Assembly (NCBI RefSeq): GCF_003236295.1
Contig: NZ_POTW01000069.1
Coordinates: forward strand, 1 to 36,126
Direction: 5' to 3'
Length of the DNA: 36,126 nucleotides
Origin: Jiangella anatolica
GTDB lineage: Bacteria > Actinomycetota > Actinomycetes > Jiangellales > Jiangellaceae
A program made the position numbers and the translations under genes. Positions 1-36,126 of the stretch are shown piece after piece. The notes beneath the pieces are model-generated. The model was not told the origin of the DNA. It did not search any database and saw only the letters and a program-made list of their open reading frames with translations. Numbering within the stretch: the first letter of the stretch is position 1; the number at the start of each line of letters is the position of its first letter.

Positions 1-451
1 GATCCGCGCGCACCTCGCCCAGCAGCGCGCCGCCGAGCCCGCCGCCGCAGGATCCGTCCGCGGCCGGCGCGCTGACGGCCACGCTGGTCGCGACCACCTC
101 GGTCGACTCCGGCCCGGCATCCTCCGACCGCACGAGCACGCAGACGCCGGCGACGACGTCCGCCGCCGAGCCGGTCACCGCCGCCGTGATCGCCGTCGCG
201 TCGGTGTAGGTGACGGCCACCTGGCCGGACATGCCCTGGACCTGCAGCGTCGTCCCGTCGATCGCGGCCACCATTCCCGCGGCGCCGGGGAACGCGCCCG
301 GCCGCGACCCGCCGGCCTCGGCGTCCTCAGACGCGGACCCGGACGCCGCGAACGAGGTCGTCGGCTCCTCGGCGCCGGAGCCGCAGCCGGCCGCCACAAC
401 GGCGACAAGAACAACGGCCGGCCACGGCCGCCGCCGAACGGTCGAGAACAT
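1..451 (-). CDS. Putative secreted lipoprotein, DUF5666-like (C-terminus beyond window)
   Basis: This frame runs open from an ATG at 451 to the left edge, so only the first 150 or so residues are visible. The N-terminus is a lipoprotein signal: arginines at residues 6-8, a hydrophobic run, and a lipobox ending VVAAGC with the acceptor Cys at about residue 23. A Ser/Glu/Ala-rich linker follows, then a compact beta-type segment beginning near MVAAIDGTTLQVQG and ending in a Gly-rich stretch. That segment resembles the DUF5666/OB-like domains of actinobacterial lipoproteins, but I matched it by eye only. It starts 20 bases after the permease stop at 472 on the same strand, so it is probably the last gene of the MacAB-like operon. 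Its role is unknown; it could be an accessory exported protein or a substrate. Confidence 0.72.
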   Translation of the reverse strand, partial: MFSTVRRRPWPAVVLVAVVAAGCGSGAEEPTTSFAASGSASEDAEAGGSRPGAFPGAAGMVAAIDGTTLQVQGMSGQVAVTYTDATAITAAVTGSAADVVAGVCVLVRSEDAGPESTEVVATSVAVSAPAADGSCGGGLGGALLGEVRAD

Positions 452-471
452 GGTCACTCCTAGGGATGGGG

Positions 472-1694
472 TCATTCGCTGCGCAGTGCGTCGATGGGCG
501 CGAGCCGGGCGGCCCGCCCGGCGGGGTAGACGCCGAAGCCGACGCCGATCCCGAGGGCCATCGCGATGGCTCCCACGGTCGCGGGAACGGAGACCTCGAC
601 CGGCTGGTCGATCAGACGCGGCAGCAGCTCGGCGCCGAGGATGCCGAGTCCGGCCCCGAGCAGCCCGCCGGCCAGGCCGAGCACGGACGCCTCCAGCAGG
701 AACTGCCGCCGGATCACGGCCGGGGTCGCGCCGAGCGCCTTGCGCAGCCCGATCTCGCGGATCCGCTCGGTGACGGAGACGAGCATGATGTTCATGACGC
801 CGATGCCGCCGACGACCAGCGAGATCCCGGCGATCCCGGCCAGCAGGATGGTGAGCGTCCGGTCGGTCTCGGTCGCGGTCTCCACCAGCGACTCCTGCGT
901 GGAGATGGTGTAGTCGGCCTCGTCCGCGGCGGTGAGCCCGTGCGCGGTGGCCAGCGCCGCGTCGACCTCCTGATACGCCGCGGACAGCCGGCCGGCCGAC
1001 GCCGCCTCGACGTAGATGGTCGAGACCGACGCCGATCCGGCGGCCAGCCGCGAGGAGGCCGTCGTCGCCGGCACCAACGCGAGGTCGTCCTCGTCGGCCG
1101 ACGACGACGAGCCGACCGAGTCCAGCACGCCCACCACGGTGAACGCGGCGCCGCCGGCCATGACCGTCTGGCCGACGGGGTCGCGCAGACCGAACAGCTC
1201 GCCCGCGGTGTCCGGCCCGAGCACCATGACCGCGGCCTCGTTCTCCAGGTCCTGGTCGGTGAGGAAGCGGCCGGAGCCGAGGCTGCGGTTGCGCACCTCC
1301 ACCCAGGACGGCGTGGTGCCGTTGACGGTGGCGGTCCAGTTGACGTCCCCGGCCGAGAGCGACTGCGGGCCGCCGCTGACCGGCGCGACGCCGGCGACGT
1401 CCGGGGCGACCTCGGCCGAGGCCAGCACGTCGGCGTCGTCCAGGGTGAGCGTCGTGGCCGACCCGCTGCCACCGCGCAGGCCGGCCGCGTCGGTGCTGCT
1501 GCCCGGCGTGACGATGAGCAGATTGCTGCCCAGCGCGCCGATCTGGGCGCGGACCTCCGCCTGTGCGCCCTGCCCGAAGCCGATGGTGAGGATCACCGAC
1601 GCGATGCCGATGAGGATGCCGACGACGGTGAGCAGCGAGCGCAGCCGGTGTGTGCGGACCGCCTCCCAGCCGGTGCGCAGCGTGTCCAGCCAGT

Positions 1695-1698
<4 letters not shown>
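472..1698 (-). CDS. MacB/FtsX-type ABC transporter permease
   Basis: This is a 408-residue permease that, with its ATPase and adaptor, should move substrates across or out of the membrane. The start is the ATG at 1698, inside the ATGA overlap with the ATPase stop (1695-1697); the longer upstream frame is a shadow of the ATPase. The first membrane segment lies at about residues 18-45 (TVVGILIGIASVILTIGF). A large extracytoplasmic MacB_PCD domain follows, then three C-terminal membrane segments containing the FtsX signature region (GIGVMNIMLVSVTERIREIG) and the tail PAGRAARLAPIDALRSE. This is the standard MacB topology without a fused ATPase. Exported molecules may be peptides, lipids or drugs; the sequence does not say which. 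Confidence 0.93.
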
Positions 1699-2386
<688 letters not shown>

Positions 2387-2390
<4 letters not shown>

Positions 2391-3643
2391 CCCCGCCCGC
2401 CGAAGCCGCCGCCACCGCCGGGGAACACGCCACCACCGGGGAACTCGAAGCCGTCGGGCAACTGCGGCAGCCGGTCGCCGTCCTCGCCACCGCCGCCACC
2501 GCCCAGGCCGGTCAGGCGCGGGACGACGACCTCGTCGCCGGCCTCCAGGCCACTGACGATCTCGGTCTGGACGCCGAAGCTTGCGCCGATCTCGACCGGC
2601 GTCTCGATCTGCGAGCCGTCGTCGCCGACGAGGGTGACCATCGTCTGGCCGTCGACCGTCCGGACCGCGGCGCTGGGCACGGTGAGCACGTCGGCGCGCT
2701 GCTCGACGATGATCGACACGTCGGCGCCGGCGCCGGCGTAGAGGCCCACGACCTCGCCGGTCACCGCGATCTCCACCGGGAACGTGGCCGAGCCGGAGCC
2801 CGAGTCAGAAGCCACCAGGCCGATCGAGGCGACCGTCCCGTAGACGACGTCGCCGCCGTCGGACGGCGTCAGCTCGGCCTGCAGACCCGGCTGCAGCCGC
2901 CCCAGGTCGGCGCTGCCCACGCTGGTCTCCACGACGAACGCGTCGGTCGTGATGACCGTGACGTGGGCTCCGGAGCCGGCCGACGCGGCCGGGTCGGCGC
3001 CGCCGGCCGCACCGGACGACCCCGACCCGCTCACCTCGTCGCCCACGACGAGGTCCACCGACGCCACCGTGCCGGCGATCGTCGACCGCAGCGTCGCGTT
3101 GGCCAGCGCCTCCTCGGCCTGCGCGACCCGCGACTCCGCGGCCGCGACCGACGCCTCGTCGGCGGCCAGCTGGGTGTCGCCGGCGCCGGCGTCGGTGTCA
3201 GAGTCCAGCCTCTCCCGCGCCGCGTCCAGCGTCGCCTCGGCCGCCGTCAGCTCCGCCTCCAGTGTCTCGGTGCCGACGGTGGCCAGCGCCTGGCCGGCCG
3301 TGACGACATCGCCCTCGGCCACGTCGACGGTGAGCACCTCGCCGCTCACGGCGAACGACAGCTCCGCGGTCTCGGCCGGCTGGAAGGTGCCGGTGCTGGT
3401 CACGGTCTCCTCATAGGTGCCGACGGACGCCTCGGCGGTGGTCGTGGACGCCGTCGTGGGCGAGTCGTCCTGCGTCACCGCCCAGGCCGCGCCGGCCACG
3501 CCGACGCCGGCGACCAACGTCGCCAGCAGCACAATCGCCCGTCGCGCCCGACGGGACCTCGGTAGCAGTCGCACCGGAACACCATCGACGCTCTTCCTGG
3601 CACCGTCCTGGAACGAACCTGGCAACTCCCTGTGAACCGGCAT
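2387..3643 (-). CDS. HlyD/MacA-type periplasmic adaptor (efflux RND-like subunit)
   Basis: This membrane-anchored adaptor of 418 residues is the partner of the MacB-type permease. An N-terminal basic tail is followed by one membrane segment (AIVLLATLVAGVGVAGAAWAV), a lipoyl/barrel-sandwich half (VTAGQALATVGTETLEAEL), a coiled-coil hairpin (roughly residues 130-185, rich in Ala/Glu), the second barrel half and beta-barrel domains. It ends in an odd Gly/Pro-rich tail of about 30 residues. The ATG at 3643 has a GGGAG ten bases upstream. An in-frame GTG at 3574 is an alternative that would remove a 23-residue non-conserved lead and leave the anchor intact. The palindrome at 3631-3648 overlaps the ATG, which slightly favours the later start. 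Confidence 0.9.
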
Positions 3644-3680
3644 TCACAGGAAACTCCCAGCTCGATGCCAGCGAACTCTC
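3624..3680. promoter_or_regulatory. Candidate response-regulator binding region between divergent operons
   Basis: Three copies of AACTCYC lie at 3624-3630, 3652-3658 and 3674-3680, the last two 22 bases apart (about two helical turns). Between the first two is a perfect interrupted palindrome, TGTGAA at 3631-3636 and TTCACA at 3643-3648. OmpR-family regulators usually bind tandem direct repeats, and the adjacent divergent genes are an OmpR-type regulator and its likely target export operon. Autoregulation plus control of the transporter is my inference. Confidence 0.5.
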
Positions 3681-3704
3681 AGGAACGGCCGGCACGCTGC
3701 GGCC

Positions 3705-4406
3705 ATGTCCGCAGCGAAACTCGTCGTGGTCGACGACGAGCCGAACATCGTCGAGCTGCTCGCCGCCAGCCTGCGCTACGCCGGGTTCGAGGTCACGACG
3801 GCGCGCAGCGGGCGCCAGGCGCTCGACGTCATCCTCGCCGAGCAGCCTGATCTCGTCGTGCTGGACGTCCTGATGCCGGACCTGGACGGCTTCGCCGTCG
3901 TGCGGCAGCTGCGCAGCCACCGGGTCGACGTGCCCGTGCTGTTCCTCACCGCGAGGGACGCCGGCGAGGACCGCGTCACCGGCCTCACCATCGGCGCGGA
4001 CGACTACGTGACCAAGCCGTTCAGCCTGGAGGAGGTGGTGGCCCGGATCCGGGCGATCCTGCGCCGGTCGCGCGGCGCCGCCCTCGGCGCGGGATCGGGA
4101 CGGCTGTCCTTCGCCGACCTGGAGCTCGACGACGACCGGCACGAGGTGTGGAAGGCCGGCCGCCCGGTGGACCTGTCGCCGACGGAGTTCAAGCTGCTCC
4201 GGTACTTCCTGGCCAACCAGGGCCGGGTGCTGAGCAAGGCGCAGATCCTCGACCACGTCTGGTCCTACGACTTCGGCGGCGACACCAACGTCGTCGAGTC
4301 CTACATGTCCTACCTGCGCCGCAAGGTCGACCAGGGCACGCCCAAGCTGTTGCACACGGTGCGCGGCGTCGGGTACGTGCTGCGGCTGCCGCGCGAGCGC
4401 CCGTGA
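3705..4406 (+). CDS. OmpR/PhoB-family two-component response regulator
   Basis: This is a 233-residue DNA-binding response regulator. The receiver domain (about 1-120) has the acidic pair D10/D11, the phospho-acceptor D54 (VVLDVLMPD), T82 and K104. The C-terminal winged helix (about 135-230) includes LSPTEFKLLRYF, the recognition helix region NVVESYMSYLRRKVD, and the closing VRGVGYVLRLP wing. All residues needed for phosphotransfer are present. Its stop overlaps the GTG start of the kinase (GTGA at 4403-4406), so the pair is co-translated. It is transcribed away from the MacAB-like operon, and the repeats in the shared intergenic region suggest that operon as its target. The stimulus is unknown. 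Confidence 0.95.
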   Translation: MSAAKLVVVDDEPNIVELLAASLRYAGFEVTTARSGRQALDVILAEQPDLVVLDVLMPDLDGFAVVRQLRSHRVDVPVLFLTARDAGEDRVTGLTIGADDYVTKPFSLEEVVARIRAILRRSRGAALGAGSGRLSFADLELDDDRHEVWKAGRPVDLSPTEFKLLRYFLANQGRVLSKAQILDHVWSYDFGGDTNVVESYMSYLRRKVDQGTPKLLHTVRGVGYVLRLPRERP

Positions 4407-5902
4407 GGACGCGGCTGGCCCGGGCCTGGCGGTCCCGGCGCGAGCGCACCCCGCTGCGGACCCAGCTGCTGCTCGTCGTCGTCGCGCTGGCGGCGATGAC
4501 GGTGCTGGTCACCAGCGTCGTCGCGGCGACACTGCTGCGCGGCTACCTGCTGGACCGCATCGACGAGCAGCTGCGGCAGGCGGCCGGCCCGTTCGTGGTC
4601 GTGGCCCGGCCCGGTCTGCCCGACGCCGGCGAGCGCCCGTTCCGGCCGCTCGGCGACTACAGCGTGACGGTGTTCGCGCGGGACGGCACGCCGATCTGGT
4701 CGTCCGATGAGCTGACGGCGGACCGGCCCGGCCCGCAGCTGCCGGAGCTGACCGCCGGGTCCGCCGCGGAGCTGACGTCGGAGCCGTTCACCGTCGACGC
4801 CACCGAGGGCGACGCGACCTGGCGGGTGCTGATCCTGGAGCGGGCGCAGGGCGGGTACGTCGCGATCGGCCAGCGGCTCAGCGACGTCTCCGCGACGGTG
4901 AACCGGCTGCTGCTGATCGACGGTGTCGTCGCGGTGTTCGCGCTGGCCGCGCTGGCGTGGCTGGCGCGGTGGACGGTGCGCACCCGGCTGCGGCCGCTGG
5001 AGGAGGTCGAGGTCACCGCCGAGGCGATCGCGGCCGGCGACCTGAGCCGCCGGGTCCCGCCGCGCGACCCGCGCACGGAGGTGGGCCGGCTGTCCGCGGC
5101 GCTGAACGCGATGCTCGGCCAGATCGAGTCGGCCTTCCTCGCCCGCCGGCTCTCCGAGGAGGACGCCCGCGAGTCCGAGCAGCGCATGCGCCGCTTCATC
5201 GCCGACGCCAGCCACGAACTGCGCACCCCGCTCACCTCGATCCGCGGCTTCGCCGAGCTGTACCGGCAGGGTGTCGTGCACGGCGAGCCGGAGGTGCGGC
5301 AGCTGCTGCGCCGGGTCGAGGACGAGGCGGCCAGGATGGGGCTGCTGGTCGACGACCTGCTGCTGCTGGCCCGGCTGGACCAGCAGCCGGTGATCGCCCG
5401 GGCGCCGGTGGACCTCATCGGGATCGTCGTCGAGTCGGTCCAGCAGGCCCGCTTGGTCGCCCGCGGCCACGACCTGCGGCTGCACGTCGACGGCCGGCCG
5501 GTGCCGCTGGTGATCGGCGACGCGCTGCGGCTGCGCCAGGTCGTGGACAACCTGGTCCGCAACGCCACCGTGCACACGCCGCCGGGCACCGTCGTCGACG
5601 TGACCGTCAGCGCGGCGGAGTCGGGCTGGACCCTGCTGGAGGTCCGCGACGACGGGCCGGGACTGACCGACGACGACGCGGCGCACGTGTTCGAGCGGTT
5701 CTACCGCGCCGACCCGTCCCGGTCGCGCTCGGACGGATCGCGCCACAGCGGCAGCGGGCTCGGGCTGTCCATCGTCGCCGCGCTGGTGACAGCGCACGGC
5801 GGCCAGGTCGAGCTGCGCACCGCGCCGGGTGACGGCGCGAGGTTCCGGGTGCTGCTGCCGCCGGCTCAGCCGCCCTCGGCGGCCCTGACGGCCTCGACGT
5901 AG
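4403..5902 (+). CDS. Two-component sensor histidine kinase (HAMP, HisKA, HATPase)
   Basis: This is a 499-residue membrane kinase, cognate partner of the regulator just upstream. The GTG start at 4403 overlaps the regulator stop. Membrane segments lie at about residues 21-46 and 171-192, with an extracytoplasmic sensor of about 120 residues between them. The HAMP linker is at about 195-245. The dimerisation/phospho-acceptor helix follows, with H271 in ASHELRTPLTSIRGF. The ATPase domain shows the N box DNLVRNATVHTPPG, G1 DDGPGL and G2 GSGLGLSIV. All catalytic boxes are intact. The gene's last 37 bases overlap the 3' end of the convergent mazG gene, leaving no room for a terminator between them. 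Confidence 0.95.
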   Translation: MRTRLARAWRSRRERTPLRTQLLLVVVALAAMTVLVTSVVAATLLRGYLLDRIDEQLRQAAGPFVVVARPGLPDAGERPFRPLGDYSVTVFARDGTPIWSSDELTADRPGPQLPELTAGSAAELTSEPFTVDATEGDATWRVLILERAQGGYVAIGQRLSDVSATVNRLLLIDGVVAVFALAALAWLARWTVRTRLRPLEEVEVTAEAIAAGDLSRRVPPRDPRTEVGRLSAALNAMLGQIESAFLARRLSEEDARESEQRMRRFIADASHELRTPLTSIRGFAELYRQGVVHGEPEVRQLLRRVEDEAARMGLLVDDLLLLARLDQQPVIARAPVDLIGIVVESVQQARLVARGHDLRLHVDGRPVPLVIGDALRLRQVVDNLVRNATVHTPPGTVVDVTVSAAESGWTLLEVRDDGPGLTDDDAAHVFERFYRADPSRSRSDGSRHSGSGLGLSIVAALVTAHGGQVELRTAPGDGARFRVLLPPAQPPSAALTAST

Positions 5903-6519
5903 CGGCGGGTGGCGTCGCGCAGCGCCTGCTCGGGGTCGACGCCGCGATCGCGGGCGGCCGCGGCCAGCGCGAACAGCGCGTCGCCGATCTCCTCGGCGGT
6001 CTCCGGCGCGCGATCCGGCGACGACGGCGGCGGGACCGGCACGCCGGCCTTCTCGACCCGGTGCACCAGCTTGGCCGCCAGCGACAGCGCGGGCTGGGCC
6101 AGCGGCACGCCGTCGACGGCGGACTCGCGGCCCTTCTCCTCCCGCTTCATCCGCTCCCACCGCTCGCCCACGTCGGAGGCCGACGCCGCCTCGGCGTCGC
6201 CGAACACGTGCGGATGCCGCCGGATCAGCTTCGCGGTGATCCCGGCCGCGACCTCGTCGATCCCCCACGGCCCGTCCGGCCGCTCCTCGGCGAGCCGGGC
6301 GTGGAACAGCACCTGCAGCAGCAGGTCGCCCAGCTCCTCGCGCAGGTCGTCGTCGTTGCCCGACTCGATCGCCTCGAGCGTCTCGTAGGTCTCCTCGAGC
6401 AGGTACGTCGCCAGGCTGCGATGCGTCTGCTCGGCGTCCCACGGGCACCCGCCCGGTGAGCGGAGCCGGTCCATGACGGCCACCAGCTCGAGCAGGCGCT
6501 CGCCCGGCCGGTCGGTCAC
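5866..6519 (-). CDS. mazG: MazG nucleoside triphosphate pyrophosphohydrolase
   Basis: This housecleaning enzyme of 217 residues hydrolyses (d)NTPs to monophosphates and pyrophosphate. It carries the tandem acidic metal-binding helices of MazG: LLEETYETLEAI and DDLREELGDLLLQVLFHARL (the EExx(E)...ExxD pattern), preceded by the typical RLRSPGGCPWDAEQTH. The C-terminal part is a second, weaker helical repeat (AEEIGDALFALAAAARD), as in the actinobacterial form. The GTG start at 6519 is chosen because it gives a GTGA overlap with the upstream lipoprotein stop at 6516-6518; the longer open frame upstream is a shadow. The order mfd, lipoprotein, mazG is common in actinobacteria. Confidence 0.93.
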   Translation of the reverse strand: MTDRPGERLLELVAVMDRLRSPGGCPWDAEQTHRSLATYLLEETYETLEAIESGNDDDLREELGDLLLQVLFHARLAEERPDGPWGIDEVAAGITAKLIRRHPHVFGDAEAASASDVGERWERMKREEKGRESAVDGVPLAQPALSLAAKLVHRVEKAGVPVPPPSSPDRAPETAEEIGDALFALAAAARDRGVDPEQALRDATRRYVEAVRAAEGG

Positions 6520-7094
6520 GACGCTGGTTCGGAGATCGAGCCCGTGTCGGCGCTGACGCTGAGGTCCTCGCCCCAGGTGCCGTAGCGCGGGTTCACGTCG
6601 ACGTTCAGCTCGTTGCCGAGGTCGACGAGGACCTGGGTGAGCGCGGCGGCGTCGGCGCCGTTCTCCTCGGAGAACGTCTGCGCGATCAGCTGGTCGGCGA
6701 CGCCGGCGCGGAACGCGTCGTCGGTGTAGCCGGCCTGCGCGAGCGCGGCGCCGAGGTCGCCGCCGGGCGCCTGGGCCGCGATCTCGTCGATGGCGTCGTC
6801 GATGTCGGCCTCGCTGACCTCGATCTCCTCGTCGGCGGCCAGCCGCAGGAAGATCTCGTGCTGGATGTGCCGGGTCAGCACGGTGCGCTGGAAGGCCTGC
6901 ATGCCACCGGCCGCCTCGACGTCGAAGCCGTCCTGCCGCTCGGCGTGCTCGACCGCGTTCTGCAGGTCGTCGACGGTGAACCGGTCGCCGTCGATGACCA
7001 CGGCGGCGCCGATCTGGTCGGAGTCGCACCCGGCCAGCGCGACCGCGCTGGCCGCGGCGAGGGACGCGATGACGATGCGTCGGATGGTCGACAC
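6516..7094 (-). CDS. SurA N-terminal-domain lipoprotein
   Basis: This is a secreted lipoprotein of 192 residues related to the N-terminal chaperone half of SurA/PrsA foldases. The signal peptide (basic RRIVIAS, then a hydrophobic run) ends in lipobox ALAGC at about residues 19-23. The rest is the all-helical SurA_N fold (FTVDDLQNAVEHAE, HIQHEIFLRLAADEEIEVSEADIDDAI). No parvulin-type prolyl isomerase domain is present, so a chaperone-like or non-catalytic role is more likely than isomerisation. The GTG at 7094 is preferred over earlier in-frame codons because AGAGGA lies six bases before it and the signal peptide then begins at residue 1. It sits 52 bases after mfd on the same strand. Confidence 0.88.
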   Translation of the reverse strand: MSTIRRIVIASLAAASAVALAGCDSDQIGAAVVIDGDRFTVDDLQNAVEHAERQDGFDVEAAGGMQAFQRTVLTRHIQHEIFLRLAADEEIEVSEADIDDAIDEIAAQAPGGDLGAALAQAGYTDDAFRAGVADQLIAQTFSEENGADAAALTQVLVDLGNELNVDVNPRYGTWGEDLSVSADTGSISEPAS

Positions 7095-7146
7095 GGTGAT
7101 CCTCTTCGTCGGTTCGGCCTGCGATGGGACGATGCCCGCGCGCATC

Positions 7147-10100
7147 TTATCCAGCCGTGCTTCCGGCCCGGTCGGGCTGGTGGGCGATGACGTCGTCGAC
7201 GACGGTCTTCGCCCAGGCCAGCAGCTCGACACCGCGCAGCTGCGGGCCGCCGATCTGGGCCGGCCGCGGCCGCGGCACCAGCATCGTCCCGACGGTGTCC
7301 TTCACCAGTGACTTCGGGTACAGCCGGGCCAGCCGGACCCGCTGCCAGTCGGCCAGCTCGACGTGCGCGAACCGGATGTAGGTGCCCTGCACGGTGACCT
7401 CGGACAGCCCGGCGCGCCGGGCGTGCGCCCGGAACCGGGCCACCGCCAGCAGGTTCTCGACCGGTTCCGGCGGCGCGCCGTAGCGGTCGGTCAGCTCCTC
7501 CACGACGGCGTCGACGGCGGCGTCGTCGGCCGCCTCGGACAGCCGCCGGTACGCCTCGAGCCGCAGCCGCTCGCTGGCGACGTAGTCGTGCGGGATGTGC
7601 GCGTCGACCGGCAGCTCGATGCGGACCTCGGGCGTCGCATCGGCGCCGTCGCCGCGGTACTCCGACACCGCCTCGCCGACCAGCCGCACGTAGAGGTCGA
7701 AGCCGACGTCGGCGATGTGGCCGGACTGCTCGCCGCCGAGCAGGTTGCCCGCTCCGCGGATCTCGAGGTCCTTCATCGCGACCTGCATGCCGGCGCCGAG
7801 GTCGGAGTGCTGCGCGATCGTCGCCAGCCGCTCGTGCGCCTCCTCGGTCAGCGGCGTCTCGCGCGGGTAGAAGAAGTAGGCGTAGGCCCGCTCCCGCCCA
7901 CGGCCCACCCGGCCGCGCAGCTGGTGCAGCTGCGAGAGGCCGAGCCGCTCGGACCGGTCCACGATCAGCGTGTTCGCGTTGGAGATGTCCAGCCCGGTCT
8001 CGACGATCGTCGTGCACACGAGCACGTCGACCTCGCGCTGCCAGAACGCGTTGATGACCTGTTCGAGGACGTGCTCGCCCATCTGCCCGTGTGCCGTGGC
8101 GATGCGGGCCTCGGGCACCAGCTGGCGCAGGTGCGCTGCGGTCTTCTCGATGGTGTCGACGCGGTTGTGGACGAAGAACACCTGGCCGTCGCGCATCAGC
8201 TCGCGCCGGATGGCCGCGCCCACCTGCTTCTCGTCGTACCCGCCGACGTAGGTGAGGACGGGGTGGCGCTCCTCCGGCGGCGTGGTGATGACGCTCATGT
8301 CGCGGATGCCGGTGATCGACATCTCCAGCGTCCGCGGGATCGGCGTCGCCGACATCGTCAGCACGTCGACGTTCGCGCGCAGGTGCTTGAGCTTCTCCTT
8401 GTGCTCGACGCCGAAGCGCTGCTCCTCGTCGACGATGAGCAGGCCGAGGTCCTTGAACCGGACGTCGCCGGTGATCAGCCGGTGGGTGCCGATGACGACG
8501 TCGACCGAGCCGTCGTGCAGCCCCTCGATCGTCGCGGCCGCCTCACTGTCGGACTGGAACCTCGACAGCGCCCGGATGGTCACCGGGAACGGCGCGAACC
8601 GCTCGGAGAACGTGGAGAAATGCTGCCCGACCAGCAGCGTCGTCGGGACCAGCACCCCGACCTGCTTGCCGTCCTGCACCGCCTTGAACGCCGCGCGCAC
8701 GGCGATCTCGGTCTTGCCGTAGCCGACGTCGCCGGCGATGACGCGGTCCATCGGGATCTCGCGCTCCATGTCGGCCTTGACCTCGTCGATCGTCGAGAGC
8801 TGGTCGGTGGTCTCGACGTAGGGGAACGCGTCCTCCAGCTCGCGCTGCCACGGCGTGTCCTGGCCGAACGCGTGGCCGGGCGCGGCCTGCCGGGCGGCGT
8901 AGAGCTTGATCAGCTCGGCGGCGATCTCCTTGACCGCCTTGCGGGCGCGGCCCTTGCGCTTGGCCCAGTCGCTGCCGCCGATGCGGTCCAGGTGCGGCGC
9001 GTCGCCACCGACGTACTTGGTGACCTGCTCCAGCTGGTCGGTCGGGACGTAGAGCCGGTCGGCCGGCTGGCCGCGCTTGGACGCCGCGTACTCGACGACG
9101 AGGTACTCGCGGGTGGCGCCCTGCACCGTCCTGCTGGTCATCTCGACGTAGCGGCCGACACCGTGCTGGTCGTGCACGACGTAGTCGCCGGGCTGCAGCT
9201 GCAGCGGGTCGACCTGGTTGCGACGCCGGCTGGGCATCCGGGTGGTGCCCTTGGTGGACACCCGCTGGCCGGTGAGGTCGTCCTCCGTCAGCACGGCGAG
9301 GGCGGCCGCGGTGGCGATGAAGCCGTGCTTGAGCCCGCCGGTCGTGACGAGGACGACGCCCGGCTCCGGCGCGGTGGTGACGTCCTCGACGTAGCGTGCC
9401 GGGACCTCGGACTCGCCGAGCACCTCGACGACCCGCTCGGCGGTGCCGTGGCCGCCGGTCACGAGGACGGCGCGGCCGCCCGTCGCCAGCCAGCCGGACA
9501 GGTCGGCGACGGCGCGCTTGGTGTCGCCGCGGTAGGTCTCGGCCGGGCGGACGTCCAGCTCACGGGTGTCGACGGCGCCGGTGGTCACCATGTCGTCGCC
9601 GAGGTCGACGGCGTAGAGGTCGGCGTCGAGGTCCTCCTTCTCCGGCCGTTCGTTCTCCGTGGTGCCGAGGCCGAAGGAGCTGAGGCTCCACCACGGCAGC
9701 CCCTGCCGGATCGCCTGCGCCCGCACGTCGCCGAGCGTGTGGTACGCCGCCGCGCCGAGGTCGATCGGCGCGGTGCCGCCGCCGGCCGCGGCGGCCCACG
9801 ACGCGTCGAGGAACTCCTGGCTGGTGGCGACCATGTCGTGCGCCCGGGTGCGTACGCGCTCGGGGTCGCACACCAGCACGTGGGTGCCGGCGGGCAGCAG
9901 GTCGATCAGCATCTCCATGCGGTCGACCAGCACCGGGGCCAGCGACTCCATGCCCTCGACGGCGACGCCGGCGGCGATCTTCTCCAGCATCTCGCCCAGC
10001 TCGGGGTGGTCGTGCGCGAGCGAGGCGGCCCGCCGGCGGACGTCGTCGGTGAGCAGCAGCTCGCGGCACGGCGGCGCCCAGAGCCCGTGCTCGGCGGCGT

Positions 10101-10797
10101 CGGTGGAGCGCTGGTCGGCGACGGTGAAGTAGCGGATCTCCTCGACCGTGTCGCCCCAGAAGTCGACCCGCAGCGGGTGCTCCTCGGTCGGCGGGAACAC
10201 GTCGACGATGCCGCCGCGGACGGCGAACTCCCCGCGTCGCTCCACCAGGTCGACCCGGACGTACGCGGCGGCGGCCAGCTGCTCGACGACGGCGTCGAGG
10301 CTGACGTCGTCGCCGGGCTCGAGCGCGACGGGGCGAAGGTCGGCCAGCCCGGCGACCTGCGGCTGCAGCACGCTGCGCACCGGCGCGACGACGACCCTCA
10401 CCCGTCCGCCGGACCCCTCGTCGGGATGCACGAGCCGGCGCAGCACCGCCAGCCGCTTGCCGACCGTGTCGCTGCGCGGCGACAGCCGCTCGTGCGGCAG
10501 CGTCTCCCAGGCGGGGTACTCGACGACGGACTCCGGCGGCAGCAGGCAGCGCAGCTCGGTGACGAGGTCCTCGGCCTCCCGCCCGGTCGCGGTGACGGCG
10601 AGCACCGTCCGGCCCGCGCCGACCCCCTCGCCGTCGCCGTCGGCCGCGATGGCGCCGGCCACGAACGGGCGCAGCGCCGGCGGCGCGGTGAGGTCGAGCG
10701 CGGTGACCGCACCCTTGCGCGCGTCGGCGACGGCCGAGCGCAGCGTGGGGTCGCCGTCGTCGCCGAGCAGGGCGGAGAGCAGGCCGCTGAGAGACAT
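7147..10797 (-). CDS. mfd: Transcription-repair coupling factor Mfd
   Basis: This is a 1216-residue, full-length Mfd, which dislodges RNA polymerase stalled at DNA lesions and recruits UvrA. In order it shows the UvrB-like N-terminal domains (with [23 protein letters not shown]), the CarD-like polymerase-interaction module near residues 535-565 ([14 protein letters not shown]), and the translocase with Walker [10 protein letters not shown] near 688 and DEEQRFG near 787. Helicase motifs [13 protein letters not shown] and [17 protein letters not shown] are followed by the TRCF C-terminal domain. The ATG at 10797 has GGAAGG eight bases upstream. An in-frame ATG at 10824 would add nine residues but lacks a ribosome site and lies against the hairpin. 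Confidence 0.97.
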
Positions 10798-10825
10798 CGG
10801 TAGACCTTCCGGGCACGCAGACATG

Positions 10826-10849
10826 CCCCCACACCTGCTGGGGTGGGGG
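10826..10849 (-). promoter_or_regulatory. GC hairpin in the mfd leader
   Basis: Arms at 10826-10835 and 10840-10849 pair over 10 positions with one mismatch around a four-base loop. In the mfd transcript this would be an extremely stable C/G hairpin starting about 25 bases before the start codon and just upstream of the GGAAGG ribosome site. A TAAGCT -10-like box at 10864-10859 would place the transcript start near 10852, so the hairpin would make up much of the leader. It could be an attenuating or protective 5' structure; there is no U-tract, so it is not a canonical terminator. Confidence 0.5.
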
Positions 10850-10901
10850 GTACTACCGAGCTTACGACGTCTGGCCGACAGAGTCGCGGCTGCTTCGACC
10901 G

Positions 10902-11126
10902 CTACACGTGCAGCGGGATGATCAGGTCTGACGCCGAGCCGGCCCTCGCCAGCCGGGCATCGGTCGTCACCAGTCCAAAGCCGAGCTGTTCGGCGAGCGC
11001 GAGATAGAGCGCATCGGTCAGTCGTGTGTCGTGCCGATGCTCCCACGCAGGGTTCAGCGGCGCGTGGAGCACCCGCCCGTCGACGGTCCCGTCCTCACTG
11101 TGCACCGAACTCGGCCCGAGCGCCAT
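10902..11126 (-). pseudogene. Truncated PIN-domain (VapC-type) toxin remnant
   Basis: A 74-residue frame starts at an ATG (11126) with GGGAGG six bases upstream. Its last 50 or so residues match the C-terminal half of VapC/PIN ribonucleases: an [23 protein letters not shown] helix pair, then a buried strand and Asp in [10 protein letters not shown]. The N-terminal half, which carries the first catalytic Asp and Glu of PIN enzymes (about 130 residues in total), is absent and replaced by about 24 unrelated residues. No antitoxin frame was found beside it. It should therefore be inactive; I read it as a decayed toxin-antitoxin fragment next to mfd. Confidence 0.72.
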
Positions 11127-11239
11127 GCCGGACCTCCCTGGTGTGCCCATGGCGTTGTGCCGGCAAGCACGGACACAGCAGCTGGCGCGCGAGTTGTTCG
11201 GCAACCGGTCACCTGATGTCCGATCTGTGGTCGGATGTC

Positions 11240-11254
11240 AGTGATCTGATCACT
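11240..11254. promoter_or_regulatory. 15-bp palindrome at the phoD start
   Basis: AGTGATC-T-GATCACT is a perfect palindrome whose right end is four bases before the phoD ATG at 11259. A weaker repeat (TCCGA/TCGGA) lies just upstream near 11218-11235. No good ribosome site separates it from the start, so the mRNA leader must be very short or the site lies over it. A repressor operator is plausible; the factor is unknown. Confidence 0.45.
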
Positions 11255-11258
11255 TGCC

Positions 11259-12902
11259 ATGACCGGCGACCGCAACCCCTTCAGAGGGCTCAGGCTGGAC
11301 GCGGTCGATGCCACTCGGCGCAGGTTCCTCACCGTCACGGGCGCGGCCATGGGCCTCGCCGTGGTGGGGTCGCTGCCCGGGCTGGCGTCGGCCGACGGAT
11401 CCGCCGTCGAGCTCACCCAGTTGCCCGAGTATCCGTTCACGCTGGGCGTCGCGTCGGGCGACCCGCTCAGCGACTCCGTCGTCCTCTGGACCCGGCTGGC
11501 GCCGCGGCCGCTCGAGCCGTTCGGCGGCCTGGGCCCGCGCCCGGTGATGGTGCTGTGGCAGGTCGCGGAGGACCCGAGTTTCCGTCGCATCGTCCGCAGC
11601 GGCAGCGCCCGGGCCCGGCGCGAGGACTCCTACAGCGTCCACATCGACGTGCAGGGGCTGCGGCCGTGGCGGGAGTACTGGTACCGCTTCCGCGTCGGCC
11701 GGCACGTGAGCCCCGTCGGGCGCACCCGCACCGCTCCCGCCGCCGGCGACTCCCCGGCCGCGCTGCGGTTCGCGTTCGCCTCCTGCCAGGCCTACTGGGA
11801 GGGCTTCTACACCGCCTACCGCGACCTGGCCGCCCGCGAGCACGACGTCGTCTTCCACCTCGGCGACTACCTGTACGAGTACAGCGTCGGCGTCGGCGCC
11901 GGGGTCCGGCAGCAGCAACTGCCCGCCGACACCCTGCGCGAGACCGTCACGCTGGACGAGTACCGCGGCCGCTACGCGCTGTACAAGCTCGACGCCGACC
12001 TGCAGGCCGCGCACGCCTCCGCGCCGTGGATCGTCACGATGGACGACCACGAGGTCGAGAACAACTGGGCCGACGAGATCCCCGAGGGCAACACGCCCAC
12101 GCCGACGCGCAACGAGTTCCTGGTCCGCCGGGCCAACGCGTTCCGGGCCTGGTGGGAGCACATGCCGGTGCGCCTGTCGCAGCAGCCGATCGGCCCGGAC
12201 GTCCAGCTCTACCGGCGCTTCCAGTACGGCGACCTGGTCCGCTTCAACCTCCTCGACACCCGCCAGTACCGCGACGACCAGGCGGCCGGCGACGGGTCCG
12301 ACCCGCCCAACCCCGGCTCGCTCGACCCGAACCGCACCATCACCGGTGCGGAGCAGGAGCGCTGGCTGCTGGACGGGTTCGCCGAGCGGTCCGCGCGGTG
12401 GGAGGTGCTGGCGCACCAGACGGCGATCGCCCAGCTGGACACCCGCGCCGGCGCCGACGTCATCGTCCCCATGGACACCTGGGACGGCTACGTCGCGTCG
12501 CGGCAGCGGGTGCTCGGCGGCGCGGCGGAGCGGGGCGTGCGCAACCTCGTCAGCATCGCCGGCGACCTGCACCGCAGCGTCGTCTCCGAGCTCAAGGCCG
12601 ACTATGCGGACCCCTCGGCCCCGGTCGTCGGGACCGAGTTCGTCGGGACGTCGATCAGCTCCGGCCGCGACGGCATGGACAACGACGAGGGCGGGCTGAC
12701 CATCCTCGCCGAGAACCCGCACGTGAAGTTCTCCAACTTCCAGCGCGGCTACGTCACCGTCGACGTGACGCCGGACCAGTGGCTGGCCGACTACCGAGTG
12801 GTCGACCGCGTCATCGTCCCCGGCGGCACCGTCACCACCCGTACCCGGCTCGCCGTCGAGGACGGCGACCCGAGCATCCACGTTCTGGGAGGCCAGGCAT
12901 GA
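11259..12902 (+). CDS. phoD: Tat-exported alkaline phosphatase D family protein
   Basis: This is a 547-residue secreted phosphodiesterase/phosphomonoesterase of the PhoD family, which uses metal (Fe/Ca in characterised members) to release phosphate outside the cell. A Tat signal is present (RRRFLTV at residues 20-26, hydrophobic stretch, likely cleavage after ASA near 45). The N-terminal PhoD_N beta domain (FTLGVASGDPLSDSVVLWTRL) precedes the catalytic domain, whose metal-site motifs are FASCQAYWEGF, FHLGDYLYEY, TMDDHEVENNW and SIAGDLHRSVV. The stop overlaps the start of the next secreted gene (ATGA), so the two are coupled. Phosphate-starvation control is expected for the family, but I see no certain PHO box. 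Confidence 0.95.
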   Translation: MTGDRNPFRGLRLDAVDATRRRFLTVTGAAMGLAVVGSLPGLASADGSAVELTQLPEYPFTLGVASGDPLSDSVVLWTRLAPRPLEPFGGLGPRPVMVLWQVAEDPSFRRIVRSGSARARREDSYSVHIDVQGLRPWREYWYRFRVGRHVSPVGRTRTAPAAGDSPAALRFAFASCQAYWEGFYTAYRDLAAREHDVVFHLGDYLYEYSVGVGAGVRQQQLPADTLRETVTLDEYRGRYALYKLDADLQAAHASAPWIVTMDDHEVENNWADEIPEGNTPTPTRNEFLVRRANAFRAWWEHMPVRLSQQPIGPDVQLYRRFQYGDLVRFNLLDTRQYRDDQAAGDGSDPPNPGSLDPNRTITGAEQERWLLDGFAERSARWEVLAHQTAIAQLDTRAGADVIVPMDTWDGYVASRQRVLGGAAERGVRNLVSIAGDLHRSVVSELKADYADPSAPVVGTEFVGTSISSGRDGMDNDEGGLTILAENPHVKFSNFQRGYVTVDVTPDQWLADYRVVDRVIVPGGTVTTRTRLAVEDGDPSIHVLGGQA

Positions 12903-13756
12903 GGCGGCGGCAGATCGCGGTGGTCGCGGGATCGGCGACGGTGCTCGGCCTGCTCACGGCGGTGGCGAGCACCGCGGCGCGGCCGGACGACGACCCCGTC
13001 CGGCTCACGGCGACGCCCGAGAGTGTGCAGGTGGTCGGGCTGCCGTGCCTGCCCAGCTCCTTCCGGCTGGGCATGACGAACGTCGGCAGCGCGGACCTCT
13101 ACGCCGACGTCGAGCTGGCCGCCGGCGGCCCGGTGGTGCTCGACCGCGGGCTGGTGTCGTCGTGGCTGCCCGCCTGGGACCCCGACCACACGGTTACGGC
13201 GCGCGTCGGCGTCACCGTGCCGCGCGACGCCGAGCCCGGCACGTACGAGGTGCGGGCGACGACGGACGGCGCGGAGGTCGCCGTCCCCGTCGAGGTGCTG
13301 CCGCAGCCGCCCAAGGGCGATGGCGACAACCTCGCGCTCGGCGAGCAGGCGGTGGCGTCGTCGACGCATGCGAACTTCGACGTGTGCGGCGCCGTCGACG
13401 GCAACACGAACTCCGAGGAGTGGGACACGCTGACCGGCTGGAACGACGGCACCAGCGGCGCGTTCCCGGACACCTACGACGTCGTGCTCGCCGCGCCGGC
13501 GCAGCTGACCCGCGTCGAGACGTGGACGCTGGACTCGACGCGGTACCCGGCGGCCCGCTACGGCCTGCGCGACTTCGACGTCCAGGTGCGGACCGGCGGC
13601 GCCTGGCAGACCGTGCACGAGGTGCGCGGCAACACCGCCGGGCGGGTGACGTCGACGTTCGCGCCGGTCACCGCGGACGCCGTCCGCATCGTCGGCCTGG
13701 CGTCGAACAACCGCGACTACTCGCGGCTCGTCGAGGTCCAGGCCTTCACCGACTGA
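12899..13756 (+). CDS. Secreted protein with Ig-like and discoidin (F5/8 type C-like) domains
   Basis: This 285-residue protein has an N-terminal export signal (MRRRQIAVVAGSATVLGLL, cleavage near STA-A). Residues about 35-135 form a beta-sandwich of the NEW3/alpha-galactosidase-associated kind (LGMTNVGSADLYADVELAAGG ... DAEPGTYEVRATTDG). Residues about 140-285 form a discoidin/CBM32-like domain beginning NLALGEQAVASSTH and ending VRIVGLASNNRDYSRLVEVQAF. Such domains bind glycans or the wall surface; no catalytic residues are visible. Translation is coupled to phoD by an ATGA overlap, which suggests it localises or assists the phosphatase at the surface. That partnership is inference. Confidence 0.85.
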   Translation: MRRRQIAVVAGSATVLGLLTAVASTAARPDDDPVRLTATPESVQVVGLPCLPSSFRLGMTNVGSADLYADVELAAGGPVVLDRGLVSSWLPAWDPDHTVTARVGVTVPRDAEPGTYEVRATTDGAEVAVPVEVLPQPPKGDGDNLALGEQAVASSTHANFDVCGAVDGNTNSEEWDTLTGWNDGTSGAFPDTYDVVLAAPAQLTRVETWTLDSTRYPAARYGLRDFDVQVRTGGAWQTVHEVRGNTAGRVTSTFAPVTADAVRIVGLASNNRDYSRLVEVQAFTD

Positions 13757-13827
13757 CCCCATGATCATCAATGATCCAACCACCCAGAGGGGGTTGGATC
13801 ATTGATGATCAACGGAACTGGGGTCAG
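13753..13827. terminator. Long inverted repeat spanning both convergent stop codons
   Basis: Inner arms at 13762-13781 and 13792-13811 are a perfect 20-bp inverted repeat around a 10-base loop. Outer arms at 13753-13761 and 13819-13827 (CTGACCCCA / TGGGGTCAG) add nine more pairs, separated from the inner arms only by a 7-base bulge on one side. The outer arms contain the stop codons of both flanking genes (TGA 13754-13756 on plus; TCA 13824-13826, read TGA on minus). The inner arms are strikingly AT-rich for this genome. A bidirectional terminator is the simplest reading. Confidence 0.8.
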
Positions 13828-16052
13828 TGCTCCAGCTGGGGCAGCTTGTGCAGCGGCTTGGGCAGCCACCAGTTCCGCTCACCCAGCAGCGCCATGATCG
13901 ACGGCAGCAGCACGGCCCGGACGATGGTCGCGTCGATGAGGATCGCCGCGGCCAGGCCCACGCCCATCTGCTTGAAGTCGATCGCGCCGAGCGTCGCGAA
14001 GATCGAGAACACAGCGACCATGACCACGGCGGCGCTGGTGACGACGCCGGCCGAGCGGATGATGCCGCTGCGCACCGCCTCGGGCGTCGACATGCCCGCC
14101 TTCGCGCCCTCGCGGATCCGGCTGACGACGAACACGTGGTAGTCCATCGACAGGCCGAACAGGATCACGAAGAGGAACAGCGGCAGCCAGGTGATGATCG
14201 CGCCGGTGGACTCGAAGCCGAGCAGCCCCTCGGCCCAGCTGTTCTGGAAGACCAGCGTCAGCAGCCCGTAGGAGGCGGCGACGGAGAGCAGGTTCAGGCC
14301 CGCGGCGGTCAGCGCCACCGCCAGCGACCGGAACGCCATCACCAGCACGACGATGGTCATGAGCAGGACGAACCCGATGACGATCGGCATCCGGTCGGCC
14401 AGCAGGTCGCGGAAGTCGACGTTGCCCGCGGTCATGCCGGTGACGCCGCTCTCGACGCCGTCGATGCCGCCGAACGCCGCCGGGACGAGGTCGTCGCGCA
14501 GGGCCTGCAGCGAGTCCTCGGCGCGGTCGTCGTCGTGCTCGTACGGAACGGGGACGGTGATCTCGGCGACCGAGCCATCGGTCGAGTACTCGGCGACCAG
14601 GCCGTCCTCGGCCGCGAACTCCGGGTCGGTCGCGACCGCGTCGTTCAGCTGTGCGATGCCGGCATCGACCGCCGCGGTGTCCAGCGGCGAGCCGTCGGTC
14701 GTCCAGACGGCGACGTCGTGCGCGGCGCCCTCGGACGGGAACGCCGTCGTGATGGCGTCGTAGGTCTGCACCTCGGGCACGTCCTTGGACAGGTCGGAGA
14801 TGCCGGGCTGCGAGAGCTTCATGCCGAGCGCCGGCGCGGCCAGCGCCAGCAGCGCCAGCAGTCCCGCGACCAGCGCCGTCTTCGGGTGCCGCAGCACCGG
14901 GCCGAGGATGGCCCGCCACACGCGCGGCTCGCCGCCGTCACGCTTGCGCAGCCGCCACAGCAGCGGGATGCGCGGCCGGTCGATCCAGCGGCCGAAGATC
15001 GACAGCAGCGCCGGCAGCGCCGTCACGGACCCGACGACGGCCACCGCGACGACCAGGATGGTGCCGACGGCCAGCGACTGGAAGGTCGCCTCACCGGCGA
15101 AGAACATGCCGGCCATCGCGATGATGACGGCGAGTCCGGAGACCACGACGGCCCGGCCGGACGTGGCGGCGGCGACCGCGACGGCGTCCATCGTGCCGCG
15201 GCCCTTCTCCCGCTCCTCGCGCTCGCGGCGGACGTAGAACAGCGAGTAGTCGACGCCGACGGCCATGCCGACCAGCAGCACGACCGAGGCGAGGATGTCG
15301 GTGGACGGCACGATGTACGACGCGAACGCCGACAGCCCCATGGCCGCGATCACCGACGACAACGCCAGCAGCACCGGCACCGCGGCGGCGATCAGCGCGC
15401 CGAACACGACCAGCATGATGAGCAGGCTGACCGGCAGCGACAGGTACTCGGCGCGCTGCAGGTCGTCCTCATAGACCTGACTCAGCGCCTCGTCCAGCGA
15501 CGCGTCGCCGACCTGGCCCACGTTCAGGCTGCTGTCGGCGCCGTCTACGACCTGGCCGATCTCGGCGGCCGCCGCCGCGGCGGCGTCCTCCTCCTCGGCG
15601 TCGGTGCCCTCCGGGACGTCGAGCGTCACCTCGTAGAGCACGGCGGCGCCGTCCTCGGACACCTGCGGGTCGGCCACCCCGGTGACGCCCGGCGCGGCGG
15701 CCAGGTTCGCCGTCAGCGTCGTCACCGCGTCGGAGTCGACGTCGACCGTGCCACCGTCGGCGCCCCGGACCAGCACGGACTCGGTGTAGGGATCGTCGAA
15801 GTCGGCTTGGATGAGCGCCTTGTCGGCGCCGGCGGAGGCGCCGACGCCGCTGTCGCCGTCCTCGACCTCCTTCGTGCCGACGGCACCGCCGCCGACGATC
15901 GCGGCGGCGACGAACGCCAGCCAGAGGATCAGTGCCAGCCACTTGTGCGTCGCGCTCCAGCGGGCGACGCGCACCACCAGGCCGCGGCGGGGCGGCGGTG
16001 GGAGCGGCGGAGTCGGTAGGGGCGGTCGGTCCAGGGGAAGTGTGGTGGTCAT
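13824..16052 (-). CDS. MMPL/RND-family transporter (copy 1)
   Basis: This is a 742-residue inner-membrane exporter of the MMPL family, proton-driven pumps moving lipids or small molecules. A Pro-rich cytoplasmic start (residues about 8-22) precedes membrane segment 1 (WLALILWLAFVAAAIVGGG). An external loop follows, then a five-helix block with the family motif GMAVGVDYSLFYVRREREE, a cytoplasmic segment, and a second half with the same architecture ending in FGLSMDYHVFVVSRIREG and a final helical hairpin. Both halves are complete. The ATG at 16052 has GGGAC upstream. It stands alone with no linked TetR; its promoter region holds repeats described separately. Confidence 0.94.
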   Translation of the reverse strand: MTTTLPLDRPPLPTPPLPPPPRRGLVVRVARWSATHKWLALILWLAFVAAAIVGGGAVGTKEVEDGDSGVGASAGADKALIQADFDDPYTESVLVRGADGGTVDVDSDAVTTLTANLAAAPGVTGVADPQVSEDGAAVLYEVTLDVPEGTDAEEEDAAAAAAAEIGQVVDGADSSLNVGQVGDASLDEALSQVYEDDLQRAEYLSLPVSLLIMLVVFGALIAAAVPVLLALSSVIAAMGLSAFASYIVPSTDILASVVLLVGMAVGVDYSLFYVRREREEREKGRGTMDAVAVAAATSGRAVVVSGLAVIIAMAGMFFAGEATFQSLAVGTILVVAVAVVGSVTALPALLSIFGRWIDRPRIPLLWRLRKRDGGEPRVWRAILGPVLRHPKTALVAGLLALLALAAPALGMKLSQPGISDLSKDVPEVQTYDAITTAFPSEGAAHDVAVWTTDGSPLDTAAVDAGIAQLNDAVATDPEFAAEDGLVAEYSTDGSVAEITVPVPYEHDDDRAEDSLQALRDDLVPAAFGGIDGVESGVTGMTAGNVDFRDLLADRMPIVIGFVLLMTIVVLVMAFRSLAVALTAAGLNLLSVAASYGLLTLVFQNSWAEGLLGFESTGAIITWLPLFLFVILFGLSMDYHVFVVSRIREGAKAGMSTPEAVRSGIIRSAGVVTSAAVVMVAVFSIFATLGAIDFKQMGVGLAAAILIDATIVRAVLLPSIMALLGERNWWLPKPLHKLPQLEH

Positions 16053-16069
16053 GGTGCGTCCCGTCGGCA

Positions 16070-16162
16070 GAAGTCGGTGAAGTCGGGTTTCACTCTCGCC
16101 GGGACGGGATCGCGTGGTAACCCGGAAAGCCCCCGATTCACCCTGGGGGAAGCCCCCGGTTC
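16070..16162. promoter_or_regulatory. Repeat-rich promoter region of MMPL copy 1
   Basis: Upstream of the minus-strand MMPL start, GAAGTCGG occurs at 16070-16077 and 16079-16086, and GTGAA/TTCAC arms flank 16077-16093. Farther out, AGCCCCCG is repeated at 16128-16135 and 16151-16158, 23 bases apart. Such spacing suits dimeric regulators binding one face of the helix. The G5-AAG-C5 hairpin at 16145-16157 falls inside the same region and may instead serve the upstream racemase gene as a terminator. Confidence 0.4.
16145..16157 (-). terminator. Possible terminator hairpin after the racemase operon
   Basis: Five G, AAG, five C form a short strong hairpin about 27 bases after the racemase stop (16184-16186). 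No U-tract follows, as is common in high-GC actinobacteria, so function as a terminator is only plausible. Confidence 0.35.
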
Positions 16163-16183
16163 CGGGGTGGGGTGACCCTGGGG

Positions 16184-17299
16184 TCAGGCCTTGAGCTCGA
16201 CCGTCTGCACTTCACTGGCCTGCACGAACGCCTCGTCGACGGTATGACCCAGGCCAGGCGCCGTCGGGACGTCGACGATGCCGGCGGAAGCGGTGATGGG
16301 CGGGTAGACGACGTCGCGTTGGTAGTACTTGTCCGACGCCGACACGTCGGAGGGGAGGGTGAAGCCGGGCAGGCTGGACAGTGCGATGTTGGCGGCCCGG
16401 CCGACGCCGAACTCGTGCATGCCGCCGCACCAGACGGGGATGTCGTGCTCGGCGGCGAGGTCGTGCGCCGCCACCGCCGGGCCGAGCCCGCCCAGCCGCG
16501 AGACCTTGATGTTGAGCACCTTCAGCGCGCCGAGCACGACCGCCGTGCGCAGGTCGTCCAGCGTCTCGATCGACTCGTCCAGGCACACCGGCGTCGAGAG
16601 GTCGCGCTGCAACGCGGCGTGCGCGAGCAGGTTCCGCGGGCCGAACGGCTGCTCGATCATCGTCAGCCCGAACTCGTCCAGCCCCCGCAGCGCCACCAGC
16701 TCGTCGGGCGTCTCGCCGTAGGCGCCGTTCGCGTCGACGTGCAGCATCAACTCCGGGAAGGACGAACGCACCGCCCGTACCGGCTCGACGTCCCAGCCGG
16801 GGGCGATCTTCAGCTTCACCCGCGGGTACCCGGCGTCGACGTGCTTGGCGACCTCGGCCAGCAGCGCGTCCACCGTCGGCTCGATCCCCAGCGAGACGCC
16901 GGCGACGACCGACGGCCGGGTGCCGCCGAGCGCCGTCGCCAGCGACACGCCGCCGGACAGCGACCACAGCGTCCACGCCGCGATGTCGACGCCGGCCTTC
17001 GCGAACTGGTGGCCGCGGACCTTCGCCCACAGCCCGGCGACCTCCGCCGGGTCGTCCCAGCGTGCGCCGACCACCGCCGGCAGCAGGTACCGCGACGCCA
17101 CCAGCCAGCAGGTGTCCACCGTCTCCGGCGAGTAGAACGGGTCCGACGCCGAGGCGATCTCACCCCAGCCGACGGCGCCGGACTCGTCGGTCAGCCGGAC
17201 GAGGATGTGGTCCAGGTGGTCCTTGGCGTGCGAGCTGGTGCGGAACCGGTGCACCAGCGGCAGCCGGACCTGGTGCAGCGACGCATGGGTGACGCGCAC
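16184..17299 (-). CDS. Enolase-superfamily N-acyl/N-succinylamino acid racemase (MenC-like)
   Basis: This 371-residue enzyme belongs to the o-succinylbenzoate synthase / N-acylamino acid racemase branch of the enolase superfamily. The capping domain (about 1-130) is followed by a barrel with the full catalytic set: general base pair K162/K164 (KLKI), metal ligands D189 (HVDANGAY), E216 (IEQPF) and D241 (LDES), and the opposite base K265 (NIKVSRLGG). No menaquinone genes are nearby. Instead it is co-transcribed with a SIS protein and a GNAT transferase, and a divergent M20 hydrolase lies next to them. That context favours racemisation of N-acylated amino acids over o-succinylbenzoate synthesis, although many members do both. 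The GTG start at 17299 is two bases after the upstream stop. Confidence 0.9.
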   Translation of the reverse strand: MRVTHASLHQVRLPLVHRFRTSSHAKDHLDHILVRLTDESGAVGWGEIASASDPFYSPETVDTCWLVASRYLLPAVVGARWDDPAEVAGLWAKVRGHQFAKAGVDIAAWTLWSLSGGVSLATALGGTRPSVVAGVSLGIEPTVDALLAEVAKHVDAGYPRVKLKIAPGWDVEPVRAVRSSFPELMLHVDANGAYGETPDELVALRGLDEFGLTMIEQPFGPRNLLAHAALQRDLSTPVCLDESIETLDDLRTAVVLGALKVLNIKVSRLGGLGPAVAAHDLAAEHDIPVWCGGMHEFGVGRAANIALSSLPGFTLPSDVSASDKYYQRDVVYPPITASAGIVDVPTAPGLGHTVDEAFVQASEVQTVELKA

Positions 17300-17301
17300 G
17301 G

Positions 17302-17934
17302 TCAGTCCTCCCAGTAGAGGTCGAGGTCGTGGGCGAGCCGGTCGCGCTCGGCCAGCCGGCGGCGGGCGCCCTTCGCGCTCGCCGTTGTGAGGGTGGCGAG
17401 CAGGTGGACGACGGCGGCGACGGCGGTCGGCGAGTCGGCGAACGAGGCGCTCGCCGTCGGCACCACGATCGTCTGCCCGGCGACCTCGGCCAGCGGCGAC
17501 GACGCGGTGTCGGTGACGGCGACGACGGCGCCGCCCGCGGCCGCGAACCGCCCGGCCAGCGCGACGGTCTCGCGACGGTACCGGCGCAGCGAGATCGCCA
17601 CCAGCACGTCGGTGTCGCGGACGTCGGCCAGCACGTCGACGTGGCGGACCAGGGTGCCGTCGACCAGCGTGACGTTGGACAGCCCGGCGGACAGGTCGAC
17701 GGCCAGCAGCGAGGCGTAGGCGAACGACTTGCCGGTGCCGGCGACGAACCGGCGCCGGGCCGCGACCACCGTCGCCGCCGCGGCCGCCACCGACCCGTCG
17801 GCCGCGACCCGCTCGAACGCCTCGGCCAGCGTCCGCGTCTCCCGCTCGATCACCCGCGCCTGCAGCGCGGCCGCCGACGACGGGCGCTGCAGCCGGGCGC
17901 CGAACCGCTGCGACGGGCTGGTCAGCTCGGTCAC
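17302..17934 (-). CDS. RpiR/MurR-type SIS-domain protein lacking the N-terminal HTH
   Basis: This 210-residue protein consists almost entirely of the sugar-isomerase (SIS) sensor domain of RpiR/MurR regulators: FVAGTGKSFAYASLLAVDLSAG, DTDVLVAISLRRYRRETVAL, and AVVAVTDTASSPLAEVA. Ordinary RpiR regulators are about 280 residues with a winged HTH in the first 75; here only about 30 residues and a linker-like helix precede the SIS fold. The GTG start at 17934 overlaps the GNAT stop, and the frame upstream is occupied by the GNAT gene, so the HTH cannot be recovered there. It may act as a ligand sensor or binding protein without DNA binding, or be a diverged regulator remnant. Its place between transferase and racemase links it to the acylamino-acid pathway. 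Confidence 0.82.
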   Translation of the reverse strand: MTELTSPSQRFGARLQRPSSAAALQARVIERETRTLAEAFERVAADGSVAAAAATVVAARRRFVAGTGKSFAYASLLAVDLSAGLSNVTLVDGTLVRHVDVLADVRDTDVLVAISLRRYRRETVALAGRFAAAGGAVVAVTDTASSPLAEVAGQTIVVPTASASFADSPTAVAAVVHLLATLTTASAKGARRRLAERDRLAHDLDLYWED

Positions 17935-18665
17935 GGCGCGGCCCGGACGAAGCGGTAGGCGGCGGTCTCCGCCGACACCAGGACGCACGACGTCGCCACG
18001 GCCCCGCCCTCCAGCAGGACGCCGATGGCGGCGCCGAGCTCGCGCCGCCGGCGGTCGTCGGCCGACACCGGCAGCGGCAGCCAGGTGTCCGGACCGGCCG
18101 GACGGGGCCGCAGCCAGCCGGCCGGGTCGGCGAGGTCGTCCGGCAGCGCCGCCGGCGCCGGCGCGTCGCGGGCCCGGCGCTCGTCGTCGAGGTCCCAGTC
18201 GACGATCATCCGGTCGGTGCCGGGCAGCCCGAAGAAGTCCGGCCGGAACCAGCGCCCGGCCGCGCCCAGCACGTCGAGGTTGAAGTGCGCGTTGCGGACC
18301 ACGGCCGGGTCGAACGACCAGCGCATCCGGGTCTGCCCGCCGGCCAGCGCGACCTCGCGCTGTCCCCGTTTCAGCGCCCGCCCGAGCCCCTGCCCCTGAT
18401 GCCCGGCGGCGACGACCGCGGCCTGCGAGTAGTGGTAGATCTCGCCGCCGTCCAGGCCGACGAAGCCGTACGCGAACGCGATCAGCTCGCCGTCGTCGCC
18501 GCGGACGCCGACGACCGAGCCGCCGTTGGCCGCCAGCGAGGCGAGCAGGCGCGGGTTCACCGAGTGTGACGGGTCCTCGTAGCCGAAGACCTCGCGGTAG
18601 AGCCGCGCGGCGCCGGCGAGATCGGCAGCAGCTGTGAGCCGCTCGACATACGGTTCGTAACTCAT
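17931..18665 (-). CDS. GNAT-family N-acyltransferase (COG3375-like)
   Basis: This 244-residue cytoplasmic acyl-CoA-dependent transferase has the GNAT core at about residues 5-160, with the pyrophosphate-binding loop HQGQGLGRALKRGQ. The diagnostic segment RMRWSFDPAVVRNAHFNLDVLGA is typical of the COG3375 group rather than ribosomal or drug acetyltransferases. In Geobacillus, members of this group sit beside N-succinylamino acid racemase and act as succinyl-CoA:D-amino acid N-succinyltransferases. The same pairing here supports N-acylation (probably succinylation) of a D-amino acid as its job; donor and substrate are inferred. First gene of the minus-strand operon, followed with a GTGA overlap by the SIS gene. 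Confidence 0.86.
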   Translation of the reverse strand: MSYEPYVERLTAAADLAGAARLYREVFGYEDPSHSVNPRLLASLAANGGSVVGVRGDDGELIAFAYGFVGLDGGEIYHYSQAAVVAAGHQGQGLGRALKRGQREVALAGGQTRMRWSFDPAVVRNAHFNLDVLGAAGRWFRPDFFGLPGTDRMIVDWDLDDERRARDAPAPAALPDDLADPAGWLRPRPAGPDTWLPLPVSADDRRRRELGAAIGVLLEGGAVATSCVLVSAETAAYRFVRAAP

Positions 18666-18700
18666 CAGCTGTCCACCCTACTCACGGCTACGCGACAAGG

Positions 18701-18716
18701 ATACGGCACGTATAGT
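18701..18716 (+). promoter_or_regulatory. -10 box with overlapping palindrome upstream of the M20 hydrolase
   Basis: TATAGT at 18711-18716 ends six bases before the ATG at 18723, so transcription should begin at the start codon (leaderless mRNA). ATACG-GCA-CGTAT at 18701-18713 is a perfect 5-bp-arm palindrome overlapping the -10 box, well placed for a repressor controlling this gene and perhaps the divergent GNAT operon. Confidence 0.6.
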
Positions 18717-18722
18717 GGCGAG

Positions 18723-19835
18723 ATGAACGGTTCCGACGCGCTACTGGACCGGCTGGAGCGCTACGTTCGGCACGAGACGCCGACCGGCGACGCCGCCCGG
18801 CTGGACGCGCTCGGCGAGGTCCTGCTGGCGCGGCACCGCGAGCTCGGGGCGGCGGTCCGCCGGGTCGCGGCGGCGGGCGGCGACCACCTGGTCATGGAGC
18901 ACCCGGGCCGCGGCGCGAAGGCCGGCGCGGCGCCGGTGCTGTTCCTCGGCCACCACGACACCGTGTGGCCGGTCGGCCAGCTGGACGGGCCGATGCCGTG
19001 GCGGGTCGAGGACGGCGTCGCGCACGGGCCGGGCGTCTACGACATGCGCGGCGGCCTGGTCGTCATGGAGGCCGCGCTGGAGCTGGCCCGCGCCGCCGAT
19101 CGCCGCCCGGTGCGCGTCGTCGTCGTGGCGGACGAGGAGGTCGGTTCGCCGACGGCGTCCGCGCTGGTCGCCGACGCCGCCCGGGACGCCGTCGCCGCGC
19201 TCGGGTTCGAGTCGCCGCACCCGGACGGCGCGCTGAAGTCCGGCCGGCGCGGCAGCACCCGGCTGCGGCTGGCCGTCGAGGGGGTCGAGGCGCACGCCGC
19301 GCTCGACGCCGACGCCGGCGTCTCCGCGGTCGACGAGCTGGTCGACCAGCTGCTGCTGGTCCGCTCGATCGTCCGGCACGCCCCCGGCGACGTGCTGTGC
19401 AACGTCGGCACGCTGACCGGCGGCGGCCGGACGAACGTCGTACCGGCGGCCGCGCACGCCGACCTCGGGCTGCGCTTCACCGACGCCGAGTCCGAGCGGA
19501 TCGTGCTGGACGGGCTGACGTCGCTGCGGCCGATCCGCGCCGGCGCGACGGTGACCGCCGAGGTGATGTCGCGGCGGCCGACGTGGGCGCCGGACGAGGC
19601 GACCGCCGCCCTGCTCGACACCGTCCGCCAGGCGGCGCGCGGCGTCGGCCAGCGGATCGACGGCGCACCGGCCGCCGGCGGCGCCGACACCAATACCACC
19701 GGCTCGCTCGGCGTCCCGACGCTGGACGGCTTCGGCCCGCGCGGCGCCGGAGCGCACGCCGTCCACGAACAGGTCGTCGTCGCGTCGCTGGCCGAGCGGG
19801 CCGAGCTGGTCGCGGCCGTGCTCGCGGAGCTCTAA
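18723..19835 (+). CDS. M20-family metallopeptidase (N-acyl-amino acid hydrolase candidate)
   Basis: This is a 370-residue two-zinc hydrolase of the M20/ArgE/CPG2 family. Metal and catalytic residues are in place: H and D of FLGHHDTVW (about 76-80), D of YDMRGGLVVME (about 107), the catalytic/ligand pair EE in VVADEEVGSP (about 137-138), and a late His in GAHAVHEQV. The lid domain lies at about 175-290. It is divergent from the GNAT/SIS/racemase operon across only 57 bases. In the known D- to L-amino-acid pathway the last step is removal of the succinyl group from the N-succinyl-L-amino acid by an M20 desuccinylase, and this gene fits that step. Without the context it would be called only a generic carboxypeptidase G2-like peptidase. 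Confidence 0.88.
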   Translation: MNGSDALLDRLERYVRHETPTGDAARLDALGEVLLARHRELGAAVRRVAAAGGDHLVMEHPGRGAKAGAAPVLFLGHHDTVWPVGQLDGPMPWRVEDGVAHGPGVYDMRGGLVVMEAALELARAADRRPVRVVVVADEEVGSPTASALVADAARDAVAALGFESPHPDGALKSGRRGSTRLRLAVEGVEAHAALDADAGVSAVDELVDQLLLVRSIVRHAPGDVLCNVGTLTGGGRTNVVPAAAHADLGLRFTDAESERIVLDGLTSLRPIRAGATVTAEVMSRRPTWAPDEATAALLDTVRQAARGVGQRIDGAPAAGGADTNTTGSLGVPTLDGFGPRGAGAHAVHEQVVVASLAERAELVAAVLAEL

Positions 19836-20272
19836 GAGACGCCCGCGGCCTTCTTGACCAGCGAGATCAGCAGCTCCTCGTCCTCGGCGGTGAGCCGGGT
19901 GATGCCGAAGGCGGTCGGCCACATGGTGCCGTTGTCCAGCAGCGGCGCCTCGTTGAAGCCGAACGTCGCATAGTCGGTGCCGAACTTGGCCGCGGCCTGG
20001 AAGAAGCAGACGACCTTGCCGTTCCTGGCGTAGGCGGGCTGGCCGTACCAGGTCCGCGGCGCGAGCTCGGGCACCTCGGCGCTGATGAGGGCGTGCAGCC
20101 GCTCGGCCAGCACCCGGTCGGACTCGGGCATCTCGGCGATCTTCTCCAACAGGTCGGCCTCGGGGTCGGCCTTGGCCTTCTTGCCCTTCTTGAGCTCCTT
20201 GGCGCGCTCCTTCATCGCGGCGCGCTCGGCCTCGTCGAATCCCCCGTACGTCGCGTCGGGCTGCGTGCTCAT
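19832..20272 (-). CDS. DUF1801/YdhG-like protein
   Basis: This 146-residue soluble protein has a charged, Lys-rich first third (KERAKELKKGKKAKADPEAD, about 23-42). A compact DUF1801-type fold follows, with LHALISAEVPELAPRTWYGQPAYARNGKVVCFFQAAAKFGTDYATFGF visible in two blocks. The ATG at 20272 is preferred over an earlier in-frame start because GGGAGGAAC lies just before it. The family has no established biochemical role. Its stop codon and that of the convergent M20 gene share the tetranucleotide CTAA (19832-19835), so neither gene has its own terminator. Confidence 0.82.
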   Translation of the reverse strand: MSTQPDATYGGFDEAERAAMKERAKELKKGKKAKADPEADLLEKIAEMPESDRVLAERLHALISAEVPELAPRTWYGQPAYARNGKVVCFFQAAAKFGTDYATFGFNEAPLLDNGTMWPTAFGITRLTAEDEELLISLVKKAAGVS

Positions 20273-20374
20273 GAGCCGTTCCTCCCGTGTCCGCGGTGCT
20301 GACACTCCTCACGGTAGGGATCCGAGCCCCTTCGCCGCTTCTCGAATCCTGATCGGTCTTGTGCCGCCAGCAAT

Positions 20375-20405
20375 CTGACAGTTACTCTCACAAGAGAGAT
20401 ACATT
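20375..20405 (+). promoter_or_regulatory. Promoter with internal operator upstream of MMPL copy 2
   Basis: CTGACA (20375-20380) resembles a -35 and TACATT (20400-20405) a -10, 19 bases apart. Filling the spacer is an imperfect palindrome, GTTACTCTC (20381-20389) and GAGAGATAC (20394-20402), 7 of 9 matched. An operator between -35 and -10 is the classic position for a TetR or MarR repressor. The regulator is not encoded next door. Confidence 0.55.
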
Positions 20406-20425
20406 CGATTCTTTCGGAGGCTGTC

Positions 20426-22603
20426 GTGGCAACCCTGCTGTACCGGATCGGCCGGTTCTCCTACCGCAGCCGCCGCCTGGTGGGTGCCGTGTGGCTGACG
20501 GTGATCGTGCTGGCCGGCGTGGCCGCGGCGACGCTGTCCAGCCCGACGTCGGACTCGTTCGCGATCCCCGGCACCGAGTCACAGGAGGCGTTCGACCTGC
20601 TGGAGGAGCGGTTCCCCGGCTCGTCGCCGGACGGTGCGGCGGCGCGGCTGGTGTTCGCCGCGCCCGACGGCGAGAGCGTCACCGATCCTGAGCACCGGGC
20701 GGCGATCGAGGCGGCCGTCGGCGAGATCGAGGCCGGCCCGCAGGTCGCCGAGATCGTCGACCCGTTCGCCGCCGGCCTGGTGTCCGAGGACGGCCGGATC
20801 GCGCTGGCCGAGGTCACCTACGGCGTCGACTTCCTCTCGCTGGAGGCGCAGACGCGCGAGACGCTCGACGACGCGGTCGAGACGGCCGGCGAGTCGGGGC
20901 TGCGGGTCGAGCTGGCCGGCACCGCGGCGGAGCCGGAGCCGGAGCTCGGCAGCGAGCTGCTCGGCATCGCCGTCGCCGCGCTGGTGCTGGTCCTGACGTT
21001 CGGCTCGCTGCTCGCGGCCGGCATGCCGCTGCTCACCGGCGTCGTGGGCGTGGGCGTCGGCGTCGCGCTGGTCACCGCGGCCACGTCGTTCGTCGACCTC
21101 AGCACGATCACACCGATCCTCGCGACCATGCTCGGGCTGGCCGTCGGCATCGACTACGCGCTGTTCATCGCCTCGCGGTACCGGCACGAGCTGGCCGCGG
21201 GCCGGCCCGGCGACGACGCGGCGGGGCGGGCCATCGGCACCGCCGGCACCGCGGTCGTGTTCGCCGGGCTCACGGTCGTCATCGCGCTGGCCGGGCTGTC
21301 CGTCGTCGGCATCCCGATGCTGACGGAGATGGGCCTGGCCGCCGCGCTCACGGTCGCGATCGCCGTCGTCATCGCGCTGACGCTGCTGCCGGCGCTGTTC
21401 GGCTTCGCCGGCCGGCGGATGCTGTCCCGGCGGGCCCGGGCCGCCGAGACCCGCCCGGACGACGCTCCCACCATGAGCCGCCGCTGGGCCGGCCTGGTCA
21501 CCCGGCGCCCGGTCGTCGCGCTGACGGCGAGCGTCGCGGGGCTCGCGGTGCTCGCGCTGCCGGTGCTGGACGCCCGCTTCGGCCTGCCCGACGAGGGCAC
21601 CTATCCAGCGGACACGACGCAGCGGCAGGCCTACGACCTCACCGCCGAGGGGTTCGGGCCGGGCTTCAACGGGCCGCTGCTGGTGCTCGTCGACGGCGAC
21701 GGCACCGAGGCGGCGGCCGGCGAGGTCGCGGCCGGACTGCAGGACCTCGACGGCATCGCGATGGTCGCGCCGCCGGAGGTGGATGCGGCCAACGAGACCG
21801 CCGTCATCACCGTCGTGCCGGAGAGCGGGCCGTCGGACGCGGCCACCGAGCGGCTGGTCGAGACGATCCGCGCCGAGCTGGCCGGCCCGAACGCGCCGGC
21901 CGGGTCGGCCGTCCTGGTGACCGGGCTGACCGCGCTCTACATCGACTTCTCCGAGCGCATGTCGCAGGCGCTGCTGCCGTACCTGCTGGTCGTCGTCGGC
22001 CTGTCGTTCGTGCTGCTGATGCTGGCGTTCCGGTCGCTGGTCGTGCCGCTGAAGGCGACGCTGGGCTTCCTGCTGACGATGGCGGCGACGTTCGGCGCCA
22101 TGGTCGCGGCGTTCCAGTGGGGCTGGCTGACCGGCCTGGGCGTCGACGAGGTCGGCATGATCAACAGCATGCTGCCGATCATCGTCGTCGGCATCGTGTT
22201 CGGGCTGGCCATGGACTACGAGGTGTTCCTGGTGACGCGGATGCGCGAGGCGTACGTGCACGGCGAGGCGCCGCTGGACGCCGTCACGACGGGGTTCGCG
22301 CACGGCGCCCGGGTGGTCACCGCGGCGGCGATCATCATGATCAGCGTGTTCGGCGGGTTCGTGCTCAACGAGGCCGCCGACATCCGGCAGATGGGCTTCG
22401 CGCTCGCCGTCGCGATCGCCGTCGACGCGTTCGTGGTGCGCATGACGATGGTGCCGGCGGTGCTGGCGCTGGTCGGCGGCCGGGCGTGGTGGCTGCCGCG
22501 GTGGCTGGACCGGCTGCTACCGGACGTCGACATCGAGGGCGCCCGGCTCACCGACACGCTGGCGGAGCGAGACCGCCAGCAGGTCGGCGTCAGCGGCCCC
22601 TGA
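20426..22603 (+). CDS. MMPL/RND-family transporter (copy 2, YdfJ-like)
   Basis: This 725-residue integral-membrane exporter has the MMPL double architecture. Membrane segment 1 is at about 18-40; the first helical block contains LGLAVGIDYALFIASRYRHEL, and the second contains FGLAMDYEVFLVTRMREAY. The C-terminus is basic and hydrophilic. The GTG start at 20426 has CGGAGG five bases upstream and gives the usual short basic N-terminus. It differs from the MMPL at 13824-16052 in its N-terminus (no Pro-rich tail) and in motif spellings, so the two are not a recent duplicate. The substrate is unknown. Confidence 0.94.
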   Translation: MATLLYRIGRFSYRSRRLVGAVWLTVIVLAGVAAATLSSPTSDSFAIPGTESQEAFDLLEERFPGSSPDGAAARLVFAAPDGESVTDPEHRAAIEAAVGEIEAGPQVAEIVDPFAAGLVSEDGRIALAEVTYGVDFLSLEAQTRETLDDAVETAGESGLRVELAGTAAEPEPELGSELLGIAVAALVLVLTFGSLLAAGMPLLTGVVGVGVGVALVTAATSFVDLSTITPILATMLGLAVGIDYALFIASRYRHELAAGRPGDDAAGRAIGTAGTAVVFAGLTVVIALAGLSVVGIPMLTEMGLAAALTVAIAVVIALTLLPALFGFAGRRMLSRRARAAETRPDDAPTMSRRWAGLVTRRPVVALTASVAGLAVLALPVLDARFGLPDEGTYPADTTQRQAYDLTAEGFGPGFNGPLLVLVDGDGTEAAAGEVAAGLQDLDGIAMVAPPEVDAANETAVITVVPESGPSDAATERLVETIRAELAGPNAPAGSAVLVTGLTALYIDFSERMSQALLPYLLVVVGLSFVLLMLAFRSLVVPLKATLGFLLTMAATFGAMVAAFQWGWLTGLGVDEVGMINSMLPIIVVGIVFGLAMDYEVFLVTRMREAYVHGEAPLDAVTTGFAHGARVVTAAAIIMISVFGGFVLNEAADIRQMGFALAVAIAVDAFVVRMTMVPAVLALVGGRAWWLPRWLDRLLPDVDIEGARLTDTLAERDRQQVGVSGP

Positions 22604-22624
22604 TCAGCCGAGGGTGGCGCGGGC

Positions 22625-23385
22625 TCACGGCCTGACGTTGCCCGCCGTCGTCAGCCGAACCTGACCATCGTTCGAGCAGCCCGGCCCGCCGACGTAATCC
22701 AGTCCGCCCGGCCACAGTGCGAATGCGTCCTGCCAGCCGCCCGTGTACGAGGTCTTCAGCGTGTTGTACCTGAACAGATTCCCGTGACTCGGGCACTCTC
22801 GTGACTGGTCGTTGCCGCGGCGCACTCCGCGTCGCAGGACCAGTCCGAGTAGAAGCCGCCGTTCGGCTGCCCGGTGCGCGTGAATTCGTTGTCGCGGATG
22901 TCATTCGAGTTCGAGTCGTTCCGGACCCGCATCGGGTTGCCGCTGATCCACTGGAAGTCGTTCGACCTGATCGAGTTCCCGGAGCTGCCGTGCATGGCGT
23001 AGACGCCATGGATGCCCGCAGCCCGAACTGTTCTCGAGCGTGACCCCGCCGAACCCGTAGGTCGCCCCGTGGCCGTCAAGTAGTAGAAGCGCAGCGAGGT
23101 GTCGCCGCCTGGATGCCCCGGCGGGAGCTCGGCCCAGAACCAGTAGCCGTCGTCGCCCACAGGGCTGCGGAACACCGGCCGCCCGCGGGGCGGGATGACG
23201 CCCTCGTAGAGATAGTCCACGGGTAGGAAGCTGATCGAGTGGCCCGGGATGTAGGTGTTCCACACAGTTCCGCCGTCGACATAGGTGCCTTGCTCGATAC
23301 GGATCTCTACGTCGCGATCCGTCACCTGGTTCTGGCGAAGCCGATATTCCGCGGAGTTGCGGCGACGACTGCGGCGGCGCGGCGC
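22625..23385 (-). pseudogene. Decayed right-handed parallel beta-helix protein gene
   Basis: No intact gene fills the 810 bases between MMPL copy 2 and kbl, but three minus-strand frames in turn carry one coherent beta-helix protein. Frame A (from about 23385) gives VEIRIEQGTYVDGG and HSISFLPVDYLYEGVI. The sense then moves to a second frame for GATYGFGGVTLENSSG (about 23030-23085), and back to frame A for GIHGVYAMHGSSGNSIRSND and RNDSNSNDIRDNEF. A third frame carries CPSHGNLFRYNTLK and on to the stop at 22625. At least three frameshifts are therefore needed, and the N-terminus, with any signal peptide, is missing. Asn-rich rungs are typical of polysaccharide lyase-like folds. Base use looks less GC-rich than its neighbours, consistent with an acquired, now dead gene. 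Confidence 0.78.
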
Positions 23386-23413
23386 CGAAAGGCAGTACCA
23401 ACGCTCATCGCCG

Positions 23414-24595
<1,182 letters not shown>

Positions 24596-24605
24596 GACGC
24601 TCCTC

Positions 24606-25637
24606 CTACCGCTGCGCCCATTCGATGATGACCTTGCCACTGTGCCCGCTGCCGGCGGTCTCGAACGCCTGCTCGTACTCGGCGGCGTCGTAGCGGTGGG
24701 TGACCACGCGCGAGATGTCGACGCCGGCGGCGACGAGGACCGAGGCCTGGTACCAGGTCTCGTACATCTCCCGGCCGTAGATCCCGCTGATCGTGAGCAT
24801 CCGCAGCACGATCCGCGACCAGTCCACGCTGCTCTCCTTCGACGGCAGCCCCAGCATCGCGATCCGCCCGCCGTTGGCCATGCCCTCGATCATGTCGTGC
24901 AGCGCGATCGGGTCACCGGACATCTCCATGCCCACGTCGAACCCCTCGGCCATCCCGAGCTGCTGGCGCACCTCCTCCAGCGTCGTGGACCGGACGTCGA
25001 CGGTCGTGCCCGCGCCGAGGCGCTCGGCCAGCTCCAGCCGGTACGGGTTGACGTCGGTGAGGACGACGTTGCGGGCCCCCGCGTGGCGGGCGACCAGCGC
25101 GGCCATGATGCCGATCGGACCCGCGCCGGCCACCAGCACGTCCTCGCCGTGCACCGGGAACTTCAGCGCGGTGTGCACGGCGTTCCCGAACGGGTCGAAG
25201 ATCGCCGCCGCGTCCAGGTCGATGCCGTCCGGGTGCCGCCACAGGTTGCCCGCCGGCATCACGATGTACTCGGCGAACGCGCCGTCGCGGTGCACGCCGA
25301 TGCCCTGCGTGTTCGGGCACAGGTGCCGCTGCCCGGCCCGGCAGTGCCGGCACCGCTCGCACACGATGTGCCCCTCGCCGGAGACCAGGTCGCCGACCTC
25401 GACGCCGCGGCTGCCCGGCCCGACCTCGACCACCTCGCCGACGAACTCGTGCCCGACGATCAGCGGCGGGCGGATGTTGGCCTGCGCCCACGGATCCCAG
25501 TTGACGATGTGCAGGTCGGTGCCGCAGATGCCGGTGCGCAGCACCCGCACCAGCGCCTCGCCGGCACCGGCCACCGGCATCGCGACGTCCGTCAGTTCCA
25601 GCCCCGCGCCGGGTGCGGACTTGACCAGTGCTCTCAC
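24606..25637 (-). CDS. tdh: L-threonine 3-dehydrogenase (zinc, NAD)
   Basis: This 343-residue medium-chain dehydrogenase oxidises L-threonine to 2-amino-3-ketobutyrate, the substrate of the next gene. The catalytic zinc site includes C38 (GICGTD) and H63-E64 (VGHEFVG); the structural zinc Cys are C93, C96, C99 and C107. The Rossmann glycines are in [12 protein letters not shown]. The segment [17 protein letters not shown] is diagnostic for Tdh over other alcohol dehydrogenases. The GTG at 25637 gives the family's usual length (341 in E. coli). TACGCT (25650-25645) ends seven bases before it, so the mRNA is probably leaderless. Confidence 0.96.
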
Positions 25638-25711
25638 CCGCGCGAGCGTAACGCACCAGGTCGGGGGACTCCTGTCCACCCCGTGAGACGGCGTCGGCTA
25701 CCCTACGCCGA

Positions 25712-26368
25712 ATGCAGGTGGTCATCGCTGGCGGGCACGGACAGATCGCACTTCGCCTGGAACGGCTGCTCACGCTGCGTGGCGACAGCGCGGTCGGCCT
25801 GATCCGCAACCCCGACCAGGCCGGCGACCTCGCCTCGGCGGGCGCGACGGCGGTCGTGCTCGACCTGGAGGAGGCGACGGCGGCGGAGCTGGCCGAGGAG
25901 CTCGGGGGCGCCGACGCGGTCGTGTTCGCCGCCGGCGCCGGGCCGGGCAGCGGCGCGGCCCGCAAGGACAGCGTCGACCGCGGCGCGGCGGCACTGCTGG
26001 CCGACGCCGCCGAGCTGGCCGGGGTGCGGCGCTACCTGCTGGTCTCGTCCATCAACGCGACGACGCAGCCGCCGGCCGACCCGGACGACGTGTTCCAGGT
26101 GTACCTGAAGGCCAAGGGCGACAGCGAGGCCGACCTGCGCCGCCGCGACCTGGACTGGACGGTGCTACGGCCCGGCCGGCTGACGAACGACCCCGGCACC
26201 GGACGGGTGCGGCTCTCGACGTCGCCGCTGCGTGGCCCGGTGTCGCGCGACGACGTCGCCGCGGTGCTGCTGGCGCTGCTGGACGAGCCGGAGACCGCGC
26301 GGCTCACGCTGGAGCTGATCGGCGGCGACGTCCCGGTCGCCGACGCCGTGCGGCGAATGGCGGGCTGA
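25712..26368 (+). CDS. NAD(P)-binding protein, atypical SDR (NmrA/YwnB-like)
   Basis: This is a 218-residue single-domain Rossmann protein of the atypical SDR group. The nucleotide loop is IAGGHGQIA at residues 5-13. The adenine-side acidic strand is AVVLDLEEA, the central strand ADAVVFAAGAG, and the active-site region RYLLVSSINATTQ lacks the classical YxxxK in its usual spacing (a YLKAKGDSE segment follows). Then comes LDWTVLRPGRLT, typical of these proteins. Members are thought to be redox sensors or NAD(P)H-dependent reductases, but most are uncharacterised. TACCCT (25699-25704) ends seven bases before the ATG, predicting a leaderless message. Divergent from tdh. Confidence 0.86.
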   Translation: MQVVIAGGHGQIALRLERLLTLRGDSAVGLIRNPDQAGDLASAGATAVVLDLEEATAAELAEELGGADAVVFAAGAGPGSGAARKDSVDRGAAALLADAAELAGVRRYLLVSSINATTQPPADPDDVFQVYLKAKGDSEADLRRRDLDWTVLRPGRLTNDPGTGRVRLSTSPLRGPVSRDDVAAVLLALLDEPETARLTLELIGGDVPVADAVRRMAG

Positions 26369-26412
26369 GACGGGTTCCGGCGCGGCCGCCCGGCGGCCCT
26401 AAGCTGGGCGCC

Positions 26413-27705
26413 GTGGCCGCCGAACCGACCTCCGGTCCCGTTCTGACCCCCGATCCGCTCACCCTCTGCACCGTCGAGCTCGCCTTGCTGGGCATCGCCG
26501 TGCCCGGCGCCGCGGCGGCGCCGCCCGCCGTCACCGTCGAGCTCGATCCGCTGCCCGGCAAGAAGCCGGCGCCGGACAGCGAGCTGACCTTCACCGACGC
26601 CGAGGGCGCGCCGGTCGCCGTCCTCACCGTCGAGACCGCCGCCACCCGCAAGCGCCGGCTGACGGTGACCGGAACGGTCCGCCGCGCCGCCGCCACCACC
26701 GACGAGGACGAGCCTCGCGGGCCGTACGCGACCCTGCGGCGCGCGCCGGGACGGGCGAAGCCGGGCGCCGCCGCCGTCGTCACCCGCGACCCGGTCGACC
26801 TGCGCACGCTGGAGGCCGCGACGGCGAAGGCCGGGCAGCCGGTGCTGCTGATCGTGCTGGACGGGCCGCGCGCCGTACCCGGCCCGGACGCCGCCGACGT
26901 CATCTCCGCGACGCTGACGCTGCGCGACCGGCTCCGCCGCGACGGCCGCAAGGCCGAGCTGGTCGTCGTCCCCGCCCCGCAGTACGGCGACGCACGCGAC
27001 GACGAGCTGGCCGAGAGCATCGCCGCCGCGTACAGCGGGACCCGCGTCGTGCCGGAGACGCCGCCGGACGCCGCGGCGCTGCGCGACTGGCTCGACGGCA
27101 CCGCCGCGGAGCCGGCCGACTGGCCGCCGGCGAGCCGGCACGCGTGGCGCCGGTGGCGGCCGCTGCCGCACGAGCGCGGGCTGGTGCTGTTGTTCACCGG
27201 GCTGTCCGGGTCGGGCAAGTCGACGATCGCCCGCGCGGTCACCGACCGGATCGCCGAGATCGGCACCCGCACCGTCACCCTCCTCGACGGCGACGTCGTC
27301 CGGCGCAACCTGTCCGCCGGGCTCGGCTTCTCCAGGGAGGACCGCGACCGCAACATCGAGCGGATCGGGTTCGTCGCGGCCGAGATCGCCCGGCACGGCG
27401 GCGTCGCCGTGTGCGCCCCGATCGCGCCGTTCGCCGCCACCCGGGACCGCGTCCGGGCGATGGCCCAGGCGCATGGCGACTTCCTGCTGGTCCACGTCGC
27501 CACCCCGCTGGCGGAGTGCGAGCGGCGCGACCGCAAGGGCCTCTACGCGCGCGCCCGGGCCGGCGAGATCCCCGACTTCACCGGCATCTCCAGCCCCTAC
27601 GAGGAGCCCGCCGACGCCGACCTCGTGCTGGACACGACCGGCCTGTCGATCACCGCCGCCCGCGACGCCGTCATCACCCTGCTGGACCAGGAGGGACGCC
27701 TCTAG
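26413..27705 (+). CDS. cysC: Adenylylsulfate (APS) kinase with degenerate sulfurylase-like N-terminus
   Basis: This is a 430-residue protein in two parts. Residues about 255-430 are a complete APS kinase: P-loop GLSGSGKST at about 263-271, LLDGDVVRRNLSAGLGFSREDRDRNIERIGFVA, and the closing IPDFTGISSPYEEP lid, so it should phosphorylate APS to PAPS. Residues 1-245 resemble the shape of the ATP sulfurylase half of Sat-CysC fusions (RGPYATLRRAPGRAKPGAAAVV, then a Rossmann-like block PVLLIVLDGPRAV). However, I do not see the HxGH or QxRN catalytic motifs, so it is probably a dead or regulatory domain. No cysD/cysN lies nearby. TAAGCT (26400-26405) ends seven bases before the GTG, predicting a leaderless start. 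Confidence 0.9.
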   Translation: MAAEPTSGPVLTPDPLTLCTVELALLGIAVPGAAAAPPAVTVELDPLPGKKPAPDSELTFTDAEGAPVAVLTVETAATRKRRLTVTGTVRRAAATTDEDEPRGPYATLRRAPGRAKPGAAAVVTRDPVDLRTLEAATAKAGQPVLLIVLDGPRAVPGPDAADVISATLTLRDRLRRDGRKAELVVVPAPQYGDARDDELAESIAAAYSGTRVVPETPPDAAALRDWLDGTAAEPADWPPASRHAWRRWRPLPHERGLVLLFTGLSGSGKSTIARAVTDRIAEIGTRTVTLLDGDVVRRNLSAGLGFSREDRDRNIERIGFVAAEIARHGGVAVCAPIAPFAATRDRVRAMAQAHGDFLLVHVATPLAECERRDRKGLYARARAGEIPDFTGISSPYEEPADADLVLDTTGLSITAARDAVITLLDQEGRL

Positions 27706-27716
27706 CCGGAGAACGG

Positions 27717-27766
27717 GCAACCTTGCCCGTGCTGGTCAGCGGCTTGCGGGCAAGGTTGCGGGCAAG
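27717..27766. repeat. Hairpin and tandem repeat between cysC-like gene and next gene
   Basis: A perfect 12-bp inverted repeat (GCAACCTTGCCC at 27717-27728, GGGCAAGGTTGC at 27748-27759) encloses 19 bases. The left arm is part of its own smaller hairpin (27714-27729). The right arm belongs to a tandem repeat, TTGCGGGCAAG at 27744-27754 and 27756-27766. Alternative pairings are therefore possible, as in attenuators, although a simple cysC terminator is equally likely. Confidence 0.6.
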
Positions 27767-27789
27767 AGCCGCCGCCCAGCCTGGGGCGC

Positions 27790-28548
27790 ATGAGCGTCAC
27801 CATCACCGGAGCGCGGCGGCAGACCGGGACCGGCGTGGCCGGCCGGCTCAACGACGAGTGGGACCGGCTGTGCGCCGACGGCCGGGCCGCGACGGTCGCG
27901 CGCTGGGCGGCCGCCGAGCCGGCGCTCGCGGACTGCCGCGACCTCGGCGACGTGCAGACGGCGGTGACCGCCGGCCGGCTGGCGGCCGACGCGGTGCTGC
28001 TGGCGCTGCTGCGGCTGGCCCACGACGGCGAGCCGCTGGCCGGTCGGACGGTGCTGCAGCTGATGCTCGGCAAGGCGATCCGGATCGCCGCCGGGCAGGC
28101 CGGCCGCGACAGCCGCGAGTGCCTGGAGCACGCCGCCGTCGCCGCGCTGTGGACGGTCATCGCGACCTACCCGACCGAGCGCCGGCCGGTGAAGGTCGCG
28201 GCGAACCTCGCGATGGACACGCTCGGCATCGTCAGCCGCGAGCTGGCGCACGGCCGGACCGAGGCGCCGTCCGAGCCGGGCACGCTGGCCGCCGTGCTCG
28301 GCGCCGGTCCCGGGGACGACGGCGCCGCCGACCTGGACCTCGCCGAGCTGCTCGCCTGGGCGGTCGACGCCGGCGCCGTGAGCGCCGCCGACGCCGGGCT
28401 GCTGCTGGACATCTACGCGCCGTCGCCCGGGCTGGAGGGCGGTGCCGCCGCGGCCGAGCGGGCGGGGCTCAGCTGGCCGGCGGCACGGCAGCGGGCCAGC
28501 CGGGCGGTGCGCCGGATCGCCCTCGCCGTCCAGGCCGACGCCGCCTGA
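27790..28548 (+). CDS. Conserved hypothetical protein with sigma-factor-like C-terminus
   Basis: This 252-residue cytoplasmic protein is nearly all helix. The middle section (HDGEPLAGRTVLQLMLGKAIRIA, then HAAVAALWTVIATYPTERRPVKVAANLAMDTL) recurs in actinobacterial proteins of unknown function. The C-terminal segment LSWPAARQRASRAVRRIALAV looks like the recognition helix of a sigma-70 region 4-type HTH. The overall plan (helical core, acidic linker, HTH) suggests a sigma-like DNA-binding protein, but no region 2 core-binding motif is clear. A small repeat/hairpin element lies directly upstream and could regulate it. Function not known. Confidence 0.75.
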   Translation: MSVTITGARRQTGTGVAGRLNDEWDRLCADGRAATVARWAAAEPALADCRDLGDVQTAVTAGRLAADAVLLALLRLAHDGEPLAGRTVLQLMLGKAIRIAAGQAGRDSRECLEHAAVAALWTVIATYPTERRPVKVAANLAMDTLGIVSRELAHGRTEAPSEPGTLAAVLGAGPGDDGAADLDLAELLAWAVDAGAVSAADAGLLLDIYAPSPGLEGGAAAAERAGLSWPAARQRASRAVRRIALAVQADAA

Positions 28549-28570
28549 CCGGACCAGCAGAGCCGGGTCG

Positions 28571-28599
28571 TTGACCGTTCCCGGAGGCAGGTCTACGTT
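28571..28599 (+). promoter_or_regulatory. Housekeeping-type promoter for fdhA
   Basis: TTGACC (28571-28576), 17 bases, TACGTT (28594-28599) is a close match to an actinobacterial principal-sigma promoter. Transcription would start near 28606 and leave a leader of about 170 bases before the GTG at 28775. Confidence 0.65.
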
Positions 28600-28691
28600 G
28601 AAATTTCCGGGCGAGTGGACCGCCCGCAATCCCGCGAGCCGCTCCCCTTGTCCGCGCCGTCCGCCCTGAGTTCCCAACCAGGCGCGGTGAC

Positions 28692-28737
28692 GAGTTCGGA
28701 CGGCCCCGCCACCGTGGCCGGAGAGGCAGCCGAACTC
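28692..28737 (+). promoter_or_regulatory. Two-part stem in the fdhA leader
   Basis: GAGTTCGG (28692-28699) pairs with CCGAACTC (28730-28737), and inside it CGGCC (28701-28705) pairs with GGCCG (28716-28720). The structure ends about 20 bases before the GGGGAG ribosome site of fdhA. Its position suits translational control. Chance pairing is possible in DNA this GC-rich, but the outer arm is not pure G/C. Confidence 0.4.
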
Positions 28738-28774
28738 CGTCGCATCCGCCACCGCTGGAGAGGGGAGCAGGGTC

Positions 28775-30001
28775 GTGCCTGCAAACAGAGCGGTCGTGTA
28801 CCGCGGACCGGGCCACGTCGAGGTCGAGTCCGTCGAGTATCCGACCTTCGAGCTCAAGGACGGGCCGGGCGTCAACCCGGCCAACGTGGGGCGCCAGTTG
28901 CCCCACGCGGCGATCCTGAAGGTCGTCGCCACCAACATCTGCGGCAGCGACCAGCACATGGTCCGCGGCCGCACCACCGCACCCGAGGGCCTGGCCCTGG
29001 GGCACGAGATCACCGGCGAGGTGGTCGAGACCGGCCGGGACGTCGAGTTCGTCAAGGCCGGCGACCTCGTCTCGGTGCCGTTCAACATCGCCTGCGGGCG
29101 CTGCCGCAACTGCAAGGAGGGCAAGACCGGCGTCTGCCTGAACGTCAATCCGGACCGGCCGGGGTCGGCCTACGGGTACGTCGACATGGGCGGCTGGGTC
29201 GGCGGCCAGGCGGAGTACGCGCTGGTGCCGTATGCCGACTGGAATCTGCTGACGTTCCCCGATCGCGACCGTGCGATGGCGAAGATCCTCGACCTGGCGA
29301 TGCTGGCCGACATCTTCCCGACGGGGTTCCACGGCTGCGTGACGGCCGGGGTGCAGCCGGGCACGTCGGTGTACATCGCCGGCGCCGGGCCGGTCGGACT
29401 GGCCGCGGCCACGTCGGCGTTCCTGCTCGGCGCGTCCGTCGTCATCGTGGCCGACCTGCAGCAGGACCGGCTCGCGCAGGCCCGCTCGTTCGGCTGCGAG
29501 ACCATCGACGTGGCGCAGGGCGACCCGGCGGAGCAGATCGCTCAGGTGCTCGGTGAGCCGGAGGTCGACTGCGCCGTCGACGCGGTCGGGTTCGAGGCGC
29601 GCGGGCACGGAGCCGACGCGCAGACGGAGCGGCCGGCGACCGTGCTCAACACCGTCATGAACGTCACCAGGGCCGGTGGCGCCGTCGGCATCCCGGGCCT
29701 GTACGTGACGGGCGACCCGGGCGCCGGCGACGAGGCGGCCAAGATCGGCTCGCTGTCGATCAGGCTGGGCCTGGGCTGGGCGAAGTCGCTGTCGTTCACG
29801 ACCGGCCAGTGCCCGGTGATGAAGTACAACCGCTATCTCATGGAGGCGATCCTGCACGACCGGACGCCGATCGCGCGGAACGTCAACGCCACGGTCATTC
29901 CGCTCGACCGGGCTCCCGAGGGCTACACCGAGTTCGATCGCGGCGCGGCCCGCAAGTACGTCATCGACCCACACGGAATGCTGGGATCGGCGAGCGTCTG
30001 A
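28775..30001 (+). CDS. fdhA: Glutathione-independent formaldehyde dehydrogenase
   Basis: This is a 408-residue zinc- and NAD-dependent enzyme of the Pseudomonas putida FdhA type, which oxidises formaldehyde to formate (or dismutates it) without added thiol. Catalytic zinc residues are C56 (NICGSDQH) and H77-E78 (LGHEIT); structural zinc Cys are C107, C110, C113 and C121 (ACGRCRNCKEGKTGVC). The NAD-binding loop IAGAGPVGLAAA is at about 201-212. The long insertion with RPGSAYGYVDMGGWVGGQAEYALVPYADWNLL in two blocks is diagnostic for this subfamily. The GTG at 28775 follows GGGGAG. It is monocistronic, with its own promoter and a 170-base leader; likely formaldehyde detoxification. Confidence 0.94.
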   Translation: MPANRAVVYRGPGHVEVESVEYPTFELKDGPGVNPANVGRQLPHAAILKVVATNICGSDQHMVRGRTTAPEGLALGHEITGEVVETGRDVEFVKAGDLVSVPFNIACGRCRNCKEGKTGVCLNVNPDRPGSAYGYVDMGGWVGGQAEYALVPYADWNLLTFPDRDRAMAKILDLAMLADIFPTGFHGCVTAGVQPGTSVYIAGAGPVGLAAATSAFLLGASVVIVADLQQDRLAQARSFGCETIDVAQGDPAEQIAQVLGEPEVDCAVDAVGFEARGHGADAQTERPATVLNTVMNVTRAGGAVGIPGLYVTGDPGAGDEAAKIGSLSIRLGLGWAKSLSFTTGQCPVMKYNRYLMEAILHDRTPIARNVNATVIPLDRAPEGYTEFDRGAARKYVIDPHGMLGSASV

Positions 30002-30070
30002 TGCTCGTGTGATACTGGATGCCGTCGCAACGGGGCGCGCACGTCACACCCGACCCCTGGCGGTGATCCG

Positions 30071-30271
30071 ATGAGCATCGACGAACGGCTCGACCTGGAG
30101 TTCGCGTACACGAGCTATGCCGACTCCTGTCGTGACCTGTACTCGCTGACCTACCGATGCCGGCGGCCGTACGGCCACGACGGCGTGCACGCCGCCGGCT
30201 TCGGCTCCGAGCGGGTGCGCTGGGAGCACCACGCCGCCCACGGCCCCGACGCGCCGCCGGTCAACCCGTAG
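30071..30271 (+). CDS. Small Cys/His protein, possible zinc-binding
   Basis: This is a 66-residue acidic-to-neutral protein. It has Cys at 20 and 30, then the motif RCRRPYGHDGVHAAGFGSERVRW, giving a C-X9-C-X5-H-X3-H arrangement. The phrase C-xx-P-x-G-H-x-G-x-H recurs in small actinobacterial proteins thought to bind zinc. GGTGA just before the ATG may serve as a ribosome site. Its last 11 bases overlap the 3' end of the convergent tetR gene. Function unknown; it could be a stand-alone zinc ribbon. Confidence 0.62.
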   Translation: MSIDERLDLEFAYTSYADSCRDLYSLTYRCRRPYGHDGVHAAGFGSERVRWEHHAAHGPDAPPVNP

Positions 30272-31025
30272 CCGGGGCGCCGCCGCCCTCGACCAGCACG
30301 GCCAGTCCGTCCAGGATCGTCGTCAGGCCGAACTCGAAGACGTCCTCGTAGCTGAACGTGAACGTGTTCTCGTCCAGCGCGGCCAGGGTCGGGAAGCGGC
30401 CGGTCTCCATCATCTTCACCAGGACCGGCTCCTGCGCGGCCCAGAAGTCCTCCTCGGAGATGCCGGTGCGCTGCTCGGCCTGCAGCGCGTTGACGTGCGA
30501 GCGCGCGATGGTGGTGACGAAGCCGTCGACCACCGAGATCATCAGCACCAGCTGCTGGTCGGACAGCCCGGTGGGCTTGAGCCGTCGCACGATGCGCTCC
30601 ATGCCGGCGATGTTGTTCGGGCCGAGCAGCGGCCGCACCTGGTCGACCTGCGGGTACCAGGGGTGCTTCATGCACATCTGCCAGGTCCCGCGGGCCAGCT
30701 CCTCCAACGTCGCGCGCCAGCCGGCCGATTCCTCGCCGGGATCGTCGTCGACCGGGCCGGCGACGCGGTCGAGCATGAGGTCGAGCAGCTCGCCCTTGCC
30801 CGGCACGTAGCGGTACAGCGACATGGTGCCGACGCCGAGGTGCGCCGCGACCCGCCGCATCGACAGCGCGGCCAGGCCGTCGGCGTCGGCCACCTCGATG
30901 GCGGCGTCGACGATGCGCTCCAGCGTGAGCCCGGGCTTGGGCCCGCGGGTCGGACGCTGCTGCATCCCCCACAGGAGCTCCAGGCTCTTCGAGACGTCGC
31001 CGCTACCGCTGTAGTCCGTTGTCAT
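30261..31025 (-). CDS. TetR-family transcriptional regulator (TetR/AcrR, C-terminal TetR_C-like)
   Basis: This 254-residue repressor is divergent from a DrrAB-type exporter. The N-terminal HTH lies at about 38-85 ([43 protein letters not shown], seen in two blocks), where [11 protein letters not shown] is the recognition helix. The ligand domain is long and of the TetR_C_1 type ([19 protein letters not shown]), as in repressors of drug exporters. The ATG at 31025 is preferred to a GTG at 31037. TAGTGT (31039-31034) ends eight bases before the ATG, so the message is likely leaderless. The 20-bp palindrome at 31063-31082 is the probable operator for both directions. Confidence 0.92.
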
Positions 31026-31062
31026 CAGGGCAAACACTATCCAGGGAATGAACTGCGCATGG

Positions 31063-31082
31063 TGTACGCTTAAGTGCGTACA
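31063..31082. promoter_or_regulatory. TetR operator candidate
   Basis: TGTACGC-TTAAGT-GCGTACA has perfect 7-bp arms and a 6-bp AT-rich centre. It lies between the divergent tetR and DrrA-type genes, 30 bases before the TTG start of the latter. A partial repeat GTAC-ATC-GTAC follows at 31078-31088. Size and position match TetR-family operators. Confidence 0.75.
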
Positions 31083-31111
31083 TCGTACCCGGTTCAGCGA
31101 AAGGGACTCCC

Positions 31112-32104
31112 TTGAGCACCTCCAGCCACGCGATCCTCGCCGAGGGCCTGCAGAAGCGCTACGGCGAGAAACGCGCCCTCGACGGCTTCGACCTGGCCGT
31201 TCCGCAGGGGACGGTCTATGGCCTGCTGGGCCCCAACGGCGCCGGCAAGACCACCGCCGTGCGCATCCTCGCCACGCTCGTCCGGCTCGACGGCGGCCGG
31301 GCCGAGGTGGCCGGCCACGACGTCGTCCGCGAGGCCCGCAAGGTGCGCCGGCGGATCGGCTTCACCGGCCAGTTCACCGCCGTCGACGAGATCCTCACCG
31401 GCCGGCAGAACCTGCTGATGTTCGGCCGGCTGTTCCACCTCGGCACGGCCCGCGCGGCCGCCCGGGCCGACGAGCTGCTGCACCAGTTCGACCTCGCCGA
31501 GGCCGCCGACAAGGGCACGAAGGAGTACAGCGGCGGCATGCGGCGCCGGCTCGACCTCGCCGCCAGCATGATCCTCGCCCCGAAGGTCCTCTTCCTGGAC
31601 GAGCCGACGACCGGCCTGGACCCGCGCGGGCGCAACGAGGTGTGGACAGCGGTCCGCTCTCTGGTGTCCGGCGGCACCACGGTGCTGCTGACCACGCAGT
31701 ACCTCGACGAGGCCGACCAACTGGCCGGCCGGGTCGCCGTCATCGACCACGGCAGGGTGATCGCCGACGACACCCCGGCCGCGCTCAAGCGCCGGGTCGG
31801 CGGCGACCAGCTGGAGGTCGTCCTGGAGGAGGCGGTCGACCTGCCGGTCGCGCTGCAGGCGCTCGCGCGGGTCGCCGCCGGCCGCCCGGAGGTCGACGAG
31901 AAGCACCGCCGGGTCACCGCGCCGGTCGAGCGGCGGGTCGCCGCGCTCACCGACGTGGCCCGGGCGCTGCAGGACGAGGGCATCGGCGTCGAGGACATCG
32001 GGCTGCGCCGGCCCACGTTGGACGAGGTGTTCCTGCGGCTCACCGGCCACAAGGCCGAGCCGGAGCAGGCCGTGGCGACCGAGCGGACGGAGGTTCCCGC
32101 ATGA
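31112..32104 (+). CDS. DrrA-type daunorubicin-resistance-family ABC ATPase
   Basis: This is a 330-residue ATP-binding subunit of an export ABC transporter. Walker A is GPNGAGKTT (about 39-47), the signature YSGGMRRRL, Walker [14 protein letters not shown], and the switch region [14 protein letters not shown]. The C-terminal DUF4162-type extension ([20 protein letters not shown] to [18 protein letters not shown]) is the DrrA signature. The TTG start at 31112 has AAGGGA five bases upstream. The stop overlaps the ATG of the permease (ATGA). With the linked TetR, this looks like an inducible drug or metabolite efflux pump. Confidence 0.95.
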
Positions 32105-32931
32105 GCACGACCATCCTCGACGACGGCGTCGACGCGCCGGAGCGGCGGATGTACTGGGCGCTGGCCGACGGCTGGACGGTTGCCCGCCGCACGCTCACCC
32201 ACCTGATCCGCCAGCCCGCCAACATCGCCTGGCAGCTCGGCTTCCCGATCGTCTCGGTGCTGCTGTTCGGGTACGTGTTCGGCAGCGCGATGAGCGTGCC
32301 GGGCGGCGGCGACTACCGCGAGTACCTGATGCCCGGCATGTTCGGCATGACGATGGCGATGGGCTTCATGAACACCGCCTACGCCGTCGTCATCGACACG
32401 ACGAAGGGCGTGACCGACCGGTTCCGCTCGATGCCGATGGCCCCGTCGGCCCCGGTGACCGGCCGCGGCCTCGCCGACATCGTCAGCGCCTCGGTGGACC
32501 TGCTGGTGCTGGCGGTCACGGCGCTGGTGATCGGCTGGCGCTCCGACGGCGGGTTCTGGGCGACGCTGGCGGCGTTCGGCCTGCTGCTGTGGCTGCGGTT
32601 CGCGCTGATCTGGATCGGCATCTGGATCGGGCTGATGACGCCGAACGAGGAGGCGGCCGGCAGCCTGTTCGCCGTCGCGTTCCCGTTCGCGATGATCTCC
32701 AGCGTGTTCGTGGCGCCGTCGCAGATGCCGGACTGGCTGGGCGCGGTCGCGGCATGGAACCCGGTGTCGTCGACGGTGACGGCGGCACGCGAGCTGTTCG
32801 GCAACCCGGCGGCGCTCGGTGACAGCTGGATCGAGCAGCACGCGATGCTCGGCGCGATCGTCTGGCCGCTGGCCATCACGCTGGTGTTCGTGCCGCTGGC
32901 GGTCCGCCGGTTCCAGCGGCTCAGCCGGTAG
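32101..32931 (+). CDS. DrrB-type ABC transporter permease (ABC-2 family)
   Basis: This 276-residue membrane subunit pairs with the preceding ATPase. It has six predicted membrane spans: about 40-62 ([22 protein letters not shown]), 80-105, 130-150, 158-180, 190-212 and 245-267. The amphipathic coupling segment [20 protein letters not shown] between spans 2 and 3 is diagnostic for ABC-2/DrrB permeases. Length and topology are standard. The ATG lies in the ATGA overlap with the ATPase stop. It belongs to the TetR-controlled operon. Confidence 0.94.
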
Positions 32932-33022
32932 CCGTGGGCGGGGCCGGCTCGCCGTCAGCAGCGGGCCGGCCCGGCCGTAGACTGCGTTCGTCGCGGGCCT
33001 GGGGCACGGCTGGGGGGTTGGC

Positions 33023-33562
33023 ATCGACGTTCTCTTCGTGTGCACGGCCGGCCGCTGCCGTTCGCCGATCGCCGCCGCCATGCTGGACACCTACGCGCCG
33101 CGGGCCGGGTCGCCGCTGATCGGCCGGTCCGGCGCGCTCGTCGGCGCGCACGGCTCGGTGCCGCCGGTCGGGATCACGCTCATGCGCGAGCGCGGGCTGG
33201 AGCTGGGCGGGCACCGCAGCCTGCCGGTCACCGCGGCCTCGGTGGCGTCGGCGGCGTTGGTGCTCGGCATGGAGCGCGAGCACGTCCGCGCCGTCGTCGA
33301 CGCGCACCCGGACGCGTGGGCGAGGACGTTCACGCTCAAGGACTTCGTGCGGCGGGTGGAGAAGGCCGCGGTCCGCGGCCGGCACCAGCGCTTCGCGGAC
33401 TGGCTGGAGCACGTCGGCGAGGGCCGCACCCGCGACGACGTGGCCGGGGCCAGCCCCGAGGACGACATCGCCGACCCATACGGCCAGCGCGCGTCGGTCT
33501 GGCGCGAGGTGATCGACGAGCTGGACGACCTCGTCCGCCGGACGATCCCGAATGTCAGTTGA
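33023..33562 (+). CDS. Low-molecular-weight protein phosphatase family protein (non-standard start)
   Basis: This is a 179-residue cytoplasmic phosphatase. The P-loop is VLFVCTAGRCRSP (C at about residue 7, C-x5-R-S), with the usual GN of the family replaced by AGR. The general acid is in DIADPYGQR (Asp-Pro), and the long helices between fit the family. No ATG, GTG or TTG is available in frame upstream of the P-loop: the first standard codon, GTG at 33038, lies inside the conserved strand before the catalytic Cys. I take ATC at 33023, five bases after GGGGGG (33012-33017), as the start; CTG at 32999 is the other choice. LMW phosphatases often accompany exopolysaccharide or surface-glycan genes, which suits the next genes. 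Confidence 0.78.
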   Translation: MDVLFVCTAGRCRSPIAAAMLDTYAPRAGSPLIGRSGALVGAHGSVPPVGITLMRERGLELGGHRSLPVTAASVASAALVLGMEREHVRAVVDAHPDAWARTFTLKDFVRRVEKAAVRGRHQRFADWLEHVGEGRTRDDVAGASPEDDIADPYGQRASVWREVIDELDDLVRRTIPNVS

Positions 33563-33589
33563 GTCCGACCCTCGACTTACTCTCCGTCA

Positions 33590-34543
33590 ATGCAGTGGGG
33601 GGCCGCTACACCGCCGGACGCGCCACCGCCGCCGGCTGACCTTCGGACGTACCGCGACGCGTTGCTGAGCGCGTGGAGCAGCGTCCGCATCGACGACGGC
33701 CAGCGGCGGCACTCGCGCGGCGCCGTCTACGCCGGCGGATCGCTGGTCACCGAGTCGCTGCGGGCCGGCGGCTACGGCGGCGACCACGTCACGCCGGCCG
33801 ACCCGCCGTATTGCGACGAGCCGGCGGCGGACCGGCTGCGCGGCCGCTGGCTCTACGGCGGGCACTGGATGGTCCGGTTCGGCCACTTCGTCACCGAGAC
33901 GCTGACCACCCTGTGGCCGGTCGGGCAGGAGGTGGACGGGCTGGTCTTCCACCGCTTCATCTGGCCCACCGAGCTGCTCGACTACCACCTCGACCTGGTC
34001 CGGCGCAGCGGCTGGGACGTACCGATCCGGGTCGCGGCGCGGACGACGCGGGTCGACGAGCTGGTCGTCCCGGACCGGCCGTACCACCCGGGCCGGCGCA
34101 CCAGCGCCGAGTCGGTCGCGGTGTGGGACCGCGTCGCCGTCGCCGCGCCGCCCGGTCCGCCGGTGTTCCTGTCCCGTTCCCGGCTGCCGAAGGACCGGCG
34201 CCGCAGCGAGGGCGACGAGCTGCTGGACGGGGAGCTGGAGCGGCTGGGCTTCCTCGTGCTGCACCCCCAGGAGCTGCCGATCGCCGAGCAGCTGGCCGCG
34301 GTCGCCGCGGCGCCGATCCTCGCCGGTCTCGCCGGATCGGCGCTGCACCTGTCCGCGTTCGCGCCGCGTGACACCCGGGTGCTGGAGATCGGCGACACCC
34401 GCAACCGCACCTGGCCCCTGGCCAACCAGCGGGTGATCGACGCCGCCCGCGGCCGGCTGACGGCGTTCGTCCCGCACCTCGGCCACGACGCCGTCCGCGA
34501 CGTCGGCGCCACCGTGGCCGCCGTCGCCGCACTCCTCGACTAG
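33590..34543 (+). CDS. Glycosyltransferase family 61-like (DUF563)
   Basis: This is a 317-residue soluble protein. The central GGHWMVRFGHFVTETLTTLWPV matches the conserved HxxxET helix of GT61/DUF563 transferases. FLSRSRLPKDRR corresponds to their YVSRxxxxRR strand, and GLAGSALHLSAFAPRDTRVLEIG to their G-x-x-G-A-x-x-N/L donor loop. The family moves sugars onto glycans or proteins; donor and acceptor cannot be read here. TACTCT (33578-33583) ends six bases before the ATG, predicting a leaderless message and independent transcription from the phosphatase. Its TAG stop and the stop of the convergent kinase share one palindromic CTAG (34540-34543). Confidence 0.83.
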   Translation: MQWGAATPPDAPPPPADLRTYRDALLSAWSSVRIDDGQRRHSRGAVYAGGSLVTESLRAGGYGGDHVTPADPPYCDEPAADRLRGRWLYGGHWMVRFGHFVTETLTTLWPVGQEVDGLVFHRFIWPTELLDYHLDLVRRSGWDVPIRVAARTTRVDELVVPDRPYHPGRRTSAESVAVWDRVAVAAPPGPPVFLSRSRLPKDRRRSEGDELLDGELERLGFLVLHPQELPIAEQLAAVAAAPILAGLAGSALHLSAFAPRDTRVLEIGDTRNRTWPLANQRVIDAARGRLTAFVPHLGHDAVRDVGATVAAVAALLD

Positions 34544-35190
34544 GCCAGCTCCGCCACGACGTCCGCCGCCTCGTCGAGACCGGCGACGTCCAGCCGCCAG
34601 CCGCGGGCGCCGCGGGCCAGCGCCGTCGCTGCGGTCCACGCGTCGGCGCCGAGCCGGTAGTGGTTGAACCCGGCCCGCAGCACCTGGGCGAGCACCTCGC
34701 CGGCCGGCCGCGGCGTCAGCCGGGTCCGCGCCGCGCCGCGCCGCAGCTCGACGACCTGGGCGACCGGCACCGTCGCGGCGACGGTGGCGGCGCCGAGACG
34801 CTCGGGCGGCACCGCCGCCTTCTCCTCCGCGCCGAGCGGACCCACGTCCAGGCCGACCGCGCCGAGCGCCCACGACGTGAGCATCAGCGGCCGCGCCCAC
34901 CCGGTCACGTGGCCGGTGTCCGGCTCGACGGCGACCAGCTCGTCGCTCAGGTAGCCGAAGCCGCGGCGCAGGCACGCGGCCACCATCGTGCTCTTGCCGG
35001 TGCCGGACTCCCCCGGGAACAGGACGGCCCGGCCGTCGCGCGCGACGGCGCCGGTGTGCAGCAGCAGCCGGGGCGCGCGCTCGATCGCGACGGCCGCCGC
35101 GGCGGCGTACAGGTCCTCGGCCGGCACGTCCTCGCCGGAGGGCACCTCGACCCGGACGCCGACGACGTCCAGCACGAGCCGGCCGGTCAT
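34540..35190 (-). CDS. HPr-kinase/phosphorylase-like (HprK-related) kinase
   Basis: This 216-residue protein has the P-loop kinase core of HprK: LLLHTGAVARDGRAVLFPGESGTGKST (P-loop at about 60-68, seen after the LHTGAV strand), then LRRGFGYLSDELVAVEP with the acidic SDE at about 82-84. The N-terminal HprK domain is absent, as in the stand-alone kinases of lasso-peptide and other RiPP loci (ThcoK/PadeK group), which phosphorylate a serine or C-terminus of a small peptide. Its start overlaps the stop of a PqqD-like gene (ATGA), a pairing typical of peptide-modification loci. No precursor peptide or lasso cyclase is visible inside the window. Confidence 0.85.
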   Translation of the reverse strand: MTGRLVLDVVGVRVEVPSGEDVPAEDLYAAAAAVAIERAPRLLLHTGAVARDGRAVLFPGESGTGKSTMVAACLRRGFGYLSDELVAVEPDTGHVTGWARPLMLTSWALGAVGLDVGPLGAEEKAAVPPERLGAATVAATVPVAQVVELRRGAARTRLTPRPAGEVLAQVLRAGFNHYRLGADAWTAATALARGARGWRLDVAGLDEAADVVAELA

Positions 35191-35465
35191 CCGGACGGCG
35201 GCCGGTCGACCACGTGGTGCGCGACGAGCTCGTCCAGGGCGGCCTCGACGCCGGCCCGGACATCGTCGTCGGACGCGCCGTAGGAGCTGGCCAGCAGCCG
35301 GACGATCTCGTCGACGGTGCGTTCGCCGTCGACCAGGCGCCAGACGTCGCCGGCGGTCTCGTTGAGGACGAGCGCGGTGTGGGTGGGCTCGTGGAAGAGC
35401 GTGACCTCGCCGTCGATGTCCATCTCGCGTACGGCGGCCGCGGGCGCCGGCGCTGATCGGCTCAC
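35187..35465 (-). CDS. PqqD-like RiPP-recognition-element protein
   Basis: This is a 92-residue protein with the winged-helix fold of PqqD. After an Ala/Pro lead (about 14 residues) come strands in TLFHEPTHTALVLN, the conserved ETAGDVWRLVDGERTVDEIVRLL helix pair, and a C-terminal helix ending LDELVAHHVVDRPP. PqqD proteins bind leader peptides and hand them to modifying enzymes. The GTG at 35465 is chosen because TACGAT (35478-35473) ends seven bases before it, with CGGACA 16 bases farther out. An in-frame ATG at 35474 would lie inside that -10 box. First gene of a two-gene operon with the HprK-like kinase. Confidence 0.85.
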   Translation of the reverse strand: MSRSAPAPAAAVREMDIDGEVTLFHEPTHTALVLNETAGDVWRLVDGERTVDEIVRLLASSYGASDDDVRAGVEAALDELVAHHVVDRPPSG

Positions 35466-35472
35466 GGGCGCC

Positions 35473-35540
35473 ATCGTAGCGATCTCACGGGGCCTGTCCG
35501 AACAGTCGACAAGACAGATCGGTCATTCGGCCGGTATCAT
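35473..35540. promoter_or_regulatory. Divergent promoters of the PqqD/kinase operon and the LPNTG gene
   Basis: Minus strand: CGGACA (35500-35495), 16 bases, TACGAT (35478-35473). Plus strand: AAGACA (35511-35516), 18 bases, TATCAT (35535-35540). An imperfect palindrome, CTGTCCGAACAG (35494-35505), overlaps the minus -35 and sits just upstream of the plus one. One regulator could therefore control both units, which would tie the surface protein to the kinase pair. Confidence 0.55.
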
Positions 35541-35548
35541 CTGGCCAG

Positions 35549-35567
35549 TCGCACGGGGGGCGTGCGA
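35549..35567 (+). promoter_or_regulatory. 5' leader hairpin of the LPNTG gene
   Basis: TCGCACG and CGTGCGA pair perfectly over 7 bases around a GGGGG loop, at or just after the predicted transcript start (about 35547). The GAGGGG ribosome site (35571-35576) begins four bases after the stem. A 5' stabilising stem or a translational control element is possible. Confidence 0.45.
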
Positions 35568-35584
35568 GTTGAGGGGCGTTGCTG

Positions 35585-36052
35585 ATGCAGCAGAACCAGA
35601 CCACGGGTCTGAGCCGACGTCAGATGCTGGCCCGAGGGGCCAAGATCGGCGGCGTCGTGTGGGCCGTGCCGACCATTACGGCGATCACGTTGTCGCAGGC
35701 CAACGCGGCCGTGCCCAGCGGACAGCCGCCGGAGCCGTCGCAGCCGCCCAAGCCGCCGGAGAAGCCGCCGACCTCGCCGCCTGAGCAGCCGCCGGCGAAC
35801 CCGCCGACCACGCCGCCGGACGATCACACGCCCGAGCCGACGCCGGAGGCGCCGGCGCCGAAGCCGCCGGCCGACGAGGACCAGCCGCCCGCCGCGGGCG
35901 GCCCGGAGCTGCCGAACACCGGGCCCGGCGACGTCGCTCGCACGGCCACGCTGGGTGGGCTGCTGGCCGCCGGTGGCGCCGCGGCGATCTACGTCGCGTC
36001 GAAGGACGGCCGCCGCTCCGCCGACGACACCGGCCGGGAGGCGCCGGCCTAG
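35585..36052 (+). CDS. Tat-exported, LPNTG wall-anchored Pro-rich surface protein
   Basis: This is a 155-residue precursor. The Tat signal has SRRQML at residues 10-15, a hydrophobic stretch with AVPTITAIT, and likely cleavage after ANA (about 41). The mature part (about 42-108) is almost wholly Pro, Glu, Thr and Lys with no folded domain. LPNTG at 109-113 is followed by a membrane span (about 120-138) and a basic tail (SKDGRR), the complete sortase sorting signal. Tat export of an LPxTG protein with no folded domain is unusual, because Tat is normally used for folded or cofactor-bearing cargo. The ATG at 35585 is eight bases after GAGGGG; an earlier in-frame TTG is too close to it. No sortase is in the window. 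Confidence 0.88.
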   Translation: MQQNQTTGLSRRQMLARGAKIGGVVWAVPTITAITLSQANAAVPSGQPPEPSQPPKPPEKPPTSPPEQPPANPPTTPPDDHTPEPTPEAPAPKPPADEDQPPAAGGPELPNTGPGDVARTATLGGLLAAGGAAAIYVASKDGRRSADDTGREAPA

Positions 36053-36114
36053 CTCGGCGCCTGTAACAAGGCCGGCGAACGAGGCCGGGGAGACAAGGCC
36101 TGGGGGGGCATGTC

Positions 36115-36126
36115 ATGGGGGTGTTC
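36115..36126 (+). CDS. Start of a further gene, truncated by window edge
   Basis: A seven-G run at 36102-36108 is well spaced as a ribosome site for the ATG at 36115; a second ATG at 36110 is too close to it. Only four codons are visible, so the product is unknown. Between here and the LPNTG stop, ACAAGGCC occurs at 36065-36072 and 36093-36100. Confidence 0.35.

Follow-up and report, generated by a model that had tools for sequence, protein, structure and literature searches.

The window analysed was a stretch of 36,126 nucleotides from Jiangella anatolica (contig NZ_POTW01000069.1), in which four genes lie together between positions 16,184 and 19,835. On the minus strand are the genes for an enolase-superfamily N-acylamino acid racemase (16184..17299), a SIS-domain protein related to RpiR regulators (17302..17934) and a GNAT acyltransferase (17931..18665), which form a single, tightly coupled operon. 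The GTG start of the SIS gene overlaps the GNAT stop codon (GTGA), and an alternative longer frame begins at 17988. The gene for an M20 metallohydrolase (18723..19835, plus strand) is divergent from the operon. A preliminary description of this DNA had reported four such genes in this region; our analysis confirmed them and their stated order, and Pfam domains bore out the three enzyme classes of the D- to L-amino acid pathway that it had proposed.

The racemase contained the N- and C-terminal MR_MLE domains of Pfam, and its best match in the PDB was 1sja, a racemase from Amycolatopsis (E = 6e-88). The full set of catalytic residues that had been claimed for it was found, i.e., K163, D189, E214, D239, K263 and R266 (1sja numbering). 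The two lysines, which we take to be catalytic, and D189, E214 and D239, presumably the metal ligands, were kept in the window and in 76/76 rows of its clade, as was R266 in 76/76 rows, a residue that we assume to be tied to racemase activity. NCBIfam names this protein o-succinylbenzoate synthase (TIGR01928, score 291.7 against a cut-off of 200.65), which counts against the proposed pathway and would suit a role in menaquinone synthesis. However, the racemase gene is linked to those for the GNAT, M20 and SIS proteins, and a canonical MenC encoded elsewhere in the same genome scored 426.5 bits (cut-off 288). Because this separate MenC lies above its curated cut-off, the possibility raised at the outset, that the racemase works only as o-succinylbenzoate synthase, is unlikely, and we regard the menaquinone function as extremely improbable.

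Although it shares the catalytic residues and R266 with 1sja, the window racemase differs from that enzyme by the changes F23S, G24H, I293H, T295F and R322K. Residues S23, H24 and H293 were invariant in the window and all 76 clade rows. The 20s loop F23-G24 with an aliphatic residue at 293, a pattern that is typical of the NSAR/OSBS proteins 1sja and 2ggg rather than a stated definition of the subfamily, was absent from this clade. Racemase rows of module A had F23 and G24 in 12/13 cases (with one gap) and L293 in 13/13. Neither His24 nor His293 occurred in five usable loci of the class from outside the clade; these came from 14 loci, of which seven had no row and two (L226 and L231) lacked the catalytic residues, probably through a wrong frame. 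In a quick tree the SIS-linked racemases formed a separate clade (SH-aLRT 99, branch 0.36). Since residues 23, 24 and 293 are unlike those of the characterised racemases 1sja and 2ggg, which also counts against the pathway, the substrate may be something else, and in a clade with these changes the known N-succinylamino acid racemase substrates cannot be assumed. Judged by its sequence, the Ser23, His24, His293 variant looks new.

The GNAT, provisionally assigned to COG3375 in the preliminary description, matched Pfam Acetyltransf_1 weakly (22 bits; cut-off 20.7) and had no match in an NCBIfam search; a predicted model (pLDDT 93.4) showed a GNAT fold. Together with an alignment, these results indicate a GNAT acyltransferase, presumed to act on D-amino acids, with both substrate and donor putative. 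The hydrolase carried the Pfam domains Peptidase_M20 and M20_dimer, and its best PDB match was carboxypeptidase G2 (1cg2, E = 1e-26). Equivalents of H112, D141, E175, E176, E200 and H385, which we take to be the ligands of the two metals and the catalytic Glu, were kept in the window and in 33/33 relatives (we assume a carboxypeptidase G2 numbering anchored on H112). The likeness to carboxypeptidase G2 extended to N275, R288, R324 and H229 in the window and in all 33 relatives tested, whereas K208 and S210 are replaced in the window protein, a presumed N-acyl-L-amino acid deacylase.

The four genes recurred in an identical arrangement in 13/21 other genomes of the order, namely the 11 remaining members of the genus and the two g2 genomes. 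Among 80 named loci, which represent 80 of 115 SIS relatives and were picked via the SIS gene, the racemase was present in 74, the GNAT in 73 and the M20 enzyme in 72; the preliminary description had asked whether homologues might show no conserved linkage, and these counts reject that. In the converse test, 16 of 296 genomes of the class (12 of the 16 being of one genus) encoded a racemase with an identity of 58% or more, and all 16 had a SIS match, when at most ten SIS candidates per genome were scored. Of the 85 other genomes of the class with a racemase match, one (G037) had a SIS match, at 35%. A conventional paralogous module, with neither SIS gene nor palindrome, lies at a separate locus of the same genome as the window (G000:C223).

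As had been described, the divergent M20 gene has a palindrome at its own promoter. This conserved, operator-like site, ATACGGCACGTAT (18701..18713, no strand assigned), overlaps a -10-like TATAGT (18711-18716) whose end is 6 nt before the ATG. A pattern scan also found a second copy with one mismatch, ATACGGTTCGTAA (18648..18660, likewise unstranded), at the GNAT start, inside the first codons as called. Within the window alone, four palindromes with up to two mismatches were found and 3.8 expected, i.e., not beyond chance, so that the weight of the palindrome comes from its conservation across loci. With at most one mismatch, ATACGNNNCGTAT was present at the M20/GNAT promoter in 52/62 loci with divergent promoters (17/21 groups), when 0.52 loci were expected, and each of the 20 genomes searched contained between one and four copies. 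A scan of this promoter found no sigma-70 hexamer pair, and terminator and sigma-70 scans yielded nothing useful. The palindrome looks like a DNA switch kept with the SIS-protein operon, and as such appears to be new.

The SIS protein had been called an RpiR-type sensor, and part of that description stands. Pfam found a SIS domain alone; the best profile match was the RpiR SIS domain 3sho (E = 1.7e-16), with which the window protein shares an RYxRxT loop, and the nearest folds to the AF2 model were 3sho, then NanR, RccR and MurR. Unlike these regulators, however, the protein has a regulator-type SIS domain with no detectable N-terminal HTH_6: no HTH model appeared in a Pfam search at E values up to 5, the HMMER filters dropping most matches above 0.1. 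Nor did Pfam show an HTH in two members with an N-terminal extension (L088 and L191). By eye alone, these two extensions could be read as a vestigial HTH. In our reading, the long helices of the model would leave no room for an HTH domain ahead of the SIS domain. Because no HTH was detected, the protein is not a complete RpiR regulator; it seems to be a new RpiR-related SIS protein that has lost its DNA-binding part.

The missing HTH would also be expected of an enzyme, such as an isomerase or deglycase, with no sensory role. In the profile search, MurR ranks below both 1vim, a hypothetical protein with a SIS domain (rank 2), and a hexulose-phosphate synthase/isomerase (rank 3), and the matches to the model also include SIS enzymes, FrlB among them. 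Against this, the ten best fold matches are chains of RpiR-family regulators, the best profile match is such a regulator, and the palindrome marks 4/6 SIS loci without a racemase. We consider an enzymatic function improbable, and favour a sensor.

A DNA-binding partner was sought at other copies of the palindrome and among neighbouring genes. In the genus, nine exact palindromes lie outside the module. Seven of them share one centre, and three of these (in G000, G005 and G006, where the surroundings were read) adjoin an ArsR-family gene. Because this ArsR-side site occurs in 7/12 genus genomes and the module site in 12/12, this ArsR is not a likely partner. Of the remaining two genus sites, that of G007 falls within an ATP-synthase-type gene, and that of G012 has no recognised regulator around it. 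Eight genomes of other genera contained 11 palindromes outside the module, and the nine looked at had no common regulator; by eye, two of the nine adjoin TetR-like genes and one a PucR-like gene. A reversed control pattern gave zero to two sites per genome, so the extra palindromes in other genera are near background. When the neighbours of 78 loci were clustered, no DNA-binding family proved to be widely shared. The nearest candidate, judged by eye, was a response-regulator group at nine loci in three genera. The SIS protein does carry a conserved basic N-terminal arm and a C-terminal AKGARRR helix. A doubtful but possible reading is that this HTH-less, RpiR-derived protein is the dedicated regulator of the operon, reading ATACGNNNCGTAT through an unprecedented DNA contact (e.g., the arm or the AKGARRR helix) or a partner. 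The same reading makes the racemase a new specificity class, its two new histidines lying in the pocket or close by; its substrate would then plausibly be acidic, e.g., N-acyl-D-glutamate derived from peptidoglycan.

Salvage of D-amino acids from peptidoglycan had been suggested in the preliminary description, and neighbouring genes in relatives bear on it. Two layouts were seen: Dpp peptide importers with an S66 LD-carboxypeptidase and an M19 dipeptidase, or a carrier with a D-aminoacylase-like gene. Across the 80 loci, S66 genes occurred at 29, M19 at 29, DppB at 28, D-aminoacylase-like genes at 33, beta-lactamase-like genes at 34 and the antiporter-like carrier at 26, with Pfam support on representatives. 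A class IV aminotransferase (19 loci, seven genera) was considered as a D-amino acid transaminase and rejected, the best NCBIfam model for the one member tested being aminodeoxychorismate lyase (253.1 bits, below the cut-off of 273). These neighbours in relatives give the salvage idea indirect support; no peptidoglycan gene is adjacent to the module in this window. In the genus, the carrier occurred in 1/12 genomes, and D-aminoacylase-like genes in 12/12, beside the module in G010 only, so that the substrate source is argued from relatives. The D-aminoacylase-like, beta-lactamase-like and carrier genes would also fit a module that handles N-acyl-D-amino acids or D-residue natural products from outside (including opened beta-lactam-like compounds), with the GNAT only recapturing free D-amino acid. 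The layout with importers, carboxypeptidase and dipeptidase points instead to muropeptides, and we think this outside origin unlikely.

Our main reading, to which we give a probability of about 0.7, is that the operon encodes an inducible pathway by which a D-amino acid is turned into the L enantiomer and committed by hydrolysis. In the pathway that we infer, with its acyl group, substrate, ligand and direction of control, the GNAT would N-acylate a D-amino acid, most probably from peptidoglycan peptides, or the acyl form might be imported ready-made. The racemase would interconvert the N-acyl-D and N-acyl-L forms via a metal-bound enolate using K163/K263, and the M20 enzyme would hydrolyse the latter, which would render the flow irreversible. 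Control would be exerted via the palindrome at the divergent promoter, the -10 being covered when the pathway is off, with the SIS protein as the likely ligand sensor. Homology, complete catalytic sets, conserved linkage, the separate MenC and the palindrome (52/62) support this class of pathway, i.e., acylate, racemise, deacylate. If this is correct, many Actinobacteria can turn the D-amino acids of the cell wall irreversibly into L-amino acids by a dedicated route, whose racemase belongs to a class for which no assay was found. A conserved operator travelling with an HTH-less SIS protein also raises the question of how a truncated regulator would find, or help find, DNA. A literature search, with most subscription papers outside its reach, found no title on this gene cluster among the matches listed.

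Among known systems, the ong cluster handles GlcNAc1A with a MurR/RpiR regulator, a D-aminoacylase-like deacetylase and carriers (PMC9537276, PMC12017989). That combination, and the weak GntP-type match of our carrier, might suggest oxidised amino-sugar catabolism here. However, the eight ong genes listed in PMC9537276 include no racemase, GNAT or M20 enzyme, and such a function would leave these three unexplained; 47/80 of our loci had no D-aminoacylase-like gene in the DNA examined, and the neighbour groups common to at least three genera (named by eye) included nothing recognisable as a sugar kinase, RidA or a D-amino acid deaminase. We judge it very unlikely. Another known system is the DgcN-DgcA route for D-glutamate (PMC10845958), which passes from D to L form via an enolase-superfamily racemase; the N-acyl intermediate that it would share with our pathway is taken from an NCBIfam name. 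The window racemase scored 86.6 bits against the model for DgcA, an N-acetyl-D-Glu racemase (NF042940; cut-off 400), and so falls outside that family. In the N-succinylamino acid racemase pathway of Geobacillus, said to have been described by Sakai et al. in 2006, a racemase, a GNAT of COG3375 and an M20 enzyme are reportedly encoded together. The claim that the window encodes a pathway of this type holds for the enzyme classes and their linkage, and less well for the racemase itself, given its changed residues and the conventional module at the other locus. The two systems would share a racemase subfamily, a GNAT and an M20 deacylase acting in series, to which the window locus adds a SIS protein, a palindrome and altered racemase residues.

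The four genes that the preliminary description had grouped as a module were all found where it had placed them, i.e., a racemase (16184-17299, minus strand), a SIS-domain protein (17302-17934, minus strand), a GNAT (17931-18665, minus strand) and an M20 hydrolase (18723-19835, plus strand), on contig 222 of a 7.0-Mb genome. Because the GNAT and SIS genes overlap by GTGA and only 2 bases separate SIS from the racemase, we regard GNAT-SIS-racemase as one coupled operon. The M20 gene is divergent from GNAT, with 57 bases between. Two MMPL transporters (13824-16052 and 20426-22603), about 32% identical to each other, bracket the module, an arrangement also preserved in loci L095 and L092. Consecutive glycosyltransferase-like, HPr-kinase-like and PqqD-like genes at 33662-35423, read by eye, resemble a peptide or polysaccharide tailoring cassette.

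In our search, the window's order comprised one family of 22 genomes. The four-gene layout was repeated in 13 of the 21 others and absent from eight, two of which were 75% and 81% complete. We then analyzed 80 of 115 SIS relatives by alignment scan; among the named relatives in this set, all SIS proteins at least 90% identical to the window's were from Jiangella. These loci, picked via SIS, contained a racemase in 74 cases, a GNAT in 73 and an M20 in 72. The racemase and GNAT lay within 2.5 kb of SIS in 67/80 and 66/80, and M20 within 3.5 kb in 62/80. The converse test was a racemase search over 296 class genomes, matching the SIS search in number and handles. A racemase at 58% identity or higher was present in 16/296 genomes, and 16/16 of these also had a SIS match, bearing out the expected conserved linkage; as 12 of the 16 came from one genus, the independent cases are four genera. 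The remaining racemases (85 genomes) were at most 50% identical, with a SIS match in just one (G037; SIS identity 35%). Three class genomes (G095, G215 and G037) had a SIS match but no racemase reaching 58% identity.

The promoter of the module bears a palindrome, ATACGNNNCGTAT (18701-18713). In 62 divergent M20/GNAT regions its best match was exact in 20, and had one mismatch in 32, two in nine and three in one; dinucleotide shuffles gave expectations of 0.06 exact and 0.46 one-mismatch. With up to one mismatch it was present in 17/21 groups, and was absent at that level from the divergent regions of Gordonia, Nocardiopsis, Pseudoclavibacter and Zimmermannella. The module site was exact in 12/12 genomes of the window's genus, each with one to three palindromes genome-wide (reversed control 0, except for 1 in one genome). 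Eight genomes of other genera had one to four sites each, allowing W at the ends (control 0-2), including the module site in seven, with one mismatch there in the eighth. Counting whole loci, up to one mismatch was found in 72/80 SIS loci (1.51 Mb, up to 20.6 kb each), in 0/19 loci of the third racemase or of module A type, i.e., a racemase-GNAT-M20 trio without SIS (103 kb, some overlapping), and in 2/42 other racemase loci (165 kb); locus lengths were unequal, and the 62-region count is the fairer measure. Six SIS loci lacked a racemase: four (L134, L138, L189 and L197) had the palindrome at the promoter by the SIS operon, and L142 and L151 had it at two mismatches only. A further SIS locus, L086, had it upstream of a peptide-transport operon, while L087 and L088 had none with up to one mismatch. 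From this distribution over SIS versus other racemase loci, the palindrome tends to accompany the SIS gene, with exceptions. The same 13-bp palindrome also lies between ArsR-family and flavin monooxygenase-like genes, read by eye (G000:C201:90271-90283 in the window's own genome; 8272 in L118). This ArsR-side site occurs in 7/12 genomes of the genus, its surroundings having been read in three.

The palindrome covers a -10-like TATAGT of M20, suggesting that M20 may be repressed through it. All ten best fold matches of the 210-residue SIS protein were chains of RpiR-family regulators (3sho, NanR, RccR and MurR), and a profile search placed 3sho top, then two non-regulators ahead of MurR. No HTH was detected in the protein. 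SIS proteins in L191 (9770-10606) and L088 (14752-15774) carry long N-terminal extensions that look by eye like a degenerate RpiR HTH; Pfam gives no hit in them. No other broadly conserved DNA-binding gene was found among SIS-locus neighbors or near other palindrome sites. The SIS protein itself may contact DNA in a novel manner; otherwise it works with a partner whose gene lies elsewhere, or regulation falls to an unlinked protein acting independently of it. We regard the SIS protein and the palindrome as a putative regulatory pair.

Two layouts dominated the SIS loci. One, in Kribbella, Saccharopolyspora, Pseudonocardia, Actinomadura and Haloactinopolyspora, has in addition a carrier resembling antiporters (PF03553), a D-aminoacylase-like amidohydrolase, or both, the last two genera also having a beta-lactamase-like gene. 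The other, in Microbacterium and Gordonia, adds a peptide-binding protein, DppB/C/DF, an S66 LD-carboxypeptidase, beta-lactamase-like genes and an M19 dipeptidase; Agrococcus has M19, and S66 too in 2/3 loci, without DppB. Per 80 SIS loci, we counted D-aminoacylase-like genes in 33, beta-lactamase-like in 34, carrier in 26, S66 in 29, M19 in 29 and DppB in 28, numbers from which early contig ends may hide some. A D-aminopeptidase M55 adjoins the racemase in L088. These neighbors support cell-wall peptides as the substrate source. Within the window's genus, the carrier occurs in 1/12 genomes and D-aminoacylase-like genes in 12/12, beside the module in one (G010) only. Genes for a class IV aminotransferase and for a class I glutamine amidotransferase (L157, 11801-12724 and 13832-14545) adjoin those for the racemase and M19 in Microbacterium and relatives.

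The same genome carries a module A trio (G000:C223:46-3918; L093, L034), whose racemase, GNAT and M20 are 47, 34 and 41% identical to their window counterparts. Next come a beta-lactamase-like gene, recognized by Pfam, and what by eye are a peptidase gene and peptide ABC genes; a D-aminoacylase-like gene is close by. A further racemase, the third of this subfamily (46% identical; G000:C191:37388-38431; L094 8332-9453), lies next to a different M20 gene and to one that by eye looks amidase-like. The window copy is therefore the unusual one.

The best match of M20 was carboxypeptidase G2 (E 1e-26). At the positions that bind metal and supply the catalytic Glu in carboxypeptidase G2, as well as at N275, R288 and R324, the window enzyme agrees with it; a His aligns with R324 in the module A M20 of this genome. 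GNAT had no PDB sequence match under E 0.1, and its confident model (pLDDT 93.4) had GNATs as best folds (E 3e-8). We infer its substrate from neighboring genes alone.

The racemase best matched the Amycolatopsis N-acylamino acid racemase 1sja (E 6e-88). It also exceeded the cut-off of NCBIfam TIGR01928, named o-succinylbenzoate synthase; as a separate MenC lies elsewhere in the genome, above its curated cut-off, menaquinone should not require the window racemase. We compared 76 SIS-linked rows (72 readable from the 80 loci, plus the window, L092, L095 and L088). In 1sja numbering, Ser23, His24, His293 and Lys322 occurred in 76/76 and Phe295 in 75/76, with R266 and the catalytic residues unaltered; positions 23 and 24 are presumably in the active site. 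The 13 module A paralogues of the family had Phe23 and Gly24 in 12 (one gap) and Leu293 in all 13. The phylum search supplied 27 further rows, of which one, L056, had both His24 and His293; it is identical to L088, whose contig has a SIS gene 9 kb distant. A quick tree separated the 76 SIS-linked rows plus L056 (77 rows) from the rest by a branch of length 0.36 (SH-aLRT 99). Positions 291, 293 and 323 are altered in the engineered crystal form 5fjp (PDB match row), and G291D/F323Y is a known variant (PMC7431475), so that position 293 is probably at the active site. The module is real and conserved, an operon for a pathway of known type whose reactions and substrate are predicted, and its SIS-linked racemases are a new subclass.
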